From Candidatus Kryptonium sp. (GTDB lineage: Bacteria > Bacteroidota > Ignavibacteria > Kryptoniales > Kryptoniaceae): a DNA stretch of 64,000 nucleotides. The DNA lies in contig JANXBN010000005.1 of assembly GCA_025060635.1 (NCBI GenBank), positions 62,001-126,000 on the forward strand, read 5' to 3'. Of the stretch, positions 1 through 64,000 are shown one piece after another; within the stretch, counting starts at the first letter, position 1; the number at the start of each line of letters is the position of its first letter. The translations under genes and the position numbers were made by a program. The notes below the pieces were generated by a model that worked only from the letters and a program-made list of their open reading frames with translations, did not search any database and was not told the DNA's origin.

Positions 1-1220
1 ACCGAATCAATTAAGTTCCCATATTGATCATAAATTCGCACAGCGTCTTCATCATTATTGAATGCAGGAAGGGAAATCACTAAAATTTTGTTTGCTCTAT
101 CCCTAAGCCATGGATAAATTGAGGTGATCGTATCTCTTGATGATAAAACAACATAATCGTTCGGGTTTAAGATAAAGTCAATGTTTATCGTTCGTAAGGT
201 TTGAGAATCCCCAATTCTCCAGTTTTTCAAGTTTATTGATGTCCCAGTTCTGTTGTAAAGCTCTATCCACTCCGATTCTGGTGAAATCGGAGCATACATT
301 ATCTCGTTAATTACGATGGAATTGAAGGAAAGAGGAGGTGGAAGTATTGATATGGATTTTCTCACGGAATTATTCGTAGTATCTTCGTCTGGACTGAAAA
401 CAACTTTTAAGAGTGATTGATAATCTCCAGAAATTAAGCCGGAAATGTTAATTTCAAAAGAAGTTGAATCAGTTGATTCAATATGTTGTGAAATCGTAGT
501 TTCACCAACTTTTTCATCTTCGTTAAAAATGGAGTTTTTGTTCAAATCCACATAGAACTCTACTTTTAAATTTTCAGCTGTTCTTATCCCGATGTTATAA
601 ACAGTCGCTTTGACTTTAAAAGGTTGACCTTGGAGAACTTGAGAAGGTTCAATTGTAAATGTCCTCACGGCGACATCGTTATATTTAGCCATTATGCTGT
701 TTTTCCGTCCAGGCGTCCCTCTTTTTGGATCAACGGAAGTTCCCCAAGTTGATCTTAAATTTGAGTTTCCGTTTGGATAAATTCGCTCTATTGAATATCC
801 ACTGACGACCCAAGTTCTTTTGTAATAAACACTGTCAACAATGTCATCGGTTGAATCAAAAATCACCACCGCATCGGAATCGTTTCTGAATAAAAAAGTC
901 GGCATTCTGGAAACTATGAAAACCTTGGAAGGTATGCTGTGGAAATAAAAAATAGTGTCGCTTCTTGTTATAACTGCATAGCTATCTGGTTGAAGGATGT
1001 AATCAGTTGATGTGATTGTGTATTTTGTGGATGTATTTCTATTTGATATTTTCCAGTTTTTTAAATTGATCGGCTCGCTTGAGAAATTCAAAATCTCTAT
1101 CCATTCCGGTTCTCCGCCTTGAGGGGCATTCATTATTTCGTTTATTACAACACCTTGTGAAAAAGATTTCACCACAAGCGAAAATAACAAGCAAAGGTAT
1201 ATATTAAGAAATTTGCTCAC
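1..1220 (-). CDS. Secreted lamin-tail-domain protein (C terminus beyond window)
   Basis: The reading frame is open from a GTG at 1220 to the left edge of the window, about 406 codons, so the C terminus is missing. The N terminus looks like a signal peptide (MSKFLNIYLCLLF followed by VKSFSQG). Next comes a lamin-tail (LTD) domain with the typical VVINEIMNAP and EPEWIEILN strings, then a CARDB-like beta-sandwich region, then a second LTD domain (IVINEIMYAP, ESEWIELYN). Secreted LTD proteins of this group are usually surface or extracellular proteins of unknown role, often with a type IX sorting tail; here the tail cannot be seen. The start overlaps the upstream CPBP gene by 17 bp, which suggests co-transcription. 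Start choice is tentative because no clear Shine-Dalgarno sequence is present. Confidence 0.75.
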   Translation of the reverse strand, partial: MSKFLNIYLCLLFSLVVKSFSQGVVINEIMNAPQGGEPEWIEILNFSSEPINLKNWKISNRNTSTKYTITSTDYILQPDSYAVITRSDTIFYFHSIPSKVFIVSRMPTFLFRNDSDAVVIFDSTDDIVDSVYYKRTWVVSGYSIERIYPNGNSNLRSTWGTSVDPKRGTPGRKNSIMAKYNDVAVRTFTIEPSQVLQGQPFKVKATVYNIGIRTAENLKVEFYVDLNKNSIFNEDEKVGETTISQHIESTDSTSFEINISGLISGDYQSLLKVVFSPDEDTTNNSVRKSISILPPPLSFNSIVINEIMYAPISPESEWIELYNRTGTSINLKNWRIGDSQTLRTINIDFILNPNDYVVLSSRDTITSIYPWLRDRANKILVISLPAFNNDEDAVRIYDQYGNLIDS

Positions 1221-2046
1221 TGCTTAAACGAGGATTTTTTATAATGAATACAGTTGAAATGACAAGCACCAAGCTCGTAAGTAAACTTCCCTCTGGACCG
1301 AAATCTCCACCAGATATCAAATTTTCAGCCGCTATTTCAACATCAAAAATCGGCTCTATCAAAGTTGTTCCACTTACCGGGAGAGAGTAAAGATAACCTT
1401 GAAAGAAGTTCCAGGAAAAGTGAAGTGAAATTGGAAGCCATAGGGAACGAGTTTTGATATATGATACCGAAAGCCATATGCCAGCAAGAAAGATATTTAA
1501 GCCTGCAATTACATTGATATTTGGATTTTGAAAATGTGCCAATGAGAAAACAAATGAAAAAATTAGTGTGGCAATAGTTGGATTAGTTCCATCAATTAAC
1601 CTCTGAAAAGGATAGCCACGAAACAACATCTCCTCTGCAAACGCAACGAGCGTAAAAAATAATATCGCTTCAAAAATCTGCGGTATTATACGATTCGGCG
1701 CAAGATCAAATCTATAATAACCAAGAATTATGTTCGGGAGGACTACAACTGTTATCATCAGAAAACCTAAAATCAAACCGAGCACAATTTCGTAAGTGGT
1801 TCCAGATTTAAATTTTAAACCTATGTTAAGCAAACTTTCCTTTTCCAAAGACCTCATCATTATAAAACTGGAGATTATCACTGAAACCAGCACAATGATT
1901 TCGCTAATTATGAAATCGTAAATTGGGAAAAATAAGCTGAAGATTGAACTTACTACTGCGATGGAGATGGCGAAAGTTATTATGAAAAGCAAAATTTTCC
2001 AGCCGTTGCGCAGTTTATTTTGTTCATTTACAAAAATTGAGGACAT
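1204..2046 (-). CDS. CPBP family intramembrane metalloprotease
   Basis: A 280-residue, strongly hydrophobic protein with several predicted membrane segments. It carries the three hallmark motifs of the CPBP (CAAX protease and bacteriocin-processing, formerly Abi) family: EEMLFRG (Glu138, Glu139, Arg143), a buried His171 in SLAHFQN, and His209/Asn213 in HFSWNF. In eukaryotic and archaeal relatives these residues form the membrane-embedded active site; the bacterial substrates are mostly unknown. It lies one base downstream of purD in the same orientation and overlaps the lamin-tail gene, so it is probably part of one minus-strand transcript. Family assignment is firm, substrate unknown. Confidence 0.88.
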   Translation of the reverse strand: MSSIFVNEQNKLRNGWKILLFIITFAISIAVVSSIFSLFFPIYDFIISEIIVLVSVIISSFIMMRSLEKESLLNIGLKFKSGTTYEIVLGLILGFLMITVVVLPNIILGYYRFDLAPNRIIPQIFEAILFFTLVAFAEEMLFRGYPFQRLIDGTNPTIATLIFSFVFSLAHFQNPNINVIAGLNIFLAGIWLSVSYIKTRSLWLPISLHFSWNFFQGYLYSLPVSGTTLIEPIFDVEIAAENLISGGDFGPEGSLLTSLVLVISTVFIIKNPRLSSEQIS

Positions 2047-2047
2047 C

Positions 2048-3349
2048 TTATCCTCTCTTTGTTTTTAAGAATTCAACTGCCTTTTTGCCTATGTCGGTTC
2101 TATAGTGCATTCCCTCAAACTTTATCTTTTCAACTGCTGAATAAGCTTTTTTAATTGTGTTTTCAAAATCATTTTCTGCTCCGATTGCGGTGATTCCTAT
2201 AACGCGTCCGCCTGAAGTTACGATTTTACCATTGATTTTTTTCGTTCCAGCATGAAATAAAATGACATCGTTAATTTTTTTCGCCTCGTCAAGCCCTTTT
2301 ATTTCTTTACCGATTTCGTAGTTATCAGGATAGCCTGCTGATGCAATTATAACGCATACGGCTGTTGCATTTTTAATAGTGTAATTAAAAGTTTTTATCC
2401 TACCATCTATTGCTCTAAAAAACATCTCAATTATGTCTCCTTCTAATAAAGGCAACACAACTTGTGTCTCTGGATCACCAAAACGGCAGTTAAATTCAAG
2501 AACCTTTGGGCCATCTTCTGTTAGCATTAAACCACAATATAGGCATCCTTTGTATTCTCTACCTTCATTTTTTAAACCTTGAATTGTTGGTTTGATGATA
2601 TCGTTCTTTACTCTTTCAAGTATTTCTGCGTTTACGATCGGAGTTGGAGCGTATGAACCCATTCCTCCGGTGTTTTTACCTTTGTCGCCATCAAGAGCTC
2701 GCTTATAATCTTGCGCTGGGGCAAGTATGATGAAATCTTCACCATCTGTTATAGCAAAGACAGATGCTTCCTCACCATTTAAAAACTCTTCAATCACAAT
2801 TTTTTCTCCAGCAGAGCCAAAAATTTTATTTTTAAAGTATAAATCAATCGTACTTATTGCGTCTTGAATTGTTTCGCATATCGTTACACCTTTTCCACCT
2901 GCAAGGCCGTCTGCTTTTATTACGATAGGTAGATTTAAACTTTGGACAAATTTTTTCGCTTTCTCGCTTTCTTCGGATGTAAAGGTTTCATAATTCGCTG
3001 TCGGTATGCCGTATTTTTTCATGAAATTTTTCGCGAAAACTTTACTGCTCTCAATTTCAGCAGGTAGTTTCCGTGGTCCAAAAATTTTTAATCCGCGTGA
3101 TTCAAAAAGATCAACGATCCCAAGAGAAAGTGGCAATTCAGGTCCTACAACGGTAAGGTCAATTTTTTGATCAATTGCAAAATTTAAAAGCGAGTTTAGA
3201 TCTTCAGGTTTGATCTGCACAGTTTGAGCAATTTCAGAAATTCCCGCATTTCCGGGAGCACAATAAATTTTCTCAACTTTTTCCGATTGTGCGATTTTCC
3301 AAACCAGCGCATGCTCCCGTCCCCCTGAACCTACAACGAGAATTTTCAT
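2048..3349 (-). CDS. purD: Phosphoribosylamine-glycine ligase
   Basis: A 433-residue protein of normal GARS length. It catalyses ATP-dependent joining of glycine to 5-phosphoribosylamine, the second step of de novo purine synthesis. The N-terminal domain starts MKILVVGSGGREHALVWK, the classic GARS nucleotide-binding start; VVGPELPL follows. The ATP-grasp core includes IKADGLAGGKGV and the late metal-binding segment LEFNCRFGDPETQ. The C-terminal domain contains SAGYPDNYEIGKEI. It is closely followed by the CPBP gene. guaB, another purine gene, lies upstream in the same direction, separated by a peptidase and a glycosyltransferase. Confidence 0.96.
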   Translation of the reverse strand: MKILVVGSGGREHALVWKIAQSEKVEKIYCAPGNAGISEIAQTVQIKPEDLNSLLNFAIDQKIDLTVVGPELPLSLGIVDLFESRGLKIFGPRKLPAEIESSKVFAKNFMKKYGIPTANYETFTSEESEKAKKFVQSLNLPIVIKADGLAGGKGVTICETIQDAISTIDLYFKNKIFGSAGEKIVIEEFLNGEEASVFAITDGEDFIILAPAQDYKRALDGDKGKNTGGMGSYAPTPIVNAEILERVKNDIIKPTIQGLKNEGREYKGCLYCGLMLTEDGPKVLEFNCRFGDPETQVVLPLLEGDIIEMFFRAIDGRIKTFNYTIKNATAVCVIIASAGYPDNYEIGKEIKGLDEAKKINDVILFHAGTKKINGKIVTSGGRVIGITAIGAENDFENTIKKAYSAVEKIKFEGMHYRTDIGKKAVEFLKTKRG

Positions 3350-3367
3350 CGTTTGTATCTCTTTGTT

Positions 3368-4594
3368 TTAATCAGCTGTGAACATTTCAAGTTCACGAAC
3401 GAGATTTATTATGACCTTTTTAATATCGTAATTTTCTGGATATATCTTCGGAGTAGGTATTCTGTGGTTAATGAAAGATTCAAAGGCTTTAGCAAATGCG
3501 GTTGTAATTGATGAAAAATCACTTGCGTCGGCTATAAGCGAGTTTTTGTAATCGCCAATTATGTATCTGAAATTATTCTGTCCATTTATTATTGCGATAT
3601 ACGGCTTTCCCGTTGCTAAGTAATCATAAGGGACATTTGAGATATCAAACTCGTCCAGGTAGATAAGAAAATCGGAGGAGAGAAGAATTTTTATGTAATT
3701 TTCCCGTTGTAAGTTCAAGTAAATTTTAACATTTTCCTTCAGTTGAAGTCGGTTAATCAAGTTGAGAATTTCATTTGATGGGACGCCGATTAAATTAAGC
3801 AAAAGCAATTTTTTAAAAAGCGGTTCTTTACGCGAGAGGTGAAATAATGCGTTTAGAATTAATTTGAGTTTTTTCGCAGTGATTTTTCCATAAGATAAAG
3901 TTAAGGTGAATTTTTCGTCTTCCGTTGGGCGTAGGTTTTCAAACTCTGAAAAATCTACACCAGTTGGAATTATTTTAACGGAGTTATAGTCAAGAAAAAG
4001 ATAATTTTGAAGAAGTTGATCTTTGATCTTTCTGTTGTCAACCGTGACCGATGATGCGGTTCTTAACAATTTTCTTTCTAATGAAGTAAGTGATTTCTTT
4101 TGAAATGGATTTGAGGAATAGTCAATTATAAGCGGGATCTTGAATTTTTTGGATAAGTGAGCCCCGACTTGAGCTGTTGAAAATGGGGGGTAGAAAGCAA
4201 TGATCGCATTGTATCGCTGAGATTTTAAAATTTTCTCACCGAATTTGATCGCTTTTAACTTCCAAACTTCTTCAGGTTCACTAATGCCGAAAATTTTAGC
4301 GATGTAATATAAAACTCGCGGTATCAACGGTTTTTTTAGTTCTGGAAAATTTAAAGATGCAATTGTTGAGATTGGTTTTATAAGATTTACTGTATATGTT
4401 TTTGTATTGCTTTCCTTCAAATCTTCGGAGAGAGTGAAATCTTTAAGCACTGGAAATATGGAATGGTTAAGCGTCAAAATTGACGAGTGCCAATTATACT
4501 CTACAAGGTGCTTCGCAAAGTTGAAAACTCTTAAGCTTGGCCCGTAAATGACTGGCGGGAAGTAATAAGTTATCATCAGAACCCTTCTTGGCAT
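3368..4594 (-). CDS. Glycosyltransferase, GT4-like
   Basis: A 408-residue soluble protein with the two-lobed GT-B layout. The start, MPRRVLMITYYFPPVIYGPS, is the usual glycine-containing nucleotide-sugar glycosyltransferase opening; a helix-strand Rossmann-like C lobe with IPTGVDFSEFENL matches GT4 proteins. The usual C-terminal EPFG..EAMA signature is degenerate (DFLIYLDEFDISN, then DYLATGKPYIAI), so the sugar donor cannot be guessed. Its ATG shares one base with the TGA of the upstream M24 peptidase (TGATG), indicating translational coupling. No polysaccharide cluster surrounds it. Confidence 0.72.
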   Translation of the reverse strand: MPRRVLMITYYFPPVIYGPSLRVFNFAKHLVEYNWHSSILTLNHSIFPVLKDFTLSEDLKESNTKTYTVNLIKPISTIASLNFPELKKPLIPRVLYYIAKIFGISEPEEVWKLKAIKFGEKILKSQRYNAIIAFYPPFSTAQVGAHLSKKFKIPLIIDYSSNPFQKKSLTSLERKLLRTASSVTVDNRKIKDQLLQNYLFLDYNSVKIIPTGVDFSEFENLRPTEDEKFTLTLSYGKITAKKLKLILNALFHLSRKEPLFKKLLLLNLIGVPSNEILNLINRLQLKENVKIYLNLQRENYIKILLSSDFLIYLDEFDISNVPYDYLATGKPYIAIINGQNNFRYIIGDYKNSLIADASDFSSITTAFAKAFESFINHRIPTPKIYPENYDIKKVIINLVRELEMFTAD

Positions 4595-5670
4595 CAGATT
4601 TCAATTAAATTTTTTGGCAATGAGGTTAAAATTGACGCATTTGAATTTATCAGGATATCATCTTCAATTCTAACGCCACCGAATCCTGGAATGTAAATTC
4701 CTGGTTCAATTGTTATAACATTTCCATTTTGCAGAATATAATCACTTTTTGGTGCTATCCTCGGAAGCGTGTGTGTTTCTGTTCCGATCCCGTGTCCAAG
4801 CGAATGTCCGAAAAATTTACCATAGCCTTTTTGCTTGATGTAATTTCTTGCGATGGAATCAAGCTCACTTGCCTTAAGACCACTTCTTGCATTTTCAATT
4901 GCTTTGGTTTGAGCATCAAGCACTATTTGGTAAATTTTTCTTGCTTCGGCCGAAGGTTTTCCGATAGATATTGTTCGTGTTATATCTGAATGATAACCGT
5001 TGTAAACACATCCAAAGTCAATTACGACAAGTTCCCCCTTTTTAAGTTTTTTATCAGTGGCAACTCCGTGGGGTAGTGCACTTCTCCAACCGCTTGCAAC
5101 AATTATGTCAAAAGCATCTTTCTCTGCTCCGTATTTTCTATGAAGATATGTTATTTCAGAAGCAATGTCAATTTCAGATATTCCAGGTTTGATGATTTTT
5201 AAAATTTCTTGAAAAACTTTTTCGCTTATTTTAATTGCAGATTTTATGTTTTCAATTTCGTCATCGGTTTTGATTGCGGAAATTTCTTCAATGAAATTTT
5301 TCGTCGGGACGAATTTTAGATTTTTAAACTTATTCTTCAACTCCTGGACGAACGAGAAAGACGCGCGATGTGCTTCAAATCCAACTTTTTTAACTTTGCC
5401 GAAAATGTTTTCTTCATAAATCAAGTCAATTGAAGTTTTCCCAATTGCTATAAATCTTTTAAAACCTTTTACTTGCTGTTTTGATTGTTCTTCATATCTA
5501 AAGTCAGTTATGAAAAACGCATCTGTTTTTGTTATGACGCAGAGCGCTGAGGAACCGGAAAATCCTGTTAGATATCTTATATTAGGAAGGTGAGTTATTA
5601 GAACAGCGTCAATTTTAAGTTCATCAAGTTTTCGTCTAACTTTTTCAAGTTTGATTTTCGTTTGGGACAT
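4594..5670 (-). CDS. M24 family Xaa-Pro aminopeptidase
   Basis: A 358-residue cytoplasmic metallopeptidase expected to remove N-terminal residues preceding proline. The N-terminal creatinase-like domain contains IRYLTGFSGSSAL. The C-terminal pita-bread domain has all five metal ligands: Asp218 (VVIDFGCVY), Asp229 (HSDITRT), His293 (GHSLGHGIG), Glu322 (ITIEPGIY) and Glu336 (GVRIEDD). Length and order match bacterial PepP/PepQ-type enzymes of the short class. It sits five bases downstream of guaB and overlaps the glycosyltransferase start by one base. Whether it prefers dipeptides (PepQ) or longer peptides (PepP) cannot be told from sequence alone. Confidence 0.9.
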   Translation of the reverse strand: MSQTKIKLEKVRRKLDELKIDAVLITHLPNIRYLTGFSGSSALCVITKTDAFFITDFRYEEQSKQQVKGFKRFIAIGKTSIDLIYEENIFGKVKKVGFEAHRASFSFVQELKNKFKNLKFVPTKNFIEEISAIKTDDEIENIKSAIKISEKVFQEILKIIKPGISEIDIASEITYLHRKYGAEKDAFDIIVASGWRSALPHGVATDKKLKKGELVVIDFGCVYNGYHSDITRTISIGKPSAEARKIYQIVLDAQTKAIENARSGLKASELDSIARNYIKQKGYGKFFGHSLGHGIGTETHTLPRIAPKSDYILQNGNVITIEPGIYIPGFGGVRIEDDILINSNASILTSLPKNLIEI

Positions 5671-5675
5671 CTCAC

Positions 5676-7357
<1,682 letters not shown>

Positions 7358-7385
7358 ATATTTTTACAGAGCTGAAAAATAAGTT

Positions 7386-7514
7386 TTAAGTTTCTTGTGC
7401 TTGCTCTTGTTGTTTCATTTGAGCAAGCATTTCTCTGAGTTTGCGCATTTTTTCTTTTCTTTTTTTCTCTTTCTTTCGGTGCTTCTTCAGCACTTGCCTT
7501 TTTTTCTTATTCAC
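7386..7514 (-). CDS. Very basic 42-residue protein downstream of rpsU
   Basis: A GTG-started frame encodes a protein rich in Lys and Arg (MNKKKRQVLKKHRKKEKK at the start) with a short amphipathic C-terminal helix (LREMLAQMKQQEQ). It lies 25 bases after the rpsU stop on the same strand. Composition and size resemble small ribosome-associated proteins such as the AURKAIP1/COX24-like or bS22 group, but I cannot assign it to one. The start is uncertain: no ATG or good Shine-Dalgarno is available upstream, though Met23 is an internal ATG. The alternative is a fortuitous purine-rich frame. Confidence 0.5.
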   Translation of the reverse strand: MNKKKRQVLKKHRKKEKKRKEKMRKLREMLAQMKQQEQAQET

Positions 7515-7539
7515 AAGCAGAGAAAGAGTTTGTTTTAAA

Positions 7540-7734
7540 TTACATCTGTTCCATCATTATGCGTTGGTTTCTGCGGATCGCTTTTGCTCTTTTCATTTTC
7601 TTTTTCACGGATGGTGGAGTGTAAAAAGTTCTTCGCTTATATTCGCGCAGGATTCCTGCCTGCTCATATTTTTTCTTGAACCTTTTTAATGCCTTGTCAA
7701 GTGATTCTCCTTCTTGAACTATTATGCCTACCAA
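7540..7734 (-). CDS. rpsU: 30S ribosomal protein S21
   Basis: Encodes a 64-residue S21: VGIIVQEGESLDKALKRF followed by FKKKYEQAGILREYKRR and a basic tail. S21 helps the small subunit recognise the Shine-Dalgarno sequence during initiation. The start is a TTG at 7734, fixed by a good Shine-Dalgarno GAGGTG at 7746-7741, six bases upstream; longer in-frame extensions would run through the preceding gap and are not S21-like. It follows the zinc-ribbon gene by 19 bases and is followed by a tiny basic ORF. Confidence 0.93.
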   Translation of the reverse strand: MVGIIVQEGESLDKALKRFKKKYEQAGILREYKRRTFYTPPSVKKKMKRAKAIRRNQRIMMEQM

Positions 7735-7753
7735 TTTTATCACCTCGCTTTTT

Positions 7754-8119
7754 TTATTGTTTAAAGTTTTCAACAAGTTTTTTTTGACCAATTTTTTCAA
7801 ACTCAACAACGATTATGCTGTAGCCACTTGAGGATACTTCTTTCTTCTTGACTCTTCCGTAGTCCTGCCATTCTGTGTGGTAAATTAATTCTCCAACTTC
7901 ATATGTTTCCTCTGCTGAATAAATTCTGTAATTTTCCTGCGAAGTTTCATTTTGTTGTAGGTTTAGCTCTTCTGTGGAAACGAGGACAACATGTTTACAT
8001 TTTTGACAAACATACCAAAGCTTGCTATCCGGTTCAGCTTCAAAGTTCCCTCTGAACTTGAACTTTTGCTTGCCTCCACAATACTCGCAAAATCGCGATA
8101 TTTGCCTTGGAATCTTCAT
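7754..8119 (-). CDS. Zinc-ribbon protein with UvrD-C-terminal/Tudor-like domain
   Basis: A 121-residue protein with two visible parts. Residues 11-43 form a zinc ribbon (CEYCGG and CQKC, two CxxC knuckles about 23 residues apart). Residues about 73-118 ([18 protein letters not shown], then [13 protein letters not shown]) resemble the small Tudor-like barrel found at the C terminus of UvrD/PcrA helicases and in CarD-type RNA polymerase-binding proteins. That similarity is by eye. It immediately precedes rpsU in the same direction, so a role in transcription or translation is suggested by context but not shown. Confidence 0.7.
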
Positions 8120-8285
8120 TGCGAAAAATTTAATGATTTATTGTATCGTTAAAAATATAAAAAAAAATTGCAAATATATCAAGCGATTTTTGGGGCAGTG
8201 AGAAAACAAAATTAAGATGGGGGTTCCCTTTCGTTCAAGCGAATGCTTATAAGTAAAATACGGGTGTAGATAAATGAGCACTGGT

Positions 8286-8858
8286 TTAAACTTTTTTCTG
8301 AGTCACTCTTTCAACATATTTCATTGTTTCAACATCAACTCTTACAATTTCACCTTCTTTGATAAATTGTGGGACGAGGATTTCCATGCCGTTTTCAAGC
8401 GTTGCGCTTTTCATTGTGTTATCTTGTGCTTCTTTAACGCCAGATCCTGTTAGGATAACTTTAAGGTCAACCGTTTTTGGAGATCTAACGCTAACGGGCT
8501 GTTCACCGAGAAATTCAACATCTACTTTTGTTCCTTCTTTTAGAAATTTTGCGAAGTTCCCCAATGATTCTTTCGGCACTCCGACTTGTTCATAAGTTTG
8601 CGGATCCATAAAGTAATACAAATCTCCATCGTTGTAAATATACTCCATTGGTTTTCTTATAAGTTCAACATCTTCAATTTTTTCATCTGTTCTAAATCTT
8701 CTTTCCGTATAATGTCCAGTTGAAAGGTTCAAAAGTCGTGCTGATACGAAACCTTGCATTTGTCCGCTTCCAGCGTGGACCTTTGCCTCAATGACTTTGT
8801 AAATCGTTCCCTCAATTCTAATTGCCATACCTTCCCTTAATTCAGTTGCGATTACCAT
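8286..8858 (-). CDS. efp: Translation elongation factor P (divergent tip loop)
   Basis: A 190-residue three-domain EF-P, which relieves ribosome stalling at polyproline stretches. The KOW-like N domain, the middle OB domain (YIYNDGDLYYFMDPQTYEQ) and the C-terminal OB domain (GEIVRVDVETMKYVERV) are all present. The E. coli loop KPGKGQ, whose central lysine is beta-lysylated, aligns here with HAGSGQ, so the tip residue is Ser31 rather than Lys or Arg; the loop also seems one residue longer. The start is fixed by a strong AGGAGG seven bases upstream. The gene is divergent from aroC. Confidence 0.93.
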   Translation of the reverse strand: MVIATELREGMAIRIEGTIYKVIEAKVHAGSGQMQGFVSARLLNLSTGHYTERRFRTDEKIEDVELIRKPMEYIYNDGDLYYFMDPQTYEQVGVPKESLGNFAKFLKEGTKVDVEFLGEQPVSVRSPKTVDLKVILTGSGVKEAQDNTMKSATLENGMEILVPQFIKEGEIVRVDVETMKYVERVTQKKV

Positions 8859-8975
8859 AGCTTTACCTCCTGTTATTTTTGGCGGAGTTTCCTTTTTAAA
8901 AATATAGTTTTGGTTGAGTTTATTTGCAAATAGAAATCCGCTTGTTTAATTTTTTCAAAAAAATTTTTCTTAACG

Positions 8976-10163
8976 ATGATAAGAATTTTAACAGCTGGCG
9001 AATCGCACGGTCAAGCACTTATTGGAATTGTTGAAGGCATCCCAGCTGGACTTGAGATAAATGCTGACTATATAAACTTTCATCTAAAAAGAAGACAAAT
9101 GGGCTATGGGCGCGGGGGAAGAATGAGAATTGAGAATGACAAAGTTGAAATTATCTCTGGCGTAAGGTATGGGAAAACAATCGGAAGCCCAATAGCATTG
9201 ATGATAAAAAATCGTGATTGGGAAAATTGGAAAGAGAAGATGTCAATAGAGAAAGCTAGCGATGATGTTGAAAAGATAACAATTCCTCGTCCTGGTCACG
9301 CTGACTTTGCAGGATATTTTAAATATGGTTTTGACGATATAAGAAATGTAATTGAAAGGGCGAGCGCAAGGGAGACAGCTATAAGGGTGGCGTGTTGCTC
9401 AATCGCAAGAAAATTGCTTGAAGAACTTGGAATTTTCATCGGAAGCCATGTTATTCAGATAGGATATGCTGGATTTGATGATAGAAATAAACTTGAGAAA
9501 CGAGTTCTTAAAATAATTCGCAAATCCAAAGGTGCTTTTGAATTGAGTTTATTAGCTGATAAATCTGAAGTGAGATGTATTGATAAGGTTGTTGGGGAAA
9601 AGATGGTAAATGTTATAAGAGAGGCGATGAAAAATGGTGATACAGTTGGTGGAATTTTTGAAGTTTTCATTACAGGCTTACCAGTTGGGCTTGGAAGTTA
9701 TGTTCAATGGGATAGAAAGATTGATGGGCTATTGGCGCAGGCAATTATGTCAATCCAAGCTGTTAAAGGTGTTGAGATAGGACCGGCGTTTGAGAATGCG
9801 ACAAAATTTGGCTCGGAGGTGCATGATGAAATTTTTGTAAAAGATGGAGTAATTTATCGTAAAACAAACCGTGCTGGCGGAATAGAAGGTGGGATGACAA
9901 ACGGTCAACCAATAGTTTTAAGAGTTGCGATGAAGCCAATCTCAACAGTTATTAAAGGATTGATGAGTGTTGATTTAAAGTCGCTAAAACAAACGAAGTC
10001 AAGATATGAGCGTTCCGATTTTTGCGCAGTTCCATCTGCAAGTGTAATAGCCGAATCCGTAGTTGCTCCAATTATTGCAAACGCTGTCCTTGAAAAATTT
10101 GGAGGGGATAGCATTCGTGAGCTGAAGAAGAATTACAAGAACGCTGTTTTTATCGTTTGGTAA
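8976..10163 (+). CDS. aroC: Chorismate synthase
   Basis: A 395-residue enzyme that converts 5-enolpyruvylshikimate-3-phosphate to chorismate using reduced FMN, the last common step of aromatic amino acid synthesis. Conserved strings include TAGESHGQALIGIVEGIPAG at the start, RRQMGYGRGGRM, RPGHADFAG, RASARETA and GGIEGGMTNGQPIV. Length is normal. It is transcribed away from efp; the gap of 117 bases presumably holds both promoters. The microcompartment genes follow 87 bases downstream on the same strand, but no functional link is apparent. Confidence 0.96.
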   Translation: MIRILTAGESHGQALIGIVEGIPAGLEINADYINFHLKRRQMGYGRGGRMRIENDKVEIISGVRYGKTIGSPIALMIKNRDWENWKEKMSIEKASDDVEKITIPRPGHADFAGYFKYGFDDIRNVIERASARETAIRVACCSIARKLLEELGIFIGSHVIQIGYAGFDDRNKLEKRVLKIIRKSKGAFELSLLADKSEVRCIDKVVGEKMVNVIREAMKNGDTVGGIFEVFITGLPVGLGSYVQWDRKIDGLLAQAIMSIQAVKGVEIGPAFENATKFGSEVHDEIFVKDGVIYRKTNRAGGIEGGMTNGQPIVLRVAMKPISTVIKGLMSVDLKSLKQTKSRYERSDFCAVPSASVIAESVVAPIIANAVLEKFGGDSIRELKKNYKNAVFIVW

Positions 10164-10250
10164 TTTATGGTTAATTTGATTTGATAATTTTGAAACAACT
10201 GATTATATTTTTTCAGATGCCAAACAAAAACAAATTAAGGAAATCCTCAT

Positions 10251-10544
10251 ATGGCAGAAACGCTTGATGCACTTGGAATGATTGAAACAAAAGGACTTGT
10301 CGGAGCAATTGAAGCAGCTGACGCAATGTGTAAAGCTGCTAAAGTAACTTTAATTGGAAAGGAAGTTATCGGCGGTGGCTATGTCACAGTTATGGTTCGT
10401 GGTGATGTCGGCGCTGTGAAGGCAGCGGTTGACGCAGGTGCAGCAGCTGCTCAAAGAGTTGGAGAACTTGTCTCAGTCCATGTCATACCAAGACCTCATG
10501 CTGATGTTGAACTTATTTTACCGAAGCGACCCGAGGGAAAGTAA
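10251..10544 (+). CDS. Bacterial microcompartment shell protein (BMC-H)
   Basis: A 97-residue single BMC-domain protein that should form cyclic hexamers tiling a protein shell. Motifs: [19 protein letters not shown] at the N terminus, the pore-loop strand [20 protein letters not shown], and [20 protein letters not shown] near the C terminus. Length and motifs match EutM/PduA/CcmK-like hexamers. A second BMC gene begins 23 bases downstream; the two share an identical 74-bp tract. No pentamer (BMC-P), trimer (BMC-T), signature enzyme or encapsulation partner lies nearby, so the cargo is unknown. Confidence 0.95.
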
Positions 10545-10806
10545 AAACTTAACACAAGGTTTAAACTATGATTGAATATGCCCTTGGAATGATAGAAACA
10601 AGGGGACTTGTAGCTGCCATTGAGGCAGCTGATGCAGCTTGTAAAGCTGCAAATGTCAAATTAGTCGGGAAGGAATATATCGGGGGTGGATATGTCACAA
10701 TTAAAATAATTGGTGAAGTTGCTGCGGTTAAAGCAGCGGTTGACGCAGGTGCAGCAGCTGCTCAAAGAGTTGGAGAACTTGTCTCAGTCCATGTCATACC
10801 AAGACC
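10422..10806 (+). repeat. 74-bp perfect direct repeat shared by the two BMC genes
   Basis: Bases 10422-10495 and 10733-10806 are identical over 74 positions, from GCAGCGGTTGACGCAGGTGC to CATGTCATACCAAGACC. The flanking parts of the two genes are clearly diverged at the DNA level, including synonymous positions. This is best explained by local gene conversion after an older duplication. It encodes the conserved [17 protein letters not shown] segment. Confidence 0.93.
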
Positions 10807-11062
10807 AATTGATGATCTTGAAATGTTAATTTATCCTGAAAAATTATCTGATATCTCAAGTGGAAAAGCACAGATTGATCCTGTTGACCTTCCAGAAGCA
10901 AATTCTCCAGATGAGCTTCGCTCCTATCTTGAAAATTTTAGTGTGATGCAACTTAGATCAATAGCGAGAAAAATTGAGGAAATTGAATTAACAGGTCGTG
11001 AAATTTCAAAGGCGACCAAGGAAGAATTAATTGAAAAAATTATAAAAGCGAAGTTTGGCTGA
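10568..11062 (+). CDS. BMC-H shell protein with SAP/Rho_N-like C-terminal tail
   Basis: A 164-residue protein. Residues 1-88 are a complete BMC domain ([46 protein letters not shown]). After a linker (about 89-115) the last 50 residues form helices with [17 protein letters not shown] and [15 protein letters not shown], a spacing that resembles the helix-extended-loop-helix of SAP or Rho N-terminal domains, which usually bind nucleic acid. C-terminal extensions on shell proteins are known to adapt shells to cargo or to the cell. The tail assignment is by eye. It is followed six bases later by a YbbR-domain gene. Confidence 0.9.
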
Positions 11063-11068
11063 AATTAG

Positions 11069-11986
11069 ATGAAAAACTATGTTTCATTCGTCCTTTCGGT
11101 TTTTTTTGCTTTCTTTCTCTGGGTTATTGTTAATCTTAATGGAGAGTATGAGGAAAATTTCAAGGCGAAAGTTGTTTTAAAAAATCTCCATCCAGAAAGG
11201 GCAATAAAGAATAATTATCCCGAATTTGTTAATCTCAAGTTGAAAGGGCGGGGTTGGAAAATCCTGCCCTTTTATTTTTTATCCCAGCCAAATGTCTTAA
11301 TTGATCTCTCAGGTGTTCAAAGAAATGTGAATTTGAATTTGCTTGGCGATCATCGCGTTAAAATTCCGCTTCCAGAAAATGTCAGTATACTTCGGATAGA
11401 ACCTGAGACATTGAATTTTGAATTGGACAGAAAAGTTGAGAAAAAAGTCCCTGTCGTTTTTGTATATGAGATAAATAAAGAAAACACAGGTTTTGCGTAT
11501 CCGCCAAGGGTTTTCCCAGATAGCGTTGTGATATCGGGCGCTGAATCTGTAATCTCAAAAATTGATGCAGTGTTCACAGATAAAGTTTTAATTGAGAAAA
11601 CTGGGCAAGAAATTAGCGTGAGAGTTAAAATTTCAAATCCGAACGAAAAATTAATCAAGTTAAGTGATAACTTTGCCCAAGTTAAGTTTTTAGCAGAGCA
11701 AATAGTTGAGCGTGAGTTTATTGTCCCTGTTTATGTAATTGAGTCACCTTCAGATAAAGAAGTCATACTTTTCCCGCCGAATATAAAAGTTGTTGTGCGT
11801 GGGGTTCTTTCAAAACTTGTGCCAACAGAATTAAATAAAGATACAGTGGTAAAAGCTTATGTCAGCTATCGTGATGTCGTCAATGACAAAACAGGACTTA
11901 TTAAACCTCAGATAATCTTGTCAGAGCATTTAAATCTTGTAAGTGTTAGCCCGGAGGGATTGGAATATATAATAAGGCAAAAGTGA
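11069..11986 (+). CDS. YbbR-domain protein, membrane anchored
   Basis: A 305-residue protein with one N-terminal membrane helix (YVSFVLSVFFAFFLWVIV) followed by extracytoplasmic repeats of the YbbR type, each a beta-rich unit in which segments such as PEFVNLKLKGRG, FPDSVVISGAESVISKIDAV and PPNIKVVVRGVLSKL are visible. In Firmicutes YbbR (CdaR) regulates the cyclic-di-AMP synthase CdaA encoded next to it; no cdaA gene is adjacent here, so that role is not supported locally. It is six bases downstream of the second BMC gene and probably co-transcribed with it. Confidence 0.82.
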   Translation: MKNYVSFVLSVFFAFFLWVIVNLNGEYEENFKAKVVLKNLHPERAIKNNYPEFVNLKLKGRGWKILPFYFLSQPNVLIDLSGVQRNVNLNLLGDHRVKIPLPENVSILRIEPETLNFELDRKVEKKVPVVFVYEINKENTGFAYPPRVFPDSVVISGAESVISKIDAVFTDKVLIEKTGQEISVRVKISNPNEKLIKLSDNFAQVKFLAEQIVEREFIVPVYVIESPSDKEVILFPPNIKVVVRGVLSKLVPTELNKDTVVKAYVSYRDVVNDKTGLIKPQIILSEHLNLVSVSPEGLEYIIRQK

Positions 11987-12078
11987 ATGCACTCGGAGTT
12001 AGCGACTTTGCAGTTAGTGAACTTGAGTTTTTAACAAAGTTTGCTTTTTGAATTAATAATAAAAATGGAGGTGCTAAA

Positions 12079-13098
12079 ATGAAGATAACTTCAGTTTTTA
12101 TAATCGCAATCTTGTTGGTGTTTGCTGCTAATTTTCCAACTGACTTCGTTAAGCCCAAATTAGTTGCCACATTTTCAATCGTTGCTTTTGATCCTGTTGC
12201 AAATGAGGTAGGGGTTGCTGTGCAATCAAAGTTTCCAAATGTTAGACCGATTGTCCCTTGGGCGAAAGCAAATGTCGGCGCGATTGCAACGCAAAGTTTT
12301 GCAAATGTTGGATATGGTCCAACCGGGCTTGCGCTTCTTGAGAACGGTGCAACTGCCGAACAGGCGCTTCAAATCCTTTTGCAAAATGATCCACAAAGAG
12401 AATTGAGACAAGTTGGAATAGTTGATTTTAAAGGTAATTCAGTAAGCTGGACTGGGAGTGAGTGCTTTGACTGGGCTGGAGGAATTGTGGGTTATGGATC
12501 TGAGAAAAAGTATGGTGGCAAAGGACAGATAATAGTTGGAAAGTATTACGCTGTTCAAGGAAATATACTTGTTGATCAGAGAACAGTTGAAGCTATGGCG
12601 AAAACATTTGAAGAAACGAAAGGAACACTTGCCGACCGACTTGTCGCTGCACTTGTTGCTGGTGGTAAAGCTGGAGGAGATAAACGAGGTGAGCAATCCG
12701 CCGCTTTGCTTGTTGTTAAAAAAGGAGCTGGCTATGATAGCACAATGGATAATTACATTGATATAAGCATCTACGATCATCCCAAACCGCTTGAGGAACT
12801 TCAGCGATTGTATAACCTTCATAAACTTTACTTTTTTAAAAGTGATCCAAAGAACCTTGTAAAGATAGATGAGAAAATTTGCAGGGAATTACAACAAATT
12901 ATGAAAGATCGTGGATTTTATGATGGTCCAGTGAATGGGGTTTTTGATGAGAAAACGAGAAAATCTTTACAGAATTTCATGGGATGGGAAAATTATGATG
13001 TGAGAATGCGAAATGATGATTTAATTGATCTTGAAGTTTTGCAGGATATAAGGAAAAATTATGAAATTTGGAAGGCACAGGTTGGAAGGAAGAGGTGA
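12079..13098 (+). CDS. Exported DUF1028 protein with peptidoglycan-binding domain
   Basis: A 339-residue protein starting with a signal peptide (MKITSVFIIAILLVFAANFP). Residues about 30-240 are a DUF1028 domain, an Ntn-hydrolase-like fold of unknown activity: ATFSIVAFDP, VGVAVQSKFP, GAIATQSFANVGYGP and GEQSAALLVV. Residues about 270-330 (ICRELQQIMKDRGFY, GVFDEKTRKSLQNF) are a PG_binding_1-type domain. This combination suggests a periplasmic hydrolase held near the cell wall. A good Shine-Dalgarno (GGAGGTG) precedes the ATG. An untranslated gap of 92 bases separates it from the YbbR gene. Confidence 0.85.
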   Translation: MKITSVFIIAILLVFAANFPTDFVKPKLVATFSIVAFDPVANEVGVAVQSKFPNVRPIVPWAKANVGAIATQSFANVGYGPTGLALLENGATAEQALQILLQNDPQRELRQVGIVDFKGNSVSWTGSECFDWAGGIVGYGSEKKYGGKGQIIVGKYYAVQGNILVDQRTVEAMAKTFEETKGTLADRLVAALVAGGKAGGDKRGEQSAALLVVKKGAGYDSTMDNYIDISIYDHPKPLEELQRLYNLHKLYFFKSDPKNLVKIDEKICRELQQIMKDRGFYDGPVNGVFDEKTRKSLQNFMGWENYDVRMRNDDLIDLEVLQDIRKNYEIWKAQVGRKR

Positions 13099-13146
13099 AA
13101 ATTTTGTTTTGAATTTGTGATTTTTTAAATTTTTAAAAAATTTGGT

Positions 13147-13232
13147 GCCCGGGTGGCGGAAATGGTAGACGCACAGGACTTAAAATCCTGTGTCCCGAAA
13201 GGGACGTACCGGTTCGAGTCCGGTCCCGGGCA
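13147..13232 (+). tRNA. tRNA-Leu (anticodon TAA)
   Basis: An 86-nt type II tRNA. The acceptor arms GCCCGGG and CCCGGGC pair fully. The anticodon stem CAGGA/TCCTG encloses the loop CTTAAAA, giving anticodon TAA for UUA codons. A long variable arm (GTCCCGAAAGGGAC) and a T arm with GGTTCGAGTCC follow. The 3' CCA is not encoded. It lies six bases upstream of the SRP RNA, so both are probably made from one transcript. Confidence 0.97.
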
Positions 13233-13238
13233 CAAATG

Positions 13239-13356
13239 CCCGATGTTTGGGTAAGGTCCTGCGCAACGGAATGTTGCCGAACCCCGCCAGGCCCGGAAGG
13301 GAGCAACGGTAGGCAATTAATTCCGTGTGACGCAGGGGTGCCTGCCCATCATCGGG
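13239..13356 (+). ncRNA. ffs: Signal recognition particle RNA, small bacterial type
   Basis: About 118 nt. It contains the universal SRP domain IV signature GCCAGGCCCGGAAGG followed by GAGCAACGG, and the matching strand GGTCCTGCGCAACGG opposite GTGACGCAGGGGTGCC. The ends pair through CCCGATG (13239-13245) and CATCGGG (13350-13356). A T-rich stretch at 13357-13367 should terminate transcription. The RNA binds Ffh and targets nascent membrane and secreted proteins. Its 3' end overlaps the last eight bases of the convergent GH57 gene. Confidence 0.95.
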
Positions 13357-15499
13357 TTTTGTTTTTTAAATTTACAACTATTGACTCTTCTTTAGGCCAT
13401 TTCTCTATTGCTCTGTGGTCTTCGTAGGTGTGAATGTGGAATTTAACTTTTTGAACATCGCCCTCGGCACACAATGTCTTCCTGCTTATTGAGAATTCAA
13501 AGATCTCTTTAAATGCGTATTTTATCTCAAATATCTCTTGCTTATTTCGCGCCTTGATTTTCCTGACTGAAAAACCTTCGTGATTAAACTCAATCCTTAT
13601 CTCACATGGTTCTATGAAATGAATTTCAATCTTGTGATTTTCTGTTAAGTCCCTTGATGTATCAACTCTGATGTAGAAGTTTGTTTCGTTGAATCCAAAA
13701 TATATTCTCTTTACAAGCGTTGATGCTTGATGCATTGCTGTTCCTGTGTGCGCAACATCATAATAACCTGCGTTTTCCCATTCAAAATTGCGCGCCCTTG
13801 AACCATCAATCAACGGGTAAATAAATTTCTTCGGCTCAACGATAAAGAATTTAACAAATTTTCGTTTTATTGGATGGTATAGTTCAACTGGTGGTTCAGC
13901 TCCAAATAGTTCGTAAACCCTAATAAGATGTTTTCTAAACAGTTGGTCAAATTCATCTGCTTGTGCTGTGATATGTTCATCGCCGAACCACCAACACCAA
14001 TCACTACCTTCGGCAATATAAATTTCTTCCCATGCTTTTTTTATTTTATCTTCGCTATGCTTGCCCTTTGCAATTTCTCGCACAAGGAAATCACGAGCTT
14101 GTTTAAGAAGATCCCAAGCCCTGTTATCTTCCTCATGACCGATCCAAATATTGAAATTTGCGTTTATCCACGAGCCAGGAAAAATTTTTTTCAAAGCAAC
14201 TGAATTAGCGTTAGAAAGAAAATCATTTAATCTAACAGTTTCAATTCTCTCGTCATTTGAAATCAGCCAATAAAGAGTCCGCAAAAAATCTTTCCCATCG
14301 CTTTGATAGTATTCCCAACAGTTTTCTCCATCAAGGATTATGCTTACGATTGAATTTTTTAAAGCATTTTCTCCTTCGCTTTTTATAATATCTTCGCGAA
14401 TCTTTAAAATTCTATTTACAAGATCATGTGCGGAGTCATCGGGGTTCCAACTTGAATATACAAATCCAATTAGATCTGAAAGAATCCTGTCCCTGAATAC
14501 TATTTTAACCTCGCCAAAAGGTGTTTTGTAAGAGTAGGGTTTGTAAATTTTGATTCTATCTGTATTGTTGTTTCCCTGATTTTCAATTGCGAGCGATTTA
14601 ATTAAAACTTCTTCATCTGATGCGATCCATTTGATTTTATTTTCAGCTACAAGATTTAAAACATCCTCGCTTATGCTCCCTTCGCTTGGCCACATCCCGT
14701 TTGGTTTTTCACCGAAAATTTCAGCATAAAGTTCAATTCCCTTTTTTATTTGAGCATCTGCATCTTCCGGATGAATAAACTTTTTAGCAGGTAATTTTAT
14801 GTCTGGGGAGGAAACTTTTGCAATAGAAGTGTCACACAAGAGTGGGAGAATCGGATGATAAAAAGGACTTATGCTTACTTCAATTTGACTTCGTTGTTGT
14901 GCTTCTAAATATTTAGGAATTATCCTTGACAAAATTTCATAATGTCCCTGAATTAAAATGTGTTTTTCTTGCTCGGTGAAATCTTTACCTTTTTCAAAAA
15001 AATTTTTAAATGGTTCATCATATTTGCTATATTCGCCAACCCAGACAAGGTTATACCACACTTGAAGATCAAGCCAATCTTGTTCGCTGAAATTTGAGCA
15101 AACTTCATCAAATTTTTCGGCAGTGTAGGAAAATCCACCTCGTTTGTTGAAAAGTTCAAGGTATCTTGGATATGGTTTGATCATTCTATCAAAATTTGCT
15201 ATGAAGAAGTTTTTCAAAATTTCAAACTTGTCATCTTCGCTTAGATCTTGAGGTTTTTTCTTTGATAGCTTAAGGATTTTGTCCTCTGCTTTATTATTGA
15301 CATAATCCAAGATTTGAATGATAAGTGATGGGGCGAGGTTGAAATTTTGTTTGATTTTGGGGTAGTCGTCAAGTATTCTAACCATATCCCAGTAATCTTT
15401 AACGCCGTGGAACCTCACCCAAGGAAGAAGATATTCACCATCTTCTTTATAATAAGGTTGATGCATATGCCATAGAAAAGCAACTCGTATCGGTTCCAT
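13349..15499 (-). CDS. Glycoside hydrolase family 57 (alpha-amylase/glucanotransferase type)
   Basis: A 716-residue cytoplasmic-looking enzyme of the GH57 amylase class. The first conserved region is LWHMHQPYY near the N terminus. GMWPSEGSIS near residue 270 fits the region carrying the nucleophile Glu, and IILDGENCWEYY near residue 410 fits the region with the acid/base Asp. Other markers are RDRILSDLIGF and SDWCWWFGDEH. A beta-rich C-terminal domain of about 170 residues follows. Likely substrates are alpha-glucans such as glycogen or maltodextrin. GH57 enzymes are common in thermophiles. Its stop codon falls inside the 3' end of the SRP RNA on the opposite strand. Confidence 0.9.
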   Translation of the reverse strand: MEPIRVAFLWHMHQPYYKEDGEYLLPWVRFHGVKDYWDMVRILDDYPKIKQNFNLAPSLIIQILDYVNNKAEDKILKLSKKKPQDLSEDDKFEILKNFFIANFDRMIKPYPRYLELFNKRGGFSYTAEKFDEVCSNFSEQDWLDLQVWYNLVWVGEYSKYDEPFKNFFEKGKDFTEQEKHILIQGHYEILSRIIPKYLEAQQRSQIEVSISPFYHPILPLLCDTSIAKVSSPDIKLPAKKFIHPEDADAQIKKGIELYAEIFGEKPNGMWPSEGSISEDVLNLVAENKIKWIASDEEVLIKSLAIENQGNNNTDRIKIYKPYSYKTPFGEVKIVFRDRILSDLIGFVYSSWNPDDSAHDLVNRILKIREDIIKSEGENALKNSIVSIILDGENCWEYYQSDGKDFLRTLYWLISNDERIETVRLNDFLSNANSVALKKIFPGSWINANFNIWIGHEEDNRAWDLLKQARDFLVREIAKGKHSEDKIKKAWEEIYIAEGSDWCWWFGDEHITAQADEFDQLFRKHLIRVYELFGAEPPVELYHPIKRKFVKFFIVEPKKFIYPLIDGSRARNFEWENAGYYDVAHTGTAMHQASTLVKRIYFGFNETNFYIRVDTSRDLTENHKIEIHFIEPCEIRIEFNHEGFSVRKIKARNKQEIFEIKYAFKEIFEFSISRKTLCAEGDVQKVKFHIHTYEDHRAIEKWPKEESIVVNLKNKTR

Positions 15500-15665
15500 T
15501 CTTTTCTTTAGTTTTGTTTAGTTTCATCTTATTATTTATCGGCACAGGTTTTAATTTAGCAAAATTATCACCTAATTATCAACCATTTCGGCAAATCTGG
15601 TAAAATTGATTTTGACTATTTAATTGTTTAACTTATCAAAAAGTTCAACGAAACTTTTTAAGTCA

Positions 15666-16433
15666 ATGGCTGAACCCAGGATTGAAAATGTTAAAGTTAA
15701 CGATGCCGAGACCTACGAGAAAGAGATGAGTTTTTGGGAGCATCTTGAGGAGTTGAGGTCAAGAATTATAAAATCTTTGCTTGGGATTGTTGTCGGCGTT
15801 GTAATTTGTGCTTTTTTTAGCGATACGATAGTTAATGGGATTTTAATTGTGCCAGCTAAGAAAGCAGGTTTTACTCTCCAAAATCTAAAGCCGTATGGAC
15901 AGTTTATGCTTTATATGCAGGTGGTTATAATTTCTGGCTTTGTTTTAAGTTTGCCTTTTACACTTTATCAATTTTGGAAATTCGTTGAGCCAGGTTTATT
16001 GCCGAGGGAGAAGAAATATGTACTTTGGATCGTTGCTTTTTCATCATTGTGTTTTTTTGCGGGGATCATTTTTTCATATTTCGTGGTGCTTCCGATTTCA
16101 TTGAGATTTTTCGCAGGATTTGGTAGCCAGGAGATTCAAAATATAATTGCGATAAATGAATATATGAGTTTCGTAATTGGTCTTATGCTTGCTTCCGGGG
16201 TTGTTTTTGAATTGCCAATGCTTTCATTTTTCCTTGGAAGAATCGGGATATTGACGCCAGCTTTTATGAGGCATTACAGAAAACATGCTGTTGTTGTTAT
16301 TTTGATTATAGCTGCACTTTTAACGCCAGGACCTGATATCGCAAGCCAAGCTACCCTTGCGATACCGCTTTATCTGCTTTACGAGCTTAGCATATTGATT
16401 GTTCATTTAACAGGTAAAAAAACTGGACTTTAA
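15666..16433 (+). CDS. tatC: Sec-independent protein translocase TatC
   Basis: A 255-residue polytopic membrane protein, the receptor core of the twin-arginine pathway. The cytoplasmic start motif MSFWEHLEELRSRI is diagnostic; six hydrophobic segments follow, with conserved YQFWKFVEPGLLPREKKY in the first periplasmic region and FELPMLSFFLGRIGI later. The frame continues upstream to a TTG at 15624, but the ATG at 15666 gives the usual length. tatA/B genes are not in the window. A Tat-type substrate is encoded at 46334. The polyprenyl synthase gene starts nine bases downstream. Confidence 0.95.
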   Translation: MAEPRIENVKVNDAETYEKEMSFWEHLEELRSRIIKSLLGIVVGVVICAFFSDTIVNGILIVPAKKAGFTLQNLKPYGQFMLYMQVVIISGFVLSLPFTLYQFWKFVEPGLLPREKKYVLWIVAFSSLCFFAGIIFSYFVVLPISLRFFAGFGSQEIQNIIAINEYMSFVIGLMLASGVVFELPMLSFFLGRIGILTPAFMRHYRKHAVVVILIIAALLTPGPDIASQATLAIPLYLLYELSILIVHLTGKKTGL

Positions 16434-16442
16434 AAACAAAGA

Positions 16443-17426
16443 ATGGTTCCAAATGTGAATTTAGCTGAAATAATACAACCTATAAAAGACGAACTTATTG
16501 AATTTGAACGCTCCTTTAAAAAGGCGATGTTTTCAAAAGTAAAGCTTCTTAACATAATTGCTCACTATATTTTAAGGCAAAAAGGGAAAAGAATCAGACC
16601 AACCCTCGTGCTTTTATCTGCGAAGCTCGCTGGTGAAATAAACGAATCAACTTATCATGCAGCTACTCTCGTTGAACTTCTTCACACAGCTACACTTGTT
16701 CATGATGATGTGGTTGATGAATCAGATATGAGAAGGGGCTTCCCATCTTTGAACGCGATATGGGGAAATAAGGTTTCGGTTCTCGTTGGCGATTTCTTCC
16801 TTGCGCAAGGATTGCTTATATCTTTGAGACATAAAGAATATAAATTCCTTCACATAACAAGTGAAGCAGTTCGTAGGATGAGCGAAGGTGAATTGCTTGA
16901 GATCCAAAACGCTAAGGCAAGCAATATAGATGAGGAAATGTATTTCAGGATAATTTCCGATAAAACTGCTTCTTTAATTGCAGCATGTTGTGAGCTTGGT
17001 GCAGCGAGCACAACTGATGACGAGATTGTGATAGATAAGCTCAAAAACTACGGAGAAAATCTCGGTATAGCATTTCAGCTAAGGGACGATTTACTTGATT
17101 ATATGGGTGATAGTAGTATTACTGGAAAACCGATAGGATCTGATATAAAAGACGGAAAGATAACATTACCTTTGATCTATGCTCTTAAAAATTCTTCCCG
17201 CAAGGAATCCCGCCGTGTGATAAAAATCATAAAAAATAATCCCAAAATTAAGGACATTTATTATGTAATTGACTTTGTGCGAAGTTATGGCGGTATTGAG
17301 TATACGCTAAAGATTGCTGAAGATTATCTTGATAGGGCGAAACACTTCATCAGTGATTTTCCTGAATCGCAAGTAAAAGAATCATTAATGAAACTTGCAG
17401 ATTTTGTTCTTGAGAGAGTAAGCTAA
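16443..17426 (+). CDS. Polyprenyl diphosphate synthase (trans-type, long chain)
   Basis: A 327-residue all-helical prenyltransferase. It has both aspartate-rich motifs, DDVVDESDMRRG (first) and QLRDDLLDYMGD (second), plus the GKRIRPTLVLLSAKL substrate loop and GKPIGSDIKDGKITLPL. These bind the allylic diphosphate and isopentenyl diphosphate through magnesium. The length and features fit the IspB/HepT group that makes the side chain of menaquinone or ubiquinone, but chain length cannot be read confidently. It is nine bases after tatC and precedes an outer-membrane protein gene. Confidence 0.9.
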   Translation: MVPNVNLAEIIQPIKDELIEFERSFKKAMFSKVKLLNIIAHYILRQKGKRIRPTLVLLSAKLAGEINESTYHAATLVELLHTATLVHDDVVDESDMRRGFPSLNAIWGNKVSVLVGDFFLAQGLLISLRHKEYKFLHITSEAVRRMSEGELLEIQNAKASNIDEEMYFRIISDKTASLIAACCELGAASTTDDEIVIDKLKNYGENLGIAFQLRDDLLDYMGDSSITGKPIGSDIKDGKITLPLIYALKNSSRKESRRVIKIIKNNPKIKDIYYVIDFVRSYGGIEYTLKIAEDYLDRAKHFISDFPESQVKESLMKLADFVLERVS

Positions 17427-17453
17427 ATCCAAAAACTAAAAAAGGAGCCAAAA

Positions 17454-18332
17454 ATGAAGCGAATTATTATTTTAGCTGTTTCCTTGGTCTTTTTATCATC
17501 TTTTGCTTTTTCACAGGTAGATGTAAATATGAGAAGCTTTCCAGAAGCGGCGGTTAAAGGTTATATTCAACCGCTTGTTGATGTGATGGGGGCAAATCTA
17601 AATTCAGGTCTTTATCATACTGCGTCAATGAGTAAATTATTTGGGTTTTATGTCGGTGTGAAAGGTATGGCTGTATTTGTTCCATCGTCAATGAAAAAAT
17701 TTAGAGCACAATTGGGAGCGGATTATAATCCATCAAATGTTGAAACAGCGACCGTGTTTGGTGATAAAAATGGAGGCGCAAGAACAAGATATCGTAATAT
17801 CCAAGATGTAAATCTTCCAGGAGGTCTTGGGCTTTCCCTTGTCCCACTTGCCGTTCCACAATTAAGTTTATCAACTTTTAATTCTGAATTGCTTGTTAGA
17901 TTTGTCCCATCAATAAAAATTAACGATGATATCGGAAGTATAAATCTTTTAGGAATTGGCTTGGGACATAGTGTAAGTCAATATATTCCTATGTTCCCGA
18001 TAGATATCGCTGTTCAAGGTGTGTATCAGCAATTGAAAGTTGGTTCTTATCTGAAAGCAACTGCTTTGAATGTCAATGTCCATGCAAGTAAGAGTTTTGT
18101 TTTCTTCACTCTGTATGGAGGGGTTGGGTATGAAACATTTACAACAGATATAAACTATACATATAGGCCACCGCTTGGAACACCTAAAGATATAAGTTTG
18201 AGCTTAAAAGGTAAAAACAATTTTAGAGCTACTGCTGGATTTAAGCTTGATCTTGTAATTTTTGATCTTAATGTTGACTATTCCCTTGGAAATGTAAATG
18301 TCCTTTCAGCTGGATTTGGGATTTCGTTTTAA
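17454..18332 (+). CDS. Outer-membrane beta-barrel protein, DUF6588-like
   Basis: A 292-residue exported protein with a clear signal peptide (MKRIIILAVSLVFLSSFAFS, cleavage before QVDVN). The mature part alternates hydrophobic and polar residues and ends in LSAGFGISF with a terminal Phe, both typical of outer-membrane barrels. The HTASMSKLFGFYVGVKGMAV segment resembles DUF6588 proteins of Bacteroidota, an assignment by eye. Function unknown. A strong hairpin after the stop ends the transcript. Confidence 0.75.
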   Translation: MKRIIILAVSLVFLSSFAFSQVDVNMRSFPEAAVKGYIQPLVDVMGANLNSGLYHTASMSKLFGFYVGVKGMAVFVPSSMKKFRAQLGADYNPSNVETATVFGDKNGGARTRYRNIQDVNLPGGLGLSLVPLAVPQLSLSTFNSELLVRFVPSIKINDDIGSINLLGIGLGHSVSQYIPMFPIDIAVQGVYQQLKVGSYLKATALNVNVHASKSFVFFTLYGGVGYETFTTDINYTYRPPLGTPKDISLSLKGKNNFRATAGFKLDLVIFDLNVDYSLGNVNVLSAGFGISF

Positions 18333-18344
18333 TTGTGCATATAT

Positions 18345-18369
18345 GCGGGGCAAATTTAAGTTGCCCCGC
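18345..18369 (+). terminator. Hairpin terminator after the outer-membrane protein gene
   Basis: GCGGGGCAA (18345-18353) pairs perfectly with TTGCCCCGC (18361-18369) around a seven-base loop, starting 12 bases after the stop. The following tail is only moderately T-rich. Confidence 0.7.
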
Positions 18370-18480
18370 TGCTTTGATTTAATAACTAAACTGATATGGC
18401 TGAACTATTTTAGAAGCGAAAAGCGATCGTTCTTTGGATCTTCATAATTTGATTTTAAAATCAACGAAAGATAGAGGACA

Positions 18481-21396
18481 ATGAAGATTCTTTTGCTTTT
18501 TTCTTTGTCTATAATTGCCGTTTTAATCTCTCCATTTTTCTATCCGAGCGAGAAAGTTGAACTTTCTGGTTTAATGGTGAAGCAAAGCTTTTACCAAGTT
18601 GGTGATAGAGAGCGTTTGTTTATCCCTGGAATTGCAATAGTGAAGTTCAGACCAGAATATAAAAATCGTCTTGATCTTAAAAGAGTTGAAATTGACGAGT
18701 TCAATAGTGTATCTCTTCAGCTTGGTATAACTTCTGTTGAGAAAATGTTTCCGACTCATACGGGGAATTCACTTAAGAAAGGCGAGCCTGATTTAAGCTT
18801 ATTTTATATCGTTCGTTTTCCCGAGATGATGAGCGTTGATTTTGTTGTTGCAAAGCTTTCAAATCTGAAAAGTGTGGAGTATGCAGAGCCACATTACATA
18901 TATAGACCCCATTTTATTCCGAACGACCCATTTTTTCTTACTCATCAATGGTATTTGAGGAAAGTTCAAATGCCACTTGCGTGGGATATAACGCAAGGCG
19001 ATACAAACATCGTTATCGGTATAGTTGACACAGGTGTTGATCTTGATCATCCTGATCTTGCTAGAAACATATGGCGTAACTGGAGAGAGATACCAAATAA
19101 TGGAATTGACGACGATAGGAATGGATATGTTGATGATTTTGTAGGGTGGGACTTTGGAGGAAAAGATAATTTTAATAATCAGCGATCAAAACAGGATAAT
19201 GATCCAAGTGAGAAAAAACCGGTTCATGGAACTCATGTCGCAGGGATTGCTTCAGCGGTGACAAATAATGGAATTGGGGTAGCAGGTGCTGGGTTTAGGA
19301 GCAAAATCATGGCGGTGAAAGTTTCAATTGATGACGACGATGACAATTTAATTTATTATGGTTACGAGGGGATTGTTTATGCAGTGGATAATGGAGCGAA
19401 GATCATAAATTGTAGTTGGGGTGGTGGAGGAAGTTCAAGGTTTGAGCAGGAAGTGATAAGATACGCGACAGCGAAAGGCGCACTTGTTGTCGCAGCTGCT
19501 GGAAACGATAGAAGCGATGAATTTCACTCACCTTCGGGATATAAACATGTGTTAAGTGTTGCTTCTGTTGATTCAAATGATGTTAAAGCAGGATATTCAA
19601 ATTTCGGTGAAACAGTAGATGTTTGCGCACCTGGTGGAACTACCGCAGATGGTAGAATTTTCAACACTTGGTATAACGATACTTATACATCTATAATGGG
19701 GACATCAATGGCAAGTCCACTTGTTGCTGGAATAGCAGCGCTTGTTAGAGCGAGGTTTCCTGAACTGACGCCTGATCAAGTTGCTGAAAAAATTAGAGTT
19801 ACAGCTGATCCGATAGATGATAAAAATCCTAATTATAGACATCAGCTCGGATATGGTCGTGTGAATGCATATAGGGCACTAACTGTTAATTCCCCGGCGG
19901 TAAGGTTTGAGGACTTCATAATTGATGATTCTCTTGGAAATAAAGATGGTGCTATTGATCCTGGAGAGACGATACAAATTAAAGGGATTTTTAAGAATTA
20001 TCTTTTGCCAGCCTCAAATCTCGTTGCGACCCTTGAGACCTCGGATCCATATGTTCAAATAATAAGTGGCGCTTTTACAATTGGAACGCTTGGAACTTTA
20101 CAATCAAGGAGCAACTTTTCAGAACCATTTAAATTTAGAATAGATCCAAGCACTCCAGAGAATCATACAGTTAAATTTGTCGTGAAAATATCTGCTGGCT
20201 CATATAACGATTTTGTTTATTTCAAAGTTTTCGTAAGACCAACTTTCAGGGAGCATAACGCTAACTTTATAACTTTAACTGTTACAAGTCGCGGTAATCT
20301 TGCTTTCAACGATTATCCTTCAAACACGCAAGGGAAGGGTTTGCTTTATCGTGATGGGAATAACTTGCTCTTTGAGGGTGCTTTCATGGCTGGATTTAGT
20401 AGTTCTAAAATAGTTGATGTTGCAAGGGATGAAACAGGTCAAAGGCAAAGAAGTGATTTCATACATAGAACGCCTTTTTATTTAAGAACGCCAGGAAATA
20501 TCTCAGCGCAAGATGGGTTTGCAATTTTTAGCGATTCGCTTGCACCAAGTCCGAATAGGGTCGGAATTGAAGTTCAACTTAATAGCTTTGCTTTTGATCA
20601 AACACTTGATGATATGAACTTTGTTCTGCTTAAGTATTCAATAATTAACAAATCCGGTTCTGATTACGCTAATTTCCGAGCTGGATTGTTTCTTGATTTT
20701 GATCTTGGAAGTGCATATGAAAACATGATCGTTTACGATAGGGTTGGTAATTTCGTTTATGTATATGATATAGAGCCAGATGGTGAGAAGACATTAACAG
20801 GGATCGCATTAATCGGTGGAGCCAATCAAGGAGTTTGGTTTATAAATAATGCAGGTGATAACCTGTGGGGAATTTATGATGGATTCACAAAGTCTGAAAA
20901 ATGGGAGGCGTTAAGTTATAGAGGTGTGAGAAGGGATTCGGCTGGAGCTGGAGATGTTTCTGTTGTTATTTCTGGCGGAACTTCATTGTTTAAGAACAGG
21001 GATACATTGAAAATTGGCTTTGCGATCGTCTGCGGTGATAGCTTGCAAGCTTTAAGAAGAGCGGTTATGAGGGCAAGAGAAAGATGGGAATTTATCATAA
21101 CTGATACTGGGTCTGATAAGATAATACCTAAAAAATTCGTCCTGTATCAAAACTATCCGAATCCTTTCAACATTGAAACGAACATAAAGTTTGCGCTTCC
21201 AAAGCCAGCAAATGTAACAATTGAAATTTTTGATGTAACTGGAAGAAAGGTTAGGACTCTTATCAAGGATGAAAAATTTGATGTCGGAGAAAAAACCGTT
21301 AAGTTCGTAGCTAACGATCTTCCAAGTGGAGTTTACATTTACAGAATCAAATCTGGCGAGTTTGAAGCTAGCAAAAAGATGGTTTTATTGAAATGA
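18481..21396 (+). CDS. Secreted subtilisin-like serine protease with type IX sorting domain
   Basis: A 971-residue S8 protease. After a signal peptide and a propeptide (to about residue 145) the catalytic triad is intact: Asp183 in GIVDTGVDLDHPDL, His249 in HGTHVAGI and Ser409 in GTSMASPLVAG. Asp-rich insertions (GIDDDRNGYVDDF, SIDDDDDN) look like calcium sites. A long beta-sandwich region follows. The last 85 residues are a type IX secretion sorting domain, KFVLYQNYPNPFN to SKKMVLLK, which directs export through the outer membrane and surface attachment. It is preceded by a terminator and a 110-base gap, so it is probably transcribed alone. Confidence 0.95.
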   Translation: MKILLLFSLSIIAVLISPFFYPSEKVELSGLMVKQSFYQVGDRERLFIPGIAIVKFRPEYKNRLDLKRVEIDEFNSVSLQLGITSVEKMFPTHTGNSLKKGEPDLSLFYIVRFPEMMSVDFVVAKLSNLKSVEYAEPHYIYRPHFIPNDPFFLTHQWYLRKVQMPLAWDITQGDTNIVIGIVDTGVDLDHPDLARNIWRNWREIPNNGIDDDRNGYVDDFVGWDFGGKDNFNNQRSKQDNDPSEKKPVHGTHVAGIASAVTNNGIGVAGAGFRSKIMAVKVSIDDDDDNLIYYGYEGIVYAVDNGAKIINCSWGGGGSSRFEQEVIRYATAKGALVVAAAGNDRSDEFHSPSGYKHVLSVASVDSNDVKAGYSNFGETVDVCAPGGTTADGRIFNTWYNDTYTSIMGTSMASPLVAGIAALVRARFPELTPDQVAEKIRVTADPIDDKNPNYRHQLGYGRVNAYRALTVNSPAVRFEDFIIDDSLGNKDGAIDPGETIQIKGIFKNYLLPASNLVATLETSDPYVQIISGAFTIGTLGTLQSRSNFSEPFKFRIDPSTPENHTVKFVVKISAGSYNDFVYFKVFVRPTFREHNANFITLTVTSRGNLAFNDYPSNTQGKGLLYRDGNNLLFEGAFMAGFSSSKIVDVARDETGQRQRSDFIHRTPFYLRTPGNISAQDGFAIFSDSLAPSPNRVGIEVQLNSFAFDQTLDDMNFVLLKYSIINKSGSDYANFRAGLFLDFDLGSAYENMIVYDRVGNFVYVYDIEPDGEKTLTGIALIGGANQGVWFINNAGDNLWGIYDGFTKSEKWEALSYRGVRRDSAGAGDVSVVISGGTSLFKNRDTLKIGFAIVCGDSLQALRRAVMRARERWEFIITDTGSDKIIPKKFVLYQNYPNPFNIETNIKFALPKPANVTIEIFDVTGRKVRTLIKDEKFDVGEKTVKFVANDLPSGVYIYRIKSGEFEASKKMVLLK

Positions 21397-21425
21397 GCCT
21401 TTGTTAAGTGAAAAAGAACTTGTAT

Positions 21426-21545
21426 TTATTGAGGTAGGTTTAGTTTTGCTCGTGTGCATTCTTCATCGTAAGGATCAAGGTTAATTCTTCTGAAAATCTC
21501 CCCTTTTTGTGTTAAGTAAGTTTTAAGCGGGAGCGATTTCCACAT
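21426..21545 (-). CDS. Possible 39-residue protein or gene remnant
   Basis: An ATG-started frame of 39 codons (MWKSLPLKTYLTQKGEIF to CTRAKLNLPQ) in the gap between the subtilase and the purine permease, on the opposite strand. Codon choice resembles that of the neighbours, and the PYDEECTRAKLNLPQ ending looks protein-like, but no Shine-Dalgarno is visible and I recognise no family. It may be a small gene, the tail of a decayed one, or chance. Confidence 0.3.
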   Translation of the reverse strand: MWKSLPLKTYLTQKGEIFRRINLDPYDEECTRAKLNLPQ

Positions 21546-21618
21546 GGCAACTTGATTTTGAGAAAATTTTTTGTTATAAAAATTTTGGGAAATTAAAAAT
21601 TTAACATTGACCTTCGGT

Positions 21619-22965
21619 ATGAGCAAATTGCTTGAAAACCTCTTTGAGCTTAGCAAAAGAAATACGAACATCAAGATTGAATTCGTCGCTGGGGTTACTA
21701 CATTTATGACCATGTCTTATATAATTTTTGTTCAACCGGTTGTTTTATCTCACGCTGGAATTGATTTCGGGGCGGGGCTTATTGCAACTTGCGTTGGTTC
21801 TGCGATTGGATCAGTGATAATGGCTTTGCTTGCTAACTATCCGATCGCTTTAGCTCCTGGCATGGGGCAAAATTTTTTCTTTTCCTATACCGTTGTTGGG
21901 AGCATGGGATTTTCTTGGCAATCCGCTCTTACAATCGTTTTTCTTTCTGGCGTTTTGTTCAGTGTGCTTTCACTTGTAAAGTTAAGAGAAGCAGTTCTTG
22001 ATGCGATGCCTAAAGGTTTGAAGCATTCAATTGCAACTGGGATCGGGCTTTTCATCACTTTGATAGGTTTTATTCAAGCAGGAATTATAAAGATTAATTC
22101 AGGGACAAATTTACCACAGCTTGGTGAGATTCATAGAATTGAGGTTTTGATTTCTATTTTCGGTTTGATTTTTACATCTGTTCTTTTGGCTCGTGGCATA
22201 AGAGGGGCAATTTTAATTGGGATATTTTTCTCAACGATATTGGCGATTATTTTGGGAGTTATAAAGTTTGAGGGCAAAGTTATATCGTTGCCAGAGGTGA
22301 AGGAAAGCGCGATTTTAAAACTTGATTTTTCAAATCTTTTTGATATCACTTTTATTGTTGCTGTCCTTGTTTTTCTTTATATGGTTTTGTTTGATACTGT
22401 CGGCACACTGATAGGTGTTGGGCAGGCAGCTGGACTTGTGGGGAAAGATGGAAAACTTCCAAAAGCTGAAAGGGCACTCTTGTCAGATGCTCTTGCAACT
22501 ACATTTGGGGCTTTGTTGGGGACATCAACAGTGACTGCTTACATAGAAAGCGCATCTGGCGTTGCGGTTGGTGGGAGAACGGGTTTAACAGCAATCTTTG
22601 TCGCTTTATTTTTCTTAATTTCGCTTCTTTTCTATCCCATTGTTAAGTTGGTTGGTGGTGGAGTTGAAGTTTCCGCTGGTTATGTTCTTTATCCAATTAC
22701 TGCACCAGCTCTTATCATTGTAGGAAGCTTAATGGTAAAACCTATTGTCAATATAAATTGGGACGATATAACTGAGGCGATCCCTGCGTTTATTATGATG
22801 CTTGGGATACCATTGACATTTAGCATTGCCGATGGGATCGCTCTTGGATTCACATCTTATGTGATCGTGAAGTTATTCAGTGGAAGACATAAGGAAATAA
22901 ACTGGATAATAATTGCTTTGACATTCGTTTTCCTGGCGAGATATATCTTTCTTGCTTTAAAATAA
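21619..22965 (+). CDS. NCS2-type purine permease (AzgA/PbuG-like)
   Basis: A 448-residue inner-membrane transporter for adenine, guanine or hypoxanthine. Markers of the AzgA branch are IEFVAGVTTFMTMSYIIFVQP near the start, GMGQNFFFSY, the substrate-site segment LLGTSTVTAYIESASG and FDTVGTLIGVG. About 12-14 membrane segments are visible. I chose the ATG at 21619; the frame could begin at a TTG at 21607. It fits with the purine genes purD and guaB elsewhere in the window, but no purine riboswitch is seen upstream. A small conserved-looking gene follows 15 bases later. Confidence 0.92.
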   Translation: MSKLLENLFELSKRNTNIKIEFVAGVTTFMTMSYIIFVQPVVLSHAGIDFGAGLIATCVGSAIGSVIMALLANYPIALAPGMGQNFFFSYTVVGSMGFSWQSALTIVFLSGVLFSVLSLVKLREAVLDAMPKGLKHSIATGIGLFITLIGFIQAGIIKINSGTNLPQLGEIHRIEVLISIFGLIFTSVLLARGIRGAILIGIFFSTILAIILGVIKFEGKVISLPEVKESAILKLDFSNLFDITFIVAVLVFLYMVLFDTVGTLIGVGQAAGLVGKDGKLPKAERALLSDALATTFGALLGTSTVTAYIESASGVAVGGRTGLTAIFVALFFLISLLFYPIVKLVGGGVEVSAGYVLYPITAPALIIVGSLMVKPIVNINWDDITEAIPAFIMMLGIPLTFSIADGIALGFTSYVIVKLFSGRHKEINWIIIALTFVFLARYIFLALK

Positions 22966-22980
22966 ACTGGAGGTGGTATT

Positions 22981-23262
22981 ATGGCTTATCAAATTGAAGT
23001 AAAACAAATAAAGCCATTTCCAGTTGCGGAATTTGAAGTCACTGTTTCAGGAAAATCTAAAACAATGCACATCGTGTCCGTTGAAGAAAATTATTTCAAG
23101 AAATTAACAGAAGGAAAGATAACCGTTGAGAAGTTTGTTTATTTATCCTTTGAATTTTTGCTTGATCGCGAGCCAAACACATCAATTTTAAGGCAATTCA
23201 ACATTCGCGAGATAAACCATTACTTCCCCGAGTTTGAGAGCGAGATATCAAAGATGTTTTAG
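22981..23262 (+). CDS. Hypothetical protein, 93 residues
   Basis: I do not recognise a family. It is a small soluble protein with an N-terminal beta-hairpin-like region (YQIEVKQIKPFPVAEFEVTV) and a helical C terminus ending FPEFESEISKMF. It has no cysteines, signal peptide or membrane segment. A strong Shine-Dalgarno (GGAGGTGG) lies just upstream of the ATG, and it follows the purine permease by 15 bases and precedes yajC on the same strand, so it is almost certainly expressed. Confidence 0.8.
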   Translation: MAYQIEVKQIKPFPVAEFEVTVSGKSKTMHIVSVEENYFKKLTEGKITVEKFVYLSFEFLLDREPNTSILRQFNIREINHYFPEFESEISKMF

Positions 23263-23340
23263 GCTAAATTTTGAAATCTTGCTTTATTTTCTTATCTTAA
23301 AGCAAAATTTAGAAGCAAATTTATTCGGAGGTTAAAAATC

Positions 23341-23646
23341 ATGGTTCTTCTATTTCAGGCGCAACCAGATGCTACGAGCAGTTTGATCAGCACGATTATA
23401 ATGTTCGTTGCGATCTTTTTGATTTTCTATTTTTTGATAATAAGACCGCAGCAGAAAAGAGCCAAGGAACATCAAAAACTTATTGAGTCGTTGAAAAAAG
23501 GCGACAAAGTTATAACTTCAAGTGGAATTCACGGAAAAGTCGTTGGACTTGACGACAGAACAGTTTTGCTTGAAGTTGATGAAGGTGTAAAAATAAAGTT
23601 TGAAAAGGCAGCTATAGCAGTTGTCACTCGTGAAGGTCAAGGTTAA
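23341..23646 (+). CDS. yajC: Preprotein translocase subunit YajC
   Basis: A 101-residue protein with one N-terminal membrane helix (IIMFVAIFLIFYFLIIRPQQKRAKEHQ) followed by a small cytoplasmic beta domain (LKKGDKVITSSGIHGKVVGL). This is the classic YajC pattern, including the IIRPQQKR junction. YajC associates with SecDF and supports the Sec translocon; secD/secF are not in the window. The gene is followed by a strong terminator. Confidence 0.96.
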   Translation: MVLLFQAQPDATSSLISTIIMFVAIFLIFYFLIIRPQQKRAKEHQKLIESLKKGDKVITSSGIHGKVVGLDDRTVLLEVDEGVKIKFEKAAIAVVTREGQG

Positions 23647-23680
23647 TTCATATCTTTAAAATCCCTTAATTATTTTCTGA

Positions 23681-23712
23681 TGGGACAGAGTTAATCTGTC
23701 CCAAATTTTTTT
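23681..23712 (+). terminator. Rho-independent terminator after yajC
   Basis: GGGACAG (23682-23688) pairs with CTGTCCC (23696-23702) around a seven-base loop. After three A residues there is a run of eight T. It separates yajC from ribBA. Confidence 0.88.
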
Positions 23713-23775
23713 ATAAAAGGATCTCCCACACGAGATTAGAAACCGCTTGAAATATAAATCTACACGAGGTGAAAT

Positions 23776-25014
23776 ATGATGCCAGGTGAAAAATTTAATA
23801 CGATAGAGGAAGCAATTGAAGATATACGAAATGGGAAAATTGTGATAGTTGTTGACGATGAAGATAGGGAAAACGAAGGCGATTTTATAGTTGCTGCAGA
23901 AAAGGCGACACCTGAAGTGGTTAATTTTATGGCAAAATATGGGCGTGGTTTGATTTGTGTTGCTATAACTGAACAGAGAGCACGCGAGCTTGAATTTGAA
24001 CCGATGGTTGAATTTAACACATCAAGACATAACACAGCTTTTCTCGTAAGCGTTGATTACAAAAAAGGAACAACGACAGGAATCTCTGCCTTTGACAGGG
24101 CGAAAACAATTCAAGCGATAGTTGATCCAAATTCAAAGCCTGGGGATTTCGCAAGGCCTGGACATATCTTCCCACTTCAAGCGGTGGAAGGCGGAGTTTT
24201 GAGAAGGGCAGGACATACAGAAGCGGCAGTTGATCTTGCGCGACTTGCTGGATTATATCCGGCAGGTGTATTATGTGAGATCATGAACGACGATGGGACA
24301 ATGGCAAGAGTCCCAGACCTTTTCAAGGTTGCGAAAAAATTTGGATTGAAAATTATAACAATAAAAGATTTAATAAGTTATCGCCTCAAAAGTGAAAAAC
24401 TGGTTAGAAAAATTACCACAACGAAGCTTCCTACGAAATATGGCTTCTTTGAACTTCATCTCTATGAAAGTTTGACCGATGGAAAAGTCCATGTTGCCCT
24501 TGTTAAAGGGAAAGTTGATGATGGTGAACCAGTGCTTGTCCGTGTTCATTCTGAGTGTTTAACTGGCGATGTTTTTGGCTCATTTAGATGTGATTGCGGA
24601 GATCAACTTCATTCCGCAATGAGGATGATAGAACGCGAGGGAAGAGGAGTTTTGCTTTATATGAGACAAGAAGGTAGAGGAATTGGACTTGTTAATAAAA
24701 TCAAAGCTTATAGATTACAGGACGAAGGTAAGGACACAGTTGAAGCAAATGAAATGCTTGGGTTTAAACCTGATTTAAGAGATTATGGAATCGGTGCCCA
24801 AATACTTGTTGATCTCGGCGTCAGAAAAATGAGACTTCTTACAAATAATCCCAAAAAAATAGTTGGGCTTGCCGGATACGGGCTTGAAATCGTTGAGAGA
24901 GTTCCAATAGAAATCCAACCAAATGAAATTAACATTAACTATCTTAGAACAAAACGAGATAAGCTTGGACATTTAGTGTTAATGGATGAGAAAAATAAAA
25001 GTGAAGGCAAATGA
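23776..25014 (+). CDS. ribBA: Bifunctional 3,4-dihydroxy-2-butanone-4-phosphate synthase / GTP cyclohydrolase II
   Basis: A 412-residue fusion catalysing the two entry reactions of riboflavin synthesis. The RibB half (about 1-205) contains [26 protein letters not shown] and [14 protein letters not shown]. The RibA half (about 215-405) has [19 protein letters not shown] with the zinc cysteines, [16 protein letters not shown] and the C-terminal [12 protein letters not shown]. Both active sites look complete. A Shine-Dalgarno GAGGTG precedes two consecutive ATGs. No FMN riboswitch is present upstream. Its TGA overlaps the tldD ATG by four bases. Confidence 0.97.
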
Positions 25015-26426
25015 AACTTGCATATCCCGAAATACTTGATGTTGGACAGATAAAAAAAGTTTTAGACCGGGCGATTGCAAGAGGCGGGGAATTCGCAGAA
25101 ATCTATTTTGAATATAGAGTTGAAACGACGATAAATTTTTCAGAAGATAAAGTGAAAAGTTTAAGTTATGGGATCTCACCTGGGCTCGGTGTAAGAGTTA
25201 TCTCAGGTTCAAAGACTGGCTACGCATATACAAATGATTTTAAATTTGAAAAAATTTTGGAAGTCGCAGAGGTTGCTTCATACATTGCTAATGGTGAAGC
25301 AAGTTTCAAAATCGCTGATCTTGAGAATAAAAGAAGTGTAAAGCCAAATTTTTCATCCGACAAACCAATTTATCTTCTTGATATTGATCAAAAAGTTGAA
25401 TGGCTTAAGCGGGCAAACGATTCAGCAAGAAGTTATGACGCTCGGATAAAACAAGTTGATATAAATTACCAAGAGAGCATCAGATATTTTTGGATTGCGA
25501 ATTCGGAAGGAATTTTCGTTGAAAGTGAAGATTCTTTGTTTAGAATTTTTATAACTTCAGTAGCAATTGATAATGGATTGCGTGAAATGGGCATAAGTTA
25601 TGTGGGTGGAAGATATGGATATGATTATTTGATTGAACATTCGCCAGAGAAAGCAGGCATTGAATCAGCAAGCCAAGCTGTTTCAAAATTAAATGCAAAG
25701 CCAGCACCAGCTGGAAATTTCCCTGTTGTAATTAAATCAGGTTGGGGCGGAGTTCTTGTCCATGAGGCCGTTGGACACGGGCTTGAGGGTGATTTCAATA
25801 GAAAAGGGATATCAGTTTATTCCGGAAAAATAGGTCAAAAAGTTTGTTCTGAACTTGTCACAATTATTGACGATGGCACTGTTCCTAACTCAAGAGGTTC
25901 ACTTGCGATTGATGACGAAGGAACACCTATGCAAAAAACCGTATTAATAGAAAACGGAATTTTAAAGGGATACATGCTTGATAAGTTAAACGCAAAACTT
26001 ATGAATCTTGAATCAACAGGCAACGGTCGGCGTGAATCATATAGACATTATCCATTGCCGAGAATGCGAAACACTTACATTGATGCCGGAAAAGACGATC
26101 CCAATGATCTGATAAAGAGCGTTAAGTTCGGAATATATGCGAAATCTTTAGGCGGAGGTCAAGTTGATATTGTAAGTGGAAATTTCGTGTTTGAAATAAA
26201 CGAAGGATATTTAATAGAAAATGGTGAAATAACATATCAAATTCGTGGCGCAAATTTAATTGGGAATGGACCTGATATTATGAAGAAGGTTATCGGCGTT
26301 GGAAACGATCTTGAAATTGAGAAAAGGACAGGAACATGTGGGAAAGATGGACAATATGTCCCAGTAGGAGTTGGGCAACCAACCATCCTCGTAAGTGAAA
26401 TAACAGTCGGCGGGACACAGGTTTGA
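25011..26426 (+). CDS. tldD: TldD-family metalloprotease
   Basis: A 471-residue protein of the TldD/PmbA family. The zinc site [11 protein letters not shown] near residue 250 is the HExxxH motif specific to the catalytic TldD subunit; [16 protein letters not shown] and [13 protein letters not shown] near the C terminus are also typical. With its partner TldE (PmbA) it degrades peptides and matures some modified peptides and toxins. No pmbA lies next to it. It overlaps ribBA at its start and the GH113-like gene at its end by four bases each, so the three are translationally coupled. Confidence 0.93.
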
Positions 26427-27481
26427 TGAAGATGATCGCTTCAAAAATTTCTCTTTTGCTCTTTTTATTCTACGGTTGCAATTTTATTGTCAACATCAAA
26501 GATGAAATGATAAAGGAGAGAGTTCAAGCATACAAAAAGGGTTTCAATTTCGTTTCGTGGAGACGGACCGAATATGGCTCAGAGCAAGCGCGAACTTCGT
26601 TTGACACTATGGCGACATCTGGAGCGAATTGGGTTTCGGTTGTTGTGACGCTTTATCAAAAGAAGTTGAATGACACGGTGATCATAGAAGATATAAACCG
26701 AACACCGAGCGTATATTCAATTTCGCAAATAATTCAATATGCACATTCAAAAAATTTTGGTGTTATGTTGAAGATTCATGTTGATGTTTATGATGGAACT
26801 CCGAGAACGAAAATTAAACCTGTGGATGTTGGCGCGTGGTTTAGAAATTATTCAAGATATGTTTTAAATTATGCAAGGATATCTGAAATGCTTGGGGTTG
26901 AGATGTTTTGCGTTGGAACAGAACTTGCTTCGCTGAGCGCAGAGAGAAAACTTTGGTCGGATTTAATTGATAGCGTCCGCAAAGTTTACAACGGAAAGAT
27001 AATTTACGCTTCAAATTTTGATGAATATAGAAATGTTTCTTTTTGGGATAAGGTTGATTATGTAGGCATAGATTTTTTCGCTCCGGTGTCAAATAAACTG
27101 GATCCCGTTTACGATGAGCTTGTCCTCGGATGGCAACCGTATTTAAACGATTTGAAAAGTTGGTATACCGAAAATCACAAAGATAAAAAGTTGATTTTCA
27201 CTGAAATTGGTTATCCTTCAACTGATGGAGCGAGCATGAGGCCTTGGCAAAAAGGCACAGTTGTTGATTTTGCGGAGCAAAGTTTATGTTATCAAGTTGC
27301 GCTTGATGTGATTTCACATATTGATTTCGTTGATGGTGTGTTCTTTTGGAATTGGGATGCGGATTTAAAAGATGATTCCTTGAAAACGGGTTTTTCTCCG
27401 TATAGTAAACCAGCTTTTGAAGTTGTTAAGAAACACTGGTTAAAACAACAGCAGATTTTAAGTAAAAACAAAATTAATTGA
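26423..27481 (+). CDS. GH113-like glycosidase lipoprotein
   Basis: A 352-residue protein with a lipoprotein-type start (hydrophobic stretch then FYGC, Cys19). The mature part is a TIM-barrel glycosidase resembling family GH113 beta-mannanases: KGFNFVSWRRTEYGS, YAHSKNFGVMLKIHVD, the probable acid/base Glu167 in CVGTELASL and the probable nucleophile Glu261 in LIFTEIGYPS, ending with GVFFWNWD. Beta-mannan or a related cell-surface glycan is a reasonable substrate guess. Its ATG overlaps the tldD stop; greA starts seven bases downstream. The placement in a housekeeping operon is unusual for such an enzyme. Confidence 0.8.
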   Translation: MMKMIASKISLLLFLFYGCNFIVNIKDEMIKERVQAYKKGFNFVSWRRTEYGSEQARTSFDTMATSGANWVSVVVTLYQKKLNDTVIIEDINRTPSVYSISQIIQYAHSKNFGVMLKIHVDVYDGTPRTKIKPVDVGAWFRNYSRYVLNYARISEMLGVEMFCVGTELASLSAERKLWSDLIDSVRKVYNGKIIYASNFDEYRNVSFWDKVDYVGIDFFAPVSNKLDPVYDELVLGWQPYLNDLKSWYTENHKDKKLIFTEIGYPSTDGASMRPWQKGTVVDFAEQSLCYQVALDVISHIDFVDGVFFWNWDADLKDDSLKTGFSPYSKPAFEVVKKHWLKQQQILSKNKIN

Positions 27482-27487
27482 CTCAAA

Positions 27488-27973
27488 ATGATGGGCGACA
27501 GAAATGATGTAATCTATCTATCAAGGGAAAAGTACGAGGAACTTAAAAAAGAATTATCTGAGCTAAAAACAAAGGGCAGGGCAGAAGTAGCAAGGAAAAT
27601 TGCTGAAGCAAGATCGCACGGCGATCTTTCTGAAAACTCGGAATATGAAACGGCGAAGCAAGAACAAGAAATGCTCGAGCTGAAAATTCAGAAACTTGAA
27701 GAAACACTTGCCAAAGCAAAAGTTATAGATACGAAAAATCTACCGAACGATAAGGTCTATCTATACTCAAAAGTTAAAGTTCTTAATCTCAATACAAATC
27801 AAATCATTGAATACACGATCGTTTCATCGCAGGAGGCAAACTCGGCAGAGAAAAAAGTTTCTGTTCAATCGCCGATCGGAAAAGGATTGCTTGGAAGACA
27901 GGTTGGAGATGTGGTTGAGGTAAAAGTTCCAGCTGGAATTGTGAAATATAAAATACTTGAGATAAACAGATAA
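27488..27973 (+). CDS. greA: Transcription elongation factor GreA
   Basis: A 161-residue protein of standard GreA length. The N-terminal coiled coil carries ARSHGDLSENSEYETAKQEQ, whose acidic tip (DLSENSEY) reaches the RNA polymerase active site and stimulates cleavage of backtracked RNA. The C-terminal FKBP-like domain includes SPIGKGLLGRQVGDVVEV. It starts with ATG ATG; either may be used. It is the last gene of the ribBA-tldD-glycosidase run and is followed by a terminator shared with the convergent tsaC-type gene. Confidence 0.96.
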   Translation: MMGDRNDVIYLSREKYEELKKELSELKTKGRAEVARKIAEARSHGDLSENSEYETAKQEQEMLELKIQKLEETLAKAKVIDTKNLPNDKVYLYSKVKVLNLNTNQIIEYTIVSSQEANSAEKKVSVQSPIGKGLLGRQVGDVVEVKVPAGIVKYKILEINR

Positions 27974-28028
27974 TTTAAAAGTTTTGTCTTTGTCCATCAC
28001 CGTTTTTGAATTAAGTGAAAACTAAAAT

Positions 28029-28055
28029 GGGGATCCCTCTAAGTTGTGGATCCCC
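28029..28055. terminator. Bidirectional hairpin terminator
   Basis: GGGGATCC (28029-28036) pairs with GGATCCCC (28048-28055) between two convergent genes. Flanks are T-rich on both strands (TTAATTTA on one side, ATTTTAGTTTT read from the other), so it could stop transcription from both greA and the tsaC-type gene. Confidence 0.7.
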
Positions 28056-28060
28056 TTAAT

Positions 28061-29020
28061 TTATTCTTTAGCGGATGCTTTTCTTAATCTGTCCATTATT
28101 GCAAGACCAAGTCCGACTTCTGGAACTTCTTGTGCATAAATCACATCAACATTTGAATCATCAAGCCGATGGAGCGCCGAAAACAAGTTGGCAGCAGCTT
28201 CAACTAAATCACCGCTTTCAGACAATATCTCAATATGTTTCGCTTTAATTTTTAAGTCAGTTTTCTTGAAAAGTAGAAGACCAAGGTTTTCGGAGGATTC
28301 CTTTATCTCATCAAATGATTTAAAGATTTTAACAGGGGTTCTTGGTGAATAGTGTTTTTTAAGTTGCCCAGGCGAAAGTATTTTTTCGGCTCTTGTTTGA
28401 ATTATAACTTTACCTATGACTTTTTCTATTTCTTCTATTGGAAGTCCACCTGGGCGAAGAATTTTTGGCTCGTCGTCAATTAACGATAAAACAGTTGATT
28501 CAACACCTATTGGAGTTTTCCCTCCGTCAAGAATTAAGTCAACTTTATCGCCAAGCATTTTTTCAACATGTTCAGCGGTTGTTGGGCTGATATAACCAAA
28601 TGGATTTGCACTTGGTGCAGAGATCGGGGTTTGAGCGTTTTCAATTAGCGCAAGCGCAACGGGATGAGAAGGCATTCTAATAGCAACGCTTGGAAGACCA
28701 GCGGTGACGATGTCGGGAACGATGTCTGACTTCGGCAAAACCAAAGTCAAAGGACCTGGCCAAAACTTTTCTATAAGTTTTTTGGCTCTTTCATCTACTT
28801 TTGTTGTGAGATTTTCAAGCCACTCAATTTTAGAGATGTGAACAATAAGTGGATCAAAGGCTGGCCGTTTTTTGACTTCAAAAATTTTTGCAACCGCATA
28901 TGGATTCAAAGCGTTTGCACCAAGCCCGTAAACTGTTTCAGTTGGAAATGCAACTAATCCACCTTCTTTTATGATTTTCCCAGCAAGTTTTATGTTTTCT
29001 TCAGTTGCTTTAACTCTCAT
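28061..29020 (-). CDS. L-threonylcarbamoyladenylate synthase (Sua5/YwlC type)
   Basis: A 319-residue two-domain enzyme that makes threonylcarbamoyl-AMP for t6A modification of tRNAs reading ANN codons. The YrdC domain (about 1-200) contains GGLVAFPTETVYGLGANAL, KRPAFDPLIVHI and SAPSANPFGYISPT, plus the ESTVLSL segment. A linker (SPGQLKKHYSPRTPV) leads to the C-terminal Sua5 Rossmann-like domain found in the long form. The short TsaC lacks that domain. It is convergent with greA and divergent from dnaK. Confidence 0.95.
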   Translation of the reverse strand: MRVKATEENIKLAGKIIKEGGLVAFPTETVYGLGANALNPYAVAKIFEVKKRPAFDPLIVHISKIEWLENLTTKVDERAKKLIEKFWPGPLTLVLPKSDIVPDIVTAGLPSVAIRMPSHPVALALIENAQTPISAPSANPFGYISPTTAEHVEKMLGDKVDLILDGGKTPIGVESTVLSLIDDEPKILRPGGLPIEEIEKVIGKVIIQTRAEKILSPGQLKKHYSPRTPVKIFKSFDEIKESSENLGLLLFKKTDLKIKAKHIEILSESGDLVEAAANLFSALHRLDDSNVDVIYAQEVPEVGLGLAIMDRLRKASAKE

Positions 29021-29127
29021 CGGTCAAAAATGCTTAAGTTTCTGAAATCTTTTCATTTGTCTGCCAAATTTAAAATTTTCGGAATGAAATTCGCAAAAAA
29101 TTTTTATTAACTTTTAATCATTTTCCT

Positions 29128-29144
29128 CTGGCACGAGCTTTGCA
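29128..29144 (+). promoter_or_regulatory. Sigma-54-type promoter upstream of dnaK
   Basis: CTGGCACGAGCTTTGCA matches the sigma-54 consensus YTGGCACGrNNNTTGCW at every fixed position, with the invariant GG (29130-29131) and GC (29142-29143) 12 bases apart. Transcription would start near 29155, about 50 bases before the dnaK ATG. No CIRCE element is seen. Use of sigma-54 here is inferred from the sequence match. Confidence 0.75.
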
Positions 29145-29204
29145 ATATAAATTTACAGAAAATTTTTCAAGTTTTATAAAAAAATAAAAACGAGGTGGAA
29201 AACT

Positions 29205-31133
29205 ATGCCAAAAATTGTTGGGATTGATCTTGGAACCACAAACTCTGTCGTTGCAGTAAAAATGGGAAATGATGTCGTTGTTATACCAACATCTGAAGGT
29301 CCAAGGACGCTTCCATCTGTTGTTGCGTTTACTAAAACGGGTGAGCGGCTCGTTGGACATCCTGCGAAAAGACAGGCGATCACAAATCCGGAGAATACGA
29401 TATATTCAATAAAAAGATTTATGGGAAGATTCTATGATGAGGTGATTGAGGAAGCAAGGCGAGTTCCGTATAAAGTTGTTCGTGGTCCGAATAACACAGC
29501 GAGAGTTCAAATTGGAGACAGGGTTTATTCACCACCGGAGATTTCAGCGATGATTTTGCAAAAATTAAAACAGGATGCAGAAGCTTATTTGGGTGAAAAG
29601 ATAACGGATGCGGTTATAACTGTCCCAGCATACTTCAATGACGCACAGCGTCAAGCAACTAAAGAAGCAGGTGAAATTGCGGGATTGAATGTCAGAAGAA
29701 TAATCAACGAGCCAACCGCAGCAGCTCTTGCTTTTGGGCTTGACAAGAAAGGTAAGCAAATGAAAATCGCAGTTTTTGACCTTGGTGGTGGAACTTTTGA
29801 TATCTCAATTCTTGAAATTGGTGAAGGTGTCTTTGAAGTCAAAGGGACGAGCGGCGATACACATCTCGGTGGAGATGATTTTGATCAAAGGATAATTGAT
29901 TGGATAGCGGAGGAGTTTTTGAAGCAAGAGGGAGTTGACCTTCGCAAAGATCCGATTGCTTTGCAAAGATTGAAAGAAGCTGCAGAAAGAGCTAAAATTG
30001 AGCTTTCAAGCCGACTTGAAACAGAGATAAATCTTCCATTTATCACAGCGACCAACACTGGACCTAAACATTTGCAAATGACTTTGACAAGGGCAAAGTT
30101 TGAAGCATTAATAGATGATCTTTTGCAGAAGCTTATTCCACCTTGCGAAGAAGCTTTGAGAAGAGCGAAGTTAACGGTTAACGATATTGATGAGGTTATT
30201 CTCGTCGGTGGTTCAACAAGAATTCCAAAAGTCCAGCAAATCGTTCGTGATTTCTTCAAGAAAGAACCGAACAAGAGCGTCAATCCAGATGAAGCAGTTG
30301 CAATTGGTGCTGCGATTCAAGCTGCTGTCCTTGCTGGCGAAGAAAAAGATATTCTATTACTTGATGTCACACCACTTTCGCTCGGTGTTGAAACGCTTGG
30401 TGGAGTGATGACTGTTTTAATCCCTGCAAATACAACGATTCCGACAAGAAAGACCGAGATATTCACAACAGCAGCTGATAATCAAACTTCAGTTGAGATC
30501 CATGTTTTGCAAGGTGAAAGACCGATGGCAAAGGATAATAGATCGCTCGGTAGATTTATACTTGATGGAATACCACCGGCTCCGAGAGGAGTGCCACAAA
30601 TTGAAGTTACATTTGATATAGATGCAAATGGAATTTTACATGTCACCGCAAGAGATAAAGCAACAGGTAGGGAACAAAGCATAAGAATAACAGCGTCAAG
30701 CGGATTAAGCAAAGAAGAGATAGAACGAATGAAGCGAGAGGCTCAAGAACACGCTGAGGAAGACAGAAGAAAACGTGAAGAAGCGGAACTTAGAAATCAA
30801 GCTGACAACCTCGTTTATACAACACGCAAGCAATTGCGTGAAATAGGTGATAAATTACCATCCGACTTGAAGAGTAAAATTGAAATGAAGGCAAATAAAC
30901 TTGAAGATTTGATCAAAACGAACGCACCTATCGCTGACATAAGAGCTGGTATGGATGATTTAACTCGTGCTTGGAACGAAGCTTCAAGTTATCTATATCA
31001 ACATGCAACTTCTGGAACTAGCTACGGAAGTGGTTATACAGGAGGTACTTCTCAAGAGTCGGAAGCGAAGAAAGATGTTAAAGACGCTGACTATGAAATA
31101 GTTGACGATAAAGATAAGAAAGAGAAGAATTAA
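29205..31133 (+). CDS. dnaK: Molecular chaperone DnaK (Hsp70)
   Basis: A 642-residue Hsp70 of full length. The ATPase domain begins [20 protein letters not shown] and includes [17 protein letters not shown], the [15 protein letters not shown] phosphate loop and the [11 protein letters not shown] motif. The peptide-binding domain follows [14 protein letters not shown], then a helical lid and a flexible C-terminal tail ending [16 protein letters not shown]. It folds and protects proteins with DnaJ and GrpE; neither gene is adjacent, and clpB lies immediately downstream. A Shine-Dalgarno GAGGTGG precedes the ATG. Both a sigma-54-type promoter upstream and a strong terminator downstream are present, suggesting an independent unit. 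Confidence 0.98.
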
Positions 31134-31146
31134 AAGATTCAACAGA

Positions 31147-31172
31147 GGCGAGGTTTTAACCTCGCCTTTTTT
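31147..31172 (+). terminator. Rho-independent terminator after dnaK
   Basis: GGCGAGGTT (31147-31155) pairs perfectly with AACCTCGCC (31158-31166), followed directly by six T. This is one of the clearest terminators in the window and separates dnaK from clpB. Confidence 0.92.
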
Positions 31173-31307
31173 GTTGAATTATGAATACGTCTGATTTTTA
31201 AAAACATTCTTGCTCGCTTTTTCTGTTAAAATTCCAACACATAAAATAGTATACTTTAAACAGCGTTTTGATTTTTTGCTAAACAAAAAGAAAGGAGGTG
31301 AAAGTAA

Positions 31308-33968
31308 ATGAATTGGAATAAATTCACGATAAAATCGCAAGATGCAATTCAAAAGGCGATGCAAATTGCATCCGAGAAAAGTCATCAGGTGATTGAACCT
31401 GAGCATCTACTGCTTGCATTGATTGAAGATGAAACTGGTCTTGTTAATTCAATTATAAAGAAAATCGGCGGAAACATTCAATACATCAAAAATAAACTAA
31501 ATCAATCAATAAGCCGATTTCCTCAAGTTCAAGGAGCTGGGCTTGGGAATCAGTATATATCTCAAAGTTTGATGAAAGTTTTTGATGATGCGTTAAGAGA
31601 GGCAAATCAGTTAAAAGATGAATATATAAGTGTTGAACATCTTTTGATAGCTCTTGCCGAAAACAAAAACAACGACGCTGGAAAAATCCTTGCTGAACAA
31701 GGTATAACCAAAGATGCAATTCTTAAGGTAATGAGAGAAATTCGTGGCTCGCAAAGAGTTACAGATCAGAATCCGGAAGATAAATATCAAGCATTACAAA
31801 AATATGGAAGAGATTTAACTGAATTAGCACGGCTTGGTAAGCTTGATCCTGTGATTGGCCGAGATGAGGAAATCCGTCGTGTTATGCAGGTCTTGTCAAG
31901 AAGGACGAAAAATAATCCTGTGTTAATCGGTGAACCGGGCGTTGGTAAGACAGCAATTGTTGAGGGAATTGCACATAGAATTGTCCAAGGTGATGTACCT
32001 GAACCGTTGAAAAACAAAAGAATTTTCGCACTTGACATCGGTGCGTTGATCGCAGGGACAAAATATCGTGGAGAGTTTGAGGATAGGTTAAAAGCTGTTT
32101 TACGTGAAATTCAAGAATCAAACGGTGAAATTATTCTTTTCATTGACGAGCTACACACAATTGTTGGAGCTGGCGCAGCTGAGGGCGCAGTTGACGCAGC
32201 AAATATGTTGAAACCGGCGCTTGCCCGTGGAGAATTGCATGCAATTGGTGCAACTACGATTGATGAGTATAGAAAACATATTGAAAAAGACCCAGCGCTT
32301 GAGAGAAGATTTCAACCGATTCTCGTTGAAGAACCATCGGTTGAAGATACGATTTCAATTTTAAGAGGTTTGAAAGAAAAGTATGAAGTGCATCATGGCG
32401 TTAGAATCACGGATGCAGCGATCGTCGCAGCTGCGCAATTGAGCCATAGATACATAACCGATAGATATTTACCTGACAAAGCGATTGATTTGATAGATGA
32501 AGCAGCGTCAAAGTTAAGAATAGAAATTGATTCAATGCCCGAAGAACTTGATGAAATTGAAAGAAAAATTAAGCAACTTGAAATAGAGCGAGAAGCAGTA
32601 AGGCGAGAGCTTGCTTCAAATTACGCAACTGATATTGACAAAAAAGCAACACAGAGAAAGCTTGAAGATATTGAGCAAGAACTTGCATCTTTGCGTGAGG
32701 AAAGAGATCGCCTCAGAGCCCATTGGCAAACTGAAAAGGAACTTATAAAATCAATTCGTGAGATGAAAGAACAAATTGAAAAAGCCAAAATTGAAGCTGA
32801 CAAAGCAATGAGAGAAGGTGATTATGCTAAAGTTGCAGAGTTAAGATATGGTGTAATTCATTCGCTTGAAATGAAACTCAAAGAGACAACTCAAAAATTA
32901 GCTGAAGTCCAAAAGGATTTAAGAATGTTGAAAGAAGAAGTTGATGCAGAAGACATCGCTGAGATAGTTTCAAAATGGACAGGAATACCTGTTCAGCGAA
33001 TGCTTGAAAGCGAAAGAACTAAACTACTTCATATGGAGGAAAGATTGCATGAAAGAATTGTTGATCAAGAGGAGGCAGTAAGAGCCGTAAGCAACGCAAT
33101 TCGCAGAGCAAGAGCTGGACTTCAAGACGAAAGAAGACCAATTGGTTCTTTCTTGTTCATAGGTAGCACGGGCGTTGGGAAAACAGAGCTTGCGAAAGCG
33201 CTCGCTGAACTTTTGTTTAACGATGAAAATGCGATGATAAGAATTGACATGTCTGAGTATATGGAAAGATTTTCCGTTTCAAGGTTAATTGGTGCACCGC
33301 CTGGTTATGTCGGATATGAGGAAGGTGGTCAATTAACAGAAGCAGTTAGAAGAAAACCTTATTCGGTCGTTTTACTTGACGAAATTGAAAAAGCGCATCC
33401 AGAAGTATTTAATATATTGCTTCAGGTCCTTGAGGATGGAAGATTAACCGATAGCAAAGGTCATGTCGTTAACTTCAAAAACACGATCATAATTATGACT
33501 TCAAACATCGGCTCGCATATAATCCAGGAGAAGATGGCGAAGATGACTGATGAAAACAGGGACAAAATTATGGAGGAATTAAGAAACGATTTGATGCAAA
33601 TTTTAAGACAAACAATAAGACCCGAATTTCTGAATAGAATTGACGAGATAATTTTCTTCAAACCGTTGACTAAAAATGACATACTGAAGATAGTTGATTT
33701 ACAGATCAAGCAAGTTAACAAGCGACTTGAAAAGAATAACATGAAGATTGAACTCACAGATAAAGCAAAGATATGGCTTGCTGATATTGGATACGATCCG
33801 ACCTATGGTGCGAGACCTTTGAGAAGAGTTATACAAAAGCATATACTTGATCCGCTTGCGGAAAAAATCCTTGCGGGTGAATTCATGAACGGAGATACAG
33901 TTGTTATAGACATTGACTTTTACGGAAAACCCGTTTTCAACAAGAAGGTTGAAGTTGAGGTCGTATAA
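31308..33968 (+). CDS. clpB: ATP-dependent disaggregase ClpB (Hsp104)
   Basis: An 886-residue Hsp100 protein. Layout: Clp N domain repeats (about 1-150), first AAA+ module with Walker [14 protein letters not shown] at about 208-220, a long coiled-coil middle domain (about 410-530, charged heptads), second AAA+ module with [14 protein letters not shown] near residue 610, and a C-terminal ClpB small domain ([11 protein letters not shown]). It lacks the IGF/L loop needed to dock ClpP, as expected for ClpB. It works with DnaK, encoded just upstream, to rescue aggregated proteins. A strong AGGAGGTG Shine-Dalgarno precedes the ATG. Confidence 0.98.
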
Positions 33969-33973
33969 GAAAG

Positions 33974-33998
33974 CGGGGGAGCAAATTCCCCCGTTTTT
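33974..33998 (+). terminator. Rho-independent terminator after clpB
   Basis: CGGGGGA (33974-33980) pairs with TCCCCCG (33987-33993) around a six-base loop and is followed by five T. It also lies just beyond the stop of the convergent TonB receptor gene. Confidence 0.88.
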
Positions 33999-34006
33999 AG
34001 TTTATT

Positions 34007-36151
34007 TCAAATTTCATACTCAATTGACAAATTGAAATTTCTTATCGGTGCAAGATTACCGACGATTTCAACATAGTTGTATTGTAAAAGGTTGTTCACA
34101 TTTGCAAAAATTTTAAGCTTTCTAAAGTCAAAGCCTAACCTTGCATCAACAACATATATTGGAACCCTTGCTTCTGCATCAGGAACGATAAGTTTTAAAA
34201 GTTGGTCTATTCTTTCATACTTACTTATGAACCTGAAATCAAAGCCCATATGGAAAATTTTGTAATTCAAATTCGTATTTGCATAAAAGATATGTTTTGG
34301 TCTGTATTTCAAGATTGCATCCTCGCTTAAATCCCATGGGAATAGATAAGTGTATCCAATTGAAAAGTTCAAAAAAGATGTTGGAAATAAATTGATTCCA
34401 ATTTCCGCTCCTTGAATCCTTGCCTCGGTCACATTTTTAAAAATAATTTTCCCATCAATGTCAAACACAGGTTCTATCAAATTCCAATAGTGATTCCAAA
34501 ACAGCGAAAAATCAATCATCGCTAAAGAATGTATAAATCTTGACCCAACTTCAAATGATATTGCTCTTTCTGGTTTTAAAGATGGATTTGGTTTAATTGT
34601 AACTCCAGCTGCTGTAGTGCTTGTGAATGCTTCGCTTATCGCTGGGGCTCTAAAACCAGAGCCAAACGATGTCCTGAAATTTAATGCGTTGCTGATTTTG
34701 TAAATTGCGCTAAATTTTGGATTTATTTGCCCAGTGTATTTTAAAGAGTCAAGTTTATATAAATCATTTCTCAAGCCAAGCGAAATTGAGAAACTCTCGG
34801 AAAGTTTAATGTCGTCTTGAAGATATATAGCAACTGAATGTGAGTTTCTTTTTCCAAAGAGTGATGATTTAACATCATTGTAAATTAGATCAAGCCCGAA
34901 GATCAAATAGTTTTTATCGTTTGGTTGGTAATTGATTTGTATTTCTGAATTTATGAAGCCTGCTGTGCTTCTATTCTGAGGTGTTAGATTATCGTTCCAT
35001 TTGTTTCTGAAAAATCCTAAACGAGCTAAATAAAAAAGACGATCGTTTAAAATTCTTTTATATTGTGCAAATGTGACAAATCTTTCAGAATTTACCCTTG
35101 ATCCAAGGTCCTCGTCTCTTGGTCTAAGTGCGTTTCGTAAGTTCTTCCAATAAAAGAAAGTTTCATTTTTCTGACGAATGTAGTTGAAAACAAAACTCAA
35201 GTTTGAGTAAGGGGAAAAATTATATTTTGACTTTGTAAATAAGTTCCACCTGTGATAATTTTGATTCTGTTTATATCCTTCATCAATGCTTCGTTGTATG
35301 TGAATAAGGGAGGAGAGGTTTCCAACGGAAAAGTTAAAAGATGCAAAGCCACCGTAGTAAAATCTATTTTTTGGGCTCCATCTCCATTGAGGATAATATG
35401 GTTTGTCATACATTCCAAGGTATGTTCGGAATCTGAAGGATTGTTTTTGTGTCGTTTCTTTCGTTATAACATTTATAACTCCGCCTATCGCATTTGATCC
35501 GTAAAGAGCTGAGCCAGCTCCCTTTACTATTTCAATTTTCTCAATTTGCCAAACTGGGATCGCTTCCCAAATAATTTCTCCTGCATCGCCTGTTAAGAAC
35601 GGCATACCATCAAAAAGAAGTAAAACCCTCGTTCCAGTCCCACGACTATATCCACTTGAACCGCGAATGTTCACTTGATATTGGATCATATTAACACCAG
35701 GGACATAGCGAAGTATATCATCAATTTGAAGATTATTTCTATTTGAAATCATCTCAGATTCAACCACATGAGTGCTTATAGGGATTTCGCTTAAAATTTG
35801 TTCCCTTCTTGTTGCTGTTACAATTATTGGTTCTGTTGTATATGCGGTTGGTCTTAATTCAACGATTAAGTTCGTTTCTTGTGAAGGTAAAATTTCAATT
35901 TTTTCTCTCTTGATTTCATAACCTATAGCAGAAAACCTGACGGTGTATTTACCAGTTGGAATGTTTTTAATACTAAATTTCCCTCTCTGATCCGTAGCTG
36001 TTCCGAGGAATGTGTTTTCAATTATAACATTTACTCCAAAAATTGGTTGTTTTGTTTCTTCGTCAAGCACTGTTCCTGATAAATTACCCATTTTGGGCTG
36101 TTGTGAGAAAAGATGTGAAGTTGTTAGAATCAAAAGTAAAAGAAACTTCAT
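34007..36151 (-). CDS. TonB-dependent outer-membrane receptor
   Basis: A 714-residue receptor. Order: signal peptide (MKFLLLLILTTSHLFS), a carboxypeptidase-regulatory-like domain (GNLSGTVLDEETKQPIFGVN to about residue 110), a plug domain (TEPIIVTATRREQILSEIP, RGSSGYSRGTGTRVLLLFDG, KGAGSALYGSNAIGGVINVI) and a 22-strand barrel rich in aromatic residues. It imports a substrate too large for porins using TonB energy; the substrate is not obvious. Its ATG overlaps the stop of an upstream lipoprotein gene by four bases, so the two form a coupled pair. Confidence 0.93.
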   Translation of the reverse strand: MKFLLLLILTTSHLFSQQPKMGNLSGTVLDEETKQPIFGVNVIIENTFLGTATDQRGKFSIKNIPTGKYTVRFSAIGYEIKREKIEILPSQETNLIVELRPTAYTTEPIIVTATRREQILSEIPISTHVVESEMISNRNNLQIDDILRYVPGVNMIQYQVNIRGSSGYSRGTGTRVLLLFDGMPFLTGDAGEIIWEAIPVWQIEKIEIVKGAGSALYGSNAIGGVINVITKETTQKQSFRFRTYLGMYDKPYYPQWRWSPKNRFYYGGFASFNFSVGNLSSLIHIQRSIDEGYKQNQNYHRWNLFTKSKYNFSPYSNLSFVFNYIRQKNETFFYWKNLRNALRPRDEDLGSRVNSERFVTFAQYKRILNDRLFYLARLGFFRNKWNDNLTPQNRSTAGFINSEIQINYQPNDKNYLIFGLDLIYNDVKSSLFGKRNSHSVAIYLQDDIKLSESFSISLGLRNDLYKLDSLKYTGQINPKFSAIYKISNALNFRTSFGSGFRAPAISEAFTSTTAAGVTIKPNPSLKPERAISFEVGSRFIHSLAMIDFSLFWNHYWNLIEPVFDIDGKIIFKNVTEARIQGAEIGINLFPTSFLNFSIGYTYLFPWDLSEDAILKYRPKHIFYANTNLNYKIFHMGFDFRFISKYERIDQLLKLIVPDAEARVPIYVVDARLGFDFRKLKIFANVNNLLQYNYVEIVGNLAPIRNFNLSIEYEI

Positions 36152-36684
36152 TTTTCAATCTCAATTTGTTTTGTGATTAATAGCCCAATTATTTCGGATA
36201 ATTTAAATGGTTGAGGTGGTGGATTTCTAAAATCACAAACTATGTTGATTCCACGGATAAATCTACCAGGGGGGATATAAAGTGGTGTTGGGATTGTATC
36301 GGACTTGGTTGTGTCGTAAACACCAATTGCTTTCCAATCAGAAAATATGTTTGCACCATATTGAAGTGCTACGACGATATATTCCCATCTTCCAGTATCA
36401 GCTAGAACTTCATACTTTGCTGAATCAACTCTCCTTGGCAATGATTGGCTGAACTTTGCTTTTCCTTCTATTACCTCGCTTATTATGTTTTTAGGTGGAT
36501 AATTTCTGAAAGCGACGACCCTTAGATCATAAATTGTGTCTGGCCATGTCCCTTTGAAATAAACAATTCCTCCGAAACCTGGCTCCTCATATTGTGTTGA
36601 GGTATCAACTTCTGGTGGTTTCAATCCGTGATCGCATGAGTAGAACGAGAGAAGAAAAAAGATGATAAAAAGTTTAGCTCGCAT
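36148..36684 (-). CDS. Hypothetical lipoprotein paired with TonB receptor
   Basis: A 178-residue protein with a lipoprotein signal (MRAKLFIIFFLLSFYSC, Cys17). The mature part is a beta-rich domain containing GFGGIVYFKGTWPDTIYDLRVVAF and YIPPGRFIRGINIVCDF; I do not recognise the family. Similar small lipoproteins placed just before TonB receptors often bind the same substrate, but that is inference. It overlaps the receptor start by four bases and heads the two-gene transcript. Confidence 0.75.
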   Translation of the reverse strand: MRAKLFIIFFLLSFYSCDHGLKPPEVDTSTQYEEPGFGGIVYFKGTWPDTIYDLRVVAFRNYPPKNIISEVIEGKAKFSQSLPRRVDSAKYEVLADTGRWEYIVVALQYGANIFSDWKAIGVYDTTKSDTIPTPLYIPPGRFIRGINIVCDFRNPPPQPFKLSEIIGLLITKQIEIEK

Positions 36685-36745
36685 ATTTGCAAAACTTCGT
36701 TTGTTTTTTTATCTTTTAAAAGTCAAAAACAAAAACTTAATTTAA

Positions 36746-36991
36746 ATGGCAAAGATAAAGGAGAAGAAACCGAAGACAGTTTTACAGAGGAACGAGATCC
36801 CATTTTCAAAGAAAAATTTCGTTGTTATTATCTTAGGTGTCGTTTTGATTTTCATCGGCTTTTATCTAATGATAATTGGTGATGTGGACGATTTCATTGC
36901 GATTACGCTTGCGCCGATTATTCTGTTTATTGCGTATGTTTTGATCATACCATTTGGAATTTTGAAAAAGTTCAAAAACGAAAAAAGTTAA
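36746..36991 (+). CDS. DUF3098-like small membrane protein
   Basis: An 81-residue protein with two membrane helices (VVIILGVVLIFIGFYLMI and FIAITLAPIILFIAYVLIIP) after a basic N terminus that includes NEIPFSKKNF. This resembles the DUF3098 family of Bacteroidota and relatives, in which an F-x-x-xNY/NF motif precedes the first helix. Function unknown. In Bacteroidota such genes are often close to ftsX or uppP, which are not present here. Its stop overlaps the convergent thiamine-binding protein stop by four bases. Confidence 0.72.
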   Translation: MAKIKEKKPKTVLQRNEIPFSKKNFVVIILGVVLIFIGFYLMIIGDVDDFIAITLAPIILFIAYVLIIPFGILKKFKNEKS

Positions 36992-37299
36992 CCTTTTTTC
37001 ACACTTCTTCCGAGCTTTTCTTCAACGCTTCTAACTTTGCTTTCTAATGCTCCAGTTCGACCTTTTCGGTAATCTACTTTGATTGTTATTGATATCCTGT
37101 TGCAATCTTCTTTAAGTGCTTCAAAGCATTTTTTTATTGTGTTGAAGACATCATCCCATTCGCCTTCAACTATCGTACCCATTGGTGTTAATTTGTATTC
37201 AAGTCCGCTTTTCTCAACTATGTCAATACATCTTGCGACGAATTTGCTCACGCTTTCTCCTTGTCCTATAGGTGTCATACTAAATTCACAAAGGAGCAT
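36988..37299 (-). CDS. MTH1187/YkoF-type thiamine-binding family protein
   Basis: A 103-residue ferredoxin-fold protein of the UPF0045 (MTH1187) family: LLCEFSMTPIGQGESVSKFV, LTPMGTIVEGEWDDVFNTI and RISITIKVDYRKGR. Some members bind thiamine or its pyrimidine precursor, but the role in bacteria is mostly unproven. It follows, with a nine-base gap, a small zinc-finger membrane protein gene in the same direction, and it meets the DUF3098 gene tail to tail with overlapping stops. Confidence 0.88.
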   Translation of the reverse strand: MLLCEFSMTPIGQGESVSKFVARCIDIVEKSGLEYKLTPMGTIVEGEWDDVFNTIKKCFEALKEDCNRISITIKVDYRKGRTGALESKVRSVEEKLGRSVKKG

Positions 37300-37308
37300 T
37301 TTACCTTT

Positions 37309-37569
37309 TCAATTTTGTTTTGATTTGAGATTGATATAATCTTCGTATAAACTTTTTATGCATTCGGTGCAAAAGTAATAAAGTTTTTCTATGCCAATTG
37401 CTCGTTCAACGAGATTTTCCTTTTCAAAAAATCTACCACAGAGTGTACACTTTGCGCGGGTTGAATATGGATTGACGCTTCTTTCCTGTTTAAGGATAAG
37501 ACCATAACCATAAAAAATTGCAAAGATAACTATCAAAACAATAACGGCAATTCCAATAAAACCGACCAT
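37309..37569 (-). CDS. Small membrane protein with zinc finger
   Basis: An 86-residue protein with one N-terminal membrane helix (GFIGIAVIVLIVIFAIFYGYGLI) and a cytoplasmic four-cysteine cluster: CTLCGRFF and CTEC, spaced about 27 residues apart, typical of a treble-clef or rubredoxin-like zinc site. I cannot name a family. It sits between a short helical protein gene and the thiamine-binding family gene, all closely spaced on the minus strand. Confidence 0.78.
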   Translation of the reverse strand: MVGFIGIAVIVLIVIFAIFYGYGLILKQERSVNPYSTRAKCTLCGRFFEKENLVERAIGIEKLYYFCTECIKSLYEDYINLKSKQN

Positions 37570-37574
37570 TTGGA

Positions 37575-37781
37575 TTATTTCTCCTTCTTTATAACATATT
37601 TTTCGTAAATTTCGCGAAGTCGCTTCATTGAGAGCGAATCAAGGTCTTCGTCATCTTTGTGCCTTTTTAAAAGCATTTCAAAATCATACTTGTCTTTTCC
37701 TTTAAGTCGGTAAGATATTCTGTTGAGTTCCTCAATCATCTTCTTTTGCTCTGCGTATGTTGCCATGTTTTTAAAAATCAT
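37575..37781 (-). CDS. Hypothetical helical protein, 63-68 residues
   Basis: A short, highly charged, all-helical protein (KKMIEELNRISYRLKGKDKY, then SMKRLREIYEKYV). No family recognised. The ATG at 37781 gives 68 residues; the next ATG at 37766 (MATYAEQ) gives 63 and may be the true start. It begins six bases after the stop of the barrel protein gene and ends five bases before the next gene, so it is part of a compact minus-strand run. Confidence 0.7.
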   Translation of the reverse strand: MIFKNMATYAEQKKMIEELNRISYRLKGKDKYDFEMLLKRHKDDEDLDSLSMKRLREIYEKYVIKKEK

Positions 37782-37787
37782 TAAGTT

Positions 37788-38498
37788 TTAAAACGAATAT
37801 GTCATCCCTAAAATTAAGGTCATCGTATCAAAGTTAACCCTTGGTCTAAAAGGTGCTTGATCAATTTGGATAGTGTATCCGCCGTAATTTATAAATTTTT
37901 CTGTAAACTTATTTTCCGTTTCAACCATCGGATCACGAAATTTTAACTCAACTCTTGCTCCGAACCTTTCGCTAAAATTATACATCACCCCAGATATTAC
38001 TTGAATTCCAAGGTTAATAGGAGATTTTTGAATTTTACTTTTAACATTCAAAATTGACTTTGTGAAATCACCTTTATATGCACCAAGACCACCGCCGATG
38101 TAAATGTTCCATCTTTGAGAGCTAAAAGGTGCAACGAAAAATAAACTCAATTCAGCGATGTAAATTCTAAACCTATCTTCAACAGGAATTCTTACTACTT
38201 GGTTTGATATGCGGCGTATCAAAAAATCTTCAACTTTTTTATCCACAACTTCTAATGAAAATCCAAGTAAATATCCGTCTGTAAATTCATATCTGAAATC
38301 TGCCGAGATCCCAATCCACCCGTTGATCTCTTTTGAAAGGTTTCGTATCCCTCTATCGTTTGAAATCACATTTGGATATACAAATGCGGAGAGAATATAA
38401 TTGAAATTTACGCCGATGGTTTTGTTTGGCTGGGAGAGCAAGAAATCAGTAAGCAAAAAAATTAGAAAAGTCAAGATTTTAATGCTCTTTGAATGCAT
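37788..38498 (-). CDS. Outer-membrane beta-barrel protein
   Basis: A 236-residue exported protein with signal peptide (MHSKSIKILTFLIFLLTDFLLS). The mature chain shows alternating strands such as ISADFRYEFTDGYLLGFSLE, WNIYIGGGLGAYKGD and RFGARVELKFRDP, and ends TLILGMTYSF with a terminal Phe, as in small eight-stranded OmpA/OprF-like barrels. Function unknown. A hairpin terminator upstream separates it from the PpiD-like gene. Confidence 0.78.
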   Translation of the reverse strand: MHSKSIKILTFLIFLLTDFLLSQPNKTIGVNFNYILSAFVYPNVISNDRGIRNLSKEINGWIGISADFRYEFTDGYLLGFSLEVVDKKVEDFLIRRISNQVVRIPVEDRFRIYIAELSLFFVAPFSSQRWNIYIGGGLGAYKGDFTKSILNVKSKIQKSPINLGIQVISGVMYNFSERFGARVELKFRDPMVETENKFTEKFINYGGYTIQIDQAPFRPRVNFDTMTLILGMTYSF

Positions 38499-38529
38499 GA
38501 TCTAGTTTTAACATTCTTTGAAAGCAAGA

Positions 38530-38550
38530 CCCCACCTTAAAATGGTGGGG
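38530..38550 (-). terminator. Hairpin terminator after the PpiD-like gene
   Basis: CCCCACC (38530-38536) pairs with GGTGGGG (38544-38550) around a seven-base loop, 11 bases beyond the stop of the PpiD-like gene. The tail on the minus strand (TCTTGCTTTC) is only moderately T-rich. Confidence 0.65.
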
Positions 38551-38560
38551 CAATTAAAAT

Positions 38561-40669
38561 CTATTGTTCAAAGTACAAAGAGCGGTTGTCAACAATTTTA
38601 GAATTCTTTTTCAAGTTATCAAGCCAAATGAAGAAAATCGTGTTTTTCTTCTCGTTGTAAATCTGTTCCTTAAGCATATCATATTGAGATTTATAAGCGG
38701 ATGAATCAAATGGCGTTTTATTCACGAGCTGGACAAGATATATATTTGAGTTCCCTTTTATTGGTTGCGATATTTGACCTGGTTTCAAATCAAGAAGCTT
38801 TCCGAGGACATTTTCGTCAGTGCCGATTCCTGGAATTCCACCTGAAAGAGTAAAACCAGAAGCTGTTTTTACCTCAAGCGTAGAATCAAGTTTAACTATA
38901 GCATCAAGCCCGTCCTTTTCATTAAGTTTATTTCTCAAATTTGCAATATATTCAAATGCTTTATTTTTTAATTTTTCTCGTCTTACTCTGACTTTTAGCG
39001 CTTCTTTGATTTCTTCAAATGGTCTTATTCCGGCTTCTTTGATTTCTGCTATTGTGAAAACTGCGAATCCATCTCTGAGTTTGAAAACTGGACTTACAGC
39101 GCCAATTTTATTTGAGAATGTCCAATCTAAAATCGTTTTATTAAATCCAATTCCAGGGATTGGTGAATCTTTTGTAAATGGTGGTGTTGTTTTAATTTCA
39201 AGCCCAAGGGCTGAAGCTTCTTGAACGAAGTTTTCCCCTCTAACTGTGTGTGAAAAGTCCTCCGCACGTTTTCTTTGTGATTCTATCGTTTCTGAGCTTG
39301 CTCTAACGCTTAACTTAAGATCTGCGATTTTAAGCTCGCGGTTATCTTTTGCAACAACTTTGATAATATGCAAACCATATTGAGTTCTCACTGGACCAAT
39401 TATCTCGCCGGGCTTTGCTTTGAAAACTGCTTCTTCAAATTCTTTTACCATTCTGCCTTTTCCGAACCATCCAAGGTCTCCGCCTTTTCGTGCGGTTGCT
39501 TGATCAGCGGAGAAAGTCGCAGCTAGATTTGCAAAATCATCGCCTCTTTTTGCGAATGAGAGAACTTCCCTGGCTAAATTATATGACGCCACCGTATCGC
39601 GAGTAAGTGGTATTAAGATGTGGCTTGCTCTTACAAATATATCCGTCCCTTTTCGTTCATCAAGGATTTTAATTAAATGGAATCCATCACTTAATTTCAA
39701 AGGACCGACAATTTCCCCGACTTTTTTATCCCATATTTCGTTTTCAATTTCGGGCATAAGTTCACCATGCTTGAAAAATACATCCGAGAAAGGTGTTTCA
39801 GAGTAATTTTTTACAAGTTCAATGAAATCAGCGCCTTGCAATGCTTGCTGTTTGAAATTTTCAAGTTCCCTTAAAACGGAAGCGGAATCCTCTGATGAAG
39901 GGGCATCGGAGAAAACGACATATTTTAATCTTCTTGTTTCCTGAACTCTGAATTCATCTTGATGATTTCGGTAATACTCTCTGATTTCATCATCTGTTGG
40001 TTCGGTTATGCTGTTTGCAAACTTATTTGGATCAAGCGAAACATATTTTATCTCATATCTCGTGTTTTGTTTTTCAAATCTTTCCCTTATTTCTCCTTCG
40101 CTTACCCGAATGCTAGCAAGGATTCGGCTTTGAAGTTTTTCGGTTAATTTCTGAGCTCTTAAAAACTTTTCAACCTCAATCCAAAACTGCCTCGCTTCAG
40201 GTGTTGTTGCTTTTAAAGCTCTTTCAAGAAGTGTTCTATCTAAATTTCCAAGTGAATCAACGAAATTTCTTTTAACTACCTCGGGAAGCGTTTCAGGTGA
40301 ATTCAAAACCCAATCGGTTATTTCATCATCGGTTACTTTTATTCCAAGTTTTCTTATTTCCTGTTCTATGAGTTTTTTTGTGACAAGTTGTTCCCAGATC
40401 TGATTTCTTAACTGCTCAAGCATGAACTCGTCTGGCTCGCTTCCGGTCCTTTGTCTATAGTTTTCAATTTCAAATTCAAGTGCTTGATTGAACTCTTGAT
40501 AAGTTATTTCCTCACCATTGACTTCACCTATGGGTTCATAAGGGTTTTCTCTTTGATGTCGTCCTGTTATATCCATTCCCCAATCCAGGACGATCGTAAG
40601 AAGAAATAAAAACACAAGTGATAAAAGTATCACAGGAAGATTATTTCTCATTTTAGCCATTACAGGCAT
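38561..40669 (-). CDS. PpiD/SurA-like periplasmic peptidyl-prolyl isomerase
   Basis: A 702-residue membrane-anchored chaperone. After a short cytoplasmic start comes one membrane helix (LPVILLSLVFLFLLTIVL), then a SurA_N-type helical chaperone region (GEVNGEEITYQEFNQALEFE). Two parvulin rotamase domains are visible: the second is canonical (RASHILIPL, GGDLGWFGKGRMVKEFEEAV, PVRTQYGLHIIKV), the first shorter and less conserved (FKHGELMPEIE, LKLSDGFHLIKIL). It should help fold outer-membrane and exported proteins leaving the Sec channel. The first ATG is supported by GAGGTG 11 bases upstream. Confidence 0.93.
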   Translation of the reverse strand: MPVMAKMRNNLPVILLSLVFLFLLTIVLDWGMDITGRHQRENPYEPIGEVNGEEITYQEFNQALEFEIENYRQRTGSEPDEFMLEQLRNQIWEQLVTKKLIEQEIRKLGIKVTDDEITDWVLNSPETLPEVVKRNFVDSLGNLDRTLLERALKATTPEARQFWIEVEKFLRAQKLTEKLQSRILASIRVSEGEIRERFEKQNTRYEIKYVSLDPNKFANSITEPTDDEIREYYRNHQDEFRVQETRRLKYVVFSDAPSSEDSASVLRELENFKQQALQGADFIELVKNYSETPFSDVFFKHGELMPEIENEIWDKKVGEIVGPLKLSDGFHLIKILDERKGTDIFVRASHILIPLTRDTVASYNLAREVLSFAKRGDDFANLAATFSADQATARKGGDLGWFGKGRMVKEFEEAVFKAKPGEIIGPVRTQYGLHIIKVVAKDNRELKIADLKLSVRASSETIESQRKRAEDFSHTVRGENFVQEASALGLEIKTTPPFTKDSPIPGIGFNKTILDWTFSNKIGAVSPVFKLRDGFAVFTIAEIKEAGIRPFEEIKEALKVRVRREKLKNKAFEYIANLRNKLNEKDGLDAIVKLDSTLEVKTASGFTLSGGIPGIGTDENVLGKLLDLKPGQISQPIKGNSNIYLVQLVNKTPFDSSAYKSQYDMLKEQIYNEKKNTIFFIWLDNLKKNSKIVDNRSLYFEQ

Positions 40670-40757
40670 GGTGCGTTTTTCACCTCAAATTGTTTTTAAA
40701 TTTTTGATAAATTTAAGCGAAAAGGGTTTAAAAATCAAAAGACGATTATGTGGCTTT

Positions 40758-40788
40758 ATTATAGAGATTTGCGGCAGTCCAAGGGCAA
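40758..40788 (-). promoter_or_regulatory. Candidate promoter for the PpiD-like gene
   Basis: On the minus strand a perfect -10 TATAAT (40763-40758) is preceded by TTGCCC (40788-40783) with a 19-base spacer, two longer than ideal. The leader to the ATG would be about 85 bases. Confidence 0.3.
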
Positions 40789-40836
40789 AATTAATAGTTG
40801 ACTTTCAATGTTTTTTAAATCAAATGCAGAATGTTT

Positions 40837-42288
40837 TCAACCCTTTATATTTCCTATCGGTCTTAAGGCTGCAACTTTTCTGGAGATTCCAGCTCTATCA
40901 ACTGCTTCAACGACATCTGATATGTTTTTGTAAGCGGCGCCTGCCTCTTCCACGAGACCTGACTTTGAAGCAGCTCTTACATATATTCCGCGTTCTTCCA
41001 TCTGTTTTACGAGTTGGTTGTAACTTATCTCTTTTTTGGCTTTATGTCTACTCATTGTTCTACCGCTACCGTGGCAAGTTGAGCCAAATGTTTCTTCCAT
41101 AGCTCTTTTAGTTCCAACGAGAAGATATGAACCAGTTTCCATTGAGCCTCCGATGATAACAGGTTGACCAGTATCTCTATAGATTTCAGCAAGTTCAGGG
41201 TGTCCGGGTCCAAATGAGCGAGTTGAACCTTTCCTATGGACAAGTAATTTTTTAATTTTACCGTCAATTTCATATTCCTCTGCTTTTGCGATGTTATGCG
41301 CAACATCATAAATAAGATGCATTTCAAGGTCTTCGGCAGATTTTTTGAAAACTTTTTCAAAAGCTTCCCTTACCCGATGCAAAATAACTTGACGATTAGC
41401 GAAAGCCATATTTGCAGCACAGAGCATCGCTGAATAATAGTCCCTGCCTTCAGGAGAATCAATTGGAGCACAAGCAAGCTCTTTATCAAGAAGCGGAATT
41501 CCATATTTTTTCATCGCATCAAGAAAAACTTTCAAATAATCAGTTGCTATCTGATGGCCAAATCCGCGCGAACCGCAATGAATCATAACAACGATTTGCC
41601 CTTCTTGCTCAATTCCGAAAGCATTTGCAACATTTTGATCAAAAATTTTATCAACAACTTGAATCTCAAGATAATGATTTCCTGAGCCAAGGGTTCCAAG
41701 CTGATCTATTCCACGCTCTCTTGCTTTATGGCTTACCTTTGATGGATCAGCGCCTTTTATAGCGCCGTGCTCTTCAATTCTTTCAAGATCCTCTTTCCAA
41801 CCGTATCCGTGTTCAACGCACCAGCGCGCACCTTTTACCATCACCTCATCAAATTGTGAATTTGATAACTTAACAAATCCAGTTGCTCCGACTCCGGTTG
41901 GGACTGTTTGAAATAGCAGGTCAACAAGTTCTCTTAGTTTAGGTTTGACTTCTTCAATTGTCAAATTAGTTTTAACAAGTCGCATTCCACAATTAATGTC
42001 AAAGCCGATCCCACCAGGTGATATCACGCCGTTTTCAAAATCAAACGCAGCTACTCCACCGATCGGAAAGCCATAACCCCAATGGCCATCAGGCATACAG
42101 AGAGCGTATTTTTGAATTCCCGGAAGACAAGCGACATTTGTGACTTGTTCAAATACTCCTTCATCCATTGAATCAAGAAGTTGTTTAGTTGCGTAAATTC
42201 GCGCTGGGACACGCATTCCTTTTTTATATGTCTCAGGTATTTCCCAAATTACTTCAGAAATTCTTTTTATCTCCTTTGGGGCTGGCAT
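40837..42288 (-). CDS. rtcB: RNA-splicing ligase RtcB
   Basis: A 483-residue GTP- and manganese-dependent ligase that joins 2',3'-cyclic phosphate RNA ends to 5'-hydroxyl ends. Typical segments are CMPDGHWGYGFPIGGVAAFD, SPGGIGFDINCGMRLV (metal Cys), GTLGSGNHYLEI, MIHCGSRGFGHQI, the nucleophile region with ECALYDVAHN-like VAHNIAKAEE, and STCHGSGRTMSRHKA. Length matches the long archaeal/thermophile type. No archease or rtcA/rtcR gene is adjacent. It is used in tRNA or rRNA repair; no intron-bearing tRNA is in the window. Confidence 0.96.
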   Translation of the reverse strand: MPAPKEIKRISEVIWEIPETYKKGMRVPARIYATKQLLDSMDEGVFEQVTNVACLPGIQKYALCMPDGHWGYGFPIGGVAAFDFENGVISPGGIGFDINCGMRLVKTNLTIEEVKPKLRELVDLLFQTVPTGVGATGFVKLSNSQFDEVMVKGARWCVEHGYGWKEDLERIEEHGAIKGADPSKVSHKARERGIDQLGTLGSGNHYLEIQVVDKIFDQNVANAFGIEQEGQIVVMIHCGSRGFGHQIATDYLKVFLDAMKKYGIPLLDKELACAPIDSPEGRDYYSAMLCAANMAFANRQVILHRVREAFEKVFKKSAEDLEMHLIYDVAHNIAKAEEYEIDGKIKKLLVHRKGSTRSFGPGHPELAEIYRDTGQPVIIGGSMETGSYLLVGTKRAMEETFGSTCHGSGRTMSRHKAKKEISYNQLVKQMEERGIYVRAASKSGLVEEAGAAYKNISDVVEAVDRAGISRKVAALRPIGNIKG

Positions 42289-42422
42289 TTTCTGCTTGAA
42301 GGTTTTGTTTTTGAATTTTGCGTTAATAATTTACAAAAAATTTTAAAGTAATTCCAATGCACTTCACATTTGCTTAAGTTGCGATCCTTATTCTGACGGT
42401 AGGAAGGATTCTAACTATTTCT

Positions 42423-43217
42423 TTACATCTCCTTCGTTTCTTGGCTATGGCAGACGATACAGGGCTTTTTCCAGTCAAAGTTTTCAAAGTCAAAAACCAG
42501 AGCATAAGTTAAACCCTTATCCGTCCACGAGAGTATATTAAAACCATCTCGTGTATCAAGGTAGAAATCAATTTCTTTAAAATTTACCTTCCTTTTGCCG
42601 TAAGGAGTTGCACTTTTAGACGGAGCAACAAACAAGGTCATTGGACGATTGTCCATTTCATAAGATACAAGCGCAGCATAGTCATTATTTAAAGCAACAA
42701 GTCGTGCCCCCTTTATGCGATAGGGTTGATTTGAAGGATCAGGATAACGCGGAAGCCGAAAATTAAATTTTAATTTACCATTGAACCAATTTGAAATCTC
42801 TGTCTCTGAAGACGACACTACTTCAAGTGGAAGTTGACCATTGACTTGACGCATGTGATTCTCAACGGCGATTTTAACAAAATCGGTGCGTTCTGAATGG
42901 AAGTAAATAAAAGATATTGTGATGATTAAAAGAATCGCAATTATGCCGGCAAAAGCGATGTATTTTATAGTTTTTCTTCTTTCTGGTTTGAATCTTTCAA
43001 TTTGTTTTGTGAGTTCCGTTTTGAAATCTTTGGATTGAATTTTTACCTCATCTTTTAGGGCTCTTATTGAATCAATGAAATCACGCTGTTGCTTTAGAAT
43101 TTTTGTGCAATCTGGGCATTCTTTTATGTGTTGTTTGAAAAGTTCAAGCTCATCGCCAGCAAGCTCACCATCAAGGTAAAGATTAATCCATATTTTGATT
43201 GTTTTGTGATCTATCAT
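42423..43217 (-). CDS. Anti-sigma factor with C-terminal CXXCH motif
   Basis: A 264-residue transmembrane anti-sigma factor. The cytoplasmic zf-HC2 domain has the zinc motif HIKECPDC (His30, Cys34, Cys37). One membrane helix lies at about 84-106. The outer domain contains FNFRLPRYPD, KGARLVALNNDYAALVSYEM and ILSWTDKGLTYALVF, a pattern seen in RsiW-type anti-sigma proteins. Unusually, the chain ends KKPCIVCHSQETKEM: Cys253, Cys256 and His257 form a c-type haem attachment motif on the periplasmic side. Its ATG shares a base with the sigma factor stop (TAATG), so the pair is translationally coupled. Confidence 0.88.
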   Translation of the reverse strand: MIDHKTIKIWINLYLDGELAGDELELFKQHIKECPDCTKILKQQRDFIDSIRALKDEVKIQSKDFKTELTKQIERFKPERRKTIKYIAFAGIIAILLIITISFIYFHSERTDFVKIAVENHMRQVNGQLPLEVVSSSETEISNWFNGKLKFNFRLPRYPDPSNQPYRIKGARLVALNNDYAALVSYEMDNRPMTLFVAPSKSATPYGKRKVNFKEIDFYLDTRDGFNILSWTDKGLTYALVFDFENFDWKKPCIVCHSQETKEM

Positions 43218-43729
43218 TACTGCTTTTTTTCGTAAATTTTTAAAAATGTTTCTTTAAGTTTTTCTCTTGCCCTGTTTAATCTTGACATAACTGTGCCAAC
43301 AGGGCAGTTTAGAATTTTTGAGATCTCGTTATAAGAAAAATCTTCAAAATACCGCAAGACAAGAATTTCTCTATAGGCATCTGGCAACTCATTTAAAGCT
43401 CGCATCAAAATCTGACGCACTTCATTATTAATTAACAATTCCTCTGGATTTATATTCCACTCATCACAAACATCTTCTATTGTTTCGTCAAGCTGAACTG
43501 GGGAAATTTGGCTTCTTTTTCTTTGATTTATCCATAAATTTCGCATTATCGTAAATAGCCAAGCCTTCACATTTGAATTTTCGTCAAGTGAGTTCATATT
43601 TTTTAGTGCCTTGTAGCAGGTTTCTTGAACAAGGTCCTTTGCGTCTTCTTCGTTTCCGACCATCACAATCGCATATCGTAACAGTGAATCAATTGAGTTA
43701 ATTATTTCTTTTTTAATCTTTTCAATCAT
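43217..43729 (-). CDS. ECF-type RNA polymerase sigma factor
   Basis: A 170-residue extracytoplasmic-function sigma factor. Region 2 contains RYAIVMVGNEEDAKDLVQETCYKAL and WLFTIMRNLWINQRKR, which open and bind the -10 element; region 4 contains LPDAYREILVLRYFEDFSYNEI and CPVGTVMSRLNRAREKL, which bind the -35. I chose the ATG at 43729 (MIEKIKKEI); the frame could extend to a TTG at 43795 but the extra residues are not sigma-like. It is coupled to the anti-sigma gene and divergent from nhaA, with about 80 bases between. Confidence 0.93.
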   Translation of the reverse strand: MIEKIKKEIINSIDSLLRYAIVMVGNEEDAKDLVQETCYKALKNMNSLDENSNVKAWLFTIMRNLWINQRKRSQISPVQLDETIEDVCDEWNINPEELLINNEVRQILMRALNELPDAYREILVLRYFEDFSYNEISKILNCPVGTVMSRLNRAREKLKETFLKIYEKKQ

Positions 43730-43809
43730 AAATTGGCTTGGGTGAATTTTTCTAAAATAAAATAAAGAAAATTCACCTGTTTTAAAAATCAACAATTCAG
43801 GGATGACCT

Positions 43810-44949
43810 ATGAAGTTAACGAAGCTTTTTAATGAATTTTTTGAAAGCGAAAAAACAAGTGGGTTTATTTTGATTGCTTGTACCGTCATCTCTTTGATAT
43901 TGGCGAATTCTCGTTTCGGAAGTGATTATGTAAATTTATTTCATTTGAAATTTGCTGGTTTGACGCTTGAGCATTGGATAAACGACGGTTTGATGGCAAT
44001 TTTCTTCTTGCTTATCGGTCTTGAGTTGGAAAGAGAAATTTATAAGGGGGAACTTTCAAACATCAAGGATGCACTTTTGCCGTTCTTCGGTGCAATTGGT
44101 GGATTATTGTTTCCAGCTGTAATTTACTTGATTTTTAATTATGGAACTGAAACTCAATCTGGCGTTGGGATACCAATGGCAACGGACATCGCATTTGCGT
44201 TGGGGGTTTTATCTTTACTTGGAAGCAAAGTTCCAGCTTCATTAAAAGTTTTTTTAACAGCATTGGCGGTAATTGATGATTTAGCTGCGATAATACTTAT
44301 AGCAATTTTCTATACTAAAACGGTTGTTTTATTGAACTTGCTTATCGCTATAGGTATTTTTGCTTTACTTTTGCTAATTAACAAGTTGGGTGTAAGAGGA
44401 CTTCATTGCTACATTATTGGAGGAGTTATAATGTGGTATTTTATGCTTCATTCTGGTGTACATCCAACTATAGCGGGAGTGTTATTGGCTTTTGCAATTC
44501 CATTTGACCTTGATGATGAGAAATCGCCTTCATATGCCTTGCAACATTTTCTACATAAACCTGTCGCGTTTATTGTCTTGCCAATTTTTGCCTTGGCAAA
44601 TACTGCGATTGTTTTAAGTGGAGAGATTGAACGAAATTTCATTCAAAATTATGTAGTTGGGATTGCTCTTGGTCTTATTGTAGGAAAACCTTTGGGAATT
44701 TTTACATCAACTTTTTTATCTGTGAAGTTTGGAATTTGCAAGCTTCCTGAAGAGTTAAGTTGGAAAACAATTTTTGGGGCAGGGATTTTAGGTGGAATTG
44801 GATTTACGATGTCAATTTTTATTACTTTGCTTGCTTTTAGTGAGCCAACTATAGTAAACACTGCGAAGTTGACTATATTGAGCTCATCAACTATAGCTGG
44901 GTTGTTCGGATTTGTATTTTTGAATCGTGTATTGAGGTCGGATAGATAA
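43810..44949 (+). CDS. nhaA: Na+/H+ antiporter NhaA
   Basis: A 379-residue inner-membrane antiporter that exports sodium in exchange for protons. It has about 11-12 membrane segments. The paired aspartates of the ion-binding site are present in LTALAVIDDLAAIILIA; other conserved strings are INDGLMAIFFLLIGLELERE, GVGIPMATDIAFALGVL and the late LGGIGFTMSIFI helix. Length is typical. It is divergent from the ECF sigma gene and is followed after six bases by a tRNA-Ala gene on the other strand. Confidence 0.97.
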   Translation: MKLTKLFNEFFESEKTSGFILIACTVISLILANSRFGSDYVNLFHLKFAGLTLEHWINDGLMAIFFLLIGLELEREIYKGELSNIKDALLPFFGAIGGLLFPAVIYLIFNYGTETQSGVGIPMATDIAFALGVLSLLGSKVPASLKVFLTALAVIDDLAAIILIAIFYTKTVVLLNLLIAIGIFALLLLINKLGVRGLHCYIIGGVIMWYFMLHSGVHPTIAGVLLAFAIPFDLDDEKSPSYALQHFLHKPVAFIVLPIFALANTAIVLSGEIERNFIQNYVVGIALGLIVGKPLGIFTSTFLSVKFGICKLPEELSWKTIFGAGILGGIGFTMSIFITLLAFSEPTIVNTAKLTILSSSTIAGLFGFVFLNRVLRSDR

Positions 44950-44954
44950 GGGTG

Positions 44955-45027
44955 TGGAGCCGACGGGATTCGAACCCGTGACCTCCAGAGTGCGATTCTG
45001 GCGCTCTCCCATCTGAGCTACGGCCCC
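44955..45027 (-). tRNA. tRNA-Ala (anticodon CGC)
   Basis: A 73-nt tRNA. Read on the minus strand, GGGGCCG pairs with CGGCTCC and includes the G3:U70 wobble pair that specifies alanine. The anticodon stem CCAGA/TCTGG encloses ATCGCAC, giving anticodon CGC. The T arm contains GGTTCGAATCC. CCA is not encoded. A possible TATAAA -10 lies about 22 bases upstream. Confidence 0.96.
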
Positions 45028-45154
45028 ATTCAGGTGAACTCAGCATAAATTTATAAAGCGAAAATGGGAAAAACAAATTTGCCGTTGGAATAAATCTCCA
45101 GTTTTATTTGTCTTATTGAGTAGAAGAAGATGAAAAATAAAAAAGAAAGAAACC

Positions 45155-46309
45155 ATGAGCGGATCAAAACATTTCTATCTGGGAATTTTATTTTTCATTG
45201 CCTTTGTTTTATCGTTCACATTTATAAGTGAAAAGCAAGCGAACTCATCCGCCAAAGTAACCTATCAAGTAAAAATCCCACTTGGAATTCCAAAAGATTT
45301 ATGGGAAATGTTTATCCCGCCAGATAATCCAATAACTCCCGAGAAGGTTGAACTTGGTAGGAAGCTTTATTTTGACAAGCGTCTTTCGGTTGATAATACT
45401 GTTTCGTGCGCAACTTGCCATGATCCCAAGTTTGCATTTGCGGAAAATAAAAAAGTAAGTGAAGGAGTAGGAGGGAAGAAGGGAGCAAGAAATGCGCCAA
45501 CGGTTTTAAATGCAATGTTTTATGAAGAACAGTTTTGGGATGGAAGAGCTCCAACCCTTGAGGAGCAAGCTAAACAGCCTATAATCAATCCAATTGAAAT
45601 GGGCATGCCCGATCATGACGCTGTTGTGAAAAAATTAAAGGGAATCCCAGAGTATGTTGAAGCTTTCAGAAAGGTTTTTGGAGGGGAGATAACGATTGAT
45701 AGGGTTGCGCAAGCAATCGCCGCTTTTGAGAGAACTCTCTTAACAGGTAATTCGCCATTTGATAGGTTCATTGCTGGTGATCAAAACGCTATAAGTGAGT
45801 CAGCTAAAAGAGGATGGCAACTATTTCAAGGTAAAGCGAGATGTATAACTTGTCATGAATTCAATCGCTCAAATCCATTCTTTACGGATAACAAATATCA
45901 CAATATCGGTGTTGCGATGAATAGAGAAGGTTTCGCGGAGCTTGCCAGAAAAGCTGAAATGCTTGCAAAGCAAGGACGACTTGATAAAAGAAAGCTTGAT
46001 GAGCTTGCGCTTGATCCTGCGTATTCTGAGCTTGGGAGATTTCTTGTGACATTAAATCCAAAAGATATTGGCGCGTTTAAAACACCAACGCTGAGAAATA
46101 TTGAACTTACAGCACCATATATGCACGATGGAAGCGAAGCAACACTGCTTGATGTTATTGAGTTTTATAACCGAGGTGGAAATGATAATCCGAATTTATC
46201 AGGTGAGATGAGACCTCTTAATCTAACCGATCAGGAGAAACAAGACCTTGTTGAATTTTTGAAAACATTAACTGGTGAATTTCCGAAAGATTTCCCCGAA
46301 AACAAATAA
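45155..46309 (+). CDS. Di-haem cytochrome c peroxidase (CcpA/MauG family)
   Basis: A 384-residue exported protein with a membrane-anchor or signal sequence (FYLGILFFIAFVLSFTFI). Two haem c sites are visible, CATCH at Cys85-His89 and CITCH at Cys230-His234, in the arrangement of bacterial di-haem peroxidases, which reduce hydrogen peroxide in the periplasm using cytochrome electrons. Family signatures include GRKLYFDKRLSVDNTVSC, NAPTVLNAMF with FWDGRAPTLEEQA, and FKTPTLRNIELTAPYMHDG. It starts a three-gene run with a metallophosphoesterase and a cytochrome c, with only 24 and 28 bases between genes. Confidence 0.94.
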   Translation: MSGSKHFYLGILFFIAFVLSFTFISEKQANSSAKVTYQVKIPLGIPKDLWEMFIPPDNPITPEKVELGRKLYFDKRLSVDNTVSCATCHDPKFAFAENKKVSEGVGGKKGARNAPTVLNAMFYEEQFWDGRAPTLEEQAKQPIINPIEMGMPDHDAVVKKLKGIPEYVEAFRKVFGGEITIDRVAQAIAAFERTLLTGNSPFDRFIAGDQNAISESAKRGWQLFQGKARCITCHEFNRSNPFFTDNKYHNIGVAMNREGFAELARKAEMLAKQGRLDKRKLDELALDPAYSELGRFLVTLNPKDIGAFKTPTLRNIELTAPYMHDGSEATLLDVIEFYNRGGNDNPNLSGEMRPLNLTDQEKQDLVEFLKTLTGEFPKDFPENK

Positions 46310-46333
46310 ACAAACAAAGGGAGGTGCAAAATT

Positions 46334-47482
46334 ATGCCTAAAATGCCAAGTGAAAAAAAGGAAGAGCAGTATTTGAAAGAGCGAGAGGAATTTTTCAAAA
46401 TGCTGCCTAAGCTCAACAGGCGACAGTTCTTGAAAGTTGCGATGGCTTCAGCTGCCGTTGCGCTTGCAAAGAATCAATTCCCACCGCATTCTTTCCAACT
46501 GGTTGAAGCGGTAGAAGCGAAGCAAGGAGGAACTGAGGTCAAGTTTAGATTTGCTTATATTTCGGATACGCATCTTTATGAAAGAAAACTTAATGAAAGA
46601 TTTGTCCGCGCAGCTCTGAAGGCAGTTCAAGATGTCAACGCGCTTGATCCGCAACCCGATTTCGTTCTTTTCGGTGGAGACCTTGCTCAGCTTGGGCAAG
46701 CGGAGGAATTAAAGCTTGGGAAAGAAATTTTAAGCGAGCTCAAACCAAAAGTTTACATGATGGTTGGAGAGCATGACTGGTATCTTGACCTTGGTGAAAA
46801 GTGGATTGAACTATTCGGAAAACCATATTATTCATTTGATCACAAAGGTGTCCATTTCATCGTGTTGAATTCTGTCCTTGTTGATGACTATTGGACCGAA
46901 GCCAAGATGAGCCCAATGGACCGAATGAAATTCATGGCACAGCTTGATAATCCTAACGGGCGACCATTTACAGTTGGACGAGGTTATGGTGATGTTGGAA
47001 AGAAGCAATTTGAATGGTTAAAACAAGATCTTGCGAAAGTTTCAAGAGATACTCCAATCGTTGTGTTCTCGCATTCACCGCTTTACAAGTATTATAAACC
47101 ATGGAACTTCTGGACGGATGATGCTGAGGAAGTTCAAGCGCTTTTGAGACCATTTAGAAATGTCACTGTTATCCATGGACATACACATCAGCCGGTATTT
47201 CATAGAATTGGGAACATAAACTTTTATGGTATGCTTTCAACAGCTTGGCCCTGGCCATATGCACCGACTGGACTTCCAAAGTTGACAATTAAAATGAACA
47301 GAGCAGATCCATTTGATCAATTTGATGGCACAGGCGATGGAACTGTGGAAGTCCTTGCAAATGGAAAGGCGAACAAGATTTATAATCTCTGGAGCAGAGA
47401 GCCAATGAAAGTAACAGCAAGATATCTTGAATCAGGTGGAAGGGAAGAAGTTCCACCACTTCCTATAGATCCATCGTTTTAA
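46334..47482 (+). CDS. Tat-type exported calcineurin-like metallophosphoesterase
   Basis: A 382-residue protein. The N terminus has a twin-arginine signal (NRRQFLKVAMASAAVALA, Arg29-Arg30) after a 28-residue charged leader. The catalytic domain shows the metallophosphoesterase motifs in order: FAYISDTHLYE (D-x-H), FGGDLAQLG (GD), GEHDWYLDLG (GNH-D variant with Glu for Asn), VVFSHSPLY and VIHGHTHQP. The substrate is unknown. The GEHD in place of GNHD is notable because the Asn normally binds a metal. It lies between genes for two c-type haem proteins; a periplasmic role with them is inferred. A good GGGAGGTG precedes the ATG. Confidence 0.9.
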   Translation: MPKMPSEKKEEQYLKEREEFFKMLPKLNRRQFLKVAMASAAVALAKNQFPPHSFQLVEAVEAKQGGTEVKFRFAYISDTHLYERKLNERFVRAALKAVQDVNALDPQPDFVLFGGDLAQLGQAEELKLGKEILSELKPKVYMMVGEHDWYLDLGEKWIELFGKPYYSFDHKGVHFIVLNSVLVDDYWTEAKMSPMDRMKFMAQLDNPNGRPFTVGRGYGDVGKKQFEWLKQDLAKVSRDTPIVVFSHSPLYKYYKPWNFWTDDAEEVQALLRPFRNVTVIHGHTHQPVFHRIGNINFYGMLSTAWPWPYAPTGLPKLTIKMNRADPFDQFDGTGDGTVEVLANGKANKIYNLWSREPMKVTARYLESGGREEVPPLPIDPSF

Positions 47483-47510
47483 AAATAAAAATTTTTAAGG
47501 AGGAATTTTT

Positions 47511-48116
47511 ATGAAGAAGACATTCATCCTCTTAGCTGTTTTTCTCGTAAGTGCATTTTTCAATACTACAAATGATTTAAGCGCAATTGAAAGTGAAGGC
47601 GACAAAAAAACTGAAAAAAAAGTTATAACAGCTTGCGATGGTGAAACTCAAGTTGTTTTGAATGATGTGGCAAAGGATGAAGTTATGTCAAGGGAGAAAG
47701 CTCAAGAAGTTGCAGCAATGCTTATGGCAACATATCAACAGCAAAAGAAATATCAGTCAACGAAATTTACAAGGAGAGATTCATTGATCTGGGATAGAGA
47801 GCTTAAGGCAATGATTGAAGAAGGATATAAATGGTTTCATGATCCATCGCTTGGAACAAATGGAATATCTTGTGATATGTGCCATCCGGATGCAGTTGAT
47901 ACGCATCCCGAAACATATCCGAAATTCCAAATTCAATTAAAGAGAATCGCTCTCCTTCGTGATATGATAAACTGGTGCATTGAAAATCCAATGGAAGGTA
48001 AGCCACTTAAAGAAGATGACCCACGAATGAAGGCAATGGAAGCTTATATCATTTGGGCTCGTGCGAAGCAAGACCCAAGACCAGAAGGTAAGATACTAAA
48101 TCCCGGAAAGAGATAA
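47511..48116 (+). CDS. Periplasmic c-type cytochrome
   Basis: A 201-residue exported protein with a signal peptide (MKKTFILLAVFLVSAFFNTT). A helical, glutamine-rich middle (REKAQEVAAMLMATYQQQ) precedes one haem c site, CDMCH at Cys121-His125, in GTNGISCDMCHPDAVDTHP. The segment after it, RDMINWCIENPMEGKPLKEDDPRMKAMEAYI, is the usual distal part of SoxA-like single-haem cytochrome domains. Probable role: electron carrier for the peroxidase encoded two genes upstream. AAGGAGGA precedes the ATG. A strong terminator follows. Confidence 0.9.
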   Translation: MKKTFILLAVFLVSAFFNTTNDLSAIESEGDKKTEKKVITACDGETQVVLNDVAKDEVMSREKAQEVAAMLMATYQQQKKYQSTKFTRRDSLIWDRELKAMIEEGYKWFHDPSLGTNGISCDMCHPDAVDTHPETYPKFQIQLKRIALLRDMINWCIENPMEGKPLKEDDPRMKAMEAYIIWARAKQDPRPEGKILNPGKR

Positions 48117-48173
48117 TTTGATATTTTATCTTTGAGCTACTTTTTTAAGGGGGGGATTGCACTCCGAAGAATT

Positions 48174-48202
48174 AAAGCCCCAGTGCAAACTGGGGCTTTT
48201 TG
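48174..48202 (+). terminator. Rho-independent terminator after the cytochrome cluster
   Basis: AAAGCCCCAG (48174-48183) pairs with CTGGGGCTTT (48190-48199) around a six-base loop, continuing into a short T run. It isolates the cytochrome cluster from the flagellar operon. Confidence 0.9.
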
Positions 48203-48289
48203 TTTAATAATCTTACACACCTGCTTAATATTAGCCATCTCCAAGATATGATAAAAGCAGAAAAACTTCATTTTTTCATAAAAATTATG

Positions 48290-48306
48290 GTGGCACACGC
48301 TTTGCT
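48290..48306 (+). promoter_or_regulatory. Sigma-54-type promoter of the flagellar export operon
   Basis: GTGGCACACGCTTTGCT fits the sigma-54 consensus, with GG at 48292-48293 and GC at 48304-48305, 12 bases apart; it differs from the consensus at Y (G) and at the last base of TGGCACG (A). Transcription would start near 48317, about 33 bases before the fliL ATG. Sigma-54 control of flagellar genes is widespread. The core resembles the dnaK element. Confidence 0.75.
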
Positions 48307-48349
48307 TTAATCTTTTCGTGGAGTTTAAAACAAAAATATATTTAAATAA

Positions 48350-48931
48350 ATGACTGATAAAACTTTGAACCAGCAACAAGTAACAACGGCTAAAAATCAA
48401 GCAGAAAATGTAAACAAAGGCAGTAAAAAAACTATTCTATTTGTATCAATCCCTATAGTCATCTTGCAAATCATTATAGCTTATCTTCTTGTTCTTGATC
48501 TTAATTCAAAGACGGGGGCACAAAATTCAAACTCAAATACACAGGCAAAAGAAAAAAAACAGGCAGTAACTGAAAAGAAAACAACTGATGAATATAAAAT
48601 CACTGAATCTGAATTCGTCCCCACTCATCCTGAGTTTTTATTTGTTGTTAAGGATTTAATCGTTAATCCAGCTGGGACTGGGGGAATGAGATATTTATTA
48701 ACAAGCGTTGGAATTGAGGTAACAAATGAAAAAGCATTTGCGGAGATTCAAAGCAAAGAAGTCATAGTAAACGATATTTTGATAAATGTTCTTTCAAGCA
48801 AAACGCTTGAGGAGCTTACGGATGTTACTAAACGAAAAGAATTAAGAAGGGAAATAGCAACAAAGGTCAATGATATTTTAACGCAAGGAAGAGTCCAAAA
48901 TGTTTATTTCAGCAAATTTATAGTTCAGTAA
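48350..48931 (+). CDS. fliL: Flagellar basal-body-associated protein FliL
   Basis: A 193-residue inner-membrane protein with one membrane helix (ILFVSIPIVILQIIIAYLLVL at about 29-50) and a periplasmic domain containing FLFVVKDLIVNPAGTGGMRYLLTSVGIEV and the C-terminal RVQNVYFSKFIVQ, typical of FliL. FliL binds around stator units and supports motor torque. It is the first gene of a nine-gene flagellar run, 33 bases after a sigma-54-type promoter start. The 40-residue linker after the helix is rich in Asn, Lys and Thr. Confidence 0.92.
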   Translation: MTDKTLNQQQVTTAKNQAENVNKGSKKTILFVSIPIVILQIIIAYLLVLDLNSKTGAQNSNSNTQAKEKKQAVTEKKTTDEYKITESEFVPTHPEFLFVVKDLIVNPAGTGGMRYLLTSVGIEVTNEKAFAEIQSKEVIVNDILINVLSSKTLEELTDVTKRKELRREIATKVNDILTQGRVQNVYFSKFIVQ

Positions 48932-48946
48932 AAAATTTTAAAAGAT

Positions 48947-49942
48947 ATGCCGGAGATTTTATCTCAACAGGAAATAGATAGCCTGCTTGCTGGTTTAAGT
49001 GCTGGAAAATCACCAGGAGAAATAATTTCAAAGCAAGAAGAAAAGGAAATTGTTCCTTATGAATTTCGTCGTCCAAGTAGAGTTTCAAAGAATCAAATAA
49101 GGACAATTCAAACAATCCATCAAAGCTTTGGGGAATCGCTTGGATATTATTTAACAAGTCGTCTTCAAACCCCTGTCTCAATTCAAGTTGAAAATGTTGA
49201 TCAACTTTTTTATTCGGAATATATACTTTCAATTGAAAAGCCAAGCGTGATATTTACTCTTTCTGTAGGAGAAAGTCAAGGTGAAATCGTCTTTGAACTT
49301 GGGCTTGAACTTTCTTTTGTTTTGATTGATAAACTCTTGGGCGGTGGCGTTGAGTTTCCAGAGCTAAACAAGAGAAAGGTCTTAAGAGCTTTAACTCAGA
49401 TTGAACAAAGTTTGATTAAAGGTATAGTGGAGCGTTCAGCGTCTGAGCTTGAGAAGGCTTGGGGAGTAATTGACACGCTTAAGTTTAAAATTGCGAAATA
49501 TGAAAGTGATCCAGACATCGTTCAAATTGCCCCTTCAAGTGAAATTGTGCTGGTGATCTCATTTATCGTTACGCTTGGAGATAAAAACTATAGAATGAGT
49601 TTGTGTTATCCTGTATTTGTGATAGAAGATGTAATTGCGAAGATGAATTTTCAGAGATTTATAGGTGTTAAGAAGCGCTCGCCAGAGGAATATTCAAAAT
49701 ACATCGCTGAGAAAATAAAAACGACAAAGGTTCCGATAATAGTTGAGCTCGGACAAAGTGAGATCACACTTATGGATTTACTGAACCTTGAGGTTGGAGA
49801 TATAATTTTGCTTAACACAGGCGTTGATTCAGAGGTCAAAATTTTTATCGCTGGGAAATTAAAACTTTATGGAAAACCAGGCATCTTCAACGGGAAAAAA
49901 GCGGTTAAGATAACAAAAATTGTAAAGAATGAGGAGATGTGA
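48947..49942 (+). CDS. fliM: Flagellar motor switch protein FliM
   Basis: A 331-residue C-ring protein that controls rotation direction. The N terminus [20 protein letters not shown] is the canonical FliM opening; it resembles the EIDALLSS CheY-binding motif, so chemotaxis control is likely. The middle CheC-like domain includes [21 protein letters not shown], and the C-terminal SpoA domain contains [27 protein letters not shown]. Length is normal. The gene ends just before fliN, whose Shine-Dalgarno lies in its last codons. Confidence 0.96.
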
Positions 49943-49944
49943 AA

Positions 49945-50313
49945 ATGGAAAAAGAACAAATTTTGAAACAAACTGAACCACAGAGCGCTGAATTTCAAAA
50001 TCTTGAGAAACTAACCGTTGATAACGAACCAGCGGTGGAAAAGCTTGGCAACAATAAGATTGAAATGTTGATGGATGTTGTTTTGACTGTTTCAATTGAA
50101 CTTGGTAGAACAACGATGCTTATAAAAGATATACTTGAGCTTGACCGTGGTTCAATTATTGAACTTGACAAACTAGCAAGTGAACCTGTTGATGTAATTG
50201 TAAATGGTAAGAAGATCGCTGAAGGCGAAGTTGTAGTGATTGATAAACACTTTGGAATAAGAATTACCAATTTGGTTGCCCCTGATGAAAGACTAAAAAA
50301 TGCGAAAAGGTGA
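49945..50313 (+). CDS. fliN: Flagellar motor switch protein FliN
   Basis: A 122-residue protein with a SpoA domain: [49 protein letters not shown] is the near-perfect FliN core (conserved across its length). It forms the lower C ring with FliM and helps dock export substrates. I chose the ATG at 49945, eight bases after GAGGAG at 49931-49936; a GTG at 49939 overlapping the fliM stop is the alternative. Confidence 0.95.
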
Positions 50314-50319
50314 AAAGTG

Positions 50320-50646
50320 ATGGAATTATTGGCAAAAACAATTTTGTCATTCGGTGTAGTAGTTATATTGATATTTTCCTTGAGTTATTTTCTGAAAAAG
50401 TTTTATCCTGCTCTTTCTACTTCTTCGGACTATGGCATTGAAATGAGGATTTATAAAAAATTACAAATTCAGCCGAGGAAATCAATTTATCTTATCAAAG
50501 TGTTGAACAAAATTTTGGTGATCGGCGTAAGTGAAAATTCTATGAATGTTTTGGCAGAAATAAATGATCCAGAAATTGTGCGAGTTCTTGATGATATTTA
50601 TTCATCCAGTAATGAAAAAAATGGTAAATTTCTTGTGCTAAAATAG
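50320..50646 (+). CDS. fliO: Flagellar biosynthesis protein FliO
   Basis: A short protein of about 108 residues with one membrane helix (ILSFGVVVILIFSLSYFL) and a small cytoplasmic beta domain (MRIYKKLQIQPRKSIYLIKVLNKILVIGVSE), as expected for FliO, a poorly conserved chaperone needed to assemble FliP. The assignment rests on position between fliN and fliP as well as on this layout. The preceding GTG at 50317 is an alternative start. Confidence 0.86.
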   Translation: MELLAKTILSFGVVVILIFSLSYFLKKFYPALSTSSDYGIEMRIYKKLQIQPRKSIYLIKVLNKILVIGVSENSMNVLAEINDPEIVRVLDDIYSSSNEKNGKFLVLK

Positions 50647-50660
50647 AGGAATGTGGACAA

Positions 50661-51422
50661 ATGAGAAAACTTATTTTGCTGTTGATTTTCATTTTATCCA
50701 CAGGTTTGGGAAACGCTCAAACGAAAGCAGAAGATCAAATTCTTCTTCCAGTTCCAAAAATTACATTTGAAGTTGGGAAAGCGCAAAAATCAGAAGATGT
50801 TGCCCTGACATTGCAAATCTTGTTCTTGATGACGATCCTTTCGCTTGCACCAGCATTAATTATTCTAACAACATCATTCACCAGGATAATTGTTGTATTT
50901 CACTTTTTGAAACAAGCTTTGGGAATTCATCAGATGCCACCAAGTCAAGTATTGGTTGGGCTTGCGCTTTTTCTAACATTTTTTATAATGTCCCCAGTAT
51001 GGGATAAAATTAATAAAGATGCAATTCAACCGTATTTGAAAAATGAAATAACGCAGCAAGAAGCATATGAACGGGCTGTCAAACCACTTCGCGAGTTTAT
51101 GTTCAAGCAAGTTCGTGAGGATGACCTTGCTTTATTTGTATCGCTTGCAAATTTACCAAAACCAAATAATAGAGATGAAATCCCAACATATGTTCTTATC
51201 CCAGCTTTTGCAATAAGCGAGCTAAAAATTGCATTTCAAATTGGATTTCTTATCTATGTTCCATTTTTAATGATAGATCTTATTGTTGCAAGCATTTTGA
51301 TGTCAATGGGAATGATCATGCTGCCACCTGTTATGATTTCGCTTCCTTTTAAAATTCTGCTTTTCATCCTAATTGATGGATGGCATTTGGTAGTTTGGTC
51401 GTTGATACGAAGTTTCCATTAA
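50661..51422 (+). CDS. fliP: Flagellar export gate protein FliP
   Basis: A 253-residue protein with a cleavable signal (MRKLILLLIFILSTGLGNAQ) followed by four membrane segments. Signature strings are LFLMTILSLAPALIILTTSFTRIIVVFHFL, NQMPPSQ-like HQMPPSQVLVGLALFLTFFIM, and the C-terminal LMSMGMIMLPPVMISLPFKILLF. FliP makes the pentameric core of the export gate with FliQ and FliR. The gene follows fliO by 14 bases. Confidence 0.97.
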   Translation: MRKLILLLIFILSTGLGNAQTKAEDQILLPVPKITFEVGKAQKSEDVALTLQILFLMTILSLAPALIILTTSFTRIIVVFHFLKQALGIHQMPPSQVLVGLALFLTFFIMSPVWDKINKDAIQPYLKNEITQQEAYERAVKPLREFMFKQVREDDLALFVSLANLPKPNNRDEIPTYVLIPAFAISELKIAFQIGFLIYVPFLMIDLIVASILMSMGMIMLPPVMISLPFKILLFILIDGWHLVVWSLIRSFH

Positions 51423-51440
51423 AAAACAAGGGAATTGAAA

Positions 51441-51710
51441 ATGACGGAACAGTTTATAATTCATCTCGCAAGGGAAACATTTTTCACTGCGCTTTTGATT
51501 TCAGCACCGGTTCTCATAGCTTCTGCGGTTGTTGGGCTGATAATCTCAATTTTTCAAGCAGCAACTTCTATTAATGAGATGACGCTTTCGTTTGTCCCAA
51601 AACTTATCGTGATAGCGGTTGTTATTGTTATTACTTTGCCTTGGATAATTGACATAGCTGTGAGTTTTACGAAAGAGATATTTAATCAGATACCAAACAT
51701 AGCAAGATGA
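51441..51710 (+). CDS. fliQ: Flagellar export gate protein FliQ
   Basis: An 89-residue protein with two membrane helices (FTALLISAPVLIASAVVGLIISIFQA and LIVIAVVIVITLPWII) separated by the conserved TSINEMTLSFVPK loop. This is the normal FliQ size and pattern. I chose the ATG at 51441; the frame is open to a TTG at 51435. It follows fliP and precedes fliR by four bases. Confidence 0.95.
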   Translation: MTEQFIIHLARETFFTALLISAPVLIASAVVGLIISIFQAATSINEMTLSFVPKLIVIAVVIVITLPWIIDIAVSFTKEIFNQIPNIAR

Positions 51711-51714
51711 TTTA

Positions 51715-52491
51715 ATGGAGTTTTACTTTTCCATATTTTTCACATTTATTTTGATCTTCGTTCGGGTGTTAAGTTTTCTTTCCGCTTCACCTGTTTTAGG
51801 GTATTCCGTTATCCCGTTTCAATTGAGATTTTGGGTGAGTATTTTTTTAAGCTACATTTTCTTATTGATTTTAGATAAAAATACAAGTGATTTTTCGGTT
51901 GAGTTGTTTGGTTTTGTGATTCTTGTACTGAAAGAGGTTATGATTGGCTTAATTTTAGGTTTTTCTGCGTGGGTGATCTTTTACTCGGTTCAATTTGCTG
52001 GGCATCTTATAGGGTTTGATATTGGTTTTTCTACGGCTACAGCTTTTGATCCTGAACATTCAGAGCCACTTCCTGCGTTAAGTCAATTCAAAAATTATTT
52101 ATTCGTCGTTATCTTTTTAATGTTGAATGGGCATCATTTTCTGATCCAAGTTTTGAAATCAAGTTTTGAGATCGTGCCTATTTCTTCATCATTTTCTATT
52201 TCGGCAGGTATCGTAGATTTCGGGATTAAATTGATCGCATTCGTCTTCGTCTCGGCAATTAAAATTAGTGCTCCTGTCATTGTTGCTTTGTTTTTAACTG
52301 ATTTATCAATCGGGATTTTATCTCGGGCGTTTCCACAGATGAACATATTTATGTTTGCTTTTTCTATCAAAATAATCGTTGGTCTTCTTGCGCTGATCTT
52401 AACTGTTCCACTGTTTGTTTATATCTTTAAAAAACTTTTCATCGTGTTTCAAGGCAACATAATTGAACTTCTAAAAATAATCGGCTCATAA
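51715..52491 (+). CDS. fliR: Flagellar export gate protein FliR
   Basis: A 258-residue polytopic membrane protein with six hydrophobic segments. The FliR markers are FVRVLSFLSASPVLGYSVIPFQLRF near the N terminus and FDIGFSTATAFDPEHSEPLPALSQF, the conserved central loop. It completes the FliPQR gate. The next gene, flhB, begins one base after its stop, so the two are translationally coupled. Confidence 0.95.
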   Translation: MEFYFSIFFTFILIFVRVLSFLSASPVLGYSVIPFQLRFWVSIFLSYIFLLILDKNTSDFSVELFGFVILVLKEVMIGLILGFSAWVIFYSVQFAGHLIGFDIGFSTATAFDPEHSEPLPALSQFKNYLFVVIFLMLNGHHFLIQVLKSSFEIVPISSSFSISAGIVDFGIKLIAFVFVSAIKISAPVIVALFLTDLSIGILSRAFPQMNIFMFAFSIKIIVGLLALILTVPLFVYIFKKLFIVFQGNIIELLKIIGS

Positions 52492-52492
52492 A

Positions 52493-53572
52493 ATGCCTGA
52501 GGAGCTTCAAGAACGAACGGAACAGGCAACGCCGAAACGACGAGAAGATGCGAGAAAAAAAGGAAAGGTTGCCCGAAGTTACGAATTTAATTCAAGCATC
52601 GTCCTTCTTACTTCTATTGCGATATTTTATTTTGGTGGAAGTTTTGTTTATCAACAAATAGCAAATTTGACAAGTTTGGTGCTCTCAAATCTTCACAAAT
52701 TTGAAATCACACCAAAGAATGTTAGCGAATATACATTTCAAATTTTTTCTTTCCTTGCTATAAATTTCTTCCCGTTTATGGTTTTGCTAACTTTAGTTGG
52801 GGTAGGAGGAAGCATTATTCAAACTGGGTATGTATTCACACTTGAACCTTTAAAGTTTGATTTGGAGAAACTGAATCCGATAACTGGGATCAAGAAGATC
52901 TTTTTCTCTAAAAGAAGTTTATTTGAACTTGTTAAGGGATTTTTCAAAATACTTGTCATTGGGTTTACCGCTTATCTTGTTTTGAGAAATATGGTTAATG
53001 ATGTCATAGTTTTGATTGATTCCGATGTCAGGGGAATATCTGATTTTATAGTTGGTTCGGCTTTTTCACTTATGTTGAAAACTGGAATTGTATATTTTCT
53101 AATTGCAATTTTTGACTTTGTGTTTCAAAAGTGGGAATACGAAAGGGAACTGAAAATGACAAGGCAAGAGGTGAAAGAAGAAACGAAGGAACTTGAAGGT
53201 GATCCATTGGTAAAATCTCGGATAAGAAAAAGACAAATTGAAATATCAAAAAGAAGAATGATGCAAAATGTGCCTAAAGCGGATGTGGTTATCACTAATC
53301 CGACACACATTGCAGTTGCTTTGAAATATGAATCTAAAAAAATGAATGCCCCGAAGGTCGTTGCTAAAGGTATGAATTTAATCGCAGAGAAAATTAAAGA
53401 GATAGCTAGAGCCCATGGGGTTCCAATAGTTGAAGATAAACCGCTTGCTCAAGCACTCTACAAAATGGTTGATATAGATGAAGAAATTCCGCCACAGCTT
53501 TATAAAGCCGTTGCGAAGGTCCTTGCTTATGTCTATCAATTGAAAAAGAAAAGTAGTAGTGTGCTACAATGA
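52493..53572 (+). CDS. flhB: Flagellar export switch protein FlhB
   Basis: A 359-residue protein with four membrane segments after the start EELQERTEQATPKRREDARKKGKVARS, the classic FlhB N terminus. The cytoplasmic domain carries the autocleavage site NPTH in ADVVITNPTHIAVALKYE, where cleavage between Asn and Pro switches substrate specificity from rod/hook to filament. KMNAPKVVAKGMNLIAEKI and PIVEDKPLAQALYKMVDIDEEIP follow. Its stop overlaps the flhA ATG by four bases. Confidence 0.97.
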   Translation: MPEELQERTEQATPKRREDARKKGKVARSYEFNSSIVLLTSIAIFYFGGSFVYQQIANLTSLVLSNLHKFEITPKNVSEYTFQIFSFLAINFFPFMVLLTLVGVGGSIIQTGYVFTLEPLKFDLEKLNPITGIKKIFFSKRSLFELVKGFFKILVIGFTAYLVLRNMVNDVIVLIDSDVRGISDFIVGSAFSLMLKTGIVYFLIAIFDFVFQKWEYERELKMTRQEVKEETKELEGDPLVKSRIRKRQIEISKRRMMQNVPKADVVITNPTHIAVALKYESKKMNAPKVVAKGMNLIAEKIKEIARAHGVPIVEDKPLAQALYKMVDIDEEIPPQLYKAVAKVLAYVYQLKKKSSSVLQ

Positions 53573-55638
53573 AAGAGAATGAATTTTTGAGAGTTATAGG
53601 TAGAAATACAGATATAGTTCTCGCAATTGCGGTTATCTCAATACTTGTGTTTATGATTCTTCCGCTACCTCCATTTCTCCTTGATATTTTGATTGCATTT
53701 AACATTACTTTTTCAATTATTGTTTTGCTTATTTCAATGTATATTACAAGCCCGCTTGAGCTTTCCGTATTTCCAGGTTTGCTTCTAATTTTAACACTTT
53801 TCAGATTGAGTTTAAATGTTGCTTCTACAAGATTAATTTTGGGGGATGGATATGCTGGTAAAATTATTTTCGCCTTTGGCTCTTTCGTGGTGAAAGGGAA
53901 TTACATTGTGGGATTTATAGTTTTCATAATACTTGTTGTAATTCAGTTCGTCGTGATAACAAAAGGTGCTGGGAGAATTGCGGAAGTTGCAGCAAGGTTT
54001 ACGCTTGATGCGATGCCTGGTAAACAAATGAGCATTGATGCGGATTTAAACGCTGGACTCATAACCGAGGAAGAAGCTCGCAGGAGAAGGGAATTAATTC
54101 AAAGGGAAGCTGAATTTTACGGCGCAATGGATGGAGCAAGCAAATTTGTTCGTGGAGATGCTATAGCGGGGTTAATTATAACAGTGATAAACATCATTGG
54201 TGGTTTGATAATTGGAGTTTTACAGCGTGGAATGAGCTTTACTGAGGCATTGCAAACTTATACTCTTCTTACGATCGGAGATGGGTTAGTTTCGCAAATA
54301 CCAGCTTTGATAATTTCTGTTTCCGCTGGTATGGTCGTGACAAGAAATGCTTCGGGAAATCAGTTTGACATTGAAGTAAAAGGACAAATTTTCAGCCATC
54401 CTAAAGCTTTACTTATTGCTTCTGGTGTTCTTGCGTTTTTTGCTATCGTTCCAGGGCTTCCAATGTTGCCTTTCTTGGCGCTTTCTGTAATAAGTGGTGT
54501 TGCAGGGTATTGGGGAACAAAAATTGAAAAAGAGAAACAAAAAACTCCAGAGATAAAACCAAAACAAGCACCTCAACCTGAAGAAAGAGTTGAAAAACTT
54601 GTCCAAGTTGATCCGATTGAAATTGAAATTGGCTATGGTTTAATTCCGTTAGCTGATGAAGAACAAGGCGGAACACTGTTCAAAAGAATAATAGGCATGC
54701 GAAAACAGCTCGCTCTTGAACTTGGGATAATCGTCCCACCAATACGAGTGAGGGATAATGTTAATCTTGAACCAAATGAATATATCATAAAAATCCGTGG
54801 AAATAAAATCGCATCTGGTGAAGTTAAACCTGGATATTATCTGGCTATGAATCCAGGAACAGCGCAAGAAGAATTGGTTGACTCTATAAAAGTTAAAGAA
54901 CCAACTTATGGGTTTGAAGCTTATTGGATACCGGCGCATAGAAAAGAAGAAGCAGAAGTTATGGGTTATACAGTTGTTGAACCTGTCTCTGTGATTGTGA
55001 CTCATTTGAAAGAAGTTCTAAGAAAAAATGCGGGAAAAATTTTAAGTAGGCAAGATACTAAAGCATTAATTGATAGTTTGCGAGATGATTATCCAGCGCT
55101 TGTTGAGGAAATAACACCAGATGTTCTCCCAATTGGAACTATACAAAAAGTTTTGCAAAACCTTCTAAATGAAGGCATCCCAATTCGGGATATGGTGACA
55201 ATTCTTGAAGCATTGCTTGATTATTCAAGGGTCACGAAAAATATAGATGTGCTCACTGAATATGTTCGTCATTCTCTTTCGGAGACAATCGCCAGACTTT
55301 ATCAAGATGAAGATGGCGTTATACATGTAATTCAACTTGATCCGAGAATAGAGGAAATTATAACCCAGTCGCTTCAGCAACTATCTTCTCAAGCAAACCC
55401 GACCCTCGCTTTGCCTCCGGAGCTTATGAGAGCGATTAGTTTAAGCTTGGATGAAAATGTTAAAAAAGCTAAATCTCTCGGTTATCAGCCTATCGTGATT
55501 TGTTCTGCAACAGTGCGACTTTATTTTTATCGTTTGATTCATTCAACATTTCCGGATGTAAGCGTGATTTCATATACCGAGCTTCCAACAGACATTGAAA
55601 TTGAAATTATAGGGAGGATAAAAATTAACAATGGATGA
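53569..55638 (+). CDS. flhA: Flagellar export protein FlhA
   Basis: A 689-residue protein with eight N-terminal membrane helices (to about residue 320) and a large cytoplasmic ring domain. Hallmarks are ITFSIIVLLISMYI, ELSVFPGLLLILTLFRLSLNVASTRLIL, the FHIPEP signature region VTKGAGRIAEVAARFTLDAMPGKQM with SIDADLNAG, and PALIISVSAGMVVTR. The C-terminal part has DLRDDYPALVEEI-like LRDDYPALVEEITPDVLPI. FlhA uses the proton gradient to drive export and docks chaperone-substrate complexes. No flhF or flhG follows; the run ends here. Confidence 0.97.
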   Translation: MKENEFLRVIGRNTDIVLAIAVISILVFMILPLPPFLLDILIAFNITFSIIVLLISMYITSPLELSVFPGLLLILTLFRLSLNVASTRLILGDGYAGKIIFAFGSFVVKGNYIVGFIVFIILVVIQFVVITKGAGRIAEVAARFTLDAMPGKQMSIDADLNAGLITEEEARRRRELIQREAEFYGAMDGASKFVRGDAIAGLIITVINIIGGLIIGVLQRGMSFTEALQTYTLLTIGDGLVSQIPALIISVSAGMVVTRNASGNQFDIEVKGQIFSHPKALLIASGVLAFFAIVPGLPMLPFLALSVISGVAGYWGTKIEKEKQKTPEIKPKQAPQPEERVEKLVQVDPIEIEIGYGLIPLADEEQGGTLFKRIIGMRKQLALELGIIVPPIRVRDNVNLEPNEYIIKIRGNKIASGEVKPGYYLAMNPGTAQEELVDSIKVKEPTYGFEAYWIPAHRKEEAEVMGYTVVEPVSVIVTHLKEVLRKNAGKILSRQDTKALIDSLRDDYPALVEEITPDVLPIGTIQKVLQNLLNEGIPIRDMVTILEALLDYSRVTKNIDVLTEYVRHSLSETIARLYQDEDGVIHVIQLDPRIEEIITQSLQQLSSQANPTLALPPELMRAISLSLDENVKKAKSLGYQPIVICSATVRLYFYRLIHSTFPDVSVISYTELPTDIEIEIIGRIKINNG

Positions 55639-55661
55639 GTGTTTTTCCCGATACCATCTGA

Positions 55662-55883
55662 ACGATTTGTTTTAAGTTTTCAAACTTATGTGAAAATGCT
55701 AAAATCAAAATTCCTGCAGTTGGTGAAAATTTTTATAAGCATGTTTATTACAAAATTGATACGGCGGGCTTGTCTGAAACATTTGAAGTTTTTGCTTTTG
55801 GCGAGGTGAGGGGTGACGGGATTAAATACATTTTGGGGAAATTTCGTTTTTCCATTTTTTTATTTATTTTTATTCGTGGTTAA
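55662..55883 (+). pseudogene. Possible gene remnant between flhA and the HIT gene
   Basis: The 263-base gap after flhA contains an open frame of 73 codons with no usable start. Its translation includes AKIKIPAVGENFYKHVYYKI and DTAGLSETFEVFAFGEVRGD, with codon use like the neighbouring genes, so it looks like real but broken coding sequence. The family is not identified; a resemblance to DUF3108-type secreted proteins is only an impression. A second frame, open from a GTG at 55639 to about 55809, is also present, consistent with a frameshift. Confidence 0.35.
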
Positions 55884-55901
55884 AATTAAAATTGGTTTTA
55901 T

Positions 55902-56408
55902 ATGGACCGTCTTTGGGCTCCGTGGAGAGCAAAGTATATTGAGAGTTTCTCAACTGAAAACAGCGAAAGTAAAAAAGAATGTCTTTTTTGTGAGAAAGTA
56001 AAACAAAATGACGACGAAAAAAATCTTATCTTATATCGGGGCAAGCATTGTTATATAATCATGAATCTGTTTCCATATAACTCTGGTCATATAATGGTTG
56101 TTCCATATAAACACACACCGAATTTTTCCGATCTTGAAGACGAGGAGATGCTTGAAGTTATGAAGATAATTAAAAAAGGAATTTCCGCGCTTGAGTTGGC
56201 TCTTAAACCGCACGGATTTAATGTCGGAGTAAACTTGGGAAGAGTAAGTGGTGCTGGGATTGCCGATCACATCCATTTTCATATAGTTCCAAGATGGAAT
56301 GGGGATACAAATTTTATGCCTGTTATTTCCGAGACAAAAATTATCTCGGAATTAATTACAGATACCTACAAAAAACTTAAGGATGCCCTTTCAAGAATAT
56401 CTGATTAA
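55902..56408 (+). CDS. HIT family nucleotide hydrolase/phosphorylase
   Basis: A 168-residue protein of the histidine-triad superfamily. The catalytic HIT motif is HIHFHIVPRW (His123, His125, His127) in GIADHIHFHIVPRWNGDTNF. The opening MDRLWAPWRAKYIESF and the paired CLFC cysteines are characteristic of a bacterial branch related to Ap4A phosphorylases. It probably cleaves dinucleoside polyphosphates or AMP conjugates. It is separated from flhA by a possible gene remnant and is followed after 64 bases by a lipoprotein gene. Confidence 0.93.
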   Translation: MDRLWAPWRAKYIESFSTENSESKKECLFCEKVKQNDDEKNLILYRGKHCYIIMNLFPYNSGHIMVVPYKHTPNFSDLEDEEMLEVMKIIKKGISALELALKPHGFNVGVNLGRVSGAGIADHIHFHIVPRWNGDTNFMPVISETKIISELITDTYKKLKDALSRISD

Positions 56409-56472
56409 ACCAAGGTTTCATTCTTTGCATCAAAATAAGTGAAGCAAGTAAAACAAAATCTGGTGAAGAGCC

Positions 56473-57405
56473 ATGCTTAAAACAAAATTTTCACTTCTTA
56501 CCCTTGTCTTTACAGTTATTTTCTTAATTGCTGGGTGTACAAGAGATTCCGAAATCCTTTCACCGCTTTCAAACGCGGACAAGGAAGTCATTAAGCAAAT
56601 CATTGAAAACGACGATTTAATTGCCTCTGTTGATGTCGCATTGAATGATGGGACATATTTACCGCCGAACTTTGATTTTGGCTCAATTCCAAGAGCGATC
56701 TATCCATTGAAGTGGGGCCGCGTTGTTAAAAAGGTGACAAAAGAATATGAATACGAACAGGTAAATGATACTCTCGTTGTGGTGACGGTCATAAGGAAGG
56801 TTGATTCTGATTTGAAGATTGCAGCCACATACACTCAAGGAAACAGGACTCCTGATACGATTATAACTAAACCTCTGAAAGAAGTTTTCAAGAGAAAAGT
56901 TCAGGTTGTGAAAAAGGAAACATCTGATACATCAAGAGCAAGGAAATGGAGAATTTGGGCTGTTTCGCTTGTTCAGGGTGGAACCGAAACCTCAAACATA
57001 ACTATTAAAAAGATCACTTTGACATTGCCAAACAACAATGTGGTTGAAGTCACTGATCCATTGAATCAATTTTATCGTCCCGGATTCCTTGGGCATCGCG
57101 GGGTTCCATCATTCAATCCGGCTCAGACCGTTAAGATCAGCGTAACTGTTCAAAGCGCAGCGCCAGATACTGATTTGGTTTCAATGACATATGGAGTTGA
57201 CAGATTTGGCTTCCATAGAGCAAGGAAGCTTTTCACAATGGTTTCAAGAAGTGGGAATGAGGAAGTTTACGAAGCAGAGATGAGAGTTCATATGCACAGA
57301 GGTTCATTCAATGCCATGATTCATGCGATCTCAAGAGAATCACTTTATGATGATTCAGCGCCTATTTCAGTTTCCGTCTGGGGCGTTCCTTATGTTGTGT
57401 TCTAA
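56473..57405 (+). CDS. Hypothetical lipoprotein
   Basis: A 310-residue protein with a clear lipoprotein signal (LVFTVIFLIAGC, Cys22). The mature part is beta-rich, with no family I recognise. It has GSIPRAIYPLKWGRVVKKVTK, several basic stretches and a C-terminal MRVHMHRGSFNAMIHAI segment containing three His within a short span. It is followed directly by a strong terminator, so it is probably a single-gene transcript. Function unknown. Confidence 0.78.
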   Translation: MLKTKFSLLTLVFTVIFLIAGCTRDSEILSPLSNADKEVIKQIIENDDLIASVDVALNDGTYLPPNFDFGSIPRAIYPLKWGRVVKKVTKEYEYEQVNDTLVVVTVIRKVDSDLKIAATYTQGNRTPDTIITKPLKEVFKRKVQVVKKETSDTSRARKWRIWAVSLVQGGTETSNITIKKITLTLPNNNVVEVTDPLNQFYRPGFLGHRGVPSFNPAQTVKISVTVQSAAPDTDLVSMTYGVDRFGFHRARKLFTMVSRSGNEEVYEAEMRVHMHRGSFNAMIHAISRESLYDDSAPISVSVWGVPYVVF

Positions 57406-57412
57406 AATAGTG

Positions 57413-57441
57413 CGGGGTGGGATTTGCCCGCCCCGTTTTTT
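57413..57441 (+). terminator. Rho-independent terminator after the lipoprotein gene
   Basis: CGGGGTGGG (57413-57421) pairs with CCCGCCCCG (57427-57435), with one G-U pair, around a five-base loop and runs into six T. It lies only 25 bases before the ATG of the ECF sigma gene. Confidence 0.9.
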
Positions 57442-57465
57442 ATTATAAAAATTCCGAGATCGTGG

Positions 57466-58014
57466 ATGGTAAACAAAACTGATATAGAACTTGTAAATGA
57501 CTTTAAAAATGGAAATATATCCGCATTTGACGAAATTGTCCGAAGATATCAGAGAAAAGTTTATCTTCTTGCCCGAAGGATTCTCTCTAATCACGAAGAC
57601 GCCGATGATGTTGCGCAGGAAGTTTTCATCAAGCTCTTTTATTCGCTCAACGAATTCAAAGGTGAATCAAATTTGTTTACCTGGATTTATAGAATCACCG
57701 TCAATGAATGCAACACAATTTTAAGAAAAAGAAGAATAAGAGAATTTATCCCGATTGACGAAATCGCTAATCTTTTAAAGTTGAATGAAACACCTGAACA
57801 AGAGTTTCTTAATAAGGAAGAGAAAAAGTTGATTGAAAAAGCGATTGAAAAACTTCCGCCAAAGCAAAGAGCTGTTTTCGTGATGCGTTTCTTTGAAAAT
57901 CTTGATTATGAAGAAATCTCCAAGATACTTAAAAAGCCAGTTGGAACTTTGAAAGCGAACTATTTTCACGCAGTAAAAAAAATTCAAAAATTCATAAAAG
58001 ATGAAATGCAGTGA
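57466..58014 (+). CDS. ECF-type sigma factor (RpoE/SigW-like)
   Basis: A 182-residue sigma factor. Region 2: DIELVNDFKNGNISAFDEIVRRYQRKVY, then HEDADDVAQEVFIKLFYSL and FTWIYRITVNECNTILRKRR. Region 4: LPPKQRAVFVMRFFENLDYEEI and KPVGTLKANYFHAVKKIQKF. The ATG at 57466 (MVNKTD) is chosen because the longer frame would start inside the terminator hairpin. It overlaps the anti-sigma gene by 14 bases. Together with the next two genes it looks like an envelope-stress module. Confidence 0.94.
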   Translation: MVNKTDIELVNDFKNGNISAFDEIVRRYQRKVYLLARRILSNHEDADDVAQEVFIKLFYSLNEFKGESNLFTWIYRITVNECNTILRKRRIREFIPIDEIANLLKLNETPEQEFLNKEEKKLIEKAIEKLPPKQRAVFVMRFFENLDYEEISKILKKPVGTLKANYFHAVKKIQKFIKDEMQ

Positions 58015-58549
58015 AGTTAAAAATAACCTCGTTGATTATGCGGTCGGATCTTTGAAATCCGAAGAGATAACAAGTCATATTCAAATATGTAAAAATTGCC
58101 GAGTTGAATTTGAGGAAATTAAAAAAGTTGTTTCTGTTTTAAGCGAATATAAGATTGAGGAACCATCTGAATTTTATTGGGCTGGGTTTCTTCCCCGAGT
58201 GAAACAAAAAATTGCTCAACGCCAAACTGAAACAAAATTATTCGCTCTGAAACCAGCTTTCGTTGCCCCAGCGCTTGCGATCGTGATAATTGGATTTTTG
58301 TTTGGGCTTGGGATTTCAAATTTGTTTGTTAGCTCGGATGAATTTTATTCTACACATATCCCAGATTTTGGATTAACTGGTGTTTTGATAGAGCCATCGG
58401 AGTTTAAAGATGTTAACACTGAAACAATAGAGCAAGCGGTTCTATATCTTTACGATAAATATCAAATTCCAAGCATTGATAACGGAGAATATGATCATAT
58501 GGATATTGATGTTGAGGAGATTTTGAAGAGAATTTCAAACAAATTTTAA
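58001..58549 (+). CDS. Zinc-finger (zf-HC2) transmembrane anti-sigma factor
   Basis: A 182-residue protein. The cytoplasmic domain carries the zinc anti-sigma motif HIQICKNC (His26, Cys30, Cys33). One membrane helix (PAFVAPALAIVIIGFLFGLGI) lies at about 85-105, followed by a short acidic periplasmic tail (GEYDHMDIDVEEILKRI). It should hold the preceding sigma factor inactive until an envelope signal arrives. It overlaps the sigma gene by 14 bases and is followed nine bases later by a Spy-like gene. Confidence 0.9.
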   Translation: MKCSEVKNNLVDYAVGSLKSEEITSHIQICKNCRVEFEEIKKVVSVLSEYKIEEPSEFYWAGFLPRVKQKIAQRQTETKLFALKPAFVAPALAIVIIGFLFGLGISNLFVSSDEFYSTHIPDFGLTGVLIEPSEFKDVNTETIEQAVLYLYDKYQIPSIDNGEYDHMDIDVEEILKRISNKF

Positions 58550-58558
58550 CTTTTCAAG

Positions 58559-59026
58559 ATGAGAAAGATAACTTTTATTTTGGGTTTGGTAATTTTTTTT
58601 GCGTCTTCGCTTTCCCCGCAGGATTTTATTGGTCCGAGGTGGAGGGAAAGGGTGCTTGAATTTAAAAAGGTGCGTCTTCTTGAGATTTTAAAACTTGATG
58701 AACATAAATCTGTTAAGTTTTTGAATAGATACACGAAGTTTTCAAAGGATATTGAAGCAATTGAACTTGAAAGGGAAAGAATTGTGAACGATATTGAAAT
58801 CAAGTTGAGAAAGGGAGATAAGGAGGGATACGATAAATCAATTCAGGAGTTGATTGAACTTGAAAAGAAAGAATATGAGATGAGATCAAATTTTTATAAG
58901 GAGCTGAAAGAAGTTTTGAGCGACCAGCAAATTGCACAGGTTATTGTCTTTGAGAGGAATTTCAGGCGTGAGTTTATGGATGCAGTGCGTGAGATGCAAA
59001 GAGAAAGGATGCGGCGGAGATTTTAA
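58559..59026 (+). CDS. Spy/CpxP-like periplasmic helical protein
   Basis: A 155-residue exported protein (signal peptide MRKITFILGLVIFFASSLSP). The mature part is almost entirely charged helix, with ERERIVNDIEIKLRKGDKEGYD, LIELEKKEYEMRSNFYKELKEVLSDQQIAQVIVF and a basic Arg/Met-rich end. The LSDQQIAQ segment corresponds to the LTxxQ motif of Spy/CpxP chaperones and heavy-metal sensors. Being the third gene after a sigma/anti-sigma pair, it may be the effector or sensor of that stress response (inference). Confidence 0.78.
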   Translation: MRKITFILGLVIFFASSLSPQDFIGPRWRERVLEFKKVRLLEILKLDEHKSVKFLNRYTKFSKDIEAIELERERIVNDIEIKLRKGDKEGYDKSIQELIELEKKEYEMRSNFYKELKEVLSDQQIAQVIVFERNFRREFMDAVREMQRERMRRRF

Positions 59027-59029
59027 TTT

Positions 59030-60148
59030 TTATTGATTCAGGATTTTCTCGTAGAAAATTTCATATTTTGGAATTATCAAATTTTTATCAAAAAGAGTTA
59101 CTGCTCTTTCCCTCGCCTTCTCAGAAAACTTCTCGTATTTATTCTTGTCATCAAGAAGCTCAATTGCATATAAAGCCATCTTTGTTACATCTCCGACTTC
59201 AGTCAAATATCCAGTTTCACCATGGATAACAACTTCTGGGAGTCCACCAACATTTGTTGCTATGACTGGAAGACCACAGCTCATTGCTTCAAGTGCAGAA
59301 AGCCCGAAACTTTCCGTTTGGCTCGTAAGTAAAAATATGTCGGCTGAATTTAAAATTTCATGTAGAACTTCTTGTTTACCGAAGAATATGACATCATCAT
59401 AAAGTTTCAGTTGCCTGCAAAGGTTTTCAACATCACCTCTTTCAGGTCCATCTCCAACAAAGATAAGTTTGCTTGGAATTTTCTTCCGCACTATGTCAAA
59501 AACTCTCACAACATCTTGAACTCTTTTAACTTTTCTAAAATTTGATACATGAATTAAAATCTTTTCATCTCTTGGTGCAATCTTCTTGCGGAGTTGCAAA
59601 TTTTTTTCCGGTTTAAATATCTCCGTATCAACAAAATTTGGTATGACTTCAATCTCACGCTTTATGTTATATATTGATATGGTGGTTTCACGAAGGTAGT
59701 TTGAAACCGCAGTTACTCCATCGCTTGATTCAATCCCAAATTTTACAATAGGAGTAAAACTTGGTTCAAGTCCTACAAGTGTTATGTCGGTTCCGTGAAG
59801 CGTTGTGATTACTTTGATTTCGTTGTTCAAGATCATCTTTGCAAGAATTGCGCTTGTTGCATGTGGGATTGCGTAATGGACATGAATTATATCAAGTTTG
59901 TTAAACCTTGCGACATCAATCATTTTGCTTGCGAGCGCATCAGTATAAATTGGGAATTCAAAGAGCGGGTATTGATAAAGCTCAACTTCGTGAAAATAGA
60001 TATTATCAAGGAACTGGTTTAACTTTATAGGTATAGCGTAACAAATGAAATGGATTTCATATCCCCTGCTTGCTAAGTTTTTCCCGAGTTCTGTAGCAAC
60101 AACGCCGCTACCGCCATAAGTTGGATAACATGTGATCCCAATCTTCAT
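59030..60148 (-). CDS. bshA: N-acetyl-alpha-D-glucosaminyl L-malate synthase
   Basis: A 372-residue GT4 glycosyltransferase, the first enzyme of bacillithiol synthesis, transferring N-acetylglucosamine from UDP-GlcNAc to L-malate. BshA features are the start MKIGITCYPTYGGSGVVATELG, the HVHYAIPHATSA loop, TTLHGTDITLVG, VSNYLRETT and, in the C lobe, SQTESFGLSALEAMSCGLPVIA. Length is typical. bshB and bshC are not in the window. It meets the Spy-like gene tail to tail with three bases between. Confidence 0.93.
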   Translation of the reverse strand: MKIGITCYPTYGGSGVVATELGKNLASRGYEIHFICYAIPIKLNQFLDNIYFHEVELYQYPLFEFPIYTDALASKMIDVARFNKLDIIHVHYAIPHATSAILAKMILNNEIKVITTLHGTDITLVGLEPSFTPIVKFGIESSDGVTAVSNYLRETTISIYNIKREIEVIPNFVDTEIFKPEKNLQLRKKIAPRDEKILIHVSNFRKVKRVQDVVRVFDIVRKKIPSKLIFVGDGPERGDVENLCRQLKLYDDVIFFGKQEVLHEILNSADIFLLTSQTESFGLSALEAMSCGLPVIATNVGGLPEVVIHGETGYLTEVGDVTKMALYAIELLDDKNKYEKFSEKARERAVTLFDKNLIIPKYEIFYEKILNQ

Positions 60149-60303
60149 TTTAGCAGGTATACAGAGTTATTTAGTTTTGCTTAAATTTAAGAAGGGCGTT
60201 TTACAGTTGCAATTTTGGGAATTAGTGCATATCTTAAATTGAGATCTGAAAAGTGAACTTTTTAAATGTATTTTTGTTAAATAATTTTGAAGCAAACGAA
60301 AAT

Positions 60304-62496
60304 ATGCTCACGAAAATGCTCGTCCTTCAAGATAAATATCAGGTTAAGTTGAAAAATCTTTTGGAGATCTGTAAGAAAAACCTTAAAAATTGCAACACTG
60401 AGCTTATAACCAACGCATTTTGGTTCAGCTATAACGCGCACAAAGATAATTATCGCGCCTCCGGAGAACCGTATTTTAACCATCCTTATGAAGTTGCGAT
60501 GATAGTTGCAAGCGAGATACCGCTTGATGATATATCTGTTGCAAGTGCTTTGCTTCACGATATAGTTGAGGATACAAATTTTACGATTGAAGATATACAA
60601 GCAGAATTTGGAGATAAAATCGCTAAAATTGTTGATGGTCTTACTAAAATTACCGGAATTTTTGAAAGCGGGGACAAAAATGTAGTTCAAGCAGAGAACT
60701 ATCGTAAACTTTTGATTGCTCTTTCAACTGATATTAGAGTGATACTTGTTAAGTTTGCTGATCGTCTTCACAATATGAGAACTCTTGAATATCTCCCCGA
60801 ACACAAGCGGAAAAGAATTGCAAAAGAGACACTTGAAATATATGCTCCTCTTGCGCATAGATTTGGGCTTGCACAAATAAAGTGGGAACTTGAGGATCTC
60901 GCATTTAAATATTTAAATCCAGAAGCTTATGAGGATATTGCAAGGCGAGTAGCTCAAACAAGAAAGCAGCGGGAAGAGTATATTAAAGAATTTGCAAAAC
61001 CAATTGAGAAAGCTCTTGCTGAACATGGTTTTAAATTTGAGATAAGCGGTCGCCCTAAGCATCTTTACAGCATTTATAATAAAATGATAAGAAGAAAAAT
61101 AGCTTTTGAGGAAATTTACGATTTGTTCGCTGTAAGAATTATACTTGACACGGAAAATACCACAGATTGCTGGACTGCTTATGGGATTGTAACGAATATC
61201 TATAGGCCGATACCTGAAAGGTTCAAAGATTATATCACTACTCCTAAATCAAATGGGTATCGCTCAATACATACAACTGTGATAGGTCCAGGTGGAAAAA
61301 TGGTTGAGGTTCAGATAAGAACGAGGGCTATGCATGAAATTGCCGAGAAGGGTCTCGCTGCACATTGGAAATATAAAGAAAACATCACTGAAACAGATAA
61401 ACAATTTGAGCAATGGATAAAATGGGTTCGCGATATTCTTGAGAATCCATCTGATGTGACAGAATTCGTTGAAGATTTGAAACTTAACTTGTATCAGGAC
61501 GAAATTTATGTTTTCACTCCAAAGGGTGATCTTAAAGTTTTGCCAAGAGGAGCAACGCCCGTTGATTTTGCCTTTGAAATACATACGGAAATTGGTTTAC
61601 GCTGTATTGGTGCGAAGGTAAACGGAAGAATTGTACCACTTGATTATAAGCTTAAAACTGGTGATCAAGTGGAGATAATAACTGGAAAGCATCGCGCTTT
61701 AAGTATGGATTGGTTGAATTTTGTTGTCACCTCAAAAGCAAAAGCGCAGATAAGAAAGTGGATAAATGAGGAAAAAAGACGACTTGCGGATGTTGGTAAA
61801 GATTTGTGGGAAAAGAAGGTTAGAAAGAGAAAAATCAGAATAAGTGAAGACGAACTTTTAAAAATCGTTAAAGAGCTTAAATTTGATAATCTCCAAAAGT
61901 TTTATATCGCTATCGCAGAAGGTGAAATTGAGGTAAATGATATCATAAAAAAAATTGAGGAACGACAAAAATCCAAGGAAGCAACAAGGCATGAAGATGA
62001 AGCAATTGAAACTGCTATTAGTGAGATTTTGAAACCACAAAAAGCGATAGTGATTGACGAGACAGGTTCAAATCTACTTTACACATTTGCAAAGTGTTGC
62101 CATCCTGTGCCAGGGGATGATATCATTGGCTTCGTGACGAGAGGTGAAGGAATAAAAATACACTGCAAAAATTGTGTGAATGTAGAAAAATTAAAAGCAA
62201 TAGATGAAGATAGATTTGTGGATGTCGTTTGGTCTACTATGATTGAAGGAATGTTTTTTGCAGCTGGAATTTCAATTGAAGGTGAAGATAAACCAGGTGT
62301 GCTTAAAGATATCACGACAGTGATTTCGGGGTATCATAATACTAACATCAAAAGTGTGAATATGGAAACCCAAAATTCCATCTTTCGTGGGATCATAACA
62401 GTTGAGGTTAAGAATCTTGAGCATTTGAATGTTTTAATTGAGAAATTAAGAAGAATTCAGGGAGTTTACAGTGTCTCAAGGTATCAAGAAAGATAA
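60304..62496 (+). CDS. Bifunctional (p)ppGpp synthetase/hydrolase (Rel/SpoT)
   Basis: A long RSH enzyme (about 730 residues) that makes and degrades the alarmone (p)ppGpp. HD hydrolase domain: YFNHPYEVAMIVASE, ALLHDIVEDT (the HDxxED metal motif) and KFADRLHNMRTL. Synthetase domain: IYDLFAVRIIL and FKDYITTPKSNGYRSIHTTV. TGS domain: VFTPKGDLKVLPRGATPVDFAF; then a CxC-type zinc-like segment (KCCHPVPGDDIIGFVTRG) and a C-terminal ACT domain. Both catalytic halves look intact. The frame extends to a GTG at 60253; I prefer the ATG at 60304. Its end overlaps the possible longer form of ruvX. Confidence 0.95.
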   Translation: MLTKMLVLQDKYQVKLKNLLEICKKNLKNCNTELITNAFWFSYNAHKDNYRASGEPYFNHPYEVAMIVASEIPLDDISVASALLHDIVEDTNFTIEDIQAEFGDKIAKIVDGLTKITGIFESGDKNVVQAENYRKLLIALSTDIRVILVKFADRLHNMRTLEYLPEHKRKRIAKETLEIYAPLAHRFGLAQIKWELEDLAFKYLNPEAYEDIARRVAQTRKQREEYIKEFAKPIEKALAEHGFKFEISGRPKHLYSIYNKMIRRKIAFEEIYDLFAVRIILDTENTTDCWTAYGIVTNIYRPIPERFKDYITTPKSNGYRSIHTTVIGPGGKMVEVQIRTRAMHEIAEKGLAAHWKYKENITETDKQFEQWIKWVRDILENPSDVTEFVEDLKLNLYQDEIYVFTPKGDLKVLPRGATPVDFAFEIHTEIGLRCIGAKVNGRIVPLDYKLKTGDQVEIITGKHRALSMDWLNFVVTSKAKAQIRKWINEEKRRLADVGKDLWEKKVRKRKIRISEDELLKIVKELKFDNLQKFYIAIAEGEIEVNDIIKKIEERQKSKEATRHEDEAIETAISEILKPQKAIVIDETGSNLLYTFAKCCHPVPGDDIIGFVTRGEGIKIHCKNCVNVEKLKAIDEDRFVDVVWSTMIEGMFFAAGISIEGEDKPGVLKDITTVISGYHNTNIKSVNMETQNSIFRGIITVEVKNLEHLNVLIEKLRRIQGVYSVSRYQER

Positions 62497-62515
62497 TTTC
62501 GTTGGCGGGAGAATA

Positions 62516-62944
62516 ATGGGGATTGACTTTGGGAGCAAAAGAATTGGAATCTCAATAAGCGATCCTACTTTGACGATTGCGCAGGGATTGTTCGTTTTTG
62601 AAAATAATTCTGATGTTTTTGATAAAATAGAAAAAATTTGCCTTGAATATGGTGTTGGTTTGATTGTTGTTGGTTTCCCTGTAAGTTTAAATGGAAAATA
62701 TTCAAATAAGACAAGGGAAGTTTTGGAATTTATTGACAAGCTTAAGTCAAGGTTGAAAATTGAGGTTATCAAATGGGACGAGAGATTCACGACGAAAATT
62801 GCGCAAAGGACGAAAATTGAAATGAACATGAAAAAAAGCAAAAGACGCGAGAAAAAAGTTGATGACCTTATCGCTTCAACATTAATTTTGCAAGGTTATT
62901 TGGATTTCTTGAAAAACAAAGAGAAGATGCTTGAAAAGGGATGA
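62516..62944 (+). CDS. ruvX: Holliday junction resolvase-like RuvX (YqgF)
   Basis: A 142-residue RNase H-fold protein of the YqgF family, essential in many bacteria and linked to rRNA processing and Holliday junction cleavage. The first active-site Asp is in MGIDFGSKRIGISISDP; others are IVVGFPVSLNGKYSNKTREV, KWDERFTTKIAQ and the final VDDLIASTLILQGYLD. The ATG at 62516 gives the usual length and has GGGAG just upstream; a GTG at 62471 inside rel would add 15 residues. It overlaps mtgA by four bases. Confidence 0.94.
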   Translation: MGIDFGSKRIGISISDPTLTIAQGLFVFENNSDVFDKIEKICLEYGVGLIVVGFPVSLNGKYSNKTREVLEFIDKLKSRLKIEVIKWDERFTTKIAQRTKIEMNMKKSKRREKKVDDLIASTLILQGYLDFLKNKEKMLEKG

Positions 62945-63669
62945 AGATCAAGCTGCTAATTGTTGGTGTGGTTTTGTTTTTCTTTGGCTATTTGATTTAC
63001 GAATTTGTCAGAATTGATAGAGAGATTGATATGTTGAGATACAAGAACCCGAAGATGACGGCGCTTATGAAACAACGAATGGACGAGGCGAAGAGAAAAA
63101 ATAAAGCGTATAAAATAAATCAAATTTGGATACCTATCTCAAAAGTTTCCCCTTACTTAATTGAAGCTGTGATCGTTTCGGAAGATGCAAGTTTCTTTGA
63201 TCATCAAGGAATTGATTGGTATGAAGTGAAAGAGTCAATCAAGAAGAACTTTCAGCAGGGAAGGATCGCAAGGGGCGCAAGCACAATTACAATGCAGGTC
63301 GCAAAAAATTTGTTTCTTTCAACATCAAGGAATCCATTTAGAAAATTAACCGAAGTGGTGATTGCGTTAAGAATGGAGCAAAAGTTATCCAAGCGAAGAA
63401 TTCTTGAAATTTATCTTAACATCATTGAACTTGGCAATGGAATTTTCGGAGTTGAATATGCTTCAAGAGTGTATTTTGGCAAATCCGCATCCGACTTAAC
63501 TATGGAAGAATCTGCGCGCCTTGCTTCAATAATTCCAAGCCCACTGAAGTATACTCCAAACTCAAACAAGAAATTCGTCAATTGGCGGACGAAATTAATT
63601 TTAAATAGAATGCTTGCAAGGGCAAAAATAAGAGAAGGAGCAACCAATGAATCTGGAACAATTGAATAA
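62941..63669 (+). CDS. mtgA: Monofunctional peptidoglycan transglycosylase
   Basis: A 242-residue membrane-anchored GT51 enzyme that polymerises lipid II into glycan strands. One N-terminal helix (IKLLIVGVVLFFFGYLIYEF) is followed by the GT51 motifs: SEDASFFDHQGIDW with the catalytic Glu, RGASTITMQVAKNLFLS, KRRILEIYLNIIELGNGIFGVEYAS and the second region LASIIPSPLKYTPN. It has no transpeptidase domain, so it is the monofunctional form. It is coupled to ruvX and overlapped by the next gene by 23 bases. Confidence 0.94.
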   Translation: MKIKLLIVGVVLFFFGYLIYEFVRIDREIDMLRYKNPKMTALMKQRMDEAKRKNKAYKINQIWIPISKVSPYLIEAVIVSEDASFFDHQGIDWYEVKESIKKNFQQGRIARGASTITMQVAKNLFLSTSRNPFRKLTEVVIALRMEQKLSKRRILEIYLNIIELGNGIFGVEYASRVYFGKSASDLTMEESARLASIIPSPLKYTPNSNKKFVNWRTKLILNRMLARAKIREGATNESGTIE

Positions 63670-64000
63670 TATCTTGTTTGAAGGCGAGGGATTGACAGTT
63701 GAGTTTAAAAGAAAAGTTTCATCTCCAGAGAAAATTGCAAGGGCAATGATAGCTTTTGCGAACACCCACGGCGGAGTTTTGATCTTTGGGATTGATGATG
63801 ACGGAAGCGTCATTGGAGTTAATAGCGAGAAAGAGGAGATTGATTTGATTTTTACCGCTGCACGGGAACATTGTTATCCACCAATAGAACCGAAAATAGA
63901 GATTTTTGAACTTGAAGGAAAAGATGTAATCGTCGTTACAATTGAAAAAAGCGAGGAAAAACCTCATTATCTTATAAGCTCAAATGGTGATGCTGGGAAA
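63647..64000 (+). CDS. AlbA_2 (Schlafen-like) domain protein, truncated by window end
   Basis: The first 118 codons of a protein with an AlbA_2/AAA_4 (Schlafen-type) fold: LTVEFKRKVSSPEKIARAMIAFANTHGGVLIFGIDDDGSVIG and IEIFELEGKDVIVVTIEKSEEKP. Such domains occur in putative ATP-dependent nucleic-acid or regulatory proteins. The start at ATG 63647 is supported by AAGGAG seven bases upstream, though it overlaps mtgA by 23 bases. Whether a helicase or winged-helix domain follows cannot be seen. Confidence 0.85.
   Translation, partial: MNLEQLNNILFEGEGLTVEFKRKVSSPEKIARAMIAFANTHGGVLIFGIDDDGSVIGVNSEKEEIDLIFTAAREHCYPPIEPKIEIFELEGKDVIVVTIEKSEEKPHYLISSNGDAGK

Follow-up and report, generated by a model that had tools for sequence, protein, structure and literature searches.

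An ECF26-type anti-sigma factor of Kryptonium with a conserved CXXCH tail: a candidate haem sensor with a c-type peroxidase operon as its probable target

Background

Redox-sensing anti-sigma factors are already known, and in the ECF26-type systems the anti-sigma factor holds its sigma factor at the membrane via a zf-HC2 domain, with a periplasmic domain outside. Where the stimulus of an ECF26 system is known, it is sulfite (PMC3511301), and the activation mechanism of the group has been described as hypothetical (PMC6180224). The published promoter consensus of this group is given as GGAATA at -35 and GT at -10 (PMC6180224), or as GGAAT and CGTC, respectively (PMC6527743). Haem c is already known as a sensory cofactor in PAS-like chemoreceptor domains, and Cache sensor domains that acquired a cytochrome-derived CXXCH bind haem c (PMC12889525, a 2026 preprint).

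Here we consider a sigma/anti-sigma pair encoded in a 64,000-nucleotide stretch of DNA (hereafter, the window) from Candidatus Kryptonium, which lives in hot springs. From its sequence, we put at about even the chance that this ECF26-type pair controls a c-type peroxidase operon, with the anti-sigma factor probably carrying a covalent haem as a sensor of redox state, peroxide or NO.

The sigma/anti-sigma pair

The pair and the relevant parts of the anti-sigma factor are located in the window as follows.

43217..43729, minus strand: ECF sigma factor; the frame is open from 43795, the likely start is the ATG at 43729, and the stop overlaps the start of the anti-sigma gene
42423..43217, minus strand: membrane-anchored anti-sigma factor of 264 aa (zf-HC2 match, predicted transmembrane helix, domain homology), consisting of a cytoplasmic zf-HC2 domain (residues 1-45), a transmembrane helix (~86-107), a periplasmic ECF26-type domain (~110-244) and a CXXCH tail
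42423..42482, minus strand: C-terminal tail NFDWKKPCIVCHSQETKEM (last 19 residues), which takes the place of the family's usual C-terminal helix-like segment
42447..42461, minus strand: CIVCH motif (residues 253-257), candidate c-type haem attachment site, invariant in 7/7 genomes with synonymous codon variation

The first-pass annotation had described a zf-HC2 anti-sigma factor with a transmembrane helix and a periplasmic CIVCH near its end, and this anatomy is borne out: the domain search finds zf-HC2 at E=7.3e-9, there is a single strongly hydrophobic stretch at residues ~86-107, and the frame ends in ...FDFENFDWKKPCIVCHSQETKEM*, with CIVCH seven residues short of the C-terminus. Because the positive charges of KPERRK stand before the hydrophobic helix, the predicted topology is N-in/C-out. 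The protein has four cysteines, namely 34 and 37 in the zinc-finger motif and 253 and 256 in CIVCH, the latter two being its only periplasmic ones. The zinc site HX3CX2C is not strictly kept: both cysteines are invariant, but His30 is replaced by Tyr in one orthologue (L004 of G003). This replacement, together with a score of 24.1 bits against the RsrA model (cut-off 62.5 bits), rules against an RsrA-like zinc-binding redox switch (ZAS).

A search of PDB sequences with the anti-sigma factor returned chance matches only. AlphaFold gives a poor model, with a mean pLDDT of 58 and with the tail, at a pLDDT of about 27, effectively unmodelled; for this reason, it names no axial ligand of the putative haem. 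His121, Met188 and Met193 are candidates for the sixth ligand. A structure search with this low-confidence model gave nothing at E<=0.001, and its result was left unused.

The sigma factor groups with sigmas whose anti-sigma factors share the periplasmic domain (a 94/94-supported split, in a tree that includes no reference ECF26 sigma). Its nearest match among plasmid records is from Acidisarcina, and no membrane anti-sigma factor is found beside that match. The genome also encodes a second zf-HC2/ECF pair (L002; anti-sigma open frame of 154 aa), which is present in most of the genus and lacks CXXCH.

The periplasmic domain and its tail

The architecture of the anti-sigma factor is that of the ECF26 type: an N-terminal zf-HC2 domain and one transmembrane helix are followed by a periplasmic domain homologous to those of anti-sigma factors from proteobacterial ECF loci (E down to 3e-8). 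These matches end just before the CXXCH tail. By profile searches, the domain was also detected within the class, in five genomes (L042, L043, L015, L016 and L025); for other phyla, the sampling drew on plasmid records and a single pattern scan of genomes. CXXCH is found in none of the 18 homologues that were read from outside the Kryptonium lineage, all of which end in a short helix-like segment, and a tail-only match in G160 was discarded as an unrelated protein. Since 0/18 outside homologues carry the motif, haem is, by this comparison, not needed for the ECF26-type periplasmic domain to work. Judged by the same homologues, the CXXCH tail was added in this lineage specifically and is missing elsewhere in the ECF26-type family as far as sampled; given that other phyla were covered through plasmid records and the one pattern scan, other CXXCH-bearing anti-sigma factors may exist.

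The gene neighbourhoods of two homologues bear mention. In Pantoea, the genes before the homologous sigma/anti-sigma pair encode a catalase-family peroxidase and a protein of the cytochrome b type; in Caballeronia, the sigma gene and the gene of a related metallophosphoesterase are divergently oriented.

Within the lineage, the picture is one of strict retention. Public relatives of the anti-sigma gene number four, all of them from Kryptonia. Conservation of CXXCH in close orthologues, on which the first-pass annotation had staked its proposal, was examined in the seven Kryptonium-lineage genomes that could be searched: the orthologues are 73-81% identical, and CIVCH is invariant in 7/7, the histidine no less than the cysteines. 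All nine codons of KKPCIVCHS show synonymous differences among the seven genomes with the protein unchanged, the mean third-position identity within the tail is 0.53, and residues 259-263, after the motif, all differ between species. Because the codons vary synonymously while the protein stays constant and the five residues that follow drift, the pattern indicates that CIVCH is kept by purifying selection. Separately, the final residue, Met264 (42426-42428), is invariant in 7/7 genomes though the preceding five residues all vary.

It could be argued that this is an ordinary ECF26-type anti-sigma factor, which senses a periplasmic ligand or a sulfur compound by its domain, and that the tail is conserved for folding, partner binding or protease recognition, the CXXCH being incidental. 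All homologues read outside the lineage indeed work without CXXCH, and sulfite is a known ECF26 stimulus (PMC3511301). Against this stand the strict conservation of the motif despite synonymous divergence and its low chance expectation (~4e-5 for a domain of 157 aa with the composition of the neighbouring proteins), so that we consider an incidental motif quite improbable.

The promoter of the peroxidase operon

The presumed target of the sigma factor lies on the opposite strand.

45087..45115, plus strand: ECF26-type promoter of ccp, GGAATAAA-N13-TTGTCTTA, conserved in all seven genomes
45155..46309, plus strand: di-haem cytochrome c peroxidase / MauG family protein (PF03150; ccp), presumed sigma target
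46334..47482, plus strand: metallophosphoesterase (PF00149) with a Tat-like signal, ccp operon
47511..48116, plus strand: mono-haem cytochrome c with a SoxA/TsdA-type domain and a CDMCH motif, ccp operon

The distance of ~2 kb to a c-type cytochrome/peroxidase cluster, which had been noted in the first reading of this DNA, holds (the cluster starts at 45155, and the start of the anti-sigma gene is 1.9 kb away). Plain proximity is weak evidence of a link, however: ccp is away from the sigma gene in two of the six resolved genomes (G002 and G006), the sigma genes staying beside rtcB in the genomes read and ccp beside fliL in most. In the window and in G004, a gene for an NhaA Na+/H+ antiporter (43810-44949 in the window) lies between the sigma gene and ccp, which is not the case in G001 and G003. 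The metallophosphoesterase of the operon is 93-96% identical across Kryptonium species. The three genes of the ccp-metallophosphoesterase-cytochrome cassette (45155-48116) are also conserved together on a plasmid of Methylocystis (L089), with 41-60% identity.

The evidence from proximity is replaced by that of the promoter, which takes the link between the anti-sigma system and the peroxidase cluster beyond mere vicinity. In the alignment of the regions upstream of ccp, GGAATAAA-N13-TTGTC stands out by its constant spacing amid otherwise diverged sequence. Alignment and pattern search combined place the promoter before ccp in all seven genomes, including the two in which ccp and the sigma gene are apart (G002 and G006), and its core has only one exact match in the whole Kryptonium genome of the window. 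Further exact matches in G002 and G005 are not promoters, as they lie inside the dapF coding sequence. The ccp promoter agrees with both published versions of the ECF26 consensus, spacing included (PMC6180224, PMC6527743), and matches the promoter of the S. meliloti rpoE1 operon, GGAATAAATCCATAGCCCTCCGTGTCTTA, with 13 bases of spacing in both.

Among 18 loci of homologous systems, 7 have the same motif ahead of their sigma gene, as compared to 0.04 expected from shuffles. Separately, at L043:2778-2866, a pair of ECF26-type motifs in divergent orientation separates a sigma gene from a DoxX-like gene. In Kryptonium, the motif is absent before the sigma gene itself and no autoregulation is visible; sigE of Starkeya novella has likewise been reported without an ECF26-type promoter motif before it (PMC6527743). 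Six region-4 matches of sigma factors are found in the genome, and the action of another sigma at the ccp promoter is formally possible; the promoter class fits the ECF sigma that is partnered with the CXXCH protein. Altogether, this sigma factor very probably recognises the ccp promoter.

Could the tail carry haem?

The initial proposal that an outer-face CXXCH would be usable by the cytochrome c maturation system is in keeping with the genome, where CcmA, B, C, E and F are encoded side by side and a further cytochrome-c-assembly match is present (CcmC and CcmF were assigned by Pfam, CcmA, B and E by reading and gene order). Kryptonia have been reported to have aerobic and iron-respiring potential (PMC4737851).

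The two cysteines could, instead, make up a periplasmic thiol/disulfide switch, or serve as metal ligands, with no haem site at all and with His257 tuning the reactivity of the thiols: an exposed CXXC close to the chain end could make a disulfide. However, System I Ccm is hypothesised to take any exported CXXCH, and engineered sites have been haemylated (PMC6962350), so that in a cell with this system an exported CXXCH is a likely haem substrate. Furthermore, the precedent for such a switch, OsrA, belongs to another family and has six TM helices. Haem is favoured over a bare thiol pair because the histidine of the motif is strictly invariant, like the cysteines, as haem c needs; a thiol switch is, in our view, unlikely. 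By the motif, its conservation and the Ccm genes, covalent attachment of a c-type haem to the anti-sigma tail appears somewhat the better supported outcome, and the chances that such a haem is the sensor seem to us evenly balanced.

A haemylated tail might also serve as a decoy Ccm substrate, the apo-tail (upon shortage of haem or Ccm) versus the holo-tail reporting the capacity for haem export and maturation and setting the sigma activity and the output of c-type cytochromes, the redox state not being the signal. The tail, being short and predicted to be disordered, resembles a bare Ccm substrate, and the Ccm system also serves two of the three target proteins. In addition, a one-mismatch copy of the promoter is found between ccmB and ccmC in the same genome (L100:5659-5684), but this copy, which we have not taken as a target, overlaps the ccmB stop; sites of this kind number about ten in each genome, and no conservation was seen for any of them. 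We know of no precedent for an anti-sigma tail that reports cytochrome c maturation and regard this possibility, too, as quite improbable.

A tentative mechanism

Under the haem-sensor reading, the following sequence of events can be envisaged. In the Kryptonium lineage, the last strand of the periplasmic domain is followed by the short CXXCH tail in place of the usual C-terminal segment. The Ccm system would most likely add one c-type haem to this tail, yielding an exposed, microperoxidase-like haem on a sensor domain. A change at the haem, be it oxidation by peroxide, binding of NO or a shift in redox poise, could then alter the periplasmic domain and lead to the release of the sigma factor, and the free sigma would transcribe the ccp-metallophosphoesterase-cytochrome operon from its promoter. 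The attachment, the ligand and the coupling are what we infer here; the anatomy, the selection, the domain homology, the Ccm genes and the promoter are read from sequence.

Comparison with known systems

OsrA of B. japonicum, which is associated with ECF16, is likewise a membrane anti-sigma factor, and its periplasm-exposed cysteine is needed for the response to H2O2. It differs in having six transmembrane helices (DUF1109) and no CXXCH, and is not homologous to the Kryptonium protein. The literature searched yielded no anti-sigma factor that bears a c-type haem. The Kryptonium protein may represent a previously undescribed type of built-in haem sensor.

In its layout, the locus resembles the ECF26 systems with anti-sigma factors of the COG5662 type, namely RpoE1/RpoE4 with EcfR1/EcfR4 of S. 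meliloti and SigE of Starkeya: the genes are adjacent, and an N-terminal anti-sigma domain is followed by one transmembrane helix and a periplasmic domain. A homologous periplasmic domain occurs in ECF loci of the same promoter class (GGAATA...GTC), a comparison that does not directly include EcfR1 and EcfR4, and periplasmic redox enzymes with c-type cytochromes are under control there and, presumably, in Kryptonium. Unlike the ECF26 homologues read, the Kryptonium anti-sigma factor has a CXXCH, and the presumed target is a CCP/MauG-metallophosphoesterase-cytochrome operon rather than a sulfite dehydrogenase. If haem is attached, the ECF26 group would gain a member whose input is defined and can be followed by spectroscopy, and whose target promoter is defined as well.

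The closest parallel for the gain of the motif is sCache_heme (DUF3365/Tll0287), where a sensor fold outside the membrane has similarly acquired a CXXCH; sCache_heme has been shown to bind haem c, and its fused forms bind NO, whereas the Kryptonium tail is a candidate haem site only, placed at the extreme C-terminus of a non-Cache domain with an anti-sigma output. Attachment of haem would mean that an existing anti-sigma domain was turned into a sensor through the addition of a short tail for haem attachment, which would be a second case of the motif-acquisition route proposed for the Cache domains.
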